This document shows, one piece after another, positions 1 through 64,000 of a DNA stretch of 64,000 nt. The translations under genes were made by a program, and so were the position numbers. Each line of letters begins with the position of its first letter. Position 1 is the first letter of the stretch. This DNA comes from SAR202 cluster bacterium bin87 (lineage in GTDB: Bacteria > Chloroflexota > Dehalococcoidia > Lucifugimonadales > UBA3495). The DNA lies in the NCBI GenBank assembly GCA_002238825.1, contig MPNC01000014.1, positions 1-64,000 of the forward strand, in the 5' to 3' direction. The notes under the pieces were generated by a model. That model ran no database searches. It saw only the letters and a list, made by a program, of their open reading frames with translations, and was not told the DNA's origin.

Positions 1-166
1 CGCAGTATCCCTTGAAATGTCCCAGGGGATCATTGACCACCAGCACGTCCTCGTTGGCCAGCCGTTCCCATGGCCTGGCCTCGCAATAGCTCCGGAAAGC
101 GTGGTGCAACGCGAGCCACTGTTCACGAGACGGGCTCACTTCCGTCTGGGTCTCCTGCTGATCCAA
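1..166 (-). CDS. Partial protein, DUF7309-like N-terminus (runs off left edge)
   Basis: The reading frame is open from a TTG at 166 to the window edge, with a strong Shine-Dalgarno (GGGGAGG) 7 nt upstream. The visible part has Trp-, His- and acid-rich segments (LALHHAFRSYCEARPWERL, then VVNDPLGHFKGYC). These recall the N-terminal domain of SEC-C/DUF7309-type proteins, where a PWEW-like motif is followed by a GYC turn. It follows the AbiE pair on the same strand with a 24-nt gap, so it may be the third gene of that operon. The family assignment comes from recall of motif spacing only. Function unknown. Confidence 0.5.
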   Translation of the reverse strand, partial: MDQQETQTEVSPSREQWLALHHAFRSYCEARPWERLANEDVLVVNDPLGHFKGYC

Positions 167-190
167 AGCAATGCCTCCCCAGCCGCGGCG

Positions 191-1159
191 TTACGGTAAC
201 CTCTGGTGTTGCCGCACGTTTTGAGCTTTCCATTCCAACCACGGCTGAGCGTCTATTCGCCGCTGCAGTTCCTCGTCAATCGTCAGCAACGCCCCATCGA
301 TCTCACCATGGTCCAGCAACCGGTCCAGGAAAGCACGTTCCTCCTCGTCGAAGGGAAGCAGTGCGGATAAGGCTTCCCGGCAATCCTCAACCAGGATGCG
401 GCCGTATTCGGCAGCATCCATGCCGGCAACCGCGCTGGCCGGCAGCGAGGGCAACAACTGGCTGGAAAGCTCCCGGGGATCGAACGCCACGTCCTCAACG
501 GCAACCGTGCGCCAGTCCCGCCGGTTCATCGCGCCGTAGACGACGAAGGCCGTCCTCAACCGGCTCAGGTCGAGGGTATCGAGCGCGAGCAGATGTCGGC
601 AGTCGAACAGGTCCCGGGCCCGACGACGGCTCAGCAGAGCCGCCAGCTTTCCCGCCGCCAACTCGTGAATGTCCAGCACGGGGATGTCCGTTGCCCGCCA
701 ACTGCCCACCGGGTGCGAGTCCATTTGATCTACGGGCCACAGCGGAACGCGGTACATGTAGTTGACGTCCACGTCGATCCGGCCGGTCTGGCCCGCCGCC
801 GTCGGGTAGCGCAGCGACCACTTGCCTCCGGCGTGTTCCGAGGGCATCCGCCGGACCGTGAAGTCCTCCCGGCTGAAGACCACCTGCAGAGCCGCTTCCA
901 GCATCGGGCGCTCCTCCAGCATCGCGGACCGGCTCGCGGCGCCCACGTAGTTCAGGTCGATGTCCACGGACAACCTGGGCACGTCGAAAACGAACAGGTT
1001 GAGCGCGGTACCGCCCTTGAGGGCCAGCTTGCCCCGCAGAAACGGGTGGCTCCGAATGGCGTTCAGCAACCCCAGCAGCTGGGCCACCTTCTCCAGCACG
1101 TCCGGACGAAAACCCGTGGCCTGGGCTTCCGCAAGCAGCCTCTCCGGCGAGATCCTCAC
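191..1159 (-). CDS. abiEii: AbiEii-type nucleotidyltransferase toxin
   Basis: Toxin of a type IV toxin-antitoxin / abortive-infection pair. AbiEii proteins are DNA polymerase beta-like nucleotidyltransferases; studied members modify tRNA or bind GTP and stop growth, for instance during phage infection. The GGTALN motif near residue 50 and the DIDLN acidic pair near residue 67 mark the nucleotidyltransferase core. A second metal-binding segment follows (RIDVDVNY) and then the DIHELAAGKLAALLSRRRARDLFD helix-rich block typical of the family (shown here as recalled order, with the K and RD residues conserved). I chose the GTG at 1159 because it overlaps the TGA of the upstream antitoxin (GTGA). 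This implies translational coupling; an alternative start lies at 1213. About 322 aa, normal for the family. Confidence 0.85.
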   Translation of the reverse strand: MRISPERLLAEAQATGFRPDVLEKVAQLLGLLNAIRSHPFLRGKLALKGGTALNLFVFDVPRLSVDIDLNYVGAASRSAMLEERPMLEAALQVVFSREDFTVRRMPSEHAGGKWSLRYPTAAGQTGRIDVDVNYMYRVPLWPVDQMDSHPVGSWRATDIPVLDIHELAAGKLAALLSRRRARDLFDCRHLLALDTLDLSRLRTAFVVYGAMNRRDWRTVAVEDVAFDPRELSSQLLPSLPASAVAGMDAAEYGRILVEDCREALSALLPFDEEERAFLDRLLDHGEIDGALLTIDEELQRRIDAQPWLEWKAQNVRQHQRLP

Positions 1160-1971
1160 GCCACGTCCGCCCAGGACTGCGTGAGTACCTCCTCGGGCAC
1201 CATGAGGTTCCATTCGGGAACCAGCTTCCCACCGCTGCGCCGGCTCCGGTCCAGGTAATGGGGCTGCCCTGGACCACGGTCCCGCAGCGCCTTGAGATGT
1301 CGCTCTTCCACCATCAGAGGCTCCCGGTTCTGATCCAGAAAGAACCCCACCTTCGCAGTCGTGGTGGCGTTCCCCAGCAGCAGCGCGTACTCCACGACCT
1401 CATCCAGATCGAAGAACTCCACCGCTTCCAGCGAACGCCACACCTCCTCCCATCCGCCCGCAAGGTCCGGACGGTCCAGCGCGTCCACCAGGGTCCGTTC
1501 CAGGCTGGCGACCCGCAGCGGCATGCCGAACCTCTCCACGGTCAGCACGCCGTGATATTCCGCCCCCGAGCGCACCAGCGCTTGCGGGAACTTGGTCCCC
1601 CGAAAGACCTGATCTCGGAAGGTCAGCGTCTCCGTCGGACGCTCCGAAGAGTAGACGAATCGCTGCCAGACCGAGTACGCCCGGCCGTGGAGCTCCAGGG
1701 CCGTGTGGTGCGACAGCACCGCATCCGGCGTCATCTTAGCTGCCACCAGATACGGGTCCACCGGGTAGGTATCGCCATCTACTCCAGGTGGTATCACCGC
1801 ATACAGTCCCTGCCGCACCCGCCGCAGCCGGCCGGACTTGATATGGTAGCCAAGCACCCTCTCCGGCGTCCTCACCCCGTGGCTGCCGATGCGCGCCAGG
1901 TGGCGCGCCAGCTCGTCTCCGGTGAACACCGGATGCTGCCTGAAGAAAACGTCGTGTTTGAGGACGGGCAC
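1156..1971 (-). CDS. abiEi: AbiEi-type antitoxin / transcriptional regulator
   Basis: Antitoxin partner of the downstream AbiEii. The first ~70 residues form a winged-helix DNA-binding segment (GVRTPERVLGYHIKSGRLRRV, then QGLYAVIPPG). The following domain contains the SHHTALELHG and SLERTLVDALDRP motifs usual in AbiEi-like proteins. Studied AbiEi proteins bind inverted repeats in their own promoter and repress the operon, so autoregulation is expected here. The GTG start at 1971 has a GAGG Shine-Dalgarno about 8 nt upstream. The stop overlaps the toxin start. 271 aa, full length. Confidence 0.85.
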   Translation of the reverse strand: MPVLKHDVFFRQHPVFTGDELARHLARIGSHGVRTPERVLGYHIKSGRLRRVRQGLYAVIPPGVDGDTYPVDPYLVAAKMTPDAVLSHHTALELHGRAYSVWQRFVYSSERPTETLTFRDQVFRGTKFPQALVRSGAEYHGVLTVERFGMPLRVASLERTLVDALDRPDLAGGWEEVWRSLEAVEFFDLDEVVEYALLLGNATTTAKVGFFLDQNREPLMVEERHLKALRDRGPGQPHYLDRSRRSGGKLVPEWNLMVPEEVLTQSWADVA

Positions 1972-2270
1972 CGTTGGTTCCTCTTATCCGGTTTGCCAGA
2001 TCGCTGCGCCGGCGTCTCGCCAAACTGGAGTCACGGTGATACCCGGCTTTGACCAAGTATCTGGATGTTCCATCTGTATCATGGGGAACACAGGTATCAC
2101 TGTCAAGTCGGCATGCCCATAAAGCACGACCACGGCGAACCCGGGAGCGGATCGACGTCCCGAATACCGCACACGCGGGCGGGTGAGCCTCATTGACACT
2201 CGACGTGTTTCGCCAAACCGACGTTACCTTACGCCAGAGTTCGTTATGTGCCAGGGCGTCTCTGCGACTG

Positions 2271-2510
2271 TCACCAGGGCCAAAGACGAACCCCGACTCC
2301 GATATTGCCATGCGCCCGACGGGCGTCGGGTGAAGCTCCATTCTGGCCATCGGCATAACCGATCGTATAACCCTCTTCGACTCCGTATCCGTATCCGTCC
2401 AGAAACCCCTGGGCTTCCCCAAACGACCAGGCGACCCAAGACGCTCCCGTAACCACCAGGATTGCCAGGGCGATACCGGATGCCCATTTGAGTGGGACGT
2501 TACGATTCAT
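2271..2510 (-). CDS. Small membrane protein with Gly-Tyr repeats
   Basis: A 79-residue protein with one N-terminal transmembrane helix (about residues 8-28). A glycine/tyrosine-rich stretch with regularly spaced GY/GYxxGYxDG units follows, and then a short tail. The ATG at 2510 is preceded by AGAGGAAG about 8 nt upstream. The gene stands alone and diverges from nothing obvious; nearest genes are the AbiE pair. The repeat could be a surface-exposed or oligomerising segment. Family not recognised. Confidence 0.5.
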   Translation of the reverse strand: MNRNVPLKWASGIALAILVVTGASWVAWSFGEAQGFLDGYGYGVEEGYTIGYADGQNGASPDARRAHGNIGVGVRLWPW

Positions 2511-2804
2511 CGAGTTCACTTCCTCTGGTCCGCGCAACCATTGTTACGCTGTTGGCCATGACCGCCGCCGTCAGTCTTATTGATACTCTCGTCGGTTCGC
2601 ATAATATAGGATCATTATGCAAATCGCTCCGTGCGGGACAACCATCGCCAGGGAACCGGGGATCGCACGAGACATCAGGTGCAGGTCGCCTGCACCGAGG
2701 AGCCCCCCACTGGGTGCGCCCGGACCCCTCGTCCGGCAGCGGAAGTGCGCGGAGCTGAAGGGAGGCAGTACAATACCAGAGCTGTCTCGTCAAAAGGACC
2801 GTCC

Positions 2805-3209
2805 GATGTCCAGGGTGTCCGCCCCGCCCAAACCGCAGACCCCCCGGCCAGGCGGACCCACCCCTCCGGCCCCGCGCGGAGACCGGCAGGAGTAAACTCC
2901 AGACTTGGCGACGGTGGCCCTCCCGGCTCGGCGCCTTCACCTGGGGAGAAGTGGTGGAGAGTTTTCTGGGCCATCCTCCCCTGGTTGGCCTTCCTGAGGT
3001 CGTTGACCATCCTGGGTCTCGGCGAGGTGGAACTGTCCAACTCGGCTCGCCTGGGGCTGAAGAACGCCATCGCCGCGATGTTGTGTATGTATTGTTCGCT
3101 GGACCCCAGATGGCAACGCTGCCGCGCCCACTTCAGGGCCAACCTGCTCGCCTCCTGCTGGGCCCACATCCCGCTCACCGGCGAATACCGGTGGCCAAGG
3201 CGCCGATAG
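2805..3209 (+). pseudogene. Possible frameshifted small membrane protein
   Basis: An ATG at 2805 with AGGA upstream and a TACAAT-like -10 element about 35 nt before it opens a Pro-rich N-terminus that stops at 2895. The +1 frame continues with a likely transmembrane segment (EKWWRVFWAILPWLAF) and a Cys/Arg-rich tail to 3209. One frameshift would join the two parts into a ~130-aa membrane protein. It could also be chance coding potential in G+C-rich DNA. Confidence 0.25.
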
Positions 3210-3639
3210 CGACCTTGGCGTACAATTCTGCCCCCTGCCGGAGTCGATCCCGCGCGGAGTCTCAGCAGCAGCGGCGGGGCGATCCAACGATGGTTTCGGG
3301 AGGCATACCAGTTCAGGCGCGATGGCAACTCAGCGTTTTCCCATCGCTCGATGCGCGCGGTAACCGATAACCGGCGCGGCCAGCCCTTGCCGGCTGTGCT
3401 TGGGGAGGGGCATCCGTCACCGGGGGCCGTGATCAGCCGTATCATCCGGCCGCCCCGCGATGTTTCGCCGGTTGCGACCCGGCCCCGCCCCATCCCGGCA
3501 GGATACGCAGCGCAACCTGCGGCTGATAAACCGAGACCGGGCGCCGGCCGGCGCCACGTTCAGCCTGGAGAGCGGTGTTATTCACGTCAGCAGTACCTGA
3601 CTTCGCCAAACGGAACCCTGCGGGGTACGGGAGGATGCT
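3210..3639. other. Intergenic, no gene seen
   Basis: Several short frames overlap here, but none has a credible start, motif or relative. It holds the ribosome-binding site of the DUF502 gene at its right end. Confidence 0.4.
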
Positions 3640-4353
3640 GTGAACACTGAAAAAGACGACACGGTCCCACGACCGCAACGGGCAACCCCCAACCTGGCGG
3701 GACGCATTGAGGGACACTTCCAGGGCAAAACGCTGGCGGGGCTCATGCAATTGGCGCCGCTGCTGCTGACAATATTCCTGATCGCGTTCATCGTCGGCCA
3801 CGTCGATGCCCTGGTGAGGCCCCTGCCCTACATCTCCGGCCATCCCTGGGATTTCCCCGGCATCGGCCTGATCGCCGTCATCGTCATTTTCTATCTCGTT
3901 GGGCTGCTGATTTCCACCGCCGTCGGGCGACGCATCATGCGGTGGAACAGCGCGGCGCTCGGTCATATCCCCGTTATCAAGACCATATTCGGGGCCACCG
4001 AGCAGGTGATCGCGCTGATGGCCTCCGACCTTCATTTCAGCCGCGTGGTGTTCCTGGAGTGGCCCCGAGAGGGCACGGTGGCCATGGGGTTCGTGACCGG
4101 CCGCGCCTATTCGCAGAGCGGCGACCACGCGTTGGCCATCGTGTACATACCCACCGTGCCCAACCCGACCTCGGGGAACATGGCCTTCGTCAATGAGGAC
4201 GACCTTCTGGAAACCGACATCACCGTGGAGGACGCCGTCAGGCTGATTTTCTCCGGCGGGATCATCCTCCCGGAGACAATGGCCCTCGCGCGGCTGCCTC
4301 GCAAGGCGCGGGAGGGCGAGTTCATCGGCCGCTTTGAAACCCACCCCAAATGA
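3640..4353 (+). CDS. DUF502 family integral membrane protein
   Basis: A 237-residue member of the DUF502 family. Two transmembrane helices lie at about residues 35-55 and 78-98. They are followed by the family hallmarks: an IPVIKTIFGATEQV segment, FSRVVFLEWPREGTVAMGFVTG, and a late IPTVPNPTSGNMAFV loop. DUF502 proteins are widespread, uncharacterised bacterial and plant membrane proteins. The start is a GTG at 3640 with GGGAGG 5 nt upstream. The gene is monocistronic as far as can be seen. Confidence 0.85.
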   Translation: MNTEKDDTVPRPQRATPNLAGRIEGHFQGKTLAGLMQLAPLLLTIFLIAFIVGHVDALVRPLPYISGHPWDFPGIGLIAVIVIFYLVGLLISTAVGRRIMRWNSAALGHIPVIKTIFGATEQVIALMASDLHFSRVVFLEWPREGTVAMGFVTGRAYSQSGDHALAIVYIPTVPNPTSGNMAFVNEDDLLETDITVEDAVRLIFSGGIILPETMALARLPRKAREGEFIGRFETHPK

Positions 4354-4389
4354 GCGCAATACCACTGGAATGCAGACCGCGGCGAGACG

Positions 4390-4634
4390 TGGTGGGCCGG
4401 GAGCTGCTGGCCCAAGCCTGAGCCGGCGGCGGGCTTGACGGCGAGCCGTTGACCATCGACCCGGACCCCACCGTCTGCGAGACCTTTGGACTGGCCAGTG
4501 GGGCGCCCAGCGCCACAACTACGCCGGCCGGCGTGGCTATCACCATCCGCCAGCACCAGAGCCGGCGCAATCTCATCGAGGCTATACCCGACACCGGCCG
4601 GACGCCCCCGACTCCAGCCGTATCCGGCAGTTGA
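4390..4634 (+). pseudogene. IS1380-family transposase relic
   Basis: Translation gives pieces matching the IS1380-type transposase at 52257-53624: a PLTIDPDPTVCETFGL block, a QRHNYAGRRGYH block in another frame, then RQHQSRRNLIEAIPDTGRTP. The segment between the second and third blocks is deleted. This is a heavily eroded internal fragment with no ends and no start. Confidence 0.6.
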
Positions 4635-4986
4635 ACCGGTCGAGCTCCGCCAAGATCCGCCTCCTGACCCGGGGAGACAACTCGTCGATCCCCGTGGTGG
4701 CATCCAGCGCCGCCCAGTCCGTCATCCGGGCCAATCTGCCGGCCAGCTCGATCAGCGGATCCGGCGATCCGGTCGCCTCCGTCGGTATCAACCGGCCGGT
4801 GGGCGCATGGGACAGACTGTAGACCCTCGGGTCGTCTCCATTCCGGTGCACCACCAGGCTGGCATCGTCGGTCACGTAGCAACTGACGTCCCGCCACTCC
4901 ACCCCGCCTTCCTCATCCCCCGACACCTCCCCCTCCGACGGGACCACAAACGCCAGACGGCAGGTTCTCATCGGTCGTTCGTCCAC
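4582..4986 (-). CDS. Hypothetical protein, 134 aa
   Basis: Soluble protein of 134 residues. The N-terminal half is strand-rich and the C-terminal half helical (LIELAGRLARMTDWAALDATTG, ending in an RRRILAELDRFN helix). The GTG start at 4986 has GGGAGG 7 nt upstream, a convincing initiation site. It lies just downstream of the pseudogene at 5015-5418 on the same strand and overlaps the IS1380 relic at its 3' end, so the C-terminus may have been altered. Family not recognised. Confidence 0.55.
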   Translation of the reverse strand: MDERPMRTCRLAFVVPSEGEVSGDEEGGVEWRDVSCYVTDDASLVVHRNGDDPRVYSLSHAPTGRLIPTEATGSPDPLIELAGRLARMTDWAALDATTGIDELSPRVRRRILAELDRFNCRIRLESGASGRCRV

Positions 4987-5014
4987 CGCTTCGCCTCCCT
5001 GCTCATGGCGCCGG

Positions 5015-5418
5015 CTATGCAGCTTTCCCTCTCCGGATGTCCCGCTGCCCTCTGCGGTTCAGATTGTAAATCAGTTTCCATAGCTCTGTATGCTGGCAAA
5101 GCGCACGTCGGTGGATGCCCGCGGTACCGGCCCGCCACGCGTGGAGCGCCACACGCCTGGCCACGGCGTCCAGGCTCGCCGTGAAGTCGGCGGCCAATTC
5201 CTCCGTCCAGCCTCCCGACAGTGGCGCTGGGGAGATTTCCGCCGCCGAAGGTTCCGACACGGGGTTGGTCTCCGGCCGATCCTGCCCTCCGACCGTTCCT
5301 GCTCCATCGCGGGGACCTGTTCCCCATCAGGAACACGGACGGTTCCGCCGCCCGGGTGGCCCAGGACCCGGATCACCTCGTCAGCGTCACCCACCACCTC
5401 CACTCGTGTCCACACCAT
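5015..5418 (-). pseudogene. Decayed paralogue of the 9259-9816 gene
   Basis: The N-terminal part from the ATG at 5418 (TRVEVVGDADEVIRVLG) aligns with the intact protein's VRVEIEGGADEVVRVLR. After a frameshift near 5260 the central part continues in another frame, with RRVALHAWRAGTAGIHRRALC against RHMALHVWRAGAAGIHRSVLC. The last ~60 residues of the family are missing. It is an old duplicate with at least one frameshift and a C-terminal truncation. Confidence 0.7.
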
Positions 5419-6114
5419 ACTGCTCGCTCTGCTGGCCGGACGACGGTGGATGGGCCACCGTCGATTGCGCGCCGTCGACTATAACCCACGCGGCACGTGC
5501 TCGCCCATCGCCATGGGTCTCAATGTGGCGATGTCGCCAACCGTCCGCATGGCGCCTGACCGGCCGCGGCCTGCGTCTGCGCGGTCCGACTGGCGACGTC
5601 ACGCTGTCCTACGGCGACGTGCATCGATGGGAGCCCTGCCAGGACGGCATCGGCGCCGCCGTGTCGCGGCCGGACCGGCCGGACCGGCTGGCGGTCTTCC
5701 AGAGCGGCGACCACCGGTTCACCCACAACCTCGTCCGCAACCTGGCGGCATTGGCCCCATGACCGCAGGTCGCTATGGGAACCCCCAGTTCAGTCCCTCA
5801 GCTTCCGCGCGACCTCGGAGGGCTCGTTCGCGGGCCTGCCGGCAGGCTCGGGAAACACCGTCACGGGCGTCAGCAATACGCACCACTGTGGCGGAGTAAA
5901 ACCGGGTGGATGCCAGCATCGGTTGCCCGCGGCGCTGGCGCTGGACGATGTCGAGCCGGTCGATTGCGCCGCAGGGCGTGGCCACAGGCGCTGCTCCGAT
6001 CGGGCACCGGTGGAGCGTCCGTGCCACTGAGTGTCCGTGCCACTGGCCCCACGACGAAGGTGGCCCGGGTCAGTCGGGCGATTGGATGGGGCGGCGGCGT
6101 CCTTGCCCGTTGAC
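5419..6114. other. Intergenic / eroded DNA, no supported gene
   Basis: Long overlapping frames exist on both strands because of high G+C. A plus-strand frame ending at 5762 has a protein-like tail but no convincing start. I see no motif, no relative elsewhere in the window and no repeat. Confidence 0.35.
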
Positions 6115-6252
6115 CTACGGCTCCGGTTTGTCGAGGAGTGTCTCAATGTCTCGTAGTCCTCGTTCCACGCGGCCGGCGCCTTACCGATCTTCGTGGAAGT
6201 TTGTCTGGAGGGCGCCGGCCAGCTCGAAGAGACGGTCGATGCCCTCGTCGCC
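6115..6252 (-). pseudogene. Relic of a HEPN/PaREP1-like protein
   Basis: This frame reads RLFELAGALQTNFHED, then a stop, then GLRDIETLLDKPEP. It aligns without gaps to the C-terminus of the intact protein at 36189-36539 (ALFDVASALHANFYED ... GLDDVERLLDKLEP). The in-frame TAA and loss of the N-terminal half make it a pseudogene. Confidence 0.55.
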
Positions 6253-6637
6253 GGTTTACGTCGCGTGGAGGTGCAGTTCGCGGGTTTCGCCGCCGGCCAT
6301 GGAGTTCACGGCGGCGTCTATGACGGCAACCGCGTTGGACACCGCGTAACTGCAGGGCAGTTCGCTGGAGCAGGGATGGATCTACACAATATCTGCACTA
6401 AAACCGCCCAATAATTCACGCCCTTTTCACACCGTTGGGCTACCCTGAACGCAATACGTCAAATAAGACGTGGGCATGGGCTCGCCCGACCGGTCGGTGG
6501 GTTCGATGTTATCCACGGCATAACGTGGATGAGGTGAGTGGTTCGTGTGGCGTCGCCGGGTCAGTGGGTGTCCTCCGATGGTGACGCTGCGCGAACTCAA
6601 TAACTGCGTAGACGTTCACGGGAATAAGGGGAGCGTC
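6253..6637. other. Intergenic, upstream of the 6638 gene
   Basis: No gene seen. Short frames on both strands lack ribosome sites. It probably holds the promoter of the membrane protein that starts at 6638. Confidence 0.35.
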
Positions 6638-7060
6638 ATGTCTCACGTCCTTCGCGTTGCCGCGGCTTACGTCGTTCTGGTCGGTGTGGCCGTTGCCGTC
6701 CATTTCATCGTCACACCGTTCTATCACGCGGGCGACGCGCCGTTCACGGCGTGGCAATACATGAACTGGTTCATCGCGGCCGCGCTGCTGGTCACGCTGG
6801 GAGCGAGCTACGCCGGGAAGCGGCGGATGGAGTCCGACGGCGCTGCGGAGATAAAACGGTACCTGGAGGCCAACGTGGTCTTCTACGGCACGGTGGCCGC
6901 GTCCATCATCTTTTTCTGGAACTGGTTCCTGGAGCTGACTCCGGCCAACGTGTCGGACCATCAATTCTGGCACGTGCTGGGCGCGGCGCTGCCCATCCTG
7001 ATGGTGGTTGCCGGCTTGCGGCTCTGGAGTATGCCCAAAGGGCGCGGCGTTGCCGATTGA
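6638..7060 (+). CDS. Four-helix membrane protein, hypothetical
   Basis: A 140-residue integral membrane protein with four predicted hydrophobic helices (about residues 5-25, 42-60, 80-100 and 115-133). The short loops carry a WQYMNWF motif and a KRRMESDGAAEIKRYLEANV amphipathic segment. The ATG at 6638 has GGGGAG about 5 nt upstream, which is better than the upstream in-frame starts. No operon partner is evident. The family is unknown to me; transport or sensing cannot be inferred. Confidence 0.6.
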   Translation: MSHVLRVAAAYVVLVGVAVAVHFIVTPFYHAGDAPFTAWQYMNWFIAAALLVTLGASYAGKRRMESDGAAEIKRYLEANVVFYGTVAASIIFFWNWFLELTPANVSDHQFWHVLGAALPILMVVAGLRLWSMPKGRGVAD

Positions 7061-7256
7061 CGGGCAAGGTTATCCGGGAGGCTGTCCGGCCGAGCCTCGG
7101 GCATCCGGAGCCGGTCATGCAACCGGCCGTCTCCAACCACGAAAGACGGGGTCCGTCACCGCCTCGAAATCCGGCCGGAAAGCCCGATTGACGGGCGACG
7201 AGCCCTACTCCGGATCGGTGGAAACTGCGTCCATGTTCAGGACCTCCCTCCCGGAG

Positions 7257-8108
7257 TCATGAACTTATCAGCACCGGATGTGACGCCGGCCCCTCGCTGA
7301 AACCCAGGGCACGCCGCACCGTCTCATTGGTGCGCGCCAGCCGGATCGCCGACGTGGGCCAGTCGGGGTTGCTCCGGTTGATCACGTCGTGACGCTCCAC
7401 GATCCCAGCCTGCTGGTACTCGTCGACCAGCTGGCGGCACTCGTACTCGTTCCAGGCGATCCCCCAGTCCCGCATCCACTGGTTGACCAGCATGCTGTAG
7501 CCCACGAAGTTCAGCCGGCCCTCCAGCCGGTCCATCTCCCGCACGAACCGCTCCAGGGCGTCCTCAACGCCCGCGCCATCCTCCTCCGGCGCCTGCTGAA
7601 CTGACACGGGCACATCGCCATGCTCTGCCGTCCGGATGCCCAGCTCCGCCTCCAGCGGGAACAGCGGCGCCGTGGCCAGCATGTCCCGGGACACCGACTG
7701 GCTGAAGGCGCACAGCACGATGCGCGTGCCGTGGAGCTTCGCCCGGTCCACCAGCGACTGGTAGTCGGCGTCCCCCGAACCCAGGATCACCGCGCCGCAG
7801 TCCTCCCGGTCCCGGATCCACTGATAGACCTCCAGCAGCACGGCCGGTTCCGTCCGATCCTTCCCCGCGCCGGTGCGGGGAGCGTGGTAGAGGACCATGC
7901 CCTCCTCGGTGAACTCCCGACCGTCATCGGCACGGAGCGTCCAGTCCCCGAAGGCCTTTCCACCCGCCACCTCGCCGAATATGCCCCCCACAGCCCGCAT
8001 GGCGCGGCACAGCTCGGCCGGCGTGACCGTGCGCTGGTACATCCGGGCGCCCCGCCTGATGCTCTCCCAGTCGATGGCCACCAGGACGCCCTGGTGTTGC
8101 CGGCTCAT
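7257..8108 (-). CDS. NYN-domain (PIN-like) putative ribonuclease
   Basis: The N-terminal ~160 residues are an NYN/LabA-type PIN-like domain. VAIDWESIRRG supplies the first acidic residue, VILGSGDADYQSLVDRAK the SGDxD motif, and GTRIVLCAFSQSVSRDML the final strand. These domains usually bind metal and cleave RNA. The C-terminal ~110 residues (FVREMDRLEGRLNFVGYSMLVNQWM ..., with acids and aromatics) resemble an OST-HTH/winged-helix tail. I chose the ATG at 8108, with GGGGAG 7 nt upstream; another ATG lies at 8129. A decayed second copy of the C-terminal half sits at 10018-10497. Confidence 0.75.
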   Translation of the reverse strand: MSRQHQGVLVAIDWESIRRGARMYQRTVTPAELCRAMRAVGGIFGEVAGGKAFGDWTLRADDGREFTEEGMVLYHAPRTGAGKDRTEPAVLLEVYQWIRDREDCGAVILGSGDADYQSLVDRAKLHGTRIVLCAFSQSVSRDMLATAPLFPLEAELGIRTAEHGDVPVSVQQAPEEDGAGVEDALERFVREMDRLEGRLNFVGYSMLVNQWMRDWGIAWNEYECRQLVDEYQQAGIVERHDVINRSNPDWPTSAIRLARTNETVRRALGFSEGPASHPVLISS

Positions 8109-8553
8109 CTCATCGCTCCCCGTGGCCATGGCGTGCGTTGAAAATGCATCCGTTCCGGTCCTGGCGATCCGCCTGAGGCCGGCAGGAAGCCCAGGCGATC
8201 AACCGGCGGACATTCCGTTGCTCCGTCCAAGGATAGCGGAACGCCGCGTCGTCGGTCATCAACCGTATCGCTGATCACTATCATGGCCGTCGCCCGCAGC
8301 GCTGGAATTACCATGGCGGTACCGCCCTCACGGCGCAGGGGGCCAAGTATCCCGGAATGGTCCGCTCCAACACGAGCGCGCCAGAAAGGCCACCACCGGT
8401 CTGATGCCGGATCTCCGCCGGTCCACCCCTCCACAGCCGCGCCGGACACAACAGAGAACCGCCCGCAGATTATCCCCGCCGACGGCTCTCCTGTAGAGGG
8501 TGTCGCGCAAATGCCACAGTCGCGCAACATCACCATTCTATAGCCGCCCGGCC
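8109..8553. other. Intergenic, no supported gene
   Basis: Only overlapping shadow frames are present, without ribosome sites or recognisable motifs. Possible promoter of the NYN gene at the left end. Confidence 0.35.
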
Positions 8554-8606
8554 CATCAACGCCGACGAAGCTCCGACCTGAATTCCCCGTTTTGGAATTG
8601 ACCAAC
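8554..8606. repeat. Solitary IS21-type terminal repeat
   Basis: TCAACGCCGACGAA, then 27 nt, then ATTGACCAACC. This matches, at identical spacing, the left end of the complete IS21 element at 26234 (TCAACGCCGACGAA, 27 nt, GTTGACCCACC). No transposase gene adjoins it. It is probably the scar of a lost or deleted IS21 copy. Confidence 0.6.
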
Positions 8607-8953
8607 CCCGTTCCCACCGGCGATTTGGTCACTGGCGGCAGCTGTCGACGGCCACCATCGACGCCGCTCCATTGATGCTCGCTCCGGTGGTGTTCGCTCC
8701 GGGAACGGCAGGACGTCAATCGGCCAGTCCGGCCATGGCCCCCAACGTTGTCGCCGCAGACGCGGGACAGCGCACCGCCACCGGCGCCACAACCTCTTTG
8801 TGCAGTCCACTGCGGGCGATCAGCCGTTGGTCAGCCGCGCCGCCCGCAGCGGTGAGACCATTGTACCGGCCCAGCGGCATGTCTCGTCAGGGGCCGGTTG
8901 TCATCAATTTCAGCGCGACCGAACCCCGAGGCGCCGTCAGCTCTCGCCCGCTG
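8607..8953. other. Intergenic, no supported gene
   Basis: The sequence between the solitary IS end and the gene at 8954 shows no frame with a credible start or motif. Confidence 0.3.
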
Positions 8954-9223
8954 CTATTTGCAGTAGCGCGCGTGGTTGGCACGGATCTCCGACATCGTGA
9001 TCTCCCCTCGTTCCAGTTGAACACGCAACCGCTCCTCCATCGCCTCCGCGCTCAGCGCCACGGTCCCGACCGATCCGGACACGGTCAGCCGGTGCAGCGT
9101 GGTGTTGGGATCCGCCATGCACTCCGCGTACCGGCGCACCATCCGGTCGTCGCCGTCCGCCCAGCATACCAGCGCCAGCCATACGCAGGCCGTCATCGTC
9201 AGCGCCTTCCACCATCGTCCCAC
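8954..9223 (-). CDS. Small secreted protein, hypothetical
   Basis: An 89-residue product with an N-terminal hydrophobic signal (ALTMTACVWLALVCWA). A mature domain follows, rich in charged residues, with Cys in RYAECMADP and a C-terminal RYCK. The two cysteines could form a disulfide outside the membrane. Start: GTG at 9223, or the ATG at 9196 with GAAGG upstream; the signal sequence fits both. It precedes the 9259-9816 gene's 3' end on the same strand by 35 nt, so both may be co-transcribed. Family unknown. Confidence 0.6.
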   Translation of the reverse strand: MGRWWKALTMTACVWLALVCWADGDDRMVRRYAECMADPNTTLHRLTVSGSVGTVALSAEAMEERLRVQLERGEITMSEIRANHARYCK

Positions 9224-9258
9224 ATCGGCTATCCCGGGCGCCCCGCAACCGGAACCCG

Positions 9259-9816
9259 TCAGGGGCGCCCCGCGCCGTCGGCCAGCCGATCATTGACCAG
9301 CCGGTCCGGCATCCCATCGCCGAACATCTGGGCATTCGCCGCCGCGGCGAAATCGAGGTCGACGAAGTAGCTCTGCAGCGGGCTGTTGGCCGCCACCGGC
9401 CGGGACAGGGTCATCCCCCGCTCTCGTTGGAACCTCCGCAGCGCGTGACCCATCCGCATCAGCAGTGAGCGCAGCTCCGCTGGCGTCAACCCCGTACGCT
9501 GGCACAGGACGCTCCGGTGGATGCCCGCCGCGCCGGCCCGCCACACGTGCAGCGCCATATGCCTAGCCATCGGCTCCAACTCAGCCAGAAAATCGCCGGC
9601 CAGCGACTCCGTCCATGGCACGGGAGCCAGCCCTTGGGATTCCACCACACTTTTCGTCACGGTGACCGGCAGCGCATCCTCGTCGCTGCTGGCCAGCGTC
9701 TCGATTGTCCCTGCGGCATCGCCCACGGTTCCGTCGTGCCCCTCACTCCCGAGTTGCCGCAGGACCCGGACCACCTCATCGGCGCCGCCCTCGATTTCCA
9801 CGCGCACGTGCGTCAT
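9259..9816 (-). CDS. Hypothetical protein with helix-rich DNA-binding-like core
   Basis: A 185-residue protein. The first ~35 residues form a beta segment (VRVEIEGGADEVVRVLR). A variable acidic linker follows, then a helical core (MARHMALHVWRAGAAGIHRSVLC, GLTPAELRSLLMRMGHALRRF) with winged-helix-like spacing, and a tail FVDLDFAAAANAQMF. The ATG at 9816 has AGGAAG 6-7 nt upstream. A decayed paralogue lies at 5015-5418, so the family has duplicated locally. I do not recognise it as a named family; DNA binding is an inference from the helix pattern only. Confidence 0.6.
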   Translation of the reverse strand: MTHVRVEIEGGADEVVRVLRQLGSEGHDGTVGDAAGTIETLASSDEDALPVTVTKSVVESQGLAPVPWTESLAGDFLAELEPMARHMALHVWRAGAAGIHRSVLCQRTGLTPAELRSLLMRMGHALRRFQRERGMTLSRPVAANSPLQSYFVDLDFAAAANAQMFGDGMPDRLVNDRLADGAGRP

Positions 9817-9908
9817 CGTCACACTTCCTTGATCGCTCTCGTCCAGACAACCACACCGCAGAGGACGCCGCCTGAAAACGCGGTCGCCGATACTGCGGCA
9901 TCGTCGGT

Positions 9909-9954
9909 TGGCATTATGTCATTGCGCGCCGGAGCGTTCACCCATTGCCAGGCC
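9909..9954 (+). repeat. Short dispersed repeat, copy 1
   Basis: GGCATTATGTCATTGCG followed by CCGGAGCGTTCACCCAT is similar, over ~45 bp, to the sequence at 12804-12850. Both copies lie at the edge of a truncated or decayed gene. Confidence 0.4.
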
Positions 9955-10017
9955 GCCTGCAGCCGCGGAGATTCACTGCGCCAAGCACATGGTCCAGGCC
10001 ACCTCTGACCATCAGCC

Positions 10018-10497
10018 CATCGCGACCGGGGTTGCTATGGGCCCGTCCGCAAAACCCAAGGCACGCCGCACCCTCTCGTCACTCCGCACCAGCCGGATCG
10101 CCGACGTGGGCCAGTCGGGGTTGTTCCGGTTGATCACCTCGTGACGCTACACGATGCCCGCCTGCTGGTACTCGTCTATCAGCTTGCGGCACTCTAACTC
10201 GTTCCAAACCAACCCCCAGTCCAGCATCCACCTGGTTGACCAGCGTGTTGTAGCCCACGAAGTTCAACCGGCCCTCCAGCCGGTCCATCTCTCGCACGAC
10301 CGCTCCAGGGCATCGTCGGCGCCATCTTCATCCTCGTCCGGAGCCTGTTGAACGGACACATCGACATCACCGTGCTCCGCAAGCTGGATGCCCAGCTCCG
10401 CCTCCAGCGGGAACAGCGGCGCGGTGGCCAGCATGTCCCCGGACACCGACCGGCTGAAGGCGCACAGCACGATGCGCCTCCCGCGGGGCCGGGCCCG
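10018..10497 (-). pseudogene. Decayed copy of the NYN-domain gene (C-terminal part)
   Basis: In three frames it retains RRIVLCAFSRSVSGDMLATA, PLFPLEAELGIQLAEHGD, MDRLEGRLNFVGYNTLVNQ and RSDERVRRALGFADGP. All are near-identical to the intact NYN protein at 7257-8108. The catalytic N-terminal half is gone, and at least two frameshifts separate the pieces. Confidence 0.85.
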
Positions 10498-10505
10498 AGG
10501 CCTCA

Positions 10506-10868
10506 TCATGGGCCAGTCCAGACCTCCACGACCTTACGGCACTCTTCCGGCTCTTCGCGTACCGTCCGTCCGTAAGTGGACCGGCCGTCGGGTGTGAATG
10601 CTAGCCCCAGGAAATACTCGCAAGTACCGTCTATCCTCTCGCCGTTCAGTATGATCCTTGGCGCCGCCCTCACGTCGACCGGCCCGCGCCGGCTCTCCGG
10701 GCTGTTCTCGTCCCACACCACATAGTCGGGCTTGCCAGACTGCCCCGACAACCAATGCGCCGCCATGAACAGCAACCCCGCCAATACTATGAGGAGGGCG
10801 AGGCATCCGAACACCGACGCGATCAGTACGACGGGCGCCATCCGTTTATCCATTGCCTTCCCCGCCAT
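10506..10868 (-). CDS. Single-pass membrane protein, paralogue 1
   Basis: A 120-residue protein with a transmembrane helix at about residues 10-38 and an extracytoplasmic domain of ~80 residues. Two cysteines (GTCEYFLGLAF, PEECRKVV) could form a disulfide. The domain aligns with the neighbour at 10922-11278 (shared FLGLAFTPDG/FGLASSPGT and CRKVVEVW/CEFIIEIR blocks), so they are tandem paralogues. Starts: ATG 10868 or 10853; neither has an ideal ribosome site. Function unknown. Confidence 0.6.
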   Translation of the reverse strand: MAGKAMDKRMAPVVLIASVFGCLALLIVLAGLLFMAAHWLSGQSGKPDYVVWDENSPESRRGPVDVRAAPRIILNGERIDGTCEYFLGLAFTPDGRSTYGRTVREEPEECRKVVEVWTGP

Positions 10869-10921
10869 CGCGCCCGGGGCAGGTGGACGAGGATATCGCA
10901 GGACTCATCCTGTTGATTGTT

Positions 10922-11278
10922 TCAGTATGTGGCACGGATCTCTATGATGAATTCGCAATTCTCGCGGTCCTGCCAAACCGTCTGGGTGCGCGTCCCGGAA
11001 GTCCCTGGGGAACTGGCTAGCCCGAAAGACTTCGTGCAACCATGCGCCGATTGGTCCCCCCGAATGACCACCCGGGGTGAGTTGCGCTGTTCGCTATCCA
11101 CGAAAAGGCTGAAGGGGAAAACGTTGCCCCAATTGATGACCTGACCTTTACCCACCGTCCCCACAAAGACGAGAATCCCGATGTACATCACGGCGGCCAC
11201 CGCGAGACAGAGCGCTGTGCCCCCAATAACGGTGCCGATAATCGCGGCTGCATAGCCGATTCTGCCCCACATGCTCAC
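10922..11278 (-). CDS. Single-pass membrane protein, paralogue 2
   Basis: A 118-residue protein with two hydrophobic stretches near the N-terminus (residues 8-30 and 30-42), probably one long or hairpin membrane anchor. The outer domain has two cysteines (HGCTKSFGLA, ENCEFIIEI), related to the downstream gene at 10506. The 53-nt spacing suggests one transcript. Start: GTG at 11278 or the ATG two codons later. No family recognised. Confidence 0.6.
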   Translation of the reverse strand: MSMWGRIGYAAAIIGTVIGGTALCLAVAAVMYIGILVFVGTVGKGQVINWGNVFPFSLFVDSEQRNSPRVVIRGDQSAHGCTKSFGLASSPGTSGTRTQTVWQDRENCEFIIEIRATY

Positions 11279-11504
11279 GGGTTCCGTCCCTTTTCGTGCT
11301 GGGTTGCGCCAGCATCACGCTACGTGAATTATAGCATCGGCCCCGGAAGCCCCCACTCTCGACCGCGCTGCCGTGTGCCCATGGAAGACGCCGGAACCCT
11401 GATTGTTTTGCCCGGGGTTACACTCCGGGGCATCCGATCAGCCGGGAAACCGCAGCCGTGGGGTACACTTGCCTCCGCCATTCCCTTCCCAGGAGCTGTC
11501 AACG

Positions 11505-11669
11505 ATGACCACCCCATCCGCGAGCGTTGAGATTTACTGCGTCAAGTGCAAGGCCAAGACCGCCTCGAAAGACATCGAGGCCGTGACCATGAAGAACGGC
11601 CGGCCCGCCACCCGGTCCACCTGCACCGAGTGCGGCACCAAAAAGTTCCGCATCGGCGTCCTGCCCTGA
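11505..11669 (+). CDS. DUF5679-type zinc-ribbon protein
   Basis: A 54-residue protein with two CxxC knuckles (YCVKCKAKT near residue 12 and CTECGTKKF near residue 43). This matches the short DUF5679 proteins found beside DNA-metabolism genes, including in Chloroflexota. The basic RPATRSTCTECG segment could contact nucleic acid. ATG at 11505 with AGGAG 9 nt upstream. It directly precedes the NurA gene on the same strand. Confidence 0.75.
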   Translation: MTTPSASVEIYCVKCKAKTASKDIEAVTMKNGRPATRSTCTECGTKKFRIGVLP

Positions 11670-11691
11670 TCATCCTCATCACCTGTCCATC

Positions 11692-13293
11692 ATGGCGCTG
11701 GACCTGGGCCTGACCACTCACCAGCTGCTGTCCACCCTGGACGGCGTGGTGTCCGACGCACGCACCCGAGCCCACCGTCTGGACGGCGTCGTCGAACGGG
11801 CCCTCGACGTGCCCGCCGACAAGGCCGCCTTCCGCACCGCCGCGGTGGGCCGTCGTCCCTACATCTCCGCCCGCACCGGCTCCGAGGGCCTGCTGGGCAG
11901 CCGCCCGCCGCCGGAGGTTCCCCACGACTGGACCGCCATCTCCGTGGACGGCTCCCACATCGACGTGGACCGCCACCTCATCAACCTGGGCGGCTGCATC
12001 ATCACCTACGGGCGTGATTTCGGCTGCCAGCTATTCAGCGAGCCCACCCTGGCCGTGGATGACGCTGACCTGTACCTCCGCTCTCCCGACGGCGCGCGCG
12101 GTGAGACCCTGACCGCCGGCCCGCTGCTCGGCGCGCTGCGCACCGTGCGGGAGGTGGAGCGCCTGGCCGACGCCGTCGAAAGCCTGCCCGACGACCGGCC
12201 GGTACTGGTCCTGCTGGACGGCACCCTGGCCTTCTGGGACCTGCAGCGGGGCCAATATCCCCGCTACGTCGCCGACCTGCTCATCGGAGAGCGCCTCCAG
12301 CCCGCCCTGGCCCGCCTGCGGACGGCGGCCACCCACCGGCGTCCCGTGGCGGTGGCCGCCTACACCTCCAGGCCCCGCACCAACGAGGCGGCCGGCGCCG
12401 TGCGCCTCATGCTCTGCGACCAGGGCGACGCCGACTGCAACCGCCTCTGCACCGCCCGCCGCTCCGACCGGGCGTCCTGCGACGCCGCCGCCGGCTTCGA
12501 CGACCGGGAGGTGTTCGATCTGCTGCTGGAGCCGGGGCACCGCTCGCCCCTGTACCGCTCCAGCCACCTGGCGGCACGCTTCGCCCTGGGGCTCGCCACC
12601 GGCCAGGAGTGGATCCACTTCTACTACCTGAACGGCGGCTCCGAGATCGCCTGCGTCGAGGTCCCCGACTGGCTGGCCCAGGATCCCGAGCTGCTGGCGC
12701 TCAGCCACGCCATGCTGGTGAAACAGTGCCAGCTGGGCCTGGGCTATCCGGTGGCCATCTCCGAGGCCCACGAGCAGGCCGTCATCACCGGCCACGACCG
12801 GGAGGTTGGGATTATGTCATCCCATACCGGAACGTTCCACCCATGCGGGTGTCCACCTTGCGGACCCGCCGGAAGATCGGATTGCCCGTACCGGCAGGCC
12901 CCGCCGCCAAACCCGGCACCCGGACCAACCCAAGCCGGACCCGGTGGCCTTTCGGTCGCCGGCTCAAAGTCCCGCGCGGCCGCCTCATCGTGCCGGCATC
13001 ACGAACGCATCCCCGCCCGCCCAGCACCGAACGCCGTCGTCCAATCGTATCCCGCAGGTAAACTCCCCTCCCGAGCTGATTGCGCGAAACTGCTCGGCCG
13101 GCGCTTGGAAGTCGAATACATTACCCACATAGCCCCAGCAGAGCAAGTTGCCGTCGGCCTGTTCGGCGCAACCGTGATGATCAGCGACGGTGATCGACAG
13201 GTATTCTCCCGGCGGCGGCTCAGATTGCCCCGCGAATTCCCCGTTATGGGTTTCATTGCTCCCCCAACAGGCCACGGCGCCGTCCGCTCGTAA
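11692..13293 (+). pseudogene. nurA: NurA-domain nuclease with replaced C-terminus
   Basis: NurA is a 5'-to-3' nuclease that works with the HerA helicase in end resection. The first ~370 residues are a good NurA domain: ISVDGSHIDVDRH (first metal aspartate), LVLLDGTLAFWDL (second), and YPVAISEAHEQAVITGHDRE near the usual C-terminus. At about 12806 the family sequence stops. The frame then runs on for ~160 Cys/Pro/Arg-rich residues with no NurA match, antisense to an RCC1-like fragment. The last NurA helix, including the ordinary end after HDRE, is therefore lost by insertion or recombination. A repeat-like sequence marks the breakpoint. No HerA gene is in the window. Confidence 0.75.
12804..12850 (+). 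repeat. Short dispersed repeat, copy 2 (NurA breakpoint)
   Basis: GGGATTATGTCATCCC and CCGGAACGTTCCACCCAT resemble the copy at 9909-9954. It sits exactly where NurA homology ends. Confidence 0.4.
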
Positions 13294-13452
13294 TCCACAA
13301 GTATGCTGCATCCCGGCATCGACCGAACGGAACGTTCCTTCCGGCGGGGTGGCCTGCCCCACGAAATTGCCGTAGTAGTCCAGGTTCCTGCCCCAGCAAA
13401 CCACGGCGCCGTCGAGCCCTATTCCGCAGGTGTGATTTTCTCCGGCGGTCAC
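12985..13452 (-). pseudogene. RCC1-like repeat protein fragment
   Basis: Three RCC1/alpha-tubulin-suppressor-type repeats are visible, each with a HTCG(I/L)..DGAVVCWG pattern (HTCGIGLDGAVVCWG, HTCGLRADGAVACWG, FTCGIRLDDGVRCWA). Such beta-propeller proteins are usually secreted, longer, and carry a signal peptide. Here the frame has no signal and is continuous upstream only to about 13500, so it is a fragment of a larger gene. It lies antisense to the extended NurA frame. Confidence 0.7.
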
Positions 13453-13536
13453 CGACCGGAATTTCCCCGCCGGCGGCGTCGCCTGCCCAGCCCGGACGCC
13501 GGTATACGAACAGCTTCTCCGGGTCGAGTGCGGCCT

Positions 13537-13587
13537 TGCCCGTAAAATGTTCTTCTGCCCGTAAAATCGAAAATCTGCCCGTAAAAT
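13537..13587 (+). repeat. Three direct repeats of TGCCCGTAAAAT
   Basis: Exact 12-bp copies start at 13537, 13556 and 13576 (spacing 19 and 20 bp, about two helix turns). They are immediately followed by the hairpin at 13604-13634. The regular phasing suggests a protein-binding array. They could also be the coding echo of a lost gene, since they abut the RCC1 fragment. Confidence 0.6.
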
Positions 13588-13603
13588 CCGCGAAGTAGCC
13601 GAC

Positions 13604-13634
13604 GAGAGCGTGGCGTCGTTAGCGCTACGCTCTC
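13604..13634. repeat. Inverted repeat (12-bp stem, 7-nt loop)
   Basis: GAGAGCGTGGCG and CGCTACGCTCTC pair with one mismatch across TCGTTAG. No T-run follows on either strand, so it is not an obvious terminator. Confidence 0.5.
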
Positions 13635-14159
13635 ATTTTCAGGGATCTGCCGCGTTTTAGATTACCGTCACCATACCATCCGGGTCGGCAGTTCGGAACT
13701 GACAGGGCGCGGCGATGCTGTCGGTGTGTACGGCAGGTCGAGGCGCTGGGACTGAGCGCCTCGGCCCGTTGCCGGTTTCAGCTGATGCCTGGCCAGCGGC
13801 TCCCGACTGCCCGGGGAGGATGGTAGGCGGTGGAAGCGGTGCTGATTGTAGAGACCCTGGCGCCGGGCTTGCCAGACATGGCGCGTCGGGTTTTGGGAAA
13901 TGGTCGCGAGCCCGGCGATTGTTGCATTTAGGCCCCGCCGCGCCACACACGGAGGGGCCATCAAAGCCCCCTGCTATAGGGAAGGCCATATGATCCGCGC
14001 TGCGAATGGATCCTTGGCGCTCCAGAAGTGGAAGGGTAAGTAATCCAACGAAGTGAGTCGCCGGAGCGCCGGCGGGGATTTGGAAGGTCGCTGGTACGCC
14101 GACGCATCGAGCCGTGGAGTGAAAAGCCCGAAGATCCGCAACCATGCGAATTTGGGACT
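13635..14159. other. Intergenic / degraded DNA
   Basis: No credible gene. It contains, at about 13931-13965, a GGCCCCGCC...CACACACGG...GGGGCCATCAAA block that recurs at 36672-36706 as a clean hairpin. Confidence 0.4.
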
Positions 14160-14418
14160 ACCCGTGCCCGTGACCCTGCGCCGCGGGCAAACACCGGGCA
14201 AAATGTTGGTAGGCATCCGGGTAGTCAGGCAGGACAGAACACCAGCGGATTGGATGACCCTGTTCGTCCGAGAGGGACTGAAAGCCATGCTCTACCTGAT
14301 GCCGATGGGCATCATCTTCGATTTCTTCATCACGATGAGCGATCCCGACCGACAATGTTCACTGCCCGACCGCTTCACCGGCACCATGGTGGTGCGCAGC
14401 CAGGCACACAATCCCTAG
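14160..14418 (+). pseudogene. C-terminal fragment of an RDD-family protein
   Basis: TLRRGQTPGKMLVGI, DWMTLFVREGLKAMLYLMP and CSLPDRFTGTMVVRSQAHNP match the end of the intact RDD protein at 17737-18366 almost residue for residue. The N-terminal two thirds, including the RDD motif helix, are missing. No own start is evident. Confidence 0.8.
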
Positions 14419-14490
14419 CTTGGACTTCGTACAAAAGCTAGCAAATATACCAAAACAGGGTAAGCTGGCTTGATCTCCTTCTCACAGTAG

Positions 14491-14556
14491 GTCAGGCTGG
14501 AATTGACCACCGCCAGCTACAACCTGGTCAGGCTGTCCAAACTGACGCCGGTGTGA
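14491..14556 (+). pseudogene. Transposase C-terminal scrap (IS5-like)
   Basis: The short frame VRLELTTASYNLVRLSKL ending in a stop has the AAYNLVR-type tail of IS5/IS4-family transposases. Nothing upstream in frame supports a longer product. Confidence 0.35.
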
Positions 14557-14921
14557 ACCGTGGGTTCAGCCTGTACCAACCACCCCCAATCAACCACCGG
14601 TGCCAATCAATCGACCCTCAACCAGCGTCGATCAGCCCGCCGCCCTGACGAACTACACGCCCACACTGACCCGTACGACCCTTCATTACCTACGCCACCT
14701 ACGCCCCACCCAACAACACCCCATTTCAACACCCTGCTATTGGCCTTGACGCCATGAAACCACACGGGTAGTGTAACCTCCTTCAAATGACACGGAAATC
14801 CCATCAGCGACCGCAGTCTGGACCTCAAACGAGTCAAACTTTTGACTTCTCTCAATCTGCGATCACTTCAGTATAGGCCCGTGTCATCGGCGTACTGCCG
14901 AGAAGCCCGGAGAGGCTAAAG
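14557..14921. other. Intergenic, promoter region of the Septu-like pair
   Basis: No gene seen. The A+T content rises toward 14900, as expected for a promoter. The sequence just before 14922 (GGAGAGGCTAAAG) supplies the ribosome site. Confidence 0.4.
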
Positions 14922-16148
14922 ATGACTACATTCAAAACACTCGAAGTCGCCGATTGGCGCCAGTTCGGCTCGGTGCAGATTGAACTGCATCCCCGAGCGA
15001 CGGTCATTACTGGCGCGAATGGAGCTGGCAAAACAACACTCCTCAGTATTTTGAGCCAGCACTTCGGGTGGGTGCCTGCCTTCATAGGTACTCTCCGAAT
15101 CGACCGCAGGGGAGCTCAAAGATACTTCTCCGGAGTCACTAGGGACATCGACGACAGTAGTAACGGCTACGTCAATGTGGGTTCGCTCACATACGGCAAC
15201 GGTACTATCGCGTTACTCCAAGCACCCACAGAGGGTGCCTCCTTCAATGTCGAGATCAATGGCTTGCAGATAGTACCGGGCGTGTACATCACATCACATC
15301 GCCCAGTTTACAGCTATCAAATGGTGACAGAAATTCCCACCCGCGTCCAAGCAAGTAGCCAGCTGTTCAGCCAGTATTTGGACAACCTAAGGCAGTTCTA
15401 CCAACCCGGTGCTCGGATTCAGTCTCCTAGCCACAGGCTAAAAGCAGCACTGATCTCTCTGGCGATGTTTGGATACGGAAACCAAGTCGTTGCACCAAAT
15501 GACGACGCGCGCATGACATTCGAGGGATTCTCGGAAGTGCTGAGTCGAGTGCTACCTGCCGATCTCGACTTCCGCCGGATCGCAATCCGAATGCCCGAAG
15601 TGATCTTGGAGACAGGAACCGGCGATTTCTCGCTGGACGCATCTTCCGGTGGAATCGCCGCACTCGTGGATGTCGCTTGGCAGATCTATATGCAGTCTCG
15701 ATCAGATGCAGCCTTCACCGTCCTTATGGACGAACCCGAAAACCACCTGCATCCCAGTCTCCAGCGATCCGTGCTTCCCGGTCTTCTTACGGCGTTCCCC
15801 CAAGCGCAATTCATAGTGGCCACACACAATCCGTTTGTGGTGACATCAGTCAAGGATTCCAACGTCATAGTCCTTGAATTCATTGACGGCCGTGTGGCGT
15901 CCACGAAGCTCGAGGACATTGACAGGTCAGCCACCGCAAATAAGATCCTTACAGACGTTCTCGGGGTGCCGTTCCCCGTACCCCTCTGGGTCGAAGATGA
16001 GGTCGAGAAAATTGTGAATTCCGTCCGGGACGAAGATCTCAATGGAGAACTACTGACCAGACTCAAGACGCAGCTCAACTCAATCGGACTTGGAGACCTG
16101 TTTCCAGAGGTCATCGACCGTCTCCTACCAGCCGACGGTGCTGACTAA
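14922..16148 (+). CDS. ptuA: AAA ATPase of a Septu-like defence pair (PtuA-like)
   Basis: A 408-residue SMC/ABC-type ATPase. Walker A is GANGAGKTT (31-39), the signature-like DASSGG lies at about 239-244, Walker B is TVLMDEPENHLHP (266-278), and the switch histidine is in THNP (301-304). This OLD/AAA_15-like architecture followed by an HNH nuclease gene is that of Septu anti-phage systems and of retron-associated PtuAB, where the ATPase senses infection and controls the nuclease. ATG at 14922 with GGAGAGG upstream. The stop is 10 nt before ptuB. Base composition is closer to balanced than in the neighbours, in line with transfer. A stand-alone OLD-like ATPase is the alternative. Confidence 0.75.
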   Translation: MTTFKTLEVADWRQFGSVQIELHPRATVITGANGAGKTTLLSILSQHFGWVPAFIGTLRIDRRGAQRYFSGVTRDIDDSSNGYVNVGSLTYGNGTIALLQAPTEGASFNVEINGLQIVPGVYITSHRPVYSYQMVTEIPTRVQASSQLFSQYLDNLRQFYQPGARIQSPSHRLKAALISLAMFGYGNQVVAPNDDARMTFEGFSEVLSRVLPADLDFRRIAIRMPEVILETGTGDFSLDASSGGIAALVDVAWQIYMQSRSDAAFTVLMDEPENHLHPSLQRSVLPGLLTAFPQAQFIVATHNPFVVTSVKDSNVIVLEFIDGRVASTKLEDIDRSATANKILTDVLGVPFPVPLWVEDEVEKIVNSVRDEDLNGELLTRLKTQLNSIGLGDLFPEVIDRLLPADGAD

Positions 16149-16158
16149 GGAGGCCAAC

Positions 16159-16812
16159 GTGATCCGCCTGAACCAAGCAGCGCAGCCTCAGATCCTCGCC
16201 GACAACGGTGAGACATGGACTGCTGAGTATGTGCGTTGGTACGTGAACCCCATAGGTGCGGCACCGCGACGCTACGCACACCCACAGATACGCTCAGCAC
16301 TCGAGGCAGAAACAGCTTCGAAGTGTGCGTACTGCGAGGGACGAATTAGTGATGTTGCATACACGCACATCGAGCACAAGCGACCGAAGTCGAAATACCC
16401 GAAGCTGGTTTGTGCTTGGGAGAACCTGACCATCGCCTGCCCCAAGTGCAACACGAACAAGGGCGACTACGACGTACCCGAATACTCACTCCTCGACCCG
16501 TACTTAGACGACGTAGAAGAAGAGGTGGCGTTCGGCGGCCCGCTCGCATTGCCACGAGGTGGAGCCCGAGCGCGTGCCACAATCACGCTATTAGATCTAA
16601 ACCGGAAAGACTTACTCTTCGCGCGCGGCGAAGTTCTCACGGGTCTTCATAGGCTGCTCGATCTCGTGGAGCGGGCAGGCGGCGAACCAGACCTACAGAA
16701 ATCTCTCTGGCTTGACATCGAAGCTGCGACGGCCGCGAAGGGAGAATTTGCTTCCGCGTGCCGCCAGTTCCTCGCGTCGCAAACGGCGGCGCGAGGCCTT
16801 ACAAAGCCCTGA
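16159..16812 (+). CDS. ptuB: HNH endonuclease of a Septu-like defence pair (PtuB-like)
   Basis: A 217-residue HNH nuclease. CAYC (56-59) and CPKC (94-97) bind the structural zinc. YTHIEHKRPKSKYP (69-81) carries the catalytic His and the EH(K/F)xPK signature usual in PtuB and Ec78-type retron nucleases. The NL..CPKCN segment completes the fold. GTG start at 16159 with AAGGAGG 5 nt upstream, overlapping the end of ptuA's stop, so the two are translationally linked. Expected role: nucleic-acid cleavage once released by the ATPase. No reverse transcriptase or msr-like gene is adjacent, so I favour Septu over a retron. Confidence 0.75.
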   Translation: MIRLNQAAQPQILADNGETWTAEYVRWYVNPIGAAPRRYAHPQIRSALEAETASKCAYCEGRISDVAYTHIEHKRPKSKYPKLVCAWENLTIACPKCNTNKGDYDVPEYSLLDPYLDDVEEEVAFGGPLALPRGGARARATITLLDLNRKDLLFARGEVLTGLHRLLDLVERAGGEPDLQKSLWLDIEAATAAKGEFASACRQFLASQTAARGLTKP

Positions 16813-16971
16813 AGCGAACCATCACTAACCGAATAAACTGGAGGCGAGCCGTCGCAGACGCACGGGAAAGGTCACACAGAAGTAGGCGATATTGAGTCTA
16901 GAAGGGTCGGACAACCTTCCCGATTGCGCACACGTCTAGACAGCGGGTAAAGTTGGCCTACATTCCCTTTG

Positions 16972-17130
16972 ATATTCGGCTACGACGACACGAGCCAATT
17001 CCATCAAGAAGCGAGTGCATGGTGGGTAGAACTGGTCAACGGCACAGAAACCATCGGGATGCCATGGCAGGTGGCCAAGGCGGCGGATAGATTACCACTT
17101 GGGTGGCGTATTCTGGAATTGCAGAGATAG
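16972..17130 (+). pseudogene. PIN-domain (VapC-like) N-terminal relic
   Basis: The frame reads YDDTSQFHQEASAWWVELVNG then TETIGMPWQV. This is the pattern of VapC toxins just after the first catalytic aspartate (YDxxSPFH.AA..W.E.L..GE.VGLPW). The start and first Asp are lost to an apparent frameshift near 16970, and the frame ends at 17130 before the rest of the PIN domain. Confidence 0.5.
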
Positions 17131-17272
17131 CGCGAAACAAGTGCCGGAGCGCCAGCGCAAGGCGACACTTGATACTTCTGGCACAGGCTGGCACCTTTTC
17201 GGAATGCCACTCAACTGGACCAGCCGAAGCAAGGCACCGGACCAAACACAGGGAATCGACAATTCCCGAAAA

Positions 17273-17614
17273 TCATGTCCTTACATGCCTACTACCGGCT
17301 TTATAACGAGTCACGCTGCCTGGCACTAACCCGTCCATGTACAGACGTCGGTCCAAGACGTCAAGCAAGTCGCCGATACCGTCTTCAGCGAACTCCAGTT
17401 TCCCGTTTACCAGCGAGTAGCGGACTTCATTTTGGTCGCAAGCGTCGCGCAACGAATCCAATGTAATGCCGCTGAGCTGCTGCTGCTTGACCGCAGCAAT
17501 CTGCCGCGCCGTGGTGATGTTGAACGACTGTGGATCCACCGCACTGATGTCAACGAATGGCAACTCGCTACCCAGAGATTGCACATTGTCAGTCGCTGCC
17601 TCTTTTTGTGGCAT
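17273..17614 (-). pseudogene. C-terminal fragment resembling DUF4868 (KwaB-like)
   Basis: About 113 residues with FVDISAVDPQSFNITTARQ, YSLVNGKLEFAEDG and LLDVLDRRLYMDGLVPGSVT. The last block resembles the C-terminal end of DUF4868 proteins, where a short strand is followed by a helix and the L..LxGxxYEA-type tail; KwaB of the Kiwa defence system belongs there. The N-terminal ~200 residues and a KwaA partner are absent. I hold the family call loosely. Confidence 0.35.
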
Positions 17615-17736
17615 CCTGCAATCCGCCAATGAGCTCGAAACCAGCCACCCGTAATATGAGGCGATTTCGCTACTTTAAAATCCTTTTGGCCGCGACGAAT
17701 ATCGTAAGAAATCTGACGCTTGTCGTTTTCTGGCAT

Positions 17737-18366
17737 CTAGGGATCGTGTGCCTCACGCCGCAGAACCATGGTTCCGGTGAAACGGTCGGCCAACGAGTAC
17801 GGCTGGTTGGCGTTGCTCATCGTTACGAAGAAATCAAACACGATGCCGAAGGGCATCAGGTAGAGCATGGTTTTCAGTCCCTCACGGATGAACAGGGTCA
17901 TCCAGTCCGCTGGTGTTCCGTTCTGCCTGACTACCCAGATGCCCACCAACATTTTGCCCGGCGTTTGCCCGCGGCGCAGGGTGATGGACCACCACATGAT
18001 GTAGGCGATGGCGCCCAAGACCAATCCCATCAATAGGAACAGCAGCAGCGTGAGGGCATAAAGGAACAGGTTGCCCAGGTGTCTGAGCCACGCCGTAGCG
18101 TTCAGCACTATGCCGGCGGCGCTGCTGGCGACGTCCTCAGCACTGGCGTAGGGGTCCAGGGCGGCGCGGATGTTCTTCTCCAGGCATTCCAGGTCGCAGA
18201 CGGGCGCAACCGGTGGCGCGGCCACCGGCAGAAGCGCCCACACGATGAATGCAGCCAGCGGGCCGACGGCCCAAAGCAGAATGCAGTCGATGAGCCACCC
18301 GACGTACCTGCGGATGGGAGTGGCGAATTGCAGGGGGGCTGTCGCCGGTCCGTTACCTGACGTCAA
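17737..18366 (-). CDS. RDD-family membrane protein
   Basis: A ~209-residue protein. It has an N-terminal RRYVGWLIDCILLW segment (the RDD-type first helix), a second long hydrophobic helix pair near residues 110-145, then LRRGQTPGKMLVGI and a terminal LADRFTGTMVL block as in RDD proteins. RDD proteins are poorly understood; some act as ion antiporters. The TTG at 18366 overlaps the end of the lipoprotein gene at 18353, indicating coupling; a GTG lies three codons upstream. C-terminal fragments of the same gene occur at 14160-14418 and 21730-21795. Confidence 0.75.
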   Translation of the reverse strand: MTSGNGPATAPLQFATPIRRYVGWLIDCILLWAVGPLAAFIVWALLPVAAPPVAPVCDLECLEKNIRAALDPYASAEDVASSAAGIVLNATAWLRHLGNLFLYALTLLLFLLMGLVLGAIAYIMWWSITLRRGQTPGKMLVGIWVVRQNGTPADWMTLFIREGLKTMLYLMPFGIVFDFFVTMSNANQPYSLADRFTGTMVLRREAHDP

Positions 18367-19129
18367 TGAACACACTCGGCGGGTCGATCCGCACGCTCTC
18401 GTTGAAATCGGACAACAGCAGTTGCCTCGTGGTGCCGGGGTCATCGTGTTCCCCGATTGCTCCGATCAAGTGCACCTGGCGAGGCAGGTGGTCTTGGCGG
18501 TCGATCCAGAGGATGATGTCCGCCTGGGCGTTCTCGCTGAGGTCGATGGACAGCCAATCCACAGCGGCCGCTGGAATGTGTCCAGACACCTCGTAGGTTT
18601 CACGGCCGTCGATATCTTCGACGCCTTCCAGGTTGGGCGCTTCAATTTGGGACACGAGATCAGCCGTCGTCTCGTTCAGCTCCCCAACCGGGATTATTGC
18701 CAGCTCCGGCGATTGCAGCACCCATTGGCCGGACAGCGGGTCGGTGATGTAGAGGCCTTCGGACACGAGCACCATTTGCAGGGGGAAGTAGGTGCCCGAG
18801 GTAGGTTCAACATCGCGGCCTCGTACCAGATACGCGTCGATGACGAGAGAAAGACCGGCTTCGGCGTCCCATTCGCCGGTGATCTCAGTGGCTTTGATAT
18901 GTGCTCCGGCGTCGCGGTAGTAGATGCTGCCCCGCTGGTGGGTAAGGCTGAACTTCAGAGAACTTATGCTCTGTAAAGCTGCGGCACTCTCGCGCAGCAG
19001 GTCCTGCGGATTCGGCGGGGGCGTGTACGCCTCTTCCTGCGGAGTGTATACGCAAGCGCTGATGACCAGCGTAAACGTGAGCCCCGCCATTAGTCGCCAC
19101 ATTAGCTTTGCTTTTCCCCAAGATCGCAT
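18353..19129 (-). CDS. LppX/LprG-family lipoprotein
   Basis: A 258-residue lipoprotein with a signal peptide ending in the lipobox LVISAC (Cys at residue 26). The fold matches the LppX_LprAFG family: LLRESAAALQSISSLKFSL, DAYLVRGRDVEP, GLYITDPLSGQW, then DGRETYEVSGHIPA and VDWLSIDLSENAQADIILWID. These proteins have a hydrophobic cavity and carry lipids or lipoglycans across the periplasm or cell wall space. It overlaps the RDD gene downstream, forming an operon, so both may act at the same membrane. Confidence 0.75.
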   Translation of the reverse strand: MRSWGKAKLMWRLMAGLTFTLVISACVYTPQEEAYTPPPNPQDLLRESAAALQSISSLKFSLTHQRGSIYYRDAGAHIKATEITGEWDAEAGLSLVIDAYLVRGRDVEPTSGTYFPLQMVLVSEGLYITDPLSGQWVLQSPELAIIPVGELNETTADLVSQIEAPNLEGVEDIDGRETYEVSGHIPAAAVDWLSIDLSENAQADIILWIDRQDHLPRQVHLIGAIGEHDDPGTTRQLLLSDFNESVRIDPPSVFIDVR

Positions 19130-19519
19130 AGCTCCTTTCCTCCATTATTGCGCCCTACGCCCACTTGACACGGCCCGGGCGTAGACGGCTGGTCGATTCA
19201 AGATATGGTCCTGTGCGCCATGAGAGGTGAGATCGTGGAAGGGAACCTATTGGTCATTACCATGGCTGTCATCAGCCGGCTACACTGCGCATTAGCGCAC
19301 AGTGTCCTTATAGGCCGCATATGAAAAGATCAGCGGCGACTACAAGGCCCAAGAGCCCTCCCCGCACAAACGCCCAGCGCCTCCTGAAGGACAGCAGACC
19401 TGAGGTAGCCAATAGCCCGGAGACAACGACGCCAAAAAAAGCCTATAACTGTGCAGGCTATCGAAAGCGCCGATAGTTGTCCTGACGCGTCATTCAATCT
19501 ATACACTCCGTCTGCCGTA
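19130..19519. other. Intergenic with a hydrophobic remnant
   Basis: This stretch separates the lipoprotein operon from the J-domain gene. The only coding-like part is the hydrophobic frame at 19308-19442. The rest shows nothing. Confidence 0.35.
19308..19442 (-). pseudogene. Two-helix membrane protein remnant
   Basis: The minus-strand frame reads FFGVVVSGLLATSGLLSF, RRRW, then a second helix LLGLVVAADLFICGL and a stop. This is a typical helix-Arg-rich loop-helix hairpin, but a stop lies directly upstream and no start codon is evident. Likely the tail of a lost membrane protein. Confidence 0.3.
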
Positions 19520-20788
19520 TCAGGGTTGTTTGACGGGCTCGCATGCCAGCAATTCCTGGGAGGTCCCGCCTGACCACAGGCACAATGTCAGACCGGGATG
19601 CGAGGCCGCGACCGGATCGATTTGCAGGCGAACCGTCAACAAGTTGCCCACGTATCGATAGGTTTCGGCGACTCGGTCTCCAGGGAAAGCTCCGCACGCG
19701 ATATCCATACCGTGCGGGACGATGGCTCCATAGAAGTCGCCGCTATTGTCAGTCAGTGTCAGATTTTCAAACCCACAACTGCCGCTAGCGGGGACGAAGT
19801 TTGCGCGCTCGTTTATCCTGGCCCTGAAAGCCATTACTCCCGCCTGTGATACCTTGGGTTCTCGTACCCACTCGACATTGCCATCGGCTGGCGGCTCCGG
19901 AATGGCACAGGCAGGGCATTCCACCGTAGGCAGGCGGTCCAACGTCAGTGAGGGAGGCAACGTGTTTGCTGCGGTTAGATTGGAAGATTGCGGTTCATGT
20001 TGGGGCGGCGTTGCGATTGGAGTTACAGGAGGAGTGGGCAAAGCCGCAGCCACCGCTGCCATGATGGTGGCTCCCAGGTCGGGGGTTGCCTGAATAACTG
20101 GTTCCGGCGCGGAAGTGGTTGGCAGTAACAGATAGACCACACCGAAGATAATGGCGGCAAATGCCCCAAGCGCAGCGACTGAGGAAGCAATAACTACGCC
20201 CGCAAACCATGCCTTTTGCGCCGCTTGTGGTTGTGCAGAAGCCGGTGAACTCTGCACAACCACAAGCGCTGTCGTGAAAATCTCATCACTTTCTTCCCGC
20301 CCGTATCCTTCATGTGGTTCAGGCGATTCTGGCTGGCTTGCTGATTCCCGCAAGCGCTCTTCGGCCTGGCGCCGATAGCGGTCCTCCGCTGCCCGGCGTA
20401 CTCTTTCCTCTCGTTGTCTGCGTTCCTCCGCTCGTCGTTGCTGTTGCTCGGCTTCCTCGCGTCGCAAGCGTTCAGCTTCGGCTCGCCTGCGGCGCTCCTC
20501 CGCTGCCTGGCGAGCCCTCTCCTCGCTTTGCCTCCGTTCCTCTGCTTCACGCTGCTGCCGTTCAGCTTCCTGTTCCTGTCGTTCGATGCATCGGTCGTAA
20601 TCAATCCGCGCACTCTCGTCATTGAGAACCTGATAAGCCTCGTTGATTTCTTTGAACCGCTCCTCTGTGTCAGGGGCATCACTGCGGTCTGGATGAAATT
20701 GCAGAGCCAGCCTGCGATACGCTTGGCGGATATCATCGTCGGTGGCTTCTCGGTCCACTCCGAGGATTTCGTAGTAATTGTCCGGCAT
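19520..20788 (-). CDS. J-domain membrane protein with coiled coil
   Basis: The N-terminal J domain (residues 1-65) carries the HPD motif (LQFHPDRSD) that stimulates DnaK ATPase. A ~75-residue Arg/Glu/Gln-rich coiled coil follows ([17 protein letters not shown] and similar), then one transmembrane helix (about 180-205). A Pro/Thr-rich linker leads to an outer C-terminal domain of ~120 residues, with Cys pairs and the [20 protein letters not shown] motif. That domain recurs in the lipoprotein at 20836-21693. The ATG at 20788 gives the canonical J-domain start; an in-frame GTG at 20806 is possible. It presumably recruits DnaK at the inner face while its outer domain binds something outside. Confidence 0.8.
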
Positions 20789-20835
20789 GGCGGGATCAGG
20801 CGACACTTGTCAGTCGATTCATTCAATGGAGCCGC

Positions 20836-21693
20836 TCAGGGCTCTTGTACCCGTACGCAGTCTAACAGGGAATTCTCACCCTCAGACCTGCCACTCCACA
20901 GGCATAGACGCAGTCCCGGATGGGTCGCAGCGGCGGGGTCTATTTGAGCTCGAACTCGGAGCGTGTTGGCAACATAGTCGAACTGCTCTGCAATCCATAG
21001 GCCGGGCTGGGGAACCCAGTGCCTACCCGGGATAGAGGGCGCCACGATGGTGCCATAGAGATTGCTGTCGCTGTCGGTCACGGAGAGTTTGCCGCCGTCC
21101 ACCGTGCCCAGCGCGCCCATATCAAGGTCTTCATCCAGCCGCGCCACCAACTCGATCACCCCATTCTTGGAAACCGTCGGGGCACTTATCCACTCAACGC
21201 GCCCCCAGACCGGTTCGTAATCCGAGGTACAGTTCGGCCCGCATTCTACTGTCTGCAACGGGCGCGGCAGTACAGGCGTCGGCGTGGGTAGAACGGTGAC
21301 ACGGGCTTGTGGGGGTTGAACTATTATGACCCGCGTGATGGGAGGGATGGGAGGGATGCGCGTGGAAACGGTTATCGGCGCAGGCGGTATGGTTGGGATG
21401 GGCACGGGATCGTAGATTGATCTGGGCGTAGGCGTCGGTCTGGGCGTATAGGTCGGCGCTGGCGTCGTTGCGGTTGCCAATGTGGCGTCTACTGACGCTT
21501 TTACCATGGATTGGACGTCCGGAGTCGGGGGCGGGGTCGGTGCGAATGCTGTAGCGACCGCCGCTTCGATCACAGGCCGGAGGTCCAGGGTTGGAGTCGC
21601 CATCGGCTCTGGAGCTGCGGGACCGAAGCATCCTGCTGTGTAGGCCACTACGATTACCGCAACCGCCGTTATTCGTGCGTGATTTTGCATCAT
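20836..21693 (-). CDS. Lipoprotein sharing the J-protein outer domain
   Basis: A ~285-residue lipoprotein. The ATG at 21693 has AGAGGAAC about 8 nt upstream. The signal peptide ends at AYTAGC (lipobox). A long Thr/Pro-rich linker (PTPTPRSIYDPVPIPTIPP and similar) follows, then a C-terminal domain (VEWISAPTVSKNGVIELVAR ... LRVRAQIDPAAATHPGLRLC). That domain is clearly homologous to the C-terminus of the J-domain protein immediately downstream. The two genes are 48 nt apart on one strand and probably co-expressed. Domain function unknown. Confidence 0.7.
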   Translation of the reverse strand: MMQNHARITAVAVIVVAYTAGCFGPAAPEPMATPTLDLRPVIEAAVATAFAPTPPPTPDVQSMVKASVDATLATATTPAPTYTPRPTPTPRSIYDPVPIPTIPPAPITVSTRIPPIPPITRVIIVQPPQARVTVLPTPTPVLPRPLQTVECGPNCTSDYEPVWGRVEWISAPTVSKNGVIELVARLDEDLDMGALGTVDGGKLSVTDSDSNLYGTIVAPSIPGRHWVPQPGLWIAEQFDYVANTLRVRAQIDPAAATHPGLRLCLWSGRSEGENSLLDCVRVQEP

Positions 21694-21729
21694 CCAGTAG
21701 TTCCTCTGCCTTGTCTGAGCATCGGCAAA

Positions 21730-21795
21730 TGAGACCAGTTCCCGTCTAGTGACGCACACCTTGGCTCCGATGAAGCGGTCGGCCAAATCGGAGTA
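21730..21795 (-). pseudogene. RDD C-terminal scrap
   Basis: YSDLADRFIGAKVCVTRRE directly upstream of the lipoprotein matches PYSLADRFTGTMVLRRE at the end of the RDD protein. It is a third trace of RDD duplication in this segment. Confidence 0.45.
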
Positions 21796-21822
21796 TTGGA
21801 ACAACACCGTCTTCGAGTTCTC

Positions 21823-22380
21823 TTAGTCATCGAAGCATGTCATTGCGTTGGATGTGAGGGCGGTCAGTAGATTGCTGACGTCATAAGTGGAGGACAAATC
21901 TGGGTCGTCCCGCAGGGCCAGCCTGAACTCGTCCGCGCTCCTCCCATCGATCTCTTGCACGAAGCGAACCGCGTCAGCCCCTCTGAGCCGGATGCGGTCC
22001 GCCCGGTTTGGCCAAGTGCGCCATTCCACTGGTATGCTTACGCCACTTACTGTGGTAACGGCGTCTACAAATCCCTGGTATTCGCCGAACTGGTTGATCA
22101 CAACCGTGTAGGTGAGATCCCTGTTGAAAGTGAGGTTGACCCTTGGGACCTGCCGGCCGTCCTCGTAGACAACGCAGGAGTACTGCTGTCCTCTCGCGTC
22201 ATTGACCCCTTGCCCTCCGGCGATTCCGCTGTGCGCTCTCTGCTCAGGGGGGGTGGCGCTCGTCATCATCTTCCACTGATGATGGATGCCCGTATTCTTG
22301 ACCAAGTCAATTATCTGCGGGATTGCGAAGGTCACGGTCGGTGCGAATCTGGTTCTTTGGGCGGCGAAATCTTGCTCTCT
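21823..22380 (-). pseudogene. 3' half of a gene split by an IS630 element
   Basis: About 185 residues, including SCVVYEDGRQVPRVNLTF, FGEYQGFVDAVTTVSGV and ADAVRFVQEIDGRSADEFRLAL, ending AMTCFDD. There is no own start: the frame is open right up to the IS630 end at 22380. Deleting the element plus one TA duplication joins it in frame to the 5' half at 24490-25401 (ATLT then REQDFAAQ), giving a 489-aa secreted protein. The fold of this half is not recognised. Confidence 0.8.
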
Positions 22381-22413
22381 AGTATTCAGTCAACCTGGCA
22401 TCGTCATATCTAA

Positions 22414-23295
22414 GAGGGCGTGTGACAAAGGGCCAACCGTGCACCGGTTGTTCTTGGGGTGAGGGTGGGATGGTGTTTACGCTGGTGGTATGAATAGAAA
22501 ACCATACCCCAGCGATTTGACCGATGCCCAGTGGGAAGAACTGGCTCCTCTGCTGCCGCCCGACACCAGAAGAGGTCATCCCAGGACCACGGACCTGCGG
22601 GAGGTGGTCAACGGCATCCTGTACGTGTTGCGGGGCGGCATCCCCTGGCGGCTGATGCCCCACGACCTGCCGCCGTGGGGCACGGTCTGGTGGTACTTCC
22701 GCAAGTGGCGGGATGATGGGACCTGGGAACGTGCTGAGGCCGCTTTGCGGGCCCGGGTGCGGGAAGCGGCGGGACGGGAGGCCACACCCAGCGCGGCCAT
22801 CATTGACAGCCAGTCGGTGAAGACCACGGAAAAAGGGGGCCCAGAGGTTACGACGCTGGCAAACGGGTAACCGGACGCAAGCGGCATATCGTGGTGGACA
22901 CCATGGGATTGCTGCTGGCCGTGGTGGTGCATGCCGCCAATATTCAGGACCGGGACGGCGCCAAGTTGGTGCTGGCCAAACTGTTGGACCGGTTCGCTCG
23001 TCTGAGGGTGATCTGGGCGGATGCTGGCTATGCGGGCCGACTGGTGTCCTGGGCCTGGACCACCGGCGGGTGGCTCTTGACCGTGGTGAGGCGCAAGCCG
23101 GACAGCCACTGCTTCGAGGTACTGCCCAGACGATGGGTAGTGGAACGCACCCTGGGGTGGCTGAGCCGATGCCGACGGTTGAGCAAAGACTACGAGGAGC
23201 GCACCCACAGCAGCGAAGCGTGGGTACATATCGCCATGGTCAACCTGATGCTCAAACGGCTCCAACCTACTTGAAACCCTTTGTCACACACCCTC
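22414..23295 (+). mobile_element. IS5-type element nested in the IS630 left arm
   Basis: An 882-bp element with terminal inverted repeats GAGGGCGTGTGACAAAG (left) and GAGGGTGTGTGACAAAG (right, inverted). It is flanked by TAA duplications (22411-22413 and 23296-23298). The uninterrupted IS630 copy at 43643-43802 has a single TAA at this place. Confidence 0.9.
22490..23274 (+). CDS. IS5/IS427-type transposase in two frames
   Basis: The first frame (22490-22870) begins MNRKPYPSDLTDAQWEELAP and holds the N-terminal domain plus the first catalytic Asp (AIIDSQSVKTT). The second frame carries RGYDAGKRVTGRKRHIVVDT, the second Asp (VIWADAGYAG) and the Glu-containing RRWVVERTLGWLSRCRRL. The join needs a -1 shift near the A5G5 run at about 22830. 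This is usual for IS427-like elements, whose transposase is made by programmed frameshifting. Full length if shifted. Confidence 0.85.
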
Positions 23296-23360
23296 TAAGA
23301 AGAAACCGGCCATGGTCGCTATCGTGAGTGGCAAACAGCGGTGCGGGAGGTGCGGCATTC

Positions 23361-24484
23361 ATGGCTCAGGAGAAATTTGCGGTACGGTTGTCAGAGGAAG
23401 ATCGGACCCAACTGGAGCGGTTGATCCGTAGCGGCCAACGCTCGGCGCGGGTCATCAATCGGGCGCGCATCCTGCTCAAGACCGATGCAGGATGGAGCGC
23501 GTCCCAGGTGGCGGCGGCGCTGGACACGTCGCAGCGCACGGTGTTTCGCACCAAGCGGCGGTACGCCGAGGAGGGATTGGACGGTGTGCTCCACGACCAT
23601 CCCCAGGCCAACCGGTATCGCAAGCTGGATGATCGTGGGGAAGCCCACCTGATTGCCCTGGCGTGCAGCGACGCTCCCGAAGGCCGCGACCACTGGACCC
23701 TGCGCCTGCTGGCCGACAAGGTGGTGGAGTTGGGCGTGGTGGAGAGCCTGTCATACGAGACGGTCAGGCTCCGGCTCAAAAAAACACCCTCAAGCCCTGG
23801 CAGAAACAGCAGTGGTGCATCTCCCAGATGAACGGGGAGTTCGTGGCGGCGATGGAGGACGTGCTGGACCTGTATGCCGAGCCCTACGACCCCAGCCGAC
23901 CGGTGGTGTGCTTCGACGAGACCTCCACCCAACTGCTGGCCGATGTGCGGGAACCTTTGCCGGCCCAGCCGGGGCGACCCCGACGTCAGGACTACGAGTA
24001 CCGACGCGGCGGCACCCGCAACCTCTTCCTGTTCTGCGAACCTCTGGCTGGTTGGCGCCACGTAGCGATCACCGAACGCCGCACCATGGTGGACTTCGCC
24101 CAGCAGATGCGCTGGCTGGTGGACGTGGCCTATCCCGACGCCACCGTCGTCCGCGTCGTTCTCGACAACTTGAACACTCACCGCATGGCTTCCCTGTACG
24201 AGACCTTCCCTGCCGCCGAAGCCAGGCGCATCGTGAAACGTCTGGAGTTTCACCACACCCCCAAGCACGCCAGTTGGCTGAACATGGCGGAGATTGAGTT
24301 CAGCGCATTGAGCCGCGCCTGTCTCAAAGGGAGAAACCCTGACGCCGACGCCCTGCAACGCGCCATCACCGCCTACCAGACCCGACGCAACGCCACGCGC
24401 ATCCCGATCAACTGGCGCTTCGGAACCGACGACGCCAGGATCAAACTCCATCGTTTCTACCCCTGCCCTTCCAACGTTGACTGA
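23361..24484 (+). CDS. IS630-family transposase in two frames
   Basis: The first frame from the ATG at 23361 (GGGAGG upstream) encodes an HTH domain (GWSASQVAAALDTSQRTVFR). The second frame carries the DDE catalytic domain: VVCFDETSTQLL, VVLDNLNTHRMASLYE, and HHTPKHASWLNMAEIEF. The frames overlap, and a -1 slip on the A7 run at 23778-23784 (CTCAAAAAAACACC) joins them into one ~370-aa protein. Programmed frameshifting is likely, but a simple frameshift mutation cannot be excluded. Confidence 0.85.
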
Positions 24485-24489
24485 CTACT

Positions 24490-25401
24490 AGTCAGGGTTG
24501 CGGTGGCACAGCGGACCGCCTCCGCCTGTAAGATCGCCATCTGCTGCGCCTGTTCGGCGATTTCCTCGGCGGTCTGGATGTGCAGTTGCACCTCGGCGTG
24601 CCACGTCTCGCAGTCCACCGCAATGCTGCCCTTCGTCATGCGAATCGTGTCGACGCGATAAGCCCAACGTCCGGGCTCCGCGGGACCGGTCCACGTCCGC
24701 TCCGTCGTCTCAGCCAACGTCGTCCAGCCCAGCGGTGTGTTGTCCCGGGCCGTCGCGGAACGCTGGACACGATAGACGACCGTGTCGGCCTTGAAGGTGG
24801 CTGCATCCCGTCCCCAGCCCCGGAGGTCGTCCTCTACATATTCGTAGAAGTGGTCCAGGCTGTCCTCCCATTTGAGCATGAGTGAGCCGTCATCCGGGCG
24901 AACGACCTTCAACCGGACGACTTCGGATCTCTCGCAGAGTAATCCCAGCAATTCCGGCGCTAACTCGGCCTCAGTGGGAAGATCGAGCGTCGTCTCAGCG
25001 ACAACGCCGTTACATGTCTCGGTGTCCCCGTTCGCACGGAGAGAGACGAGGCCCACGTGATAGACCCATCGTCCGGGGCTGGGCGCGCCTTCCCAATGTG
25101 TTCCGTCGTTCACGGTGGCGACGAATTCCCATATTTTGCTGTCCGCCGGCCGGCGCTGGATGTTGTAGACTTCTTCCTCCAAGTAGAAATCATCAGGCCA
25201 CGGATTGATGTCAAGGGACCACCCCAACTCCATGTAGCCTGGATCCTCGATCCCCGCAGGATGGCCGTCTGCGTAGAAACTGACAATACGGGCATTCTCG
25301 CATTGCTCCGCCTCCGCTTCTCTGGGCAGAACAAGGGCGAGAATGACGGCAACCGCCAGCAGAGCGAGGATAGAGGATAGGACAGGAAATCGAGTTCGCA
25401 T
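24490..25401 (-). pseudogene. 5' half of a secreted protein gene split by IS630
   Basis: 304 residues from the ATG at 25401. A signal peptide (LALLAVAVILALVLPREAEA) is followed by two similar beta-sandwich-like modules, each with a YxxQR, W..(V/L)A and GRW.Y(H/R)V pattern. Residues 90-115 match about 225-250, suggesting fibronectin-like repeats. The frame then runs into IS630 sequence after ATLT. Joined to 21823-22380 it makes a 489-aa exported protein. Family unknown. Confidence 0.8.
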
Positions 25402-25436
25402 TTGGAACCTCCGGTTGGATTATTGTAGAGATTGTT

Positions 25437-25481
25437 AAAAAATCTGATCTCGGTTGCGACCACTGAATCGCAGCCGAGATC
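25437..25481 (-). terminator. Rho-independent terminator
   Basis: Read on the minus strand: GATCTCGGCTGCGA, an 8-nt loop, TCGCAACCGAGATC, then AG and six T. It lies between the minus-strand tRNA (25615-25688) and the next minus-strand gene, so it should end the tRNA transcript. Confidence 0.75.
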
Positions 25482-25614
25482 GAAGGCAGAGGCTACACCA
25501 GCAGTCCGGGGCGGCACAATATCAGGCGAGATTCCGACTTTTGAAAGTGGCTCCGATGCGATTGACACACCGTCATCTTATGCCGTTCTGGCTCCGTGTG
25601 GTACGATGGCCTAG

Positions 25615-25688
25615 TACGCCGGGTGGGCCTTGAACCCACGACTTCCCGCTTAGCAGGCGGGTGTTCTTTCCTACTGAACTACCGGCGC
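25615..25688 (-). tRNA. tRNA with anticodon GCU (Ser), short variable loop
   Basis: The cloverleaf folds cleanly. Acceptor GCGCCGG pairs with CCGGCGT, D stem GTTC with GAAC, anticodon stem CCCGC with GCGGG around loop CTGCTAA, and T stem GTGGG with CCCAC around TTCAAGG. The anticodon is GCU, read as serine. The variable loop is only AAGTC, whereas bacterial tRNA-Ser normally has a long variable arm that SerRS recognises. CCA is not encoded. A terminator follows. Either a non-serine, unusual or phage-like tRNA, or a tRNA whose anticodon has changed. Confidence 0.75.
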
Positions 25689-25792
25689 ACGATCGAGGCG
25701 AGCAGTTCGCACCTGCTCGCCTCAAACGTATCACCGATTTCGCGGTCTGGGTAGTTGACGGCGTGTCATCCCCCACGCAAACGCGATACTAA

Positions 25793-26194
25793 CTATTCGA
25801 TGTGGTTGGTGTCCCGGCGGATGCCAAAAGACTGGATTGCAGCAGCCGTGGCGGGCATGACACCCGGCATCCAGACGGTGATAACCCACAACGCGATAAG
25901 CTCCATCGGCGATATCCACGAGTTTCCGCGTGCGATCGCGATGCCAACCCAAATTCCGGCGATGAAGGCGGTCCAGGTCAATACGGCACCACCGAGGATG
26001 AACCAACGGCCTATCAGTCTTCGTCTCCACAGAAAGGTGACGCCAGACCAAACGAACGCAAAAGCCAGGAAAGATGCGATCCCCACAACCATCGACAAAG
26101 GATATTCGTCGTTGTCGATTACGAACATGCCGCAAAGGCCGCTATTGCAGAGGCCCGTCGTCGCGATGATGCACAGGATGAGGATGGGTTTCAC
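25793..26194 (-). CDS. Four-helix membrane protein, hypothetical
   Basis: A 133-residue protein with hydrophobic helices at about 2-22, 33-55, 64-88 and 96-118. A WRRRLIGRW loop lies on the cytoplasmic side, and there are short acidic outer loops. ATG start at 26194. It sits between the tRNA and an IS21 element and has no partner. The ATAC target duplication of the IS lies 36 nt upstream of the start, so its promoter may have been displaced. Confidence 0.5.
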   Translation of the reverse strand: MKPILILCIIATTGLCNSGLCGMFVIDNDEYPLSMVVGIASFLAFAFVWSGVTFLWRRRLIGRWFILGGAVLTWTAFIAGIWVGIAIARGNSWISPMELIALWVITVWMPGVMPATAAAIQSFGIRRDTNHIE

Positions 26195-26356
26195 GTTGAT
26201 TTAGATACCTGAATGTGCCATACCAGAATATACTGTCAACGCCGACGAAATTCTGACCCAGGTTCGCCGATGTGGAGTTGACCCACCTCTTCGATCACTC
26301 CCGCGATCGCCGGTTTAAAATTGACCCACCTCCTTGTTTATTGTTCAGCGACTTTG

Positions 26357-28374
<2,018 letters not shown>

Positions 28375-28675
28375 AATTCCCACCGTTAGCACGTTGTTTG
28401 AGGCACCTCCGCAGCGTGTCCGCGGATGATGCCATTGCCATCGGGTGGGTCAATTCCATTTCGGCGATTTTGCACATTTTAATATCGGCGGTAACAATAC
28501 TCGTAGGAGGACAGAGGATGCCAACGGGCCGCGTGACTGGACGTTTGAGGGCCACACCATCGCTGAGCGGCGGGACATGTTCAGAGAGTAGCACCCGCAC
28601 TCACCGAGCGGCGGCTTGTTGACGCCGGGTTTTATCCATCAACTTGACGGGATCAACAAAACAGGAGCAACCAAA

Positions 28676-29263
28676 ATGAGGATCCGTAACATTCTGATTA
28701 TTACCACGCTGGCGACCATGATAGCGTTTGTCCTGATGGCCTACGCCAGCGTCACAAGTGCCCAATCCGCCACGTGTCAGGTTAGGGATTATACGGCAGC
28801 AACAGAAGAGCAAGTATTCGCCCTCACGACCCAGCACCAAATCGGCAACGTTGTGTTCTACGAGTCGAAGTGGACCCGCGATTGGGCCACGAGCCAGTCG
28901 ATGTTCGACATCGACCATCATGTGAGTAAATCCGAGGCCATTGCGCTTGAACTGTGCGCCAAATCCGCAGCGGTCCAGAAACAGTTCGCCCAAGACCCGC
29001 TCAACCTGTACGCGACGAACCCTGGGTTCAACCGTGGTAAGGGGAACCGCACGCCGGCGCAGATCGCAGATATCCGTAAGACAAATAGTCTCGTGAAGAC
29101 GACGCTCAGGGACCAGGACAAGGCAACCGCGTACTGTGCTATTCGCCACGCCGTTCTGGACAAGTACGACCTCGGGGAACCGGAGACCGAGACTGCTTGC
29201 GTCAATTGGCTGGTCTATGGTCAGGCGACAGCTCCGACTCCTGTGCCTACGGCCGCGCCGTAA
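28676..29263 (+). CDS. Secreted HNH nuclease-like protein (DUF1524-like)
   Basis: A 195-residue protein with a signal peptide (residues 1-~27, ending SVTSAQS) and a 4-Cys mature domain. MFDIDHHVSKSEAIAL supplies the D-x-D-H-H core, and FAQDPLNLYATNPGFNRGKGNRTPAQ supplies the NL..(N/T)...N..KG..P part. This is the GmrSD C-terminal/DUF1524 type of exported HNH nucleases. Such proteins degrade extracellular DNA or act in competition. ATG at 28676 with AGGAG upstream. The C-terminus is a short Thr/Pro tail. No immunity gene is evident. Confidence 0.7.
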   Translation: MRIRNILIITTLATMIAFVLMAYASVTSAQSATCQVRDYTAATEEQVFALTTQHQIGNVVFYESKWTRDWATSQSMFDIDHHVSKSEAIALELCAKSAAVQKQFAQDPLNLYATNPGFNRGKGNRTPAQIADIRKTNSLVKTTLRDQDKATAYCAIRHAVLDKYDLGEPETETACVNWLVYGQATAPTPVPTAAP

Positions 29264-29335
29264 TCACTGCCATAATTGACGCGTTTCCCGCCGCAGGTAT
29301 TTCCTGGGATTATCCCACATATAGGAGGAATACCA

Positions 29336-29665
29336 ATGACCGCAACGCAAGAGCCCCAGTTCACCGTGCCGGAGATCCGATGCGCGATCGAAGTCACCAG
29401 GCTCGGTCGAGCTTACGACGTTCCCGAGCCGCTGCGCAGTCTGGCCGAGGAGCTTACCCAGCGCTGTCAGTACGTCTACCGGATCACCGACGATGATTTG
29501 ACAACCTACCTCGACGATTGCCCGGACCTGAACGAACGACAACGGACGTTCTTCCTGGAACGCGCCCGGAAGTACATCGACAACTCGGACGCGTTCGGTG
29601 AGTCACTGCAAATCTGCCTCGAATTGGCCTACACCGACGCCCTGGGTGAAGCCGAGGAAAAGTAG
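29336..29665 (+). CDS. Hypothetical helical protein, 109 aa
   Basis: Acidic, all-helical, with tyrosine-rich segments (CQYVYRITDDDLTTYLDD, FFLERARKYIDNSD). ATG at 29336 with GGAGG upstream. It lies 72 nt after the secreted HNH gene on the same strand and may be co-transcribed. A binding partner or immunity role is possible but not shown by any motif. Confidence 0.6.
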   Translation: MTATQEPQFTVPEIRCAIEVTRLGRAYDVPEPLRSLAEELTQRCQYVYRITDDDLTTYLDDCPDLNERQRTFFLERARKYIDNSDAFGESLQICLELAYTDALGEAEEK

Positions 29666-29737
29666 AACCGCTCGTCTTGGGGGCCTGTCCGAGGAAATGA
29701 GCGGGCCCCCTAAAATTGGACACGCGGGCGCGATCTC

Positions 29738-29917
29738 CTAATGTCTCAATCTCGCCAAGATCGCGCCAGCAATCGCCCAAGCGGCCCAGAACATAGCAAA
29801 GACGGCGACCACGAGGTCTAGGAATGGCACCCCTGTGACCCGCCCGATGACGCCGACGATACCCAAGACGACCAGGACGATCAGGAAGACTTTGACACCG
29901 GGAAACAGGGTAGGCAT
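29738..29917 (-). CDS. Small two-helix membrane protein, 59 aa
   Basis: Encodes MPTLFPGVKVFLIVLVVLGI, a GRVTG turn, a second helix (LDLVVAVFAMFWAAWAI) and ends ILARLRH. The ATG at 29917 has AAGGCG upstream. It converges with the 29336 gene. No family recognised. Confidence 0.6.
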   Translation of the reverse strand: MPTLFPGVKVFLIVLVVLGIVGVIGRVTGVPFLDLVVAVFAMFWAAWAIAGAILARLRH

Positions 29918-30035
29918 ACAGCGCCTTTACGGATCGGGTTGATGCCCGTCACTATATCAGAGGGAACCAACACGCCCGAACGAACTGAACGCAGGAGACC
30001 ATTCACTCCACAATACCCGCCGGTGGCATCCTATC

Positions 30036-30329
30036 CTACCGCCCCAACCGACTTTGTGCGACTGCCAATTGTTCATCAGTGAACAAACTACGCCAGGGTT
30101 CTTCCAACACGAAGGCTTCCACTGACAAGTCCGGTCGGCCTGCTTCCCATAGCTCGACGAACCCGTCCCCTGGCGTTGGGCCATCTAACAGCCGGATTGC
30201 GGTGGCCAGACCACCGAAGTTACCAAGCATGCCCCTAAACCGAAGCGGACGACGGATCACCCCGCACTGCCTTTCATAGAGTAAGAACATCGCTGCATCG
30301 AATCTCTCTTCCAAATTCTCGCTGTCCAT
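30036..30329 (-). CDS. Hypothetical protein, 97 aa
   Basis: A soluble protein starting MDSENLEERFDAAMFLLYER, with GDGFVELWEAGRPDLSVEAFVLE and a C-terminal FTDEQLAVAQSRL helix. The pattern recalls short uncharacterised proteins common in actinobacteria and Chloroflexota. Start ATG 30329. It stands alone between convergent small genes. Function unknown. Confidence 0.6.
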   Translation of the reverse strand: MDSENLEERFDAAMFLLYERQCGVIRRPLRFRGMLGNFGGLATAIRLLDGPTPGDGFVELWEAGRPDLSVEAFVLEEPWRSLFTDEQLAVAQSRLGR

Positions 30330-30533
30330 TGCGTGGCCTCCGTGGTGCCGTTCCCCTCGCGGTATGATCCCAACCTAGCCTGCCTCCACCCACTGGAAGC
30401 GCTGGTATGGCGGGCACGCATTTGAAAGGACGGGCGTCATCCGGCGCACAACATTATAGGTTTTTGTTGCAGGACTTGCTGGTTGAGTTGGCATCCTACT
30501 GTCTTGCGTAGAGTTGATGAAAAGCCTCAAGAT

Positions 30534-31709
30534 TCAGGAGACATTTTGGTTTTTCCATACTAGCTGGAGACCGGTTACGGTATCGTTGGTCCCGTGCTCT
30601 ATCTCAGGTGGACAGCCATCAGGTACGACCGCCAAGTCGAGTTGCTCTTGGGTCAGTGAAGTGTACGCTGGTGTTACGCCTATAAGTAATATGCCCCCTG
30701 AGTTGTCTTCGTCGCGCCGTCTTCCGTGCCCGAATTCGGTACCGGAAACTTGAACGCCGGAAAGTTTCACCCTCGTCAAATCCGCCCCCCTCAATTTGGT
30801 CCGTGAAAGATTGGCACCCTGCAACTCTGCGTCATAGCAGATGGCACCGTCGAGATTGGCTCCGGTAAAATTAGCATGATGCGCTTCTATCCCACTGAGC
30901 CTCGCTAACCTGCAAATGGATCGGCTGAAGTCAGCACTGGCCATTTTAGCACCAGAAAGATCGGCATATGTGAGATCAGCACCTACCAACGTAGCGCTTT
31001 CTAAAACAGACCTCTCCAAGTCTGCCCAAGTTAGGTCTGCCTGGTCCAATGAGCACCAACGAACATCTGCCATGTTCAAGTTCGCTCCGTGTAGATCAAT
31101 TCTGAACCCATCCTCTTCCTCGAGCGAAATTACCCCACAATCCCGTCGGCCTATCGCGGATAAGGCGGCTTGAGCATCCTCTCGGATGCGCTGCGGCATT
31201 GCCTCTCCTTCAATGACGTACGGTTTGTCTAGGATGTCATCTTTGGTTGGGTTCCTCACGAAAGCGCAGAACAGGCGCATGATTTGAATGTGGTACTGAT
31301 TCGGGTGATCCGACGCTAATTGTTGAAGAGCGTAGATCCCCCCTAGACGTACTGCTAGCACAGGGCTACCCAGCATTTCCGCCCCGCGCTGATAACGTTC
31401 GTTCGACAACGCCCGTAGCGCAATATCGGCTTGGTTCTGAGCAGTTTCCACTTGGCGCTTTGCCGCGTCCGTCTGACGTTCAGCCACTAACGCGCGCCAC
31501 CAAGCGAATACGAACGCAAGAACTCCACCGATTACTAATCCAACGTTCCTGATCGTATCTATGGGTGATACTTCAAACGGCGTATCGGGATGGATCTCAT
31601 CTTTGTAACTCCAAGCGAGACCGACGCCTATGACCAGCAGGAAGAAAAATCCGGTCGTGAACCAAAAACCGGTGGACTTGAAGATCTCCAATTTCCGAGA
31701 CTTCGCCAT
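30534..31709 (-). CDS. Membrane-anchored pentapeptide-repeat protein
   Basis: 391 residues. Two transmembrane helices (about 12-32 and 48-70) are followed by a coiled coil (VAERQTDAAKRQVETAQNQA). A RYQRGAEMLGSPVLAVRLGGIYALQQLA block comes next, typical of membrane pentapeptide proteins, and then ~16 A(D/N)LxX repeats forming a right-handed beta helix. The ATG at 31709 lies 2 nt after the stop of the methyltransferase-HNH gene, so the two are one operon. Similar pairs occur in defence islands, but the role is unknown. Confidence 0.8.
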   Translation of the reverse strand: MAKSRKLEIFKSTGFWFTTGFFFLLVIGVGLAWSYKDEIHPDTPFEVSPIDTIRNVGLVIGGVLAFVFAWWRALVAERQTDAAKRQVETAQNQADIALRALSNERYQRGAEMLGSPVLAVRLGGIYALQQLASDHPNQYHIQIMRLFCAFVRNPTKDDILDKPYVIEGEAMPQRIREDAQAALSAIGRRDCGVISLEEEDGFRIDLHGANLNMADVRWCSLDQADLTWADLERSVLESATLVGADLTYADLSGAKMASADFSRSICRLARLSGIEAHHANFTGANLDGAICYDAELQGANLSRTKLRGADLTRVKLSGVQVSGTEFGHGRRRDEDNSGGILLIGVTPAYTSLTQEQLDLAVVPDGCPPEIEHGTNDTVTGLQLVWKNQNVS

Positions 31710-31711
31710 GA

Positions 31712-33175
31712 TTAGGCTGCTATCCCCAGTTCCCGCAATCTGGCCACCAAGTATTCCTGCGGCCGGTCGCCCTTGACGCTGTTGCAGTGTCCGCATAGCA
31801 ACTGGAGGTTTTCGATGTGGTCGGTGCCGCCGCGGCTCTCCGGAATAATGTGGTCGATGGTGAAATTGCGAAAGGGGAACTCGCTGCGGCATCCGTTGCA
31901 CCGGCCCTCCTGCTGGCCGAACAGCACGTGCTTGTTCTGGCGGTACGGCACCGGCGCGTCGATGTCAGTGCGCCTGGGGATGTCGGTGCGGGCGGTAACG
32001 AGCCGGTTGTGGAACAGATCACCCATGGACTGCTGCAGGCGCATGTTGACCAGCTCGACGGCCTTGGGCGAAATGTCGATGCCGATCCAGCGCCGGCCCA
32101 GGTTCTCAGCAGCAACGCAGGCGGTGGCACATCCGCAGAACGGGTCCAGCACAACGTCGCCCTCGTTGGACGACGCCTTGATGATGCGCTCGAGGAGGGC
32201 CAATGGCTTCTGCGTTGGGTAGCCGACGCGTTCTTTGGACTGAGCTTCGAGGCGATTGATGTCTGCGAATATATCCTCGACCGCCGTGCCTTTTGTGGAT
32301 GCGAGATAGCGCTTGAGGCGCGGAACTCCCTTTCCCCGTTCTGGCCAATAGATGAGACCTGCGGCGTTCAGTGCATCAAGACGGCTGTGCACGCCTGGGT
32401 AATCGTCTGGCCAACCAGGGATGAGGTCCTGTTCGATTATGTAGTCGTTCATTCCCCCCTGGGTCGGCGTCCGCCAGTGGTTACCGACATTGCTCGGATC
32501 GTTACCGCGCCAAGGTTCGCCCGATTAACCGGAGCGGAGGCCGCTGGCTGTCAACTGATCAGGTTGCCAGGGACCCCGTTCGTCTCGATGACGGTACGCA
32601 CGGTTCACGTATTCCTCGGAGTGGGGCAACCATTGGGTGTTCCAAGTGAAATTGTCAGTTTTGCAATAGAACAGGATCGTATCGTGAACGCGGCCGAATC
32701 CTTTGGCATCTGACCTGCCCGCTGTGCGTTTCCAAACTATCTCATTTCGGAAACTGGCCTGCCCGTAGATACTATCCATGAGCAACTTCAGGTAATGGCC
32801 GGCTGTAGGATCGCAGTGCAGGTAGACGCTACCGGTGTCCTTGAGCACTCGCCGCATTTCGAGCAGGCGTACCGCCATCATGCACAGGTAGGACTGCATA
32901 CCTTTCCCGTGGGTGAGCCCCGCCGTTTGCAAGACCTGATACATCGCGGGCTGTTCGTCGGCGATCAGCCCCATCCAGGCCACGTCCAGGTCTGAGAGCG
33001 TCCAAGTGTCTTTGAACGCGGCGCCTGCCGCAGCGCTGCCGACCGGAGCGGCGTAGTTGCGGTTGGAGTTGAACGGCGGGTCCAGGTAGATGAGGTCAAC
33101 GGACGCGGAGTTGAGGCCGCGCAGGATATCAAGGTTGTCCCCGGTCCAGATGGTTCGGTCGGCGAAGTTGGTCAT
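31712..33175 (-). pseudogene. DNA methyltransferase-HNH fusion with in-frame stop
   Basis: 488 codons in one frame. Motif IV is IYLDPPFNSN (residues ~29-38), and the middle holds KRTAGRSDAKGFGRVHDTIL. Motif I is VVLDPFCGCATACVAAENLGR, in the circularly permuted order of beta-class N6-adenine/N4-cytosine methyltransferases. A C-terminal HNH zinc module follows (CNGC, FTIDHIIPESRGGTD, CGHC). A single TAA at codon 217 (32525-32527) splits it between RSG and SGEPWRGND. The flanking residues align with what homologues carry there, where Glu or Asp would be expected, so a GAA-to-TAA change is likely. Otherwise intact, so the loss is recent. Confidence 0.85.
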
Positions 33176-33302
33176 GGCACTGATCCCGTGGGAAGTATCC
33201 CACAAGGTCAAGCGCCACAACAACACCGGGAAGCTGAGCCAGGGGGTGCCGTTCCCCCTCACGGGATGACCCTGCGTTACGGCAGAGGGTGGGTGAGCCC
33301 GC

Positions 33303-33704
33303 CTACTCCTCCTCGCGTCCCCTCCGCAATCCCCGCCGGTACGCAATGGCAGTCGCCAAAGGCAACGCTCCCAGCACCAGCAGCCGAATGATGACGCTAC
33401 ATCCCCACAAGAAGTCCCAAGTGCCGCGGAACAGGTCGGGCAACCCGGGCGCACTCGCTCCCGGGACGAAATCCGGGAACACGAACGCATAGGCGGCATG
33501 AACGGGCAAAGCTGCCTGACCGAGGCCGCTACTGTTCCCACCAGTCCGGGCCTCGTGGCCGAGGAAAACGAGCAGGACGAGCAACAGCAGGAACAGGAGC
33601 GCCAGCAGAATTAGGCCAAGCCTGACGAGCGTGCGACGGTCAGGTCTTGGTCGAGGGCGTCGATCCGGCCCCAAACTCCACGACAAGTAGTAATTTCTGG
33701 CCAT
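33303..33704 (-). CDS. Two-helix membrane protein, hypothetical
   Basis: 133 residues with an Arg/Pro-rich N-terminus (DRRPRPRPDRRTLVR) and a very hydrophobic helix (residues 28-48). A middle loop is followed by a second helix near 100-120 and an Arg-rich tail. Start at 33704. It lies upstream of the methyltransferase gene on the same strand with a 127-nt gap. No family known. Confidence 0.5.
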   Translation of the reverse strand: MARNYYLSWSLGPDRRPRPRPDRRTLVRLGLILLALLFLLLLVLLVFLGHEARTGGNSSGLGQAALPVHAAYAFVFPDFVPGASAPGLPDLFRGTWDFLWGCSVIIRLLVLGALPLATAIAYRRGLRRGREEE

Positions 33705-33789
33705 TGCTGTCGCTCCAACCTCAACCGATTCTTCGCTTACTGCTGCCCCAAGCGATGGCGTATCCGTAACTCTGGCTGGGGAGCGTTCG

Positions 33790-34113
33790 CTATTCGATGG
33801 TTTTTATGGTCTCGCAGGTGGTGATCCAACCATCCAGGGTTTCCTCAGCTTGTATTAACCGCTCGGAACGTTCGGCATCAGTTATTTCAATCGGCGGATC
33901 GACAAAATCTTGCATGACATTCACAAGGTAGTCTCTCCCGTCCCACATCCACCTAGGATTTCCGGTTGTGCTTTTCAAACGTTCGTGGAAGCCGGGATTC
34001 CCTTCGAGGCAATCCCACAACTGATTGGATTTGCTCGTGATGCGGCCCTCCGAACTGCACGCCAGAAGTACAACGAGCAGAGCCACGCCGAAAAATAAAC
34101 TCGCCAATTTCAT
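33790..34113 (-). CDS. Small lipoprotein, coupled to the 34110 gene
   Basis: About 107 residues from the ATG at 34113, which overlaps the stop of the upstream gene (ATGA). The signal peptide ends in LVVLLAC (lipobox). The mature part has a second and third Cys (WDCLEG, TTCETIKT). Probably an exported, anchored partner of the next lipoprotein. No family recognised. Confidence 0.6.
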   Translation of the reverse strand: MKLASLFFGVALLVVLLACSSEGRITSKSNQLWDCLEGNPGFHERLKSTTGNPRWMWDGRDYLVNVMQDFVDPPIEITDAERSERLIQAEETLDGWITTCETIKTIE

Positions 34114-34667
34114 GACTGCCCCCCAGCCCACCCGGTGTAGCAACTCTCCGGGAACCGCTCCTCAAGTTGTGCGCGAACGTCATCGGAGAGGGAGAACGTG
34201 TAAGTTTCCGCCATCGTGATCGTGAAACTGTCCACATCCGATTCGATCATGTGCTGGAAAATCTCAAACTCCAGAGGGCGCGTGGCTCTGCGTTGGAGGC
34301 CACCCCGATAACCAGGATATGGCTTTGTTTCCCACACACTCTCGGTGCTCCAATCACCGATCTGGACGCGCCAATTAGCATCGAGCGCGCTCGCCCGATC
34401 ACTTCCCGCGTATATCACCAGCGTTGGGCGTGATAACCCCACCACACAACTGATTTCCATGTAAGGCGCGTCTTTTTGGGATGTACCATGGAACGTAATC
34501 CATCCCGGGCCGGTATCCTCAATCAGTGAAGATGCGGTACGTCCCGGGTTGGTATCCTCAATCGGTGAGGATGCGACGCAACCGATAGATGCAGCCAGTA
34601 AGACGGCAACCAGGGCGAATGTGGGCGCAAGGGCACGACGGGTGAAGACGGATCTCATGGAGTTCAT
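34110..34667 (-). CDS. Lipoprotein with a 39-bp internal duplication
   Basis: 185 residues with a signal peptide ending AASIGC (lipobox). Right after the lipidated Cys a 13-residue unit occurs twice in tandem (SSPIEDTNPGRTA, SSLIEDTGPGWIT), encoded by the repeat at 34512-34589. The mature domain has an EISCVVGLSRPTLVIYAGSD strand pair and FTITMAETYTFSLSDDVRAQL. It resembles the general plan of type VI TssJ-like or VirB-associated small lipoproteins only superficially. Function unknown; coupled to the 33790 gene. Confidence 0.6.
   Translation of the reverse strand: MNSMRSVFTRRALAPTFALVAVLLAASIGCVASSPIEDTNPGRTASSLIEDTGPGWITFHGTSQKDAPYMEISCVVGLSRPTLVIYAGSDRASALDANWRVQIGDWSTESVWETKPYPGYRGGLQRRATRPLEFEIFQHMIESDVDSFTITMAETYTFSLSDDVRAQLEERFPESCYTGWAGGQS
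34512..34589. repeat. 39-bp tandem duplication
   Basis: Two copies beginning GGTATCCTCAATC at 34512 and 34551, about 85% identical and in frame. They lengthen the linker of the lipoprotein by 13 residues. Confidence 0.7.
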
Positions 34668-34792
34668 GGTCTAGCCTCCGTGGTCTGGTGAGCACCCACT
34701 CTTTTTTCCAGGGGGCAGTCCGGTGGTGTCATCTGTCAATTAGTAGATCCATTTCTGATTCCAATCGCGTGAATTTCGCGCCGTAACCAGAT

Positions 34793-35617
34793 TTAGTTAG
34801 CGGCCTGTGATATGTCGTCTGCAGCGGCGGGTCCTCTGTACAGGCATTTGAAATGCTTGCCCCAAGCGCCTTTGAGCATGGCGTCGATCCGTTCCCTGAT
34901 TTTGCCCCGGTGGCATTCCTGGGACATGATGATGAAAACGAGACAGTGACCCGCTTTCGTGAAATGCAGAACGTCGATGGCGGCGTCGGGTACGGCTTCG
35001 CTTACCATGTCAATGGCGCGACGGACCATGCCGCTCACATTGTTCGTCTGGTGATAAATGACGAGGCTGTGTCCCCGCTGCCAGAACGCCTTGATCTCGT
35101 CCATGTGGACGTACATGGGACCGCTCTTGCTAATCCTGGATTTGTCCCCAGTGATCTTGTGGTCGGGGTCCAGGAAAACGATGTCGGCATCCTGGGCGCG
35201 TTCGATGGCACCGTCTAACCACTGGTCGGCTTTCGCCAGACGGGCATCGCGTTGGTTTGGCTTATCGTTTGGGGTGCCCCAAATCGGAGTGATTTCGCGG
35301 TAATACCTGCATCCGGCGCGGAGGAAGTCCAACTTCTCGACGTTGGCGACCGTGCGACGGTCGTTGTGCACTAGCCCCTTCAAGGCATCCCACAACGCAG
35401 GATCGCAACGTTGGTATTGCTTGGATTGATTTCCGAACAAATATTTTATGTTGTCGCCGCCCGTCCTTACCGAGCCAAGTCGGTAATACCACGCCACACC
35501 CAGCTTTAGATCCGGGTCGTGTTCGTCGTCGTCGCCTTCCCTGGTGATCCCGCACAGCCGGCGCAGTAGGCCGTACTTGCCGAAATCGTTCACATCGGCC
35601 ACAAATTGATCGCGCAT
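34793..35617 (-). CDS. Uncharacterised protein of the 'FGKYGLLR' family
   Basis: A 274-residue soluble protein. It starts MRDQFVADVNDFGKYGLLRR, a hallmark of a widespread uncharacterised family found in mobile and defence regions. A Rossmann-like strand with IVFLDPDHKI (about residue 145), SLVIYHQTNN and CLVFIIMSQE follow, reminiscent of methyltransferase-like folds such as RlmJ/DUF519. The ATG at 35617 is chosen because family members begin there. Isolated by hairpins on its upstream side. Function unknown. Confidence 0.7.
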   Translation of the reverse strand: MRDQFVADVNDFGKYGLLRRLCGITREGDDDEHDPDLKLGVAWYYRLGSVRTGGDNIKYLFGNQSKQYQRCDPALWDALKGLVHNDRRTVANVEKLDFLRAGCRYYREITPIWGTPNDKPNQRDARLAKADQWLDGAIERAQDADIVFLDPDHKITGDKSRISKSGPMYVHMDEIKAFWQRGHSLVIYHQTNNVSGMVRRAIDMVSEAVPDAAIDVLHFTKAGHCLVFIIMSQECHRGKIRERIDAMLKGAWGKHFKCLYRGPAAADDISQAAN

Positions 35618-35820
35618 GATGGTTGCCTCCGTATGTCCGGGGCAACCGGACACGAAAAAACGGTTGCCCTGTGGTTCTTACTGTCCGCATTCGGCAGACA
35701 GATCGGCTTTCGGTGCGAGATTCGCACCCATGCCGGTTTGAACCAAGGGGCAACCGCAGATATAATCTCGTGCGGCCTGTTTCGGGCCTATGGGCGTCCC
35801 GGCATGGATGCCCAAGCAGA

Positions 35821-35851
35821 CGGCCCCTTCTCGTGCGAGGAGAAGGGGCCG
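35821..35851. terminator. 12-bp-stem hairpin, probable terminator
   Basis: CGGCCCCTTCTC, loop GTGCGAG, GAGAAGGGGCCG. No strong T-run, so factor-independent termination is uncertain. Confidence 0.5.
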
Positions 35852-36137
35852 TCAATGTTCAAATATGGATTGCCATTGTCTCCCCAGGGAGACCGTCAAC
35901 ACCAAGCAGCGCGGCGATCGGGCGCATCGTGGAACCCCCCTTGCGGCCATGAGGATGGCGTCATGCTACTGCCGCCGGGTTCCCGATGTGAGGTTCGCAA
36001 GGGAGGCATAAAGCCATCCCAAGCGGATACCTCAAAAAACGTCGGGTGGAACGAATGCTCCGAAACCCTCGGCAGTAGCGGGGATTTTGTAACACGCGGA
36101 TTTACCGGTGTCAAATATTCGGGATCATGATAAAGAT

Positions 36138-36167
36138 TAGGGCCGATCCTCGCGAGGATCGGCCCTA
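36138..36167. terminator. Perfect palindrome, probable terminator
   Basis: TAGGGCCGATCCT, CGCG, AGGATCGGCCCTA. A 13-bp stem just downstream of the HEPN-like gene's stop (minus strand), so it likely ends that transcript. Confidence 0.55.
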
Positions 36168-36188
36168 TTAGGACGCCGGTGGTTGTGG

Positions 36189-36539
36189 TTATCGGATTAG
36201 TGGTTCCAGCTTGTCCAACAGCCGCTCCACGTCGTCCAGCCCTTCGGCGACGTTCGCCGCGCTGCGCCAATCTTCGTAGAAGTTGGCATGCAGGGCGCTG
36301 GCCACGTCAAAAAGGGCGCGGATTTCCCGGTCCCTGGTTTCGGCGCGAAGGTCGTCAACCACGTCGAACAGTTGCGAATGACCGCGATGTCGCCAGCCCC
36401 GCTGCTCGGCGATAGCCTTCACCATTTGAGCGGCGGCACCCCACCCTTTTTCTGAGGCTTGGCGCACGTCGCCGGCGGCGAGTTCGGTTCGGGCCTGTGC
36501 CAGCAGGTGACGGCTTGCCATTTGGTATGTGGTTACCAA
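36189..36539 (-). CDS. HEPN/PaREP1-like protein
   Basis: A 116-residue all-helical protein: LLAQARTELAAGDVRQASEKGWGAAAQMVKAIA, RGHSQLFDVVDDL, ALFDVASALHANFYEDW, DDVERLLDKLEPL. The helix order and the (A)SEK.WGAAA...K pattern fit PaREP1/HEPN-superfamily proteins, which often pair with a minimal nucleotidyltransferase or act as RNases. No such partner is adjacent, and the RxxxxH motif is not obvious. The TTG at 36539 has GGAGG 7 nt upstream. A decayed copy is at 6115-6252. Confidence 0.6.
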   Translation of the reverse strand: MVTTYQMASRHLLAQARTELAAGDVRQASEKGWGAAAQMVKAIAEQRGWRHRGHSQLFDVVDDLRAETRDREIRALFDVASALHANFYEDWRSAANVAEGLDDVERLLDKLEPLIR

Positions 36540-36671
36540 TTTAGTGCCTCCGGGTGTGCGGATTTGAGTAGGGAAACCGCACCCCAATGGTACAACAATG
36601 CACAACGGGTGCGCTAGCCACCCCACCCACCCCACCCGCACATCACCATCGACCAGACAAAGTTCGGCCCC

Positions 36672-36700
36672 GCCTGGCCACACACGGCGGGGCCATCAAA
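36672..36700. terminator. Hairpin, second copy of a dispersed element
   Basis: GGCCCCGCC, 11-nt loop, GGCGGGGCC. The flank CACACACGG...GGGGCCATCAAA is shared with 13931-13965. Confidence 0.5.
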
Positions 36701-36768
36701 AATCCCTTGCTATCGCAGGGGGCGGCATCATATCACAGGATGCTTACATATGGCGCAATCGGGAATCG

Positions 36769-36993
36769 CTAGATTTCGCCGGTTTTATTGTCCGGTGAAA
36801 CGATCGCGTCCGCGACCTGCCAAAGCACCGTCTCGGCGCGCTCAGCGTTATCCAATGCCCCCACGATGAAGGTCTGATCGCCCGCAATATGCACGCCGAT
36901 TTTGTAACCCAGCTGCCTCAATTGAGAGCCCACCCACTCCGTTATGTACACCCCGACCCAGGCATATCGAGCCGTGCTATACTCCGGCACCAT
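36769..36993 (-). CDS. Small protein like a C5-methyltransferase C-terminal piece
   Basis: 74 residues: VGSQLRQLGYKIGVHIAGDQTFIVGALDN and a helical tail. The (Q/R)LGYxV.G...FVIG core recurs in 37679-37966 and 40366-40869, which are longer and contain more of a cytosine-methyltransferase-like fold. Probably a stand-alone fragment of that family. Start at 36993 without a strong ribosome site. Confidence 0.4.
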   Translation of the reverse strand: MVPEYSTARYAWVGVYITEWVGSQLRQLGYKIGVHIAGDQTFIVGALDNAERAETVLWQVADAIVSPDNKTGEI

Positions 36994-37020
36994 TTAGATT
37001 TTCAGGGCAAGGCGGACAAT

Positions 37021-37578
37021 ATGGCTGGCTCAAAGAGAACGTATGCAGGCATAGCGATTATCGTGGTCGCGTTGCTGACAATCGCCGCGTTCGCCTTGGT
37101 CGCAATGGTTGGCCTCGGTGGCTCGCCAGCGCAAGCCCACGAGGACGGTACCCTCCACTACCATCCCACGCCTACACCGCCACTGGTGGGATTGGACGAG
37201 CAAGTGGTCTTACATCCCTCCGCGTACTATCACGAGGACGACCACATCCTCAAGATAACTACGGTGATCGAGGGCGCGCCGTTGCCCGAGGAATGGCAAT
37301 ACGCGGAATCGTATGTGGAAGTCTCCATCCAAGACAGCGGGTGGTCAGTCTTGGGGACGTGCGATACCTATAATTCAACCAGTAAATCCCACTATGAGGA
37401 CGATGTAGCCGTTTGCGATATGACGTTGCCGGATTATTTTGCCCTCGATAATCGAACGGAGCCATTGGTAACGCGGATCCAAGTCAATGTGACTTTTTGG
37501 TCGATTGGTCGATCCCAGCATTTAAGCCCGAGTTCAACCTTCTACATCGACCTGTATAACCGGGCCAATTGGAAATGA
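37021..37578 (+). CDS. Membrane-anchored exported protein
   Basis: 185 residues with an N-terminal transmembrane/signal helix (residues 8-32, ending SPAQA). The outer domain begins with a His/Pro-rich segment (HEDGTLHYHPTPTPP) that could bind metal. A beta-rich domain with two Cys (LGTCDTYN, AVCDMTLP) follows. ATG at 37021. No family recognised. Confidence 0.6.
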   Translation: MAGSKRTYAGIAIIVVALLTIAAFALVAMVGLGGSPAQAHEDGTLHYHPTPTPPLVGLDEQVVLHPSAYYHEDDHILKITTVIEGAPLPEEWQYAESYVEVSIQDSGWSVLGTCDTYNSTSKSHYEDDVAVCDMTLPDYFALDNRTEPLVTRIQVNVTFWSIGRSQHLSPSSTFYIDLYNRANWK

Positions 37579-37678
37579 GGCAACTGTGATGGGGCGGACG
37601 CGCTCGCCCGGACAGTAGGGTATGCGGTTGTCCCACTGGAACTCCTCAGCGGGAATTGCCGTGCGCCCGGACCAAGGT

Positions 37679-37966
37679 TCAGATTGGTCGGAGAGTGAGA
37701 GCGGATACGTCCGTTGCCAATTGTTCCATCACCGCCTGAACCGTGAGTTCAGTGGGCCACGTGAACGGTTCAGGTGAAAGTGTGCCAATCACGAAGTCAC
37801 TGTTGCCGTCAACATGATAGCCCAACTGCCGTGCCCGTTCCCGGGCTTGTGGTGCGAATACGCCTGCGCTGTCTCCCACCAGTAGGAACCCCGCCGGACG
37901 ACGAACCCGCAGGAACCGGGCAAGCCCCAAAGTGCGTCCTGATCCATCGCCCGGCAACGAGGGCAA
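37679..37966 (-). pseudogene. Truncated cytosine-methyltransferase-like fragment
   Basis: TLGLARFLRVRRPAGFLLVGD and RERARQLGYHVDGNSDFVIGTL align with FALRFLRVRRPEMFLLPSV and GRTHGLGYRVYGNDHVIVGML of 40366-40869. The N-terminal half is missing, and a likely continuation lies in another frame upstream of 37966. Confidence 0.5.
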
Positions 37967-38037
37967 AGTGGGCGCGGATGGCGGACATGCGACGCCGCTA
38001 GGTATATCCCCATGACGCAGTAGTGGAGGACCGGAAA

Positions 38038-38226
38038 GTGCCTAAAATAAGTGAAGCCGCGTTACGTGAAGTACGAACTGCGCTTGAACAATATTTGGCC
38101 GAATTGCGAGAGTCTCCGCTCACTGCGGGAACGGTTGGAACTCATTCCAGCGGGGCCAATATGTTCGTCAATTGGCTGGCGGACAACTACACGCCGGGTG
38201 ACGGCCTTCGCAGGCGACGACGCTAA
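38038..38226 (+). CDS. Small protein, SAM-like core-binding domain
   Basis: 62 residues: EAALREVRTALEQYLAELRES, a Ser/Thr-rich turn, then ANMFVNWLADNYTPG and an Arg5 tail. The pattern (helix, TxxTY-like turn, F(V)xWL) is that of N-terminal core-binding domains of tyrosine recombinases, here without a catalytic domain. The GTG at 38038 has GGAGG 8 nt upstream. It precedes the 38243 gene by 16 nt. Confidence 0.5.
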   Translation: MPKISEAALREVRTALEQYLAELRESPLTAGTVGTHSSGANMFVNWLADNYTPGDGLRRRRR

Positions 38227-38242
38227 CTAGTGGGGTGATCAA

Positions 38243-38473
38243 ATGCTAAATGCTCATCAGATCGCAACAATGAACGACGCCCAGATGGACGAATTTCTCA
38301 AAACGCTACTCGTTCGATACTTGAAAAAGAAGCATGGTATGACCAGCCTTGAACTTCTCAATGACCTTCTGAATTTCGCATTGGATGAGGGGATAATCGA
38401 GAACCAAGACAATGATCACCAAAATCTTGTCTTGAACTGTGTTTACCCAGCGCTGACGAAAACTTCAACATAA
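38243..38473 (+). CDS. Hypothetical small helical protein, 76 aa
   Basis: Acidic/helical: MNDAQMDEFLKTLLVRYLKKKHG, LELLNDLLNFALDEGII. ATG 38243, GGGGTG upstream. Probably in an operon with the 38038 gene. No family. Confidence 0.5.
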   Translation: MLNAHQIATMNDAQMDEFLKTLLVRYLKKKHGMTSLELLNDLLNFALDEGIIENQDNDHQNLVLNCVYPALTKTST

Positions 38474-38623
38474 CATGGGCGGGTTGTGTTCAATCCCAGG
38501 GTATTCGACTAGCGGCAAAGCCAAAGGGATCACACGGATAGCGCGACACTATGATGAGCTAGAGCGAGGCTCCAGCCCGTGTCCTTGCCGATAACGCGAA
38601 TGATCCAATGCGAACGGTGTGGT

Positions 38624-39118
38624 TCAACTGAATAGCATGCTCGTAGGCGACAGCGGCTCCAATCTTTCGTGGAATACCTCTAGCGGGAAATGACTTGGCA
38701 ACTCCGTCGCTACAAGGCTGATAGTTTCTAATCCCCTTAGGTTCTCCCGTCTTGACCCGACTTCATTTATCCCAAGTATTATGTCGCCTATCGCCTCGCC
38801 GGGCGAACCGGCTATTACGTAAAACGTCCTTGGTCTACTCCCTGAAGCCGCGTCAACCCGATAAAGCGACAATTTCGGCTTTCCTTCCTCTTCGCTCATG
38901 ACTTGGATTGCGATGTCGTGTTGGGATGGCTTGAAACCGGTCGCGGTGTCTGCCGGTAAATTGACGCCTCTGATATCGCCCCACGGTGCACTACCGATGA
39001 CCCGTCCGGTATGCCCGCCGATGTGGATAATTTCGCCAACCTTGGGTTTATTTGCCACGTCGGATCTGGCGATCACGATGTTGCCGCTGCCATTCCGGTG
39101 AATGTGGTCTTGAGCCAT
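38624..39118 (-). CDS. Hypothetical protein upstream-linked to the TIR gene
   Basis: A 164-residue soluble beta-rich protein (GEIIHIGGHTGRVIGSAPWG, IAIQVMSEEEGKPKLSLYRV). It lies 21 nt downstream of the TIR gene on the same strand, hence likely in one transcript. The order TIR first, then this gene, would fit an effector and an associated sensor or regulator, but nothing in the sequence proves a link. Family not recognised. Confidence 0.55.
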   Translation of the reverse strand: MAQDHIHRNGSGNIVIARSDVANKPKVGEIIHIGGHTGRVIGSAPWGDIRGVNLPADTATGFKPSQHDIAIQVMSEEEGKPKLSLYRVDAASGSRPRTFYVIAGSPGEAIGDIILGINEVGSRRENLRGLETISLVATELPSHFPLEVFHERLEPLSPTSMLFS

Positions 39119-39139
39119 GCTAATCTCCGTTTATTTGAG

Positions 39140-39880
39140 TCAGACTAGGCCAGAAGCCTTGAATTCTTGAAACAACCGCATCGACCACTGGCCTTCCAAT
39201 TGAATGTAAGCCAAGCCCTGGAGGTTGCTAGGTATTTCGACTTGGTCCTCCCGCAGGATCGCCAAACGTCCCGGCCAATTCAGGTTGGCGACCAACGTCT
39301 CGGCGATGGCGTTCTGCCGTGCCCGTTGCTTCCCTTCGATGGTTGTCTCGTCGTGCGTCAGGACGGCAACGTAGAAATCCGAGGCAGACATATTGTCTCG
39401 GAGTTTATCGGGTAAGGTCCTGCCCTGATTGGATTGCTCCATCATCCTGACAGGGTCGAGACCGAAATTGCGGCATGCGTCCTCGACCTGGTCCACGTAA
39501 CCGTTAGGGTCTGTGCCATGAATAATGAACGCCTTCGCCGCGGCATTCGGAACAGGTTGTTGCTGGGGTGGGTCGCCCCCAAGCAAATGCCGGTAGGCGT
39601 CAAGGTATTCCTCGCCGTCATTGGTAATCTCGTATGCGTAAATGCCCTCGGGTGACCAACGGCTCGCTGGATCGCCACCCATAAACGAACGGCTAGCGAT
39701 ATGGCCGGCATGGAACAAGACGACGATATCTTGATGTTCCTGCCCACCAAACCCAGCAAAGTCGAATCTTGAATGTCCGTCCGCTTCTTCCTGTATGGCT
39801 TCGGGGTCCCCGCGCTTTAATCTCGCAAGTCTATCCAACAATCCAAGCAGACGCCGTTGCTGGCTTGGGCTAAGGGTCAT
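39140..39880 (-). CDS. TIR-like (PF10137-type) predicted NADase effector
   Basis: 246 residues. The N-terminal ~110 residues form a helical/beta domain (ARLKRGDPEAIQEEADG, HQDIVVLFHAG). The C-terminal 116-235 is a CAP12/PCTIR-type TIR domain: AFIIHGTDP, MMEQSNQGRTLPDKL, DFYVAVLTHDE, ARQNAIAETL with the catalytic Glu near 194, and EIPSNLQGLAYIQLEG. Such domains hydrolyse NAD+ in CBASS, Pycsar and related abortive-infection systems. No nucleotide cyclase is adjacent, so the trigger is unknown. ATG at 39880 with AGGAG 7 nt upstream. Confidence 0.8.
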   Translation of the reverse strand: MTLSPSQQRRLLGLLDRLARLKRGDPEAIQEEADGHSRFDFAGFGGQEHQDIVVLFHAGHIASRSFMGGDPASRWSPEGIYAYEITNDGEEYLDAYRHLLGGDPPQQQPVPNAAAKAFIIHGTDPNGYVDQVEDACRNFGLDPVRMMEQSNQGRTLPDKLRDNMSASDFYVAVLTHDETTIEGKQRARQNAIAETLVANLNWPGRLAILREDQVEIPSNLQGLAYIQLEGQWSMRLFQEFKASGLV

Positions 39881-40312
39881 TTGTCGGCTCCTCTGCTGCA
39901 ATTCTTTTTTGCCACGTCAATATTAAGTCAATATGGATCGTTGTGCGATGTTCTATGGTTATCATTGATGTCGTCGCGGCGGCGGGGACGACCCCGCGCG
40001 ATTTTCGTGTGCTCATTATAGCCGTGCGGTGGCAGACTCGCCATTTCAGCCCGACCCCAGATCAAACAGCCGCGTCTTATCTTTCTGCAAGTTGGAGTGC
40101 GAAAGCGTGTAAGCAGCATCGATCCACCATAGCGTCGGGTCATATACGGGTCATAGCGGGACGATTGGATTGGGTCGAGGATCCGCTCCGAGCAATTCTC
40201 AATTGGTGGCTGCAAAACGATTCCAGATAGAACGTGCCCACGTCGAGTTTGCCCATCGGCTCCACCGTGTAACCCAGACGGTTCAATTGGCATACCTGCT
40301 CGGCGAAGGCTC
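39881..40312. other. Intergenic with a further methyltransferase-like scrap
   Basis: No intact gene. A minus-strand frame at 40140-40310 contains QLNRLGYTVEPMGKLDVG, weakly like the C-terminal core of the 40366 protein. It is probably a fourth remnant of that family. Confidence 0.35.
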
Positions 40313-40337
40313 GGGCCGGAGCGTGAAGCTCCGGCCC
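40313..40337 (-). terminator. Hairpin downstream of the 40366 gene
   Basis: GGGCCGGAGC, GTGAA, GCTCCGGCCC lies 29 nt after the minus-strand stop. Confidence 0.55.
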
Positions 40338-40365
40338 TTTGAGGCCGGTCGATGTTGCCGGCTGG

Positions 40366-40869
40366 TTATCCCAACGACGCGTCCAGCATCGCGCGAATTC
40401 TGCCGTCTGAGTCCGGATGTCCAAGCATCCCAACTATTACATGGTCATTACCATAAACTCGATAACCCAAGCCGTGTGTTCTGCCCCGCACCGTGTGTAG
40501 GAACTCGTCCGCTTGGGGCAATTCCTGGCGCACCGACGGCAATAGGAACATCTCAGGGCGTCTCACCCGCAAGAACCTGAGGGCAAACGAAAGGGCATCA
40601 GTTTCCTGGCCATCCGGTAAGTTGACGCAGAGCACGTCAAATGGCGGGATCAAATCGTGGCTCGCGATATCGGCTCCAATCAGCGATTGGGTGTCCGCTG
40701 TTTGATGGCGATACACGACCGACAGCTTAGCGTCCGCCCGGTCGAAGTCGCCCAAATCCGCGTATAGCAGCGCCACGCGCGGAATGCCGTCCGGCGCAGG
40801 GCCAGTAGTAGGGCGCACCAGCGCACGGAGCGTGTCTCTGATGGCATCCCAAACGTTCTCATCCATATC
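40366..40869 (-). CDS. Cytosine-methyltransferase-like protein without PCQ motif
   Basis: 167 residues from the ATG at 40869. Its order of strands resembles the first half of C5 methyltransferases: RVALLYADLGDFDRADAKLSV at the SAM-binding motif, then DVLCVNLPDGQETDALSFALRFLRVRRPEMFLL, where a true enzyme has GGPPCQ.FS and RV...P. Then RGRTHGLGYRVYGNDHVIVGM. The catalytic Pro-Cys is replaced and the target-recognition domain is missing. It is either a degenerate relic or a pseudo-enzyme. Relatives lie at 37679 and 36769. Confidence 0.5.
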   Translation of the reverse strand, partial: DMDENVWDAIRDTLRALVRPTTGPAPDGIPRVALLYADLGDFDRADAKLSVVYRHQTADTQSLIGADIASHDLIPPFDVLCVNLPDGQETDALSFALRFLRVRRPEMFLLPSVRQELPQADEFLHTVRGRTHGLGYRVYGNDHVIVGMLGHPDSDGRIRAMLDASLG

Positions 40870-41020
40870 CTCTGTCTCCTCTCGGCAGGCCGTCTCGCTC
40901 ACCTGCCATGCCCCCCAATCGTCAAATTCCCTGAGTTGCGCTGTCAATAATCCCAGCGGCCTCATACGGAGTGATGCGCTTAAAATTTGATGACCTGATG
41001 TCGAATTTCGTCTTATGATA

Positions 41021-41055
41021 GCGAAGGCCCCAACTATTTGCGTTGGGGCCTTCGC
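41021..41055. terminator. 14-bp-stem hairpin
   Basis: GCGAAGGCCCCAAC, TATTTGC, GTTGGGGCCTTCGC, a perfect stem. It lies between the minus-strand 40869 gene and the tRNA-like region. Confidence 0.55.
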
Positions 41056-41159
41056 CGTGTGATTCCCATCATTCGATGGGGAGTCCGACTCTGGATGAAC
41101 GTTTTTGGGAATGAGTCGGGTTTGACAGCGGTCTGGAGTCGTCGTTTAGGGTTGGTGGT

Positions 41160-41228
41160 GTGGGTGGGTTGGTCAGCGGCCGCCGTGAGAAGCCCGTCGC
41201 CCGGGTTCGAGCCCCGGCACCTACACCA
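41160..41228 (+). other. tRNA-like sequence 1 (degenerate)
   Basis: GTGGGTG pairs with CACCTAC, a T arm CCGGG-TTCGAGC-CCCGG is perfect, and ACCA ends the unit. The inner part is ~7 nt too short for a normal D and anticodon arm, and no 7-nt anticodon loop with T33 is clear. Probably a decayed tRNA gene. Confidence 0.35.
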
Positions 41229-41315
41229 CCAGAGGAGGTGTCACCATGACTTGATGACAAAGAGCGGGGCCAGATGACGTGCTTTGCCGGCGCTAATCCG
41301 GCCCCTACCAACAGT

Positions 41316-41384
41316 GGGGGTATTTGGAAGCAGGGAGTGTTGATGGCACCGTCTGCCCGGGTTCGATTCCCGGTACCTCCACCA
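41316..41384 (+). other. tRNA-like sequence 2 (degenerate)
   Basis: GGGGGTA pairs with TACCTCC, T arm CCGGG-TTCGATT-CCCGG, encoded ACCA. Same 69-nt length and same deficit in the middle as sequence 1. A possible loop TTGATGG would give anticodon GAU. Confidence 0.35.
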
Positions 41385-41601
41385 AATGCGGGAGTACAGT
41401 CCATTTGGGCGCGGGGTACCAATCCCGCCTGCGCTGCCGCACCACCATCGTACCACGGCCTGGGCCGCCGAATAATGGATGGAATCAGTGGTTCCCACTC
41501 ACAAAAACGGATACTTGACAGCCGACTACGCCATTGCTCTCTTGGAAAAAAAGAGGGGATCCGGCGGGTCGGAAGATGACCAATAAAGGAGAATAGTCAT
41601 C

Positions 41602-42675
41602 ATGACCAGGGGCAGAGCGTCAATCACACCAGACGGCGAAATTTATTTCGAGGGCGAAGAACGCCCAAACACCCTACCGGATCGCGCGGGCACGCCACCG
41701 CCGCGTCGTGGGCAGACCAAGAAAGAAAAGCAGGACATCATTGGCTTTTTCCAATTCGAGAAGCGGATATCCAACGAGGCCGCCGCGATTGCCTTTGTGG
41801 AGGAAGCCATTTGGGGCGACGACGGGCCATGGTGTCCTCGTTGCGGTGGCGACAACGTGCGCCGCGTTCCCAGTGGCAAACCATCGAGCCATCATTGCCG
41901 CGACTGCAACCGGTTCTTCTCGGTCCGCGTCGGTACGACCATGGAGAGCACCAACCTGCCGCTGCGCAAGTGGTTGCTGGCGATCCATCTGATGCTCACC
42001 GCTCGCAAGGGGATGAGCAGCATCCAACTGTCGAAGCACCTGGAGATTATGCAATCTACGGCGTGGTTCCTGGAACAGCGCATCCGCGAGGCGATGGAAC
42101 AGGGCGATCCCGTGTTTACAGGTATCGTGCAGGTGGACGAAACGTTCGTGGGTGGCAAAGAGAAGAACAAGCATGCCAACAAGAAACTGCATGGTCACTG
42201 GACGGACGGCAAGACGGCGGTGTTCGGCATCCGCGAAGATGCTCCAGCCGGATTTGTCATCGCATTCCCAATCAGTGACACCAACCGGCGCACTCTCCTC
42301 GATGCCGTGGCCGACCACGTGGAAGAAGGGTCGATGGTTTTCACGGACGGCTATCCGGGTTACAACGGATTAAGCGATATGGGCTACGAACATGGGAAGG
42401 TGAACCATAGTATCGGTCAGTACGTAAATGGCTATATCAGCACTAATGGGATTGAAAGCTTTTGGGCACTCGTCAAACGCGGCTACATCGGTATTTTCCA
42501 CTTCATGTCGCCAAAACATCTGCACCGCTATATGGATGAGTTCACGTATCGGCACAACGTCGGACCCGGCAATGGGTTCCGTACCATAGCCGCGGTTCTG
42601 GTACGAATGGTAGGACGGCGGATCACTTACGAGGAGTTGATCGCGACGCCGGAACGCGAGGACGTGCAGCAGTAG
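41602..42675 (+). CDS. ISXO2-like (IS1595-type) transposase
   Basis: 357 residues. An unusual ~55-aa N-terminal extension is followed by a zinc ribbon (WCPRCGGDN, HHCRDCNRFF, residues ~78-100). The ISXO2 DDE/N domain comes next: VQVDETFVGGKEKN (first Asp), VFTDGYPGYNGL (second), HSIGQYVNGYISTNGIESFWALVKRGYIG (Asn/Glu). AGGAG lies ~10 nt before the ATG at 41602. I find no clear inverted ends, so the element may be a single-gene derivative. A strong hairpin follows. Confidence 0.9.
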   Translation: MTRGRASITPDGEIYFEGEERPNTLPDRAGTPPPRRGQTKKEKQDIIGFFQFEKRISNEAAAIAFVEEAIWGDDGPWCPRCGGDNVRRVPSGKPSSHHCRDCNRFFSVRVGTTMESTNLPLRKWLLAIHLMLTARKGMSSIQLSKHLEIMQSTAWFLEQRIREAMEQGDPVFTGIVQVDETFVGGKEKNKHANKKLHGHWTDGKTAVFGIREDAPAGFVIAFPISDTNRRTLLDAVADHVEEGSMVFTDGYPGYNGLSDMGYEHGKVNHSIGQYVNGYISTNGIESFWALVKRGYIGIFHFMSPKHLHRYMDEFTYRHNVGPGNGFRTIAAVLVRMVGRRITYEELIATPEREDVQQ

Positions 42676-42681
42676 AAATTG

Positions 42682-42714
42682 TTCGGCCCGCTCGTTGATT
42701 GCGAGCGGGCCGAA
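42682..42714 (+). terminator. Terminator-like hairpin after the transposase
   Basis: TTCGGCCCGCTCG, TTGATTG, CGAGCGGGCCGAA. 13-bp stem, 7 nt after the ISXO2 transposase stop. Confidence 0.6.
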
Positions 42715-42830
42715 AGTTCAGGCCCCTTCGACATCGCGTGGGGCCATTTACGAGTGTGGAACTGCTATGGGATTAATTCCCACGCACGATCCCACGGGTC
42801 TACCATAGTATTTTAATCCGAGGCGGAACA

Positions 42831-43172
42831 ATGCTCTGGAGTCCCAATATGAACCAGACTAGTCCAAAAGAAGTAGCGAACGCCATCATCACAAACATCA
42901 GTGACATGGAACAGAGACGCGCCCGCAATGCCGACTTCGCCCACGACGTGGAGCCGCTCATAATTGCTGGGTGGGAGGTCGCCAGTGGGCTTGCCTCCAA
43001 GCGAGTGACCCCTGATGTCCCCGTTTATGTGATGAGACACGAACAAGGCGGATATAAGCTTTGGGGAAATTGGACAATGCCACCGTCCAATTCGGTCAAA
43101 TTGGACACCGTGCCGGAAATACTGGCGTTCATGGCGGAAGTCGAGGCGGAACTGGCATCAGTTGGCGTCTAG
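42831..43172 (+). CDS. Hypothetical protein, 113 aa
   Basis: Soluble. PKEVANAIITNISDMEQRRARNA and a Val/Tyr-rich middle (DVPVYVMRHEQGGYKLWGNW), with a C-terminal LDTVPEILAFMAEVEAEL helix. Start at 42831 or the second ATG at 42849, which has GGAG upstream. It overlaps the convergent 43158 gene by 15 nt. Family unknown. Confidence 0.5.
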   Translation: MLWSPNMNQTSPKEVANAIITNISDMEQRRARNADFAHDVEPLIIAGWEVASGLASKRVTPDVPVYVMRHEQGGYKLWGNWTMPPSNSVKLDTVPEILAFMAEVEAELASVGV

Positions 43173-43337
43173 CTCAGCTTCGATTTCATTGGCCGTCTCG
43201 ACCAACAAAGTGGCGACGCCGCCATCTGCTCCTCGGCTCCGCATTTCTCCGCCCAATTGTCGTAGGACATTTGCGACTTTGCGCATCGATGTTTCCAAAC
43301 GTTCTATACGTTGAACTTGGGCGGCGGCGCTTGCCAT
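43158..43337 (-). CDS. Small helical protein, 59 aa
   Basis: Heptad-like QVQRIERLETSMRKVANVLRQLG and a terminal LLVETANEIEAELD helix suggest a short coiled coil. ATG 43337, GAGAGA upstream. Convergent with, and overlapping, the 42831 gene. Confidence 0.45.
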   Translation of the reverse strand: MASAAAQVQRIERLETSMRKVANVLRQLGGEMRSRGADGGVATLLVETANEIEAELDAN

Positions 43338-43642
43338 GACAAATCTCTCTTGCACATTGATCCAGTTACCGGATCTTATCGGCCATAAGGCAACGTACGG
43401 AGAAATCCAACGGTTCAATCCCGTCCACAACCTTCGATAAGATTGGCGCATTGTCCCACGACGCACCTGGTTTGTCGAATTGGCAATCCTCTCGTCACAA
43501 TCCAACTGAGAAGCAAACGCACCGGCGTGTTTTCACCCAGGCTAAGCGCATTTGTCCGTGGTTCGACGACGCTAATGGCCGCTCCTCTGTTGGAGATTAC
43601 GGTCCGGGTGGGCGTTCATAACGGCCTGGATAGGCCCCCGCC
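43338..43642. other. Intergenic, no gene seen
   Basis: Between the small helical gene and the IS630 fragment. No motif or repeat is evident. Confidence 0.35.
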
Positions 43643-43802
43643 CAACCGCTCCAGTTGGGTCCGATCTTCCTCTGACAACCGTACCGCAAATTTCTCCTGA
43701 GCCATGAATGCCGCACCTCCCGCACCGCTGTTTGCCACTCACGATAGCGACCATGGCCGGTTTCTTCTTAGATATGACGATGCCAGGTTGACTGAATACT
43801 AG
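43643..43802 (-). mobile_element. IS630 left-end fragment (second copy)
   Basis: Identical, as far as I can read, to the left ~160 bp of the IS630 element at 22379: CTAGTATTCAGTCAAC end, spacer, and the first 21 codons of its transposase. It is cut after GGAGCGGTTG. It lacks the IS5 insertion present in the other copy. Confidence 0.9.
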
Positions 43803-43885
43803 TGTCGGTATTCCAGTAGCTGTCTCTCGACACGATCGGGCCCGTATTCACTAGGTCGCCGGTCAGCCCGCCAACGCCGCCCCTT
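43803..43885 (-). pseudogene. GLUG-motif protein scrap
   Basis: The minus-strand frame reads [20 protein letters not shown] then SYWNTDT up to the IS630 border. This is the repeat pattern (VGGL.G....I..SYW.T.T) of GLUG-containing surface proteins. It suggests the IS630 landed in such a gene. Confidence 0.4.
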
Positions 43886-44827
43886 CCTGAGGAATTGCCG
43901 CGCCTGTTCCGCAAGTTCTCCCGCACGGCGGACGGCGACACGGCTGGCGACACCGGTCTGGGGCTCGCCATCTGCAAGGGCATCGTGGAGGCCCACGGGG
44001 GCCGCATCCGGGCCGAGAGCGATGGGCCAGGCTTGGGCGCGCGGTTCACCTTCACCCTGCCGGAGGTGCCGGACGCCGAACCCGCGCGTCGTCCTGCCCG
44101 TTCCCGGGGCGACGCGCCGTCTGCGGGAACGGTACTGGTGGTGGACGACGACCCCCTGACGCCGCGGTCGGTGCGGGACGCCCTCTCCGCCGCCGGCTTC
44201 CGGCCGGTGGCGACCGCCGACCCGGATGAGGCCCTGCTCCTGATGGCGGAACACCGCCCGTGCCTGGCCCTGCTGGACCTGATGCTGCCGGAGCGCGACG
44301 GCGTGGAGCTGATGGGGGACCTGCTGGCCGTATCCCGGATCCCGGTGATCTTCCTGTCGGCGTACGGTCGGGACGAGGTGGTCGCCCGGGTGCTGGAGCA
44401 GGGGGCCACCGACTACATCGTCAAGCCCTTCTCGCCCACGGAGCTGGTGGCCCGGGTGCGGGCGGCCCTGCGCCGGTCCGGGGAACCCGAGCGTCCCGAA
44501 CCGGCGGAGCCCTTCGTGCTGGGCGACCTCACCATCGACTACGAAAGACGCCGGGTGATGCTTTCAGGGAACCCGGTGGAGTTGACGCCCACCGAGTACG
44601 ACCTCCTGGCGGTACTGGCGACGGAGGCCGGGCGGGTGGTGACCCACGACCGGCTGCTGAGGCGGGTGTGGAGTCCGGGAAAGCCCGGCAACCTGCGGGT
44701 GCTGCGCACCCACCTGATGCGGCTGCGCCACAAGCTGGGCGAGGACGGCGAGAACCCCAGGTACGTCTTGGCCGAGCCCCGGGTGGGATACTGGATGCCC
44801 GAGGGCGACGCGGGAGAAGGCGGATAG
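43880..44827 (+). pseudogene. Hybrid histidine kinase/response regulator, 5' truncated
   Basis: The frame begins inside the kinase ATPase domain ([11 protein letters not shown], then the G2 box [19 protein letters not shown]). It continues with a receiver domain ([19 protein letters not shown], phospho-Asp in LALLDLMLP, Lys in DYIVKPFSP) and an OmpR winged helix ([37 protein letters not shown]). A kinase, receiver and DNA-binding effector in one chain is unusual. The sensor, HisKA and most of HATPase have been removed. The nearest upstream feature is the IS630 fragment, 80 bp away. Confidence 0.8.
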
Positions 44828-44920
44828 GCGGTCCGGCTCGGCAACGAGGGCTCCTGCTCCACATGACAGCGGGACAATCGAAACTTTCGGATGGCCGGGT
44901 CCGGCCGGCGGCGAAAATGA

Positions 44921-45229
44921 CTAGACACGCCAACGGCGCGGCCAGAGGCGGCAAATGGCCCAGGCGCTGGCCGCACTGGGAAAGGGCAGCAGGACGTACC
45001 CGAGGAGGTCTGCGAAACTCTCTGGGAGCCGGAACGAAAGGCAAACCCAGGCGATGGCAACCGCTACTCCCAGGATGCGGTCACCCACCCCCGCGGCAAG
45101 TCCCTTCTGCCAGGTGATGCCGGCCATTTTCCATCCGCAAAGCCAGGCCGTGAGCAGCGCGGGCACGAGCGTGAGCGCTAGCAGAATGGGCCAGTAGTGG
45201 AAGATTACGAAGAAAAGGGAATCCAACAT
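44921..45229 (-). CDS. Membrane protein, hypothetical (intact copy)
   Basis: 102 residues with three hydrophobic helices (about 5-28, 48-66, 72-92) and a WKMAGITWQKGLAAGVGDR loop. ATG 45229 with AGGTCCCT upstream. A decayed tandem duplicate lies just upstream at 45238-45510. Family unknown. Confidence 0.55.
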   Translation of the reverse strand: MLDSLFFVIFHYWPILLALTLVPALLTAWLCGWKMAGITWQKGLAAGVGDRILGVAVAIAWVCLSFRLPESFADLLGYVLLPFPSAASAWAICRLWPRRWRV

Positions 45230-45237
45230 AGGGACCT

Positions 45238-45510
45238 CTACGTTACCAGCGTACGTTCGCGCCGGGTTTCAAAGGCGCTGTCTGCGACACTTCTGTTGCC
45301 CACGCACGACCGCATGATGAACTTCAGTGTCGTAGCCGGCAGGGGTTCGGCGTCAGGGCGCATATCAGCCAGCCCTGCGGCAAGCCCCTTCCGCCAAGTC
45401 ATGACCGCCATTCTCCAGCCGCAGGCCAGGCCGACGACGATGGCTGGGACGAAGGTGAGCAGCAACCGCAGCCACTACGGGAAGATGAGCAGGGAAAAGT
45501 AGGTTCTCAT
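45238..45510 (-). pseudogene. Decayed tandem copy of the 44921 gene
   Basis: From the ATG at 45510 the frame reads MRTYFSLLIFP, an in-frame TAG, then WLRLLLTFVPAIVVGLACGW and RMAVMTWRKGLAAGLAD. This matches the intact neighbour, including the CGW(R/K)MA..TW.KGLAAG block. The second half then diverges. Confidence 0.75.
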
Positions 45511-45841
45511 CCGATTGACTGCTTCCGTGACACCGAGTTCGTCGGCCGTGCCGCGGGAGCAAGCGGTATCACATGCGCCAGTCGTTGGCCGGCAGGGTCC
45601 GAATGTCCATGCTCGTTTTCTGTACATCGGGGCGGAACTGGTGAGTCAATTGCCCGGCCGCCGTGGAAATGGCCTAATTGCAGGCGGAAACGCCCCCAGG
45701 CGCGTTTTCGCGGCCTTGGTGTCATTCACGGGTTTAAACTGAGCCAAAAATCACGGGTTGGAATTGAGCCACCTCGATAGCGAAGGCATCATCGCCAGAC
45801 CTTTGGCGGAGGTGCCGGGAAGATTGCTAAGAGGTGGAGAA

Positions 45842-47859
<2,018 letters not shown>

Positions 47860-48014
47860 CCAAATCGCTGAACAATAACCAAGTGGCTCAATTTTAAACC
47901 GTAAAAACGGCTCATTTCCAACCCGTCATTGACATTGGGGCCAATGTCTCTTCGGGAGTGGAAAAGGCGCCACAGAACGCCATTCGGGCAAAAGCGATGG
48001 GTTCGTAACGAAAC

Positions 48015-48040
48015 AGGCCGCCCCGTAGTCGGGGCGGCCT
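48015..48040 (-). terminator. Hairpin after the small Cys-rich frame
   Basis: AGGCCGCCCCG, TAGT, CGGGGCGGCCT, with GTTTCGTT following on the minus strand. Confidence 0.55.
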
Positions 48041-48092
48041 GCTCTTCTCCTGATTTCTGGATCGCCTGCCCGAGCCGCCTACTCGAACAATC

Positions 48093-48221
48093 CTATTGTT
48101 CAGAGGCGGTCAGTTCTCGTCGCGGTCCGCACTGGAGGCAGCTGATGAACATGCCGCATGTGTCCAGTCACAACCGCAGGTTGCTGTGGCATTTCGCGCC
48201 AGCCTTGAACTTCAGCTTCAT
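48093..48221 (-). CDS. Small Cys-rich frame with an in-frame TGA
   Basis: From the ATG at 48221 (perfect AGGAGG 5 nt upstream) the frame reads MKLKFKAGAKCHSNLRL, TGA (48168-48170), LDTCGMFISCLQCGPRREL to a TAG at 48093. The Cys pattern (C..., C, CLQC) makes sense only across the TGA, as in short zinc-ribbon proteins. It may be a recent nonsense mutation, readthrough, or chance. The terminator hairpin just downstream supports a real transcript. Confidence 0.4.
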
Positions 48222-48697
48222 GTTCACCTCCTTCCGAATATGGCGGTGATAATACGCCGCAGGACACCGGGTTGACGGCGGATATTGTGGTCGTATCCAC
48301 ACGTGTAGCGGCTGCAGCGGTGATGCTGCGTAGTGTGCAACATGGTGCATCCTCCCGGTTCAGACTGTCCTGATTCTGAAATTGAACGCCTTTTATTCGA
48401 GTGATAGCCTCCTTGCTCTGTTTGACGGGAGTTTCCAATTGGTTAGCTGGTTCGATGCGTCGCCTGTATTGACTGGTCAGTTGTTGATAATATGTATCAT
48501 GCCAACTGATATTGAATATGTCAATATGCTTTACGTTCAACCTGACAGCATCGGCGGACAATGACCATCCGCTCGGGTCAGATCTGAGTTGCTATTGACA
48601 CCATCTCCTGCGACGGCGGATGCGACGGCGCCCAGGGTGCCGTCCCGAACGCCCGGCAGACGGGCGCTGGTGGGGGCATTTTCCCCGGTGCCGATGG
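48222..48697. other. Intergenic, promoter region
   Basis: A+T-richer than the surroundings, no gene. It likely contains divergent promoters for the small Cys-rich frame and the solute-binding protein. Confidence 0.4.
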
Positions 48698-49503
48698 ATG
48701 ATGATGCTTGCCCGATTGACAGGAAAACGGGCGTTCAGCGCCATTGTCGTCACTTTGCGTCTGAGAGGCGCGGTTGCGGCGGCGGCTGTTTGCCTTTCGA
48801 TTTTGGTGATTGCCTGTGCTTCCGGCGCGACGCCGCCGGAAGCGTGCGCGGACGGGAACCGGGAACTGAGGCTCGGCTTCTACGCGCACTTCGCTCCGGT
48901 CAGCCACAGCGCGGACGGTGAGCCGGGTTCTCCAGGCTTCGATGTTCACCTCGGGTACGAAGCTGACCTGCTGACCGCGCTGGAAGCCATGGACGGCGTG
49001 GGGGTGTCCTTCTCGCGGCGGGGCATCGGCATCTGGGACGACATCTGGCTGGCCTCGGCGGGTCCCGAGTTCGAGGTCATCGGCGGCGGAATAACGATCC
49101 TGAACTCCCGTACCCGCGACGCCCAGGGTAGGGAAGCGGTGGTCTTCACGTCGGGGCACATCGCCTTTCGGCAGTCGCTGCTGGTGCGGGCTGGGGAGGA
49201 AAGCCGCTTCACAGCCTACGACGACCTGACGTCGGACGTGCGGGTGGGCGCGTTGGCCGGCACCACCGGAGAGGCACGCCTGCTGGAGTTGACGGGCCTC
49301 ACCGATTCGAACGGCGCGCTTGCCGCTGGTGTGATCATCGACACTCCGCGCGGCGAGGTCGTCGCGGACGGCGCCTCGAACTACCGCATCACCGCCGCCG
49401 CTGCGTCGGAGAACCTGGCGGGAAGAAGCCGCATCCGTCCACCTGCCGACAACATGCCCGAGGTCGTGTATCTGGGCGACCGGCTGGGTGAGTCGGCGCT
49501 ACT
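48698..49503 (+). pseudogene. Extracellular solute-binding lipoprotein, 3' end cut by IS630
   Basis: 268 residues of a family 3-type substrate-binding protein. The lipoprotein signal is LSILVIAC. It continues ELRLGFYAHFAPVSHSADG, FDVHLGYEADLLTALEAM, DVRVGALAGTTGEARLLELTG and DTPRGEVVADGASNYR. The C-terminal lobe end, usually ~20-40 residues more, is replaced by the IS630 sequence after GESAL. It would deliver a small solute to an ABC importer, but no permease genes are next to it. Probably inactive or altered. Confidence 0.7.
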
Positions 49504-50745
49504 AAACCAAAGCCAAGGTGAAACCCGCATAGTGTTGGGGTAGGATAGAGGCGGTTGAGATGGCCGGAAAGGATCAGGAAAGCGGAGTGGGGGTGGTTGG
49601 TGAGCCTGCCGGAGATGGGAGCGCTGCTGGGTCGGTGGCGCATGGACGAGGCGGAGGTGCGGCGGCGGATGTACCGAGCGCCGACGCCCCGAGAGCGGGA
49701 AAGGTGGCACGCGGTGTGGTTGCTGACGCAGGGCTGGACGGCCGCGGCGGTAGCCCAGGCGTTGGAACGGGATGCCCATACGATTGGCGAATGGGCCCGG
49801 GCATTCGCGGAGGGCGGCCCCAAGGCGCTGGTTTTTGAACAGAGTGGTGGTCCCCCCCGCGCTGGACGTGGAGCAGCGGGCCGAGTTGAAGGCGGCGGTG
49901 CCGGGGTCTCCATCGCAAGCGGGCATCGATCTGTCCAACTGGAACTGGAAGGTGGTGCGCCGGTTTGTAGAGGAACGGTTCAGGCTGCAGCTGAGCCGGA
50001 GCAGTTGTTTGAACTACCTGCACCGGCTGGGGTTTGTGCTGAAGCGTCCCAAGAAACGGTTGGTCAAGGCGGACCCGGTACGGCGGGAAGCCTTTGTGGC
50101 GGAGTATGTCGCGCTGACAGAGGCGGCCCGGCGAACTGGGGCCAAGATATTCTTCGCTGACGAGGCCCACTTTCGTGCAGACGCGGACCTGCGTGGCAAG
50201 TGGGTGCTGAAGGGAGAACCTGCGTTGGTGGACTCCACCAGCCCGCGACGTGGTGAGAAGGCCAGCTACTACTCGGCGGTGTGCCTGGAGACCGGAGAGG
50301 TGGAGGTGATGGAACTGGAGGGCAACAGCAACTCCGCCACCTCAGCCGCCTTCCTGAAACAGTTGCGGGCGCAACACACCGAACCGCTGACCGTGATCTG
50401 GGACAATTCACCAGCCCATCGTGGCGACGCCCTGCGAGCCTATCTGGCCACGCCGGACTTGAACCTGCGCCTGGTGAACCTGCCCAACTACAGCCCCGAT
50501 TTCAACGCTGACGAGGCCATCTGGGGCTGGGTGCGCCAGGAGGCGACTGCCAACCAGTGCCTGGGCACTCGTGCCGCGGTGCGAGAGAAGGTGGGCGATT
50601 TTTTCATCAACTTGGCCGGCCGACGGGAGGAAGTCAAACGGCGCTGCCGGACCGCACTGCAAACACGAGCGGAAGCAATGATTGGCCGCGCCCCAGCCGA
50701 TTTTACCCGCTACCCAAATGTAGATTTCACCTTGGCTTCAGTTTA
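49503..50745 (+). mobile_element. Second IS630-family element
   Basis: Ends CTAAACCAAAGCCAAGGTGAAA (left) and CTAAACTGAAGCCAAGGTGAAA (right, inverted) agree at most positions, with TA at each border. It is unrelated in sequence to the element at 22379. Left flank: the solute-binding gene. Right flank: the last codons of the methyltransferase gene, whose stop TAA uses the IS border TA. Confidence 0.85.
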
Positions 50746-50746
50746 G
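49555..50746 (+). CDS. IS630-type transposase in two frames
   Basis: The first frame (from ~49555) has the HTH (WTAAAVAQALERDAHTIGEW). The second frame (from ~49850) has the DDE domain: IFFADEAHFRADADL, TVIWDNSPAHRGDALRAYL, NYSPDFNADEAIWGW. They join near the C7 run at 49853-49859, so a frameshift is needed. This may be programmed slippage or a mutation. About 390 aa when joined. Confidence 0.8.
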
Positions 50747-51876
50747 GCAACACCGTATTTCGTCAGTTTGGGAATTGATTCCTTGGCTAAATTAAAGTAT
50801 TCGGCATCCTTCTCCACACCCACGCTCGAATATCCCACCACGTTGCACGCTGCCAAGGTGGACCCTGCTCCCGCGAAGGGATCCAGTACGACGCCTTCAC
50901 CCGTGGGCAGGACTCCCCTTACCAGCGTTCGCATGTAGGATTGCGGTTTCAGGCTGGGATGGGGTGCAATACGCCGTTCCGCTGCCTGAGTCGGTGCCGA
51001 TGGCAACACGTCGCCAAAGGGTTTGTCCTGGCTGGGCCTCCTGAATCCTCCCGTGCCCCATTTTCGTAAATTGTCCTGCGCCCTGCCATCCAGCGGCTTC
51101 CGGAACAAAAGCCAAGGCTCCCACATCGACCTGGGCAACACGCTGACATCCGGGAATTCCCGGTGGGCTCCCTTCGGCCGGTCGCCGCCACGCATCGTCG
51201 TGGTCAGGCGAATGATTTCACCACGACGTTCCAAACCGGAAGCGGCCAAGGCTCCGGACACCAGGTAGGACACCAGGGGATTGGAGGCAACGACCACGTT
51301 GGCCCCCGGGACGATCACGCGGCGGACCAACTTACCCCACAATTCAAAGAACTCCTTGATACGGACCAACTGTTGGTGGTTCAGGATGGTGAATCGTGGT
51401 ATCGGGGTCCTCACTACTCCGTCAAAGGAAGGCGGAATTCTCCATACCCCTCCCCTACCGGAGCGGAGCTTGGCTTGCTGGCGGTCACTGTATTCAAACA
51501 ACCCGTACGGCGGGTCGGTCACAACCGCTTGAAACGAGTTGCCGGGCTGTCGTTCCAACCATGAAAGGCAATCGTCGTGATGTAGAGTGGACAGGAGGTG
51601 GAGGAAGGGTTTCTGGCGTTCCTTCACGGAGAAACCGGACGCTTCTACTGCAGACTTGGGGTTGCTTGACCGGTACAATCCCCGTCCTTCCCTGAGAAAA
51701 AGCCCCGGCGTGTTGAGGCGAAGATAGGAACGGACCGAAGAAGTGGGGGTCTCCCCGATGTCTTCATTGACCCGGGCGGAAATCTGACCTACGGACAGCG
51801 GCCCGACAGCCTCTTCTAGAATACGGATAATGGAGTCCCGCACCTTGCCTGGAGCGTTTTTGGTGCGCTTTTGCAT
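50743..51876 (-). CDS. DNA methyltransferase (N4-cytosine/N6-adenine) with winged helix
   Basis: About 377 residues from the ATG at 51876. The N-terminal ~70 residues look like a winged-helix domain (VRDSIIRILEEAVGPLSVGQI, ETPTSSVRSYLRL). Motif IV is AVVTDPPYGLFEYS, there is a long target-recognition segment with RTPIPRFTILNHQQLVR, and motif I is GVVLDPFAGAGSTLAACNVVG. No restriction enzyme is adjacent, so it may be solitary. The stop codon TAA is formed at the border of the second IS630 element, so the natural C-terminus may have been a little longer. Confidence 0.8.
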   Translation of the reverse strand: MQKRTKNAPGKVRDSIIRILEEAVGPLSVGQISARVNEDIGETPTSSVRSYLRLNTPGLFLREGRGLYRSSNPKSAVEASGFSVKERQKPFLHLLSTLHHDDCLSWLERQPGNSFQAVVTDPPYGLFEYSDRQQAKLRSGRGGVWRIPPSFDGVVRTPIPRFTILNHQQLVRIKEFFELWGKLVRRVIVPGANVVVASNPLVSYLVSGALAASGLERRGEIIRLTTTMRGGDRPKGAHREFPDVSVLPRSMWEPWLLFRKPLDGRAQDNLRKWGTGGFRRPSQDKPFGDVLPSAPTQAAERRIAPHPSLKPQSYMRTLVRGVLPTGEGVVLDPFAGAGSTLAACNVVGYSSVGVEKDAEYFNLAKESIPKLTKYGVA

Positions 51877-52256
51877 TGTCCGATCGTACGACGTCGGGAC
51901 GTCATAGGTCAATGCTTGATCAACACGCCATTTCGCAACAACCCTGTGGACGTTCCCTTGAACGTGCAGACGCACCGGCGGTCCCGCCGCTAAACCCGAA
52001 GCCACCGATGGCCCTGAGCCGGGGCAGTCAGACTGGAGACGGAAGGTGAGGCGAAGATTCGGTAGGGCGTTGATGCCGTTGGATAAGGGCAGGTGCTGCT
52101 TGTTTCAGTGGCGAGAAGGGGTTTTTGAACGTCCACAGCCCCCGGCGATGAGCGAGATCCAGGCGCAGATGGCAGCAGAAGACACGCGGCGTCCAGCCTG
52201 ACACGGGACAGCCGTGCGTTCAGGAATGCTTCCGGACAATCCGACGCTGTGCGCGG
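51877..52256. other. Intergenic between methyltransferase and IS1380 relic
   Basis: No gene. Short Ala/Arg/Gln-rich frames look like chance. Confidence 0.35.
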
Positions 52257-53624
52257 TCAGGAACATAGCTGCAGGGCGCGCAGTTTGGCAAGAGCGTGGC
52301 CGAACTGGTTTTGCCAGGACCAGCCCTGTGGCAGATGCAGGGTGAGGGGGCGTGCCTTTCGGGTGATGCGTCCGGCCAGGAAGAAGAAGCGCCGCCGCAG
52401 GGTTTTGGTGGTCGCCACCAGCTCGCCCAGACTAATGCGGCGGATCCAGCGGGCGGGGTTGTGGGCGATGACTTGGACCGCCAGCCAGGCACCGTTGGCG
52501 GGGAAGCGTCCCGAACGTAGATGGTTCGGCCCCACGCCGTATTTCAGAGCCCGTCCCGCACTTGATCCGGGGTCGCGGATGGCGTTCTCGATCTCGGCGT
52601 GGCGGCGATAGTCAGCCTCCAGTTCCCAGGTGTCACCCGCTCGGTCGGTGATGAAGGCGTGATAGCCGTAGTTGGCGAACAGCGCCAGTTGAGAGCCGGG
52701 GTGGGCTTGACCCGCCGGACGATGAGGCGCACGGCTGTCGTGTCGGGCTCATACGGGAAGGGCGTGTATTCAGTCTCGGCCACGTCGGCGGCGCCCTCCG
52801 TCCAGTACGGGATGGGCGTCCGGTCGGCCTCGGGTATGGTCTCGATGATGTTCCGCAAACTGTGTTGCTGACGGACGGTGATGGAGTAGCGGACCTTCGC
52901 CATGCGTCAGTCGGCGACAATGGCATGGTTGTAGAAGCCGCTGTTGGCCCGCACGGTGAGTTGACCCGTGGCGCGGACATGGCGTACCCGGCTCACCGTC
53001 TCTCGCAGGAAGTCGGCCGCGCCTCGGGGCCGTGTTGGCCCGGCCCTGGCGCAGCCGTGCCATCAACACCTCTCCGGCACCCGCGGCCACGGCCAACATC
53101 AGATGATAGCCTCGCTGGCCGGCGTAGCTGTGGCGCTGCGCGCCCTCCTTGCACAGCCCGTAGGTCTCGTCCACCTGCGGCGGATGGAGTCCCAGGTCGA
53201 TGGTCAACGGATCAGTGCCAGGGCCGGCGCCAGCGGCCCAGCCTCGGGCCAGCGCCTCCCAGGTCATCCGATCGAGCTGGCGGACATGGCCCCACCAGAA
53301 ACTCCGCAGAAAGGTCCCCAGCGTGGATGGCGCCTTCACGACACAACCCAGCACCCGCTCGGTCCTGCCAGCGCACAGCGCATCGGCGTCATCGATGTCC
53401 GCCACAGGCGGACCACCGGCCAGCGACACCGCCGCCAGGGTCAGCAGCTTATCCCCTGGGTTTGCCCGACCCGGCACATCTCCCAGATCAACGCGGTTGT
53501 CCAGCAGCTCTCCCGGTCCCAGATGACGGGCCAAGGTGACCAGCAGGATCAGTCCAGCGTTCGCCACCAAGCGGTGATCATCGAAGGCGACGGTGATGTG
53601 GTCAGGGCGCTCGCGAGGTAGCAT
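52257..53624 (-). pseudogene. IS1380-family transposase, multiply frameshifted
   Basis: Pieces in successive frames give a full IS1380 transposase. The start region is VAFDDHRLVANAGLILLVTLA. The first Asp is in PLTIDLGLHPPQVDETYGLC, followed by AQRHSYAGQRGYHLMLAV. Then QLTVRANSGFYNHAIV (second Asp changed to DC), RYSITVRQQHSLRNIIETIPEAD, and the Glu-bearing EADYRRHAEIENAIRDP. The end is RFFFLAGRITRKARPLTLHLP. At least three frameshifts. A second, smaller relic of this family is at 4390-4634. Confidence 0.8.
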
Positions 53625-53744
53625 CCATCGGGTGCTCCTCGTTTCGGGTTGGTTTCTTGTTTCAAAAACCATTATCCTCGAAGCCGGGAGCACTTTCTCA
53701 CCCCTTCAGCACCCCGCCACATTCATCTCTGCGGTGGATTCGGG

Positions 53745-53912
53745 CTAACGTTCTGCGCCGGATGACGCGTCCCGCCAGATATGCTCGTCGGCAACGATAT
53801 ACCCCGCTTCTTCGGCTGCTGCCCGGCACGCCAGTTCTTGAGTCTCCAGCGATGTGCCGGAACGGCTTTGTGCACTGGTGCTGACTCTTTTATAGACTCC
53901 GGTACGCATCAT
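53745..53912 (-). pseudogene. Serine recombinase N-terminal fragment
   Basis: MMRTGVYKRVSTSAQSRSGT then SLETQELACRAAAEEAGYIV and WRDASSGAER, ending at a stop. This is the first ~55 residues of a resolvase domain with the catalytic Ser (RVST, Ser11) retained. The remainder is missing, the neighbour being the IS1380 relic. Confidence 0.75.
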
Positions 53913-53975
53913 ACGACATCCTGATTTGTGAACTAAATTCTGAAGATCCCTCGGCGACCAAACCGTCGCTGCTTG

Positions 53976-54021
53976 ACCGAAGGCCGCCCAGACCACGCTT
54001 TAGGGCTGAGCGGCCTTCGGT
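53976..54021 (-). terminator. 12-bp-stem hairpin
   Basis: ACCGAAGGCCGC ... GCGGCCTTCGGT, 22-nt loop. It follows the minus-strand 54032 gene. Confidence 0.55.
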
Positions 54022-54031
54022 ACGGGCCCAA

Positions 54032-54595
54032 TCAACCTTGGGGGTTTTTTCGGGTGTAGCGCGACAGCACGTGTGAGACCCATCGTCGCTTGCTGCCTCC
54101 GTCCGGAAGCCGGTACCACCGCACCCTGACGTTGGACCCACACCGAGAGGACCAACCGGGATCGTCGACCGGCGTTGTGGGCAGAGATTCAACGCTGTCA
54201 TGGCGCACAACGTCTGATTGGTGCGCAATGTCAGGATAGCCCTGCGATTGAGTTCCCGCCGGATTGTCATTATCATGCGGGCCAGACGACTGCGGCCCGA
54301 ACCGGTCCAGGTGGTGGGCCGCGCCGGAGCTGCCAAACTCACGCGGCCCTTTTTGTTTGCTCGTCATAAGACTTCTCCTATTGATTTCGTCGTCCGGAAG
54401 CCGCGCCGCAGGTCTGCCAGGAGCAGCAATTGCGCCGTGCCGCGGACCGCTGGCAGTTTCACGCCAGACATGTTGGTCATCAACCTCGCAGCCGTCAGCG
54501 GCAGCCCGTGCCCGGCATGCCGCCTGCTGAGCATAGAAAGACTTATTTCCCTCCGGGTCGGGGTTGATACAGCGAGCGTAAATTCCGACAGCCAT
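54032..54595 (-). CDS. Inactive resolvase N-domain fused to a small accessory domain
   Basis: One 188-codon frame from the ATG at 54595. Residues 1-~55 resemble the resolvase start (VGIYARCINPDPEGNKSFYAQ, ACRARAAADGCEVDDQHVWRE), but Ile replaces the catalytic Ser after the Arg. From the internal ATG at 54367 (AGGAG 7 nt upstream), a 111-residue part ends in GWSSRCGSNVRVRWYRLPDG and KRRWVSHVLSRYTR. That part is homologous to the independent gene at 57339-57671. It could be translated as a fusion, as the internal product, or both. Function unknown. Confidence 0.6.
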   Translation of the reverse strand: MAVGIYARCINPDPEGNKSFYAQQAACRARAAADGCEVDDQHVWRETASGPRHGAIAAPGRPAARLPDDEINRRSLMTSKQKGPREFGSSGAAHHLDRFGPQSSGPHDNDNPAGTQSQGYPDIAHQSDVVRHDSVESLPTTPVDDPGWSSRCGSNVRVRWYRLPDGGSKRRWVSHVLSRYTRKNPQG

Positions 54596-54664
54596 TCTCA
54601 TCCTCCGCGCAAAGTGCGCTCACCCAGGAGGCTGCGTGGAATACGCAGTCAGTAGCGCGGAAGC

Positions 54665-55006
54665 CTACTGGCCCTGCACGAAATGCACCTCCACATCGCG
54701 CGACTTGAACTCGCGCATCAGCATCAGCAGATCGACGAAGTCACGAGACAATCGTGCGAGATCGTCAACAAACAGCGCGTCAAATTCGCCATTTGCTGCC
54801 ATGAGGCGCACCTTGTTCATCTGTGGCCGGTCCAGGTCTGAACCCGAACCAACCTCGGTGAGAATGTCCCTAGAGCCGATCACGTACCCCAGGGATTCCG
54901 CCAGCTTGGTGCATGCCTCAACCTGTGCGTACAGCGGCGCTCTGCCTTCCTGTCCTAGGGTTGCACTTCGGGCGTATATTTTCCCCTTCCTTTCCTTTGC
55001 CGACAT
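54665..55006 (-). CDS. Stand-alone resolvase domain, catalytic Ser replaced
   Basis: 113 residues covering only the resolvase fold: KIYARSATLGQEGRAPLYAQ, VEACTKLAESLGYVIG, DRPQMNKVRLMAANGEFDALF, VDDLARLSRDFVDLLMLMREF. The position of the nucleophile (Arg-x-Ser) holds Ala, while the later Arg residues (ARLSRD) remain. It has a perfect ribosome site (AGGAGG, 6 nt, ATG at 55006). Probably a non-catalytic, dimerising paralogue able to modulate the active recombinases; this is inference. Confidence 0.7.
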   Translation of the reverse strand: MSAKERKGKIYARSATLGQEGRAPLYAQVEACTKLAESLGYVIGSRDILTEVGSGSDLDRPQMNKVRLMAANGEFDALFVDDLARLSRDFVDLLMLMREFKSRDVEVHFVQGQ

Positions 55007-55361
55007 GTCGATCCTCCTTTCCTCCCGGGTCTTGTCCTTCCGGGTCTCGGTTGTCCCAAGTCCGCCGACTTGGCATCGGACTTTCTGCGTTCGACCGCTC
55101 TGCGATCTCGTGCAGACCGTCTCCCATGATGTACCGCCTATAGATCACCTGAAGTCCCGGTTCTTTGACCGAAATCGCGACTAGATGCCGTCTGGGTGCT
55201 ATGCCGGCGGCCTTTCAGTCATTTTACCCTGACCGCGGTCTTGGCAAATCGGACGTCCGATCCGCCAAGACTGCGATGATCTTTTTGCCTCACCGAAGAA
55301 TATTACCGAGACTTTAGCACCGGGTGTCCCGCGTCAACCATATTTGCCTATTTGGCGTCAA
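55007..55361. promoter_or_regulatory. Leader of the minus-strand recombinase genes
   Basis: No gene. It contains the 34-bp dyad at 55238-55271. Its position before the 55006 gene fits a promoter/operator or recombination site. Confidence 0.45.
55238..55271. repeat. 34-bp dyad-symmetric site
   Basis: GTCTTGGCAAATCGGAC directly followed by GTCCGATCCGCCAAGAC: 17-bp arms, 15 of 17 positions symmetric, no spacer. This is the size and symmetry of a serine recombinase crossover site or a repressor operator. Confidence 0.6.
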
Positions 55362-55566
55362 TCAGTTTTGCCGGTTCACCTCCTCGGCCGCGGCAGTCTC
55401 GCCCCGTTGCTGTGCTGCGTCAGTCCGGTAGCTGGGGACGTCAAACTCCAGGATGACGGAGTGGTGGACGACCCGGTCGATGGCCGCGGCGGTGGCCATG
55501 GGGTTGGCGAATTTTCCTTGCCGCCGGCTGCTGACGACGGTGGGCCGGCCGCAGGTGTGTTGGTGC
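55362..55566 (-). pseudogene. IstB C-terminal relic (third IS21-type element)
   Basis: RPTVVSSRRQGKFANPMATA, then AIDRVVHHSVILEFDVPSYRTD and a stop at 55362. This is the end of an IstB-like ATPase (TSN....W....GD...A.A.LDRLLHH). Only the last ~65 residues remain. Confidence 0.7.
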
Positions 55567-55748
55567 GGTTCGGGAGCGTCGGCCGGCTACTCGGTGACGG
55601 CCGGCGCCGTGAGGGTTACCGATAGCGGCCAACTGCGCGACGGTTTTTGAAACGACCGGTTGAGGTCCTCCGCGCGGGATTTCTCCCCTGCCGGTCAGGT
55701 CAGTTTGCTCTGTATCTGTACTTCTTCCGAGTTTCCGGCACGCTCCGG

Positions 55749-55964
55749 TTACGGCGACTGGGCAGGTCCAAGGACCCGGTAGCCATTCTTCTCCTCTGTC
55801 CGCTCAGCCATCGGCAATATCTCGACCACCACATTGGCTAGGCCGACGACCTCGCCGTTCTCGGCGAATCTGTAGCCATCACCGATTGCGCCGCTCCAGG
55901 TTATTCCGTAGAGGCAGTCCCTGAACGCATCGGCGTCCTGGTCGTCGTCGGTGATTAACGACAA
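55749..55964 (-). CDS. Hypothetical 71-aa protein
   Basis: Frame SLITDDDQDADAFRDCLYGI, SGAIGDGYRFAENGEVVGLAN, VVVEILPMAERTEEKNGYRV. It looks protein-like (regular hydrophobic spacing, acid-rich), but the TTG start lacks a strong ribosome site and it lies inside the IS21 relic. Low certainty. Confidence 0.3.
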   Translation of the reverse strand: MSLITDDDQDADAFRDCLYGITWSGAIGDGYRFAENGEVVGLANVVVEILPMAERTEEKNGYRVLGPAQSP

Positions 55965-56652
55965 TAGGGGGTGCGGGCGCGCCGATCTGGCTGCCGCCGA
56001 CGATTCCTTGTCGGCCGCACGTCTCCCCGGGCCGATCCCGGAGGGGACACGACGCACGTCGCCCGGGCCGATCCCGGAGGGGACACGACGCACGTCGCCC
56101 CGGGCCGATACCAGACGACAGGCTCTCTTGGCGGCGTGTCCGCCATCCGCACCGTGGTCTTGCTGCGCTTGCACCAATTCCCCTTCAGCGCGAAACGCCG
56201 CAGCGGCGGGTCCGATACCTGGCATCCCCGCATGGCCAGCAGCTCGTGGATTCGGGTCATCTGCGGCCGGTCTTTGGTGATCCACTGGTAGATCTGGTCC
56301 GACCACGGCTCCAATTGGTCCTGCCGAGGCATCGCCAGCCGGCTCAGTTGGTCCTCGGTCGTCGCCGGCCCACCTTGCGTGATGCCCTGCAACTCTCAGG
56401 CTTACCCATTTTGTCATCGCGCGGAGCGAATCGACGGGGTGATCTCGTTACTACAGTAGCGTTCCTTGCCTCAACGAGATTGCCGCGCTTCGCTCGCAAT
56501 GACGGTTCCAGTGAAACTGGGTACGCATGAGCCTGCAACCGCGCCGCCGCCAGGCACTTGCGTACCGTATTGCGCGACAACCCGGTGCCCGTCGCGGTCC
56601 GCCGCTGACTGTTTCCCGCCTTCCAAAGGCGGATGACTTCTCGTAGCTCCAT
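55955..56652 (-). pseudogene. IstA relic interrupted by a small palindromic element
   Basis: MELREVIRLWKAGNSQRRTA then GTGLSRNTVRKCLAAARLQ is an IstA HTH. After the 56413-56503 element another frame gives LEPWSDQIYQWITKDRPQMT, RIHELLAMRGCQVSD, RRFALKGN and TTVRMADTPPREPV, the next part of an IstA. The catalytic domain is lost. A 36-bp tandem duplication (56029-56100) lies in its remains. Confidence 0.7.
56413..56503. repeat. MITE-like / palindromic repeat element
   Basis: Outer ends GTCATCGCGCGGAGCGAA (left) and GTCATTGCGAGCGAAGCG (right, inverted), with an internal CTACAGTAG dyad and CAACGAGATTGCC. These are the familiar GTCATTGCGAG...GCAATCTC repeats scattered through many bacterial genomes. 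Non-coding. Confidence 0.65.
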
Positions 56653-56808
56653 TCGGTGAACCTACCGGTACGCCATCGCTGCACCTCAATGTCGAAGTGC
56701 AACAATGGTCGCCGATCTGGCCCCCCAAGTGGACTAATGACCCTGTGAATCTGTGTTGCTGTTCTACGATTCTGTCATCAGCTAACTGGTCAGCGAAAAT
56801 GTCACCCC

Positions 56809-56979
56809 ATGATGGAAGTGACATTGAAACAGCGAGAACAGGCAAGGATCAAAGTGCTCAACACCGTACTGGAATACCACCTTCCCATCGCCCAGGCCGC
56901 CGAGATCATGGGAGTCAGTGAACGCCACACCAAGCGCCTGGTGGCGGCCTACCGCAAGGACGGTCCTGCGGCGCTCGAA
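56809..56979 (+). pseudogene. Transposase HTH N-terminus, truncated
   Basis: KVLNTVLEYHLPIAQAAEIMG, VSERHTKRLVAAYRKDGPAALE is the N-terminal HTH of ISNCY/IS481-type transposases (V..VLEG..T..QAAE.LG.S.RQ.KRL...YR..G..GL). It is followed within 10 nt by the palindrome at 56977 and a stop, with no catalytic domain. Confidence 0.6.
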
Positions 56980-57002
56980 TTTGTGACGTGCGTCACAAAT
57001 TC
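56977..57002. promoter_or_regulatory. 26-bp perfect palindrome
   Basis: GAATTTGTGACG, TG, CGTCACAAATTC. It sits upstream of the plus-strand recombinase cluster and is A+T-rich at its ends, like an operator for a dimeric regulator (core GTGACG..CGTCAC). Confidence 0.55.
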
Positions 57003-57184
57003 AGTCGGGTCCTTGCATGGGCCTGGCCGTCGGGGGCTAGATTAGAAACGCCACGGCCCAGGACCACCATGCCCCTGGCCGAGCATCCGAAACGGCTTGC
57101 CCACAGCAGTGGGCGATCGAAGCATCTCCCTCGCGATGATTCGAAACGACGTCCGATTTGCAAAATCGCGGTTACGGTAGAATT

Positions 57185-57337
57185 ATGAACGGACATGGCC
57201 AACCCGGGCACTTAGTTGCGAAATCGGCCAAGGCCAGCCCGATACAGGAGGTGAAAACCGAATTTGCAAGACGTCTAGCGCACGGGCTTTGCACTGGGCG
57301 CGACGCTAGCACCGCGTTTACCGAAAAGGAGCATTAG
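57185..57337 (+). CDS. Possible 50-aa small basic protein
   Basis: An ATG at 57185 lies just after a TTGCAA/TAGAAT promoter-like pair (57160-57182), perhaps too close for it. The frame reads SPIQEVKTEFARRLAHGLC, DASTAFTEKEH and stops 1 nt before the 57339 ATG. An internal GTG also exists. Candidate recombination-directionality or regulatory peptide, by position only. Confidence 0.3.
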   Translation: MNGHGQPGHLVAKSAKASPIQEVKTEFARRLAHGLCTGRDASTAFTEKEH

Positions 57338-57338
57338 C

Positions 57339-57671
57339 ATGAGCAACGAGATTGGGCCGCACAGAGTTGGACGCTGCGGTACGGCCCTCGACACGAGCCG
57401 AAATGGCTCTCCATCGGTCGCCTTCGATGATAGCGAAAGCGCTATCGCAACGCAAGGCGCTGATGCCGCGGGCCACGACGAGATAGCCGGCGCCGGCTCC
57501 CCAACGGGAGCCTCACCTCCGGCTTTCCCCATCATCTATGATTCCGGCTGGGCCGCCCAGGGGGGATTCCAAGTCCGGGTGCAGTGGCGCGGAGTCCCCG
57601 ACGACGGCCGCCGCCGGAGGTTCTTCAGGGACATCCTGTCGCGCACGCCCGTCCCTGGCAGCCAAGAATAA
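57339..57671 (+). CDS. Recombinase-associated accessory protein, 110 aa
   Basis: The N-terminal ~60 residues are variable and polar. The C-terminal ~45 residues (YDSGWAAQGGFQVRVQWRGV, PDDGRRRRFFRDILSR) are basic and homologous to the tail of the 54032 gene (DPGWSSRCGSNVRVRWYRLP, DGGSKRRWVSHVLSR). AAGGAG lies 7 nt before the ATG. In both places it sits beside serine-recombinase genes. Possibly DNA- or recombinase-binding. Not recognised as a named family. Confidence 0.6.
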   Translation: MSNEIGPHRVGRCGTALDTSRNGSPSVAFDDSESAIATQGADAAGHDEIAGAGSPTGASPPAFPIIYDSGWAAQGGFQVRVQWRGVPDDGRRRRFFRDILSRTPVPGSQE

Positions 57672-57750
57672 TCACTCATGGCGCCCAGGGCCTTTCGGGT
57701 CCGGAATGCCGGCTCTCAGGTCCTGGGCCCACCACCTTCAGGATCACATC

Positions 57751-58171
57751 ATGAAGCGCGGAGCAATGTACGTCCGGACCGGCAGCCTCACGATGGATGG
57801 AGAGGTAGAGGCATCGCTTCGTCATCAGTGCGTCGCCTGACGGGACCCCTGATGATCGAATTCGACGCAGAGGGTCTGCCCGCCCTACTGGTCAGACCCC
57901 TGGACCTCGGTACCCGATGGTGCGCTCGGTTCCGGAGAAGTTCGACCAACCCATTACATCAATACCGGGTGCGTCGCAACGGCCTAGCACCGATTGCCTA
58001 TCTCACACCATTGGAGTAACCATGATTGTCCGAGAGATCTTCGATCGGGCGATATCAGGGGAGGCCCTGTCCCACATCGCCCAAGATTTGAACCGGCACG
58101 GAGTGCCGACGAAGCAAGCCGGCCGTTGGGCGGCTACTTACGTCAAGGCAATGCTTCGTCGGACTTCATAA
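57751..58171 (+). pseudogene. Decayed serine recombinase
   Basis: MKRGAMYVRTGSLTMDGEVEA (N-terminus, Ser lost), a degraded middle, then MIVREIFDRAISGEALSHIA and QDLNRHGVPTKQAGRW of the DNA-binding 'recombinase' domain, ending ...MLRRTS. The latter block is ~70% identical to the 58257 protein. Large deletions and frameshifts. Confidence 0.7.
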
Positions 58172-58256
58172 CTATGGGGTCCATCACTGCTTGCCATCAA
58201 TGCCGAATACATCGCGATATTCGGTTCCCAAATCAACTCAAACCCTAGGAGGAACT

Positions 58257-59101
58257 ATGATCGCAGCGATCTACGTGACCGAATCAGAGACCACGAGTTC
58301 GTCGTGCTCCGCCCAAGAAGCTGCATGCCGCGCCGCGGCCGCTGCTGCGGGTTACGAAGTCGTCGGCGGTCAGGTCTGGCGGGAAATACGCTCCGGCGTG
58401 ACCGCCGACCGGCCGCAGTTGGACCACATGATGGCCGCAGTCCAAAAAGGTCAGATAGACACAATTTGGGTATGCGCACCGGCTTGCGCAATCGAAATCA
58501 TCAACCGCCTCCACGATATCGGTATCCAACCCGAGGTTGCCCTGACATGTGAACGGTCAGATGTAATCAACTTCCTCGCCGCTGGACGGCGGGCTGAGCA
58601 GCAAAGACGCGCCTGGGCGGAGCGGTCACAGAGGGGAAAGGAAGCAGTCGCTCAACAAGATCGTCTACCGGTCGGCACCATCGTGTTCGGGTACGACTAC
58701 GACGCCAGCAGCAAGCGCCGGGTCGTCAACTTTTCCGAAGCGGTGATTGTTCGAGAAATATTCGACAGGGTGATAGCAGGGGAAGGCCTTTCCCGCATCG
58801 CCCAAGATTTGAACCGGCGCGGCGTGCCGACAAAACGCGGCGACCGTTGGGTGGGCGCCGCCGTAAAGGCACTTGTCCAACGCACTTCCTACTACGGAGT
58901 GGATTACTACGGTGGTTCACGTCGTATTGGGACAGGCTCAACAAAATCGGCACGTGTTGAAGTCCCTCACGAAGAGTGGGTGAAGATCGAGGGCTACTCT
59001 CCGACCATTGTCGACAGAAAGATCTTCGAAGCCGCTCAGAACGCATTGCGGGCGCAAGGACGTATCCTACCTCCGAACGGTCGCCAGTCCGACGGGTCCT
59101 G
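58257..59101 (+). CDS. Serine recombinase paralogue, catalytically impaired and short
   Basis: 281 residues from the ATG at 58257 (AGGAGG upstream). The resolvase domain is degenerate: IYVTESETT in place of IYxRVSxxx (Ser10 kept, Arg8 lost), and CAPACAIEIIN in place of the DRLSRD block. The recombinase domain is intact (VREIFDRVIAGEGLSRIAQD, LNRRGVPTKRGDRWVGAAVK, YYGVDYYGGSRR). The zinc-ribbon and coiled-coil parts are absent. It should still bind att-like DNA but not cleave it; a competitor or regulator of the active enzymes is plausible. Confidence 0.75.
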
Positions 59102-59154
59102 AGTCGGGTATCTCGATGCGCTAGGCCTGCTGCCCGGTCGCGTGCAGATGGTCA

Positions 59155-59179
59155 GGGAGCGTGGCGTTGCCACGCTCCC
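59155..59179 (+). terminator. Perfect hairpin terminator
   Basis: GGGAGCGTGGC, GTT, GCCACGCTCCC, 53 nt after the 58257 gene's stop. It isolates that gene from the active recombinases. Confidence 0.65.
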
Positions 59180-59435
59180 GTTGGCACAGCGATGCAGACT
59201 GACCCCGTTCTCCCGACCAGAACGCTCCCAATTTCGTGGTCGGGGAGCGTAAAGGATGACGCAGTCACCATATGGAGACGGCGGTGATTTTTCGGGGGCG
59301 CGCGTCAAACTCCCACTGACAAGACCAGACCAAAGAACGGAGCCGGGGCGTTATGGAACCGCCGGCTCGGTGGCACCGATGACGCACAATAAGGCCGAAT
59401 GGAGACCCAGATGAATTTTATGACCGACAACCCTA

Positions 59436-59456
59436 GGCAACCTCCCGAGGGTTGCC
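59436..59456. repeat. Hairpin upstream of the 59491 rec gene
   Basis: GGCAACC, TCCCGAG, GGTTGCC, 35 nt before the start; could occlude or pause the transcript. Confidence 0.4.
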
Positions 59457-59490
59457 GCTTCGCCCCGGGAAACCGCGGCATTGGTACGCC

Positions 59491-61002
59491 ATGAGAGCAG
59501 CGATATACCTGAGAGTCAGCACCCAACAACAAAGCGACTGGGGCACGTCACTCGATAGCCAAGAAGCCCGTTGCAGAGCGGTTGCGGCTGAGTCCGGATA
59601 TGAAGTGCTCGACAAGCACATCTTTCGCGACGTCGGTTCTGGAACGAACCTCGAACGGGATGGACTCTCCGCTTTGCGGCGGGCCGTTCAGCAAAGGGAG
59701 GTGGACGCTATATGGATTCATGATACGGACCGCATCGCCAGGAACGCTGTCGATTTTATGACCATCTTTCGGGAATTTTTGGATCACGACGTCTCTCTGA
59801 AATCCGTCCGCAAAGCAGTGAACACAGGCCCCTACGGCGACCTGATCGCATTTATCGACGCCTGGGTTGATGAGCAAGAGCACAAATCCATTTTACGGAG
59901 GTCGAAAGATGGCAAGAACCACTCGGCCAGAGGAGGGCTCCTCAGGATCGGCGATCTCCGAGGTATCTACGGGTATGACTACGTACCCGAGACGAAAGGA
60001 AGGGTCATCAACCAAAACGAGGCAGAAATCGTACGGGAAATTTTCGCCAGAGTAACCGCAGGCGACAGTTCCAACTCAATCGCACGTGATTTGCAGAGAC
60101 GCGGCGTCCCCACGAAACGGGGCGGATTGTGGGACTTTTCGACCATCAAGGCGATTGTGAATCGCACCTCCTATTATGGGCTGGATCTGTACTGCCGCAC
60201 CCGTCGTCAGGTCGTGAATGGCAAGGTCAAAAGGGTCAAATTGCCAGAACAGGATTGGATCCGAGCGTACGACTACTCGCCGGCAATTATCACTCAGCAG
60301 GAGTATGAGGCAGCCCACCAGTCCCTCCAGGCAAAGAACAGGAGACGACCCAGAAAGGGACACCACCCGTTGAACGGGTACGTTACTTGCGGAGCATGTG
60401 GCGGGAAAGTCTCTGGACGCTCCAGTATCTATTACCGCTGCGTGCGGTCTGTTGCCAAAAGGAACTCACCGAAGCGGTGCGACGCCGGACACATCAGGAA
60501 GGACGCTCTCGAAATGTGGGTATGGGCAACGGTGTGCGCCACGATCCGGGATCCCCAAACGATTTTCCCTATTCTGTTTCCCAGAATGATGGGTGACCCC
60601 GAGCAAATCGAAGCCAAGCTCGCGGCAACGCACCGGGCAATTGAGCAGAACGAACGGCATCATCATCAATTACTCGATCTTTGGCAGTCGGACACGATAG
60701 AGGACGCCGTTCTCCACGCCGGTCTCGCAGACCTGAGGGCAGAATGGGAACAACTGCAACAAGACGTTGAGGAGTTGGAAAACCAACGGTCCAAGTCCCT
60801 TGACCTAGCCGCACGTGCGGCCCAGTTTACACGCGCGTGCAGGGAGGTTGCTGACCGAGTAGATCGTTTCAATCCCGAAGAATTGCCAGCAATCCTCTCC
60901 ACATTTGGCGTACGCATCACGGCGACTAGGGAAAAGGCCACATGCACCATATCCGTTGACCCGGACACCGTTGCCGGCACTTTATCGCCTGTGGTCCGTT
61001 AA
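59491..61002 (+). CDS. Large serine recombinase, complete
   Basis: 503 residues, the normal size of large serine integrases. Resolvase domain AAIYLRVSTQQQ (catalytic Ser10), IHDTDRIARNAVDF. Recombinase domain VREIFARVTAGDSSNSIARD, RRGVPTKRGGLWDFSTIK. Zinc ribbon YVTCGACGGKVSG ... RCDAGHI. Long coiled coil (residues ~375-460) and the tail GTLSPVVR. A resolvase Arg in the DRIAR block is kept. Expected to catalyse site-specific integration/excision. The ATG at 59491 aligns with the paralogues. Confidence 0.9.
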   Translation: MRAAIYLRVSTQQQSDWGTSLDSQEARCRAVAAESGYEVLDKHIFRDVGSGTNLERDGLSALRRAVQQREVDAIWIHDTDRIARNAVDFMTIFREFLDHDVSLKSVRKAVNTGPYGDLIAFIDAWVDEQEHKSILRRSKDGKNHSARGGLLRIGDLRGIYGYDYVPETKGRVINQNEAEIVREIFARVTAGDSSNSIARDLQRRGVPTKRGGLWDFSTIKAIVNRTSYYGLDLYCRTRRQVVNGKVKRVKLPEQDWIRAYDYSPAIITQQEYEAAHQSLQAKNRRRPRKGHHPLNGYVTCGACGGKVSGRSSIYYRCVRSVAKRNSPKRCDAGHIRKDALEMWVWATVCATIRDPQTIFPILFPRMMGDPEQIEAKLAATHRAIEQNERHHHQLLDLWQSDTIEDAVLHAGLADLRAEWEQLQQDVEELENQRSKSLDLAARAAQFTRACREVADRVDRFNPEELPAILSTFGVRITATREKATCTISVDPDTVAGTLSPVVR

Positions 61003-61124
61003 CGCAGAAACTGTCCAGCACCTGCACCGGGGTGCGATCATGCAATGGCATATCGTAGCAGCACGGAAACAACAAGCTGCGAGTGACCTGAACAATTCAC
61101 CCGAAATCAAAAAAGGAGTCCAAC

Positions 61125-62672
61125 ATGATCGCTGCCACATATTCGAGAGTCAGCACGACGCAGCAGGAAGAAGGAACGTCGCTAGCATCTCAAGAATTGA
61201 GGTGCCGCCAAGAGGCGGAAAAAGACGGCTACACCGTCCCTGAACGATTGATGTGGAGAGACCAAGCGAGCGGCGCGGATTTGCACAGGGACGCCCTGAA
61301 TGAAGTGCGTCGCGCTGCAAAAGAAGGGGAGTTCAACGCGCTGTATGTGTACGCTATCGACCGCCTATCGAGAGAACCCTTAGAACTCGGAACGCTTCTG
61401 AAAGAATTTGAGGAAATTGGGGTCCATGTGCATTTTGTCGTAGATCACATAGGCGACGGTACGGAGGCACCATTGATCGCTTACGTTCTTGGCCACGCTG
61501 CCAAGCAGGAACGGTTGCGATTCAGGGAGCGCAGTATGAGGGGAAAGGAGACTGTTGCCAGAGAAGGGAAGCGACTGCCTCATGGAGACGGAAAGGGAGT
61601 ATTAGGCTACAGATACGACCCAATCACAAAAAAAAGAACCGTCATTCCGGAGGAAGCAAAAATCGTCAAAAGGATATTCCACGAGGTGGCTGAGGGCCAC
61701 ACGCTCAATGGAATCCGCAATAGCCTCATGGACGACGGTATCCCGACCAAACAGGGCAACAAGGTCTGGCACGTCACGACGTTGCGACAGATTCTCAGTC
61801 ACACCATGTACATCGGGGTTGACACTTACGGGAAAAATCGTGTCATAACTTCCAACAAGACCACGGAGGACAAGACAAAGAGAGGCGAGCCCAAGAAAAG
61901 AATTTTTCCGCAGCCTGAGAGCGATTGGATTTGGATCACGGGATATACGGAGCCCATCATCACTCGGGAAGAATGGGACGCGGCCCAGGCCCAACTCGCC
62001 AGGCACCAATCGGTCCGTAGAGAAGGACAGAAAGTCAATTTCCTGACGGGAATTGTGACCTGCGGCGCTTGCGGCCACGCTGTCAGATCAGCGCATCTGA
62101 AATATTATCGCTGCCAGAAAACTCATACGGGAAGGCACATTGAGCGCACATGTTACGAGTCCAATATCCCCAAATCAGCGTTGGAGAATTTGGTGTGGGA
62201 GAAGTTTTGCGATATGCTCCTCCAGCCTGACGCTCTTCTAAACGCGGTCCGATCCACCATGGAAACGGCACACCGAGACTTGCCTGCCGAGATAGATGAG
62301 GCCAGGAGAGCACTCGAAAAAACTGAACGCCAATACGGCCAGTTGCTGGATCTGAAAGGAGCAGTGCCAGAGACAGTATTCGACGACCGCCTCAAAAGGC
62401 TAAATGACCAACATCATCACCAGCAGGTTGAGTTGGAAACTCTCGGACGCCTGCAAGAAAACCAAGTCGATGTCGCTTCTGAGGAAGCCGGAATCCTCAA
62501 AAGGTGTCAGGAGGTTGCCGCCAGAATTGACGCAGCAGATGACGAGGAAAAAGGGAAAGCACTCAGGCTATTTGGAGCGAGCGTCGTCGCGACCCGTGAG
62601 AGAGTGGAAATCCAGCTGGCGGTGGACTTTCACTCAAATAGTGTGACCGTTTTATCGCCATCAACAGGTTGA
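61125..62672 (+). CDS. Large serine recombinase, complete, at the element border
   Basis: 515 residues. Resolvase domain ATYSRVSTTQQEEGTS (Ser10), YAIDRLSREPLELG. Recombinase domain VKRIFHEVAEGHTLNGIRN, DDGIPTKQGNKVWHV. Zinc ribbon VTCGACGHAVRSA ... ERTCYESN. Coiled coil (~390-470) and the tail TVLSPSTG. GGAG at ~10 nt before the ATG at 61125. Its 3' end runs into the disrupted channel gene on the other strand, so it is at one end of an integrated element. Only ~30% like its neighbour, so the two act on different sites. Confidence 0.9.
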   Translation: MIAATYSRVSTTQQEEGTSLASQELRCRQEAEKDGYTVPERLMWRDQASGADLHRDALNEVRRAAKEGEFNALYVYAIDRLSREPLELGTLLKEFEEIGVHVHFVVDHIGDGTEAPLIAYVLGHAAKQERLRFRERSMRGKETVAREGKRLPHGDGKGVLGYRYDPITKKRTVIPEEAKIVKRIFHEVAEGHTLNGIRNSLMDDGIPTKQGNKVWHVTTLRQILSHTMYIGVDTYGKNRVITSNKTTEDKTKRGEPKKRIFPQPESDWIWITGYTEPIITREEWDAAQAQLARHQSVRREGQKVNFLTGIVTCGACGHAVRSAHLKYYRCQKTHTGRHIERTCYESNIPKSALENLVWEKFCDMLLQPDALLNAVRSTMETAHRDLPAEIDEARRALEKTERQYGQLLDLKGAVPETVFDDRLKRLNDQHHHQQVELETLGRLQENQVDVASEEAGILKRCQEVAARIDAADDEEKGKALRLFGASVVATRERVEIQLAVDFHSNSVTVLSPSTG

Positions 62673-63318
62673 TCACCACAAAGGTTCCGACCACCACGAA
62701 GCTGACGAAATAGACCCACGCGAAGGGATGCTTCCGCATCGCCGTGTCCATGACCTCGGTCCAGCCGTCCAGCGTGATGATGTTGAACAGGGTGAGGAGC
62801 GATATCGCGAGGCTGCCCCAATGTTCCGGATCGTGGGCGTGGAAGAGATGGAAACCCATGATGGCGTAGATGTACACCACGACGCTCATCAACATGATCA
62901 CGTGACCGACGCTTGGAATGGAGCGCACCAGCGCCGCCACGATGAGCCTCAGGTCCCGGATCGCTGAGATCAGGCGCACCACGCGGAGCAGGCGGGCCAG
63001 CCGGGCGATCATCGCAAACTGGCCGGTGGCCGGTATCAGGGCAAACACAATCACCATGAAGTCGAAGATGTTCCAGCCGTCGCGGAAATAATCCTGCATG
63101 CGCGGCCACAACGCCACCATCTTGAGGATGGCTTCAACGATGAAGATCCCCAGGGCTACCTGGTTTCCCAACTCCAGCCAATGCCCGTAGGTGTCGGCAA
63201 TGAACGCGGAAGTTTCCAGGCCCAGCAGGGCGCCGTTGACGATAATAACGGCGATGATGAAATATTCGAACCAGTTGGAGTTGACCAGGCCGGCCGAGAT
63301 TTTGACCAGTTGATTCAT
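62563..63318 (-). pseudogene. Voltage-gated cation channel, 3' end displaced by integration
   Basis: About 220 residues of a six-helix ion_trans protein: S1 FEYFIIAVIIVNGALLGLE, S4 ARLARLLRVVRLISAIRDLRL with regularly spaced Arg, pore FNIITLDGWTEVM, S6 FVSFVVVGTFVVINLLMA. At about 62655 the normal channel tail (INL.IAV..N) stops. The frame continues for ~27 unrelated residues antisense to the recombinase's 3' end. TLDGW at the filter suggests a Na+/Ca2+-type bacterial channel. Function probably lost or altered. Confidence 0.8.
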
Positions 63319-63602
63319 GGGACCGCGCTACAGCGTTGAAAATCGCACCTATTTTACGGCAGTTCATCCCCGATGCCGTGTCTGCGGCGTGGGATGAATA
63401 TCCCTGAAACCCCCACACGCCGTCGAAATCGGCGACACCAAACGCGCCTTGAGCGCGGCTCGGCGCGATCAAGAGCACCGGGCCGGCCCAATACCCAGCG
63501 CATGGTCTGCGTCAGGCATTCAGCGCCAGCGTCTAGCGCGGAAGGCGAGCTCGGGACTAAGGAAGCAGAAACTGCGAACCGACCCCGAGAAGCTCCAATC
63601 CG

Positions 63603-64000
63603 TCAGCCGCAGGGCATTACCGGCTGGCCGTCCTCGATTCGCAGCACGAACCGGTAGTCGTAGCCCAGTTCGCGAATGCGGTCACCGCCGTCCCCCCGGT
63701 CGAACACGGCCACAACCTGCCTGACGACGGACCCGGCTTCCTCAACGGCCCTGATGCATTCGATGATCGAATCGCCCGTGTAGCAGGTGTCATCGACAAT
63801 GGCCACCTGCGGCTCGAGGTTGCCTTCGATCCGGTTGAGCATTCCGTAGCCTTTCGCCTCGCCTCGCACGTAGAAACCGGTGCGCGGTACGCCGGACTGG
63901 TGCACCACCGCCGTCACCACGGGGATCGCCGCCGTGGCCGGCCCGCCCACGCAACGGACGTCGTCGGCAAGCATGTCGCCAATGATGCGGCCGGCCAGGA
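63603..64000 (-). CDS. pyrE: Orotate phosphoribosyltransferase, partial (right edge)
   Basis: The C-terminal ~130 residues. The PRPP-binding motif is QVAIVDDTCYTGDSIIECIRAVEEAG, preceded by FYVRGEAKGYGMLNRIEG, the orotate/PRPP loop with the K.HG-like segment. PyrE makes OMP from orotate and PRPP in pyrimidine synthesis. The frame is open at the window edge, so the start is outside. Intact as far as seen. Confidence 0.85.
   Translation of the reverse strand, partial: LAGRIIGDMLADDVRCVGGPATAAIPVVTAVVHQSGVPRTGFYVRGEAKGYGMLNRIEGNLEPQVAIVDDTCYTGDSIIECIRAVEEAGSVVRQVVAVFDRGDGGDRIRELGYDYRFVLRIEDGQPVMPCG

Follow-up and report, generated by a model that had tools for sequence, protein, structure and literature searches.

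A large serine recombinase array beside a split ion-channel gene in a Dehalococcoidia genome

Introduction

The staphylococcal SCC is a non-phage genomic island that carries a tandem pair of large serine recombinases (LSRs), ccrA and ccrB, and is inserted at rlmH. The gin element of Bacillus cereus (girA, girB, girC and GirX) is also not a phage, and carries three serine recombinases and restriction-modification cargo; it splits gerE, undergoes developmental excision and has an identified RDF (PMC5595907). In the Dehalococcoides ssrA islands, the LSR DsiB is located at attL, with a frame that runs through the joint, and adjoins DsiA, a 200-aa serine recombinase without a DNA-binding motif (PMC3146451). 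The ssrA-island module also carries ParB-, Mom- and RecF-like genes, and the accretion of islands has been discussed (PMC3146451). Modules that contain several LSRs, split a gene or overlap attL are already known from gin, SCC and the ssrA islands.

Here, we describe a recombinase array in a window of 64,000 nucleotides, which comprises bases 1-64000 of contig C43 (82,174 bases) in a draft genome of 4.96 Mb (G000). The original prediction for this DNA was a regulated inversion or excision system not described so far, made up of catalytic and non-catalytic recombinases and a conserved partner protein.

Results

The array adjoins an ion-channel gene whose N-terminal part (Ion_trans) is found at 62665-63318 on the minus strand. 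When a 226-residue query from this gene was searched against 40 genomes, the matches of the best relatives stopped at residue 222, and the intact gene of one relative, G010, extends about 50 residues further. The lost tail was located on another contig (G000:C19:12529-12711, 97% identical), where the C-terminal part of the gene occupies G000:C19:12538-12714. The gene is whole in four congeners, in which one of its flanks corresponds to the DNA right of 62654 and the other is homologous to C19 beyond 12538; the C19-side flank is long in three of the four and short in G003. The window therefore contains one end of an insert that is flanked by attL and attR and has an intact empty site in relatives. 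Those relatives of the ion-channel gene that were found by name are MAGs labelled Dehalococcoidia or Chloroflexota, and the isolate names of several of them suggest, in our own reading, sponge data sets.

Read on the gene strand, the sequence is CTG-TT-GATGGCGATAAAACGG at attL, AGCGACA-TT-CATCGCGATC at attR and CTG-TT-CATCGC at the empty sites. Since all three agree there, the crossover is placed within a 2-bp TT core at 62663-62664 (AA on the plus strand), with element DNA to the left and the ion-channel gene to the right. When attP is reconstructed from both joints, it forms an imperfect dyad centred on the core, matching at 12 of 19 positions (chance 9e-4). Because the joint, the tail and the empty sites agree on the TT core, we consider the array to be the attL-side integration module of a site-specific island in the ion-channel gene, with its other members mostly decayed remnants (probability about 0.85).

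The island spans at least C43:1-62664 and C19:1-12537, or about 75 kb assuming abutting contigs; the ends of the two contigs do not overlap, and the ends of the island lie on separate contigs of the draft assembly. Within the genus, the matches of the window's first 14 kb lie at dispersed loci and form no single syntenic block. The cargo between 11692 and 52005 is of the defence type and includes a NurA-like protein, an AAA_21 ATPase, a CAP12/Pycsar TIR protein and DNA methylases with HNH, and IS21 and other transposases are also found in this segment. A complete second copy of the disrupted ion channel (L066, G000:C19:8222-9055) is present on the island about 3.5 kb from attR. It comes from another lineage, because the tree groups it with a gene of G008 (99/97) and not with the split copy; it could compensate for the disrupted copy.

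This island is like gin in being non-phage, splitting a protein-coding gene, and having several serine recombinases and restriction-modification cargo, and its att site likewise combines an imperfect dyad with a dinucleotide core (PMC5595907). The same text gives gerE rather than an ion-channel gene as the target and an identified RDF, for which the present island has only a candidate, the partner protein P; a dead recombinase array, as found here, is not reported for gin in the accessible part of that text (PMC5595907). With the ssrA islands it has in common the class, an attL LSR whose frame runs through the joint (M7 here, DsiB there) and an adjacent second serine recombinase (PMC3146451). 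It differs from them in its target, the ion-channel gene instead of ssrA, and, unlike DsiA, the neighbouring M6 is a full LSR and the next member, M5, has kept its DNA-binding domain.

The recombinase array that had been noticed on both strands of about 9 kb is real and consists of seven LSR-family members. Pfam searches found resolvase/recombinase domains in M1, M3, M4, M5, M6 and M7, and a custom profile added M2. Two members are complete, as had been claimed: M6 (59491-61002, plus strand, 503 aa) and M7 (61125-62672, plus strand, 515 aa as integrated). Both have Resolvase, Recombinase and Zn-ribbon domains, R8, S10 in the motif RVS(10), and DRxxR, and thus the full set expected of an LSR. 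In the alignment of Ser and Arg positions that had been suggested as a check, R8, S10 and DRxxR are kept in M6 and M7 and absent in M5, and S10 is Ala in M3 and Gly in M4. The original prediction was right to see a site-specific recombination module and to tell its catalytic and non-catalytic members apart.

The 3' end of M7 enters the ion-channel gene, so that its final codons and its stop codon come from host DNA past the crossover; the frame continues through the joint and would be 574 aa long in the inferred circular form. A good Shine-Dalgarno site precedes M7 (61125), and none is obvious at M6. In the tree, M7 groups with an LSR of G003 (91/73). M6 is the sister of M5 (97/97), and the two form one clade with M4 (99/95, Recombinase domain). 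No relatives of M6 were found in a first viral scan. Across the class, nearly all of the related LSR loci (approximately 25) have one full LSR, and arrays with LSR fragments were seen among them mainly in this genus. Two LSRs related to M6 (L016 and L018, in G031 and G050, which belong to other families of the same order) adjoin a conserved gene at its 3' end; from our own reading of the sequence, we take this gene to be dnaN-like, a possible preferred target of such LSRs. The M6/M7 pair is like that of SCC in being a tandem LSR pair on a non-phage island, and in NCBIfam both match CcrB best. However, their scores of 97-112 bits are far below the cut-offs of 900 bits for the NCBIfam equivalogs CcrA, CcrB and CcrC, and the insertion is in the ion-channel gene and not in rlmH; by neither score nor target is this island an SCC.

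In the mechanism that we propose, the island would have inserted site-specifically by recombination of attB with attP at the TT core, splitting the ion-channel gene. M7, which overlaps attL at its 3' end, is most likely the catalyst of the crossover. M6, an LSR of another subtype, may be a co-recombinase, as in CcrA/B, or a second integrase. The island may also be mobile at present.

Transposon remnants separate the left half of the array (M1, P2, M2 and M3) from the right half (P1 and M4-M7). The DNA upstream of M3 is homologous to that upstream of P1 over about 115 bases, with a score of 68 compared to a shuffle maximum of 43 (0/2000). The right leader (57148-57255, plus strand) contains the 14-mer GACGTCCGATTTGC and a -10-like TAGAAT, and its homologue, the left leader, is at 55144-55257 on the minus strand. 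The genome contains exactly two copies of the 14-mer, one per leader. A 42-bp dyad (55234-55275) overlaps the start of the left leader. As the leaders are homologous and each half has the 14-mer and a copy of the partner, the left half represents a degraded second module in inverted orientation. The two diverged modules of one island thus have a leader, a partner and LSRs in common. The common leader, the split host gene and the attachment site at 62663-62664 are additional to the original prediction. Between the halves, an exact 36-base direct repeat (56026-56097) was observed, with two head-to-tail copies and a third, partial one.

The partner is encoded by P1 (57339-57671, plus strand, 110 aa), with a disordered N-half and a predicted three-stranded sheet in the C-half, and by P2 (54032-54367, minus strand, 111 aa). 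Both have good Shine-Dalgarno sites, and they are 31-36% identical to each other. The predicted structure (mean pLDDT 56) was too weak for a fold search. No match was found in Pfam, PHROGs or NCBIfam, and the partner was not found in 250 genomes of the order, 393 of the class, a GTDB scan, viral contigs or plasmids; a weak match lies upstream of the G003 LSR (E 0.37). In these searches, the partner, which had been supposed to be conserved, is thus not conserved beyond its two copies here. The frame at 54032 does join an LSR N-terminus of about 55 residues to the partner, as had been noted, but this fusion need not be designed, since P2 has its own ATG at 54367 and the ribosome site AGGAG. From its position, we infer that the partner may be an accessory factor, for example for directionality.

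M5 (58257-59102, plus strand) is an open LSR paralogue of 281 aa. As described before, it lacks the arginine and active-site blocks and keeps its DNA-binding domain: the Recombinase domain matches with E 1.8e-22, while R8/V9/S10 and DRxxR were lost through in-frame gaps in multiples of three. With neither the complete domain set nor the catalytic residues, it does not qualify as an LSR. Its ribosome site (58257) is strong, and a frame of 281 codons that had taken up 0.1 neutral substitutions per site would still be free of stops with a probability of about 0.06. When invariant sites were defined from five active LSRs and the start codon was corrected, 11 of 26 catalytic-domain sites and 16 of 19 Recombinase-domain sites were found to be retained in M5 (Fisher p 0.006), whereas the active M6 retains those of both domains; the DNA-binding domain is thus as well kept in M5 as in its active sister. 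With 22 LSRs, the contrast gave p values of 0.03, 0.12 and 0.15 at three thresholds and is suggestive only. The dN/dS between M4 and M5 is 0.26 over 48 codons, an average across their entire history; between most members, dN/dS is saturated. Because the Recombinase domain is preserved and the gaps are in frame, M5 is not as plain decay predicts, and it may still serve as a non-catalytic DNA-binding protein.

The remaining members are more reduced. M4 (57751-58171, plus strand) is closest to M5 and consists of an N-terminal stub (57751-57840) with S10 changed to Gly and a stop, and a Recombinase-domain piece (58025-58171), likewise with a stop, that has 76% DNA identity to 58744-58891; the piece belongs to the same decayed gene as the fragment first seen at 57751. 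M3 (54665-55006, minus strand) is a free-standing resolvase domain of 113 aa that stops after residue 113. Its nucleophile is Ala, as had been recognized (S10 to Ala), and D79 is also Ala; its nearest relative is the LSR of G003, at about 50% amino acid identity (49% over 113 codons). M2 (54434-54601, minus strand) is an N-terminal stub of about 55 aa in which the active-site Ser is absent. M1 (53745-53909, minus strand) is, as expected, an N-terminal fragment, of 54 residues, with an intact active-site motif. It ends beside a transposable-element-like end at 53733, GGTGGATTCGGGCTAA, which has a near-copy at C19:6188 and a weak transposase match beyond it. M1, M2 and M4 look like wreckage. A loss targeted at the active-site motif in M2-M4 appeared strong on five sequences and was not significant with 22.

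Good ribosome sites had been taken to argue against simple decay of the dead members. Such sites were confirmed for M5 and M3 (55006), but none is obvious at M1. The argument is rejected or without support for M1, M2 and M4; retention is possible for M5 and less so for M3. A wholly decayed LSR module, lying in several frames, is present on contig C12 of the same genome, and thus such modules do decay here. Beside it are seven tandem paralogues of a protein of about 500 aa (G000:C12:95465-106968), of which the one or two members searched had no Pfam, PHROG or NCBIfam match. A single copy of this protein adjoins the LSR of G003.

Discussion

We favour an integration module in which the members other than M6 and M7 would be what is left of past gene duplications and of an inverted second module, mostly decayed through deletion, stop codons and transposition. 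Another possible, though doubtful, explanation is that dead members were kept as regulators. M5, and perhaps M3, would then bind to DNA of the att site or of an operator, or else pair with the catalytic members, controlling integration and excision with P as a cofactor. The open 281-codon frame of M5, its gaps in threes, good ribosome site, uneven retention of invariant sites and dN/dS relative to M4 are in line with this, as is the presence of a partner with active-type and dead-type LSRs in each module. Yet the domain contrast softens with the broader LSR set, loss specific to catalytic sites is not significant in M2-M4, and no orthologue of the dead members was found in relatives. M5 also has neither the Zn-ribbon nor the coiled coil that LSRs require for site choice. 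It is unlikely that the modules of this lineage keep dead paralogues (M5 for DNA binding, M3 as a catalytic fold only) and a new partner to regulate integration or directionality, and the regulated new system of the original prediction is mostly unsupported, in addition to having the published precedents of gin, SCC and the ssrA islands.

Serial integration is a further explanation: separate islands would have arrived one after another at a single site, each leaving one LSR as its stub, with the newest beside the host gene. The intact members are indeed nearest attL and the decayed ones further in, and a tandem form has been published for the Dehalococcoides ssrA islands (PMC3146451). However, M4, M5 and M6 form a single clade, which indicates local duplication, the att half-site is not repeated between members, and the second module is inverted, making accretion rather improbable for this array. 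The idea that the array drives a DNA-inversion switch, which the two inverted modules, their common leader and the 42-bp dyad might bring to mind, is very hard to sustain, since the leaders are only about two-thirds alike, the dyad is centrally symmetric while the att core is directional, and the site of M7 has no second att-like copy, the attP half-site occurring once in the window (up to three mismatches) with no near copy elsewhere in the genome.

The integration module described here adds this branch of the Dehalococcoidia to the lineages with multi-recombinase, gene-splitting islands. It yields an explicit pair of attB and attP sites for an LSR of an uncultured Chloroflexota lineage, and M5 provides a testable case of a recombinase paralogue losing catalysis but not its DNA-binding domain.
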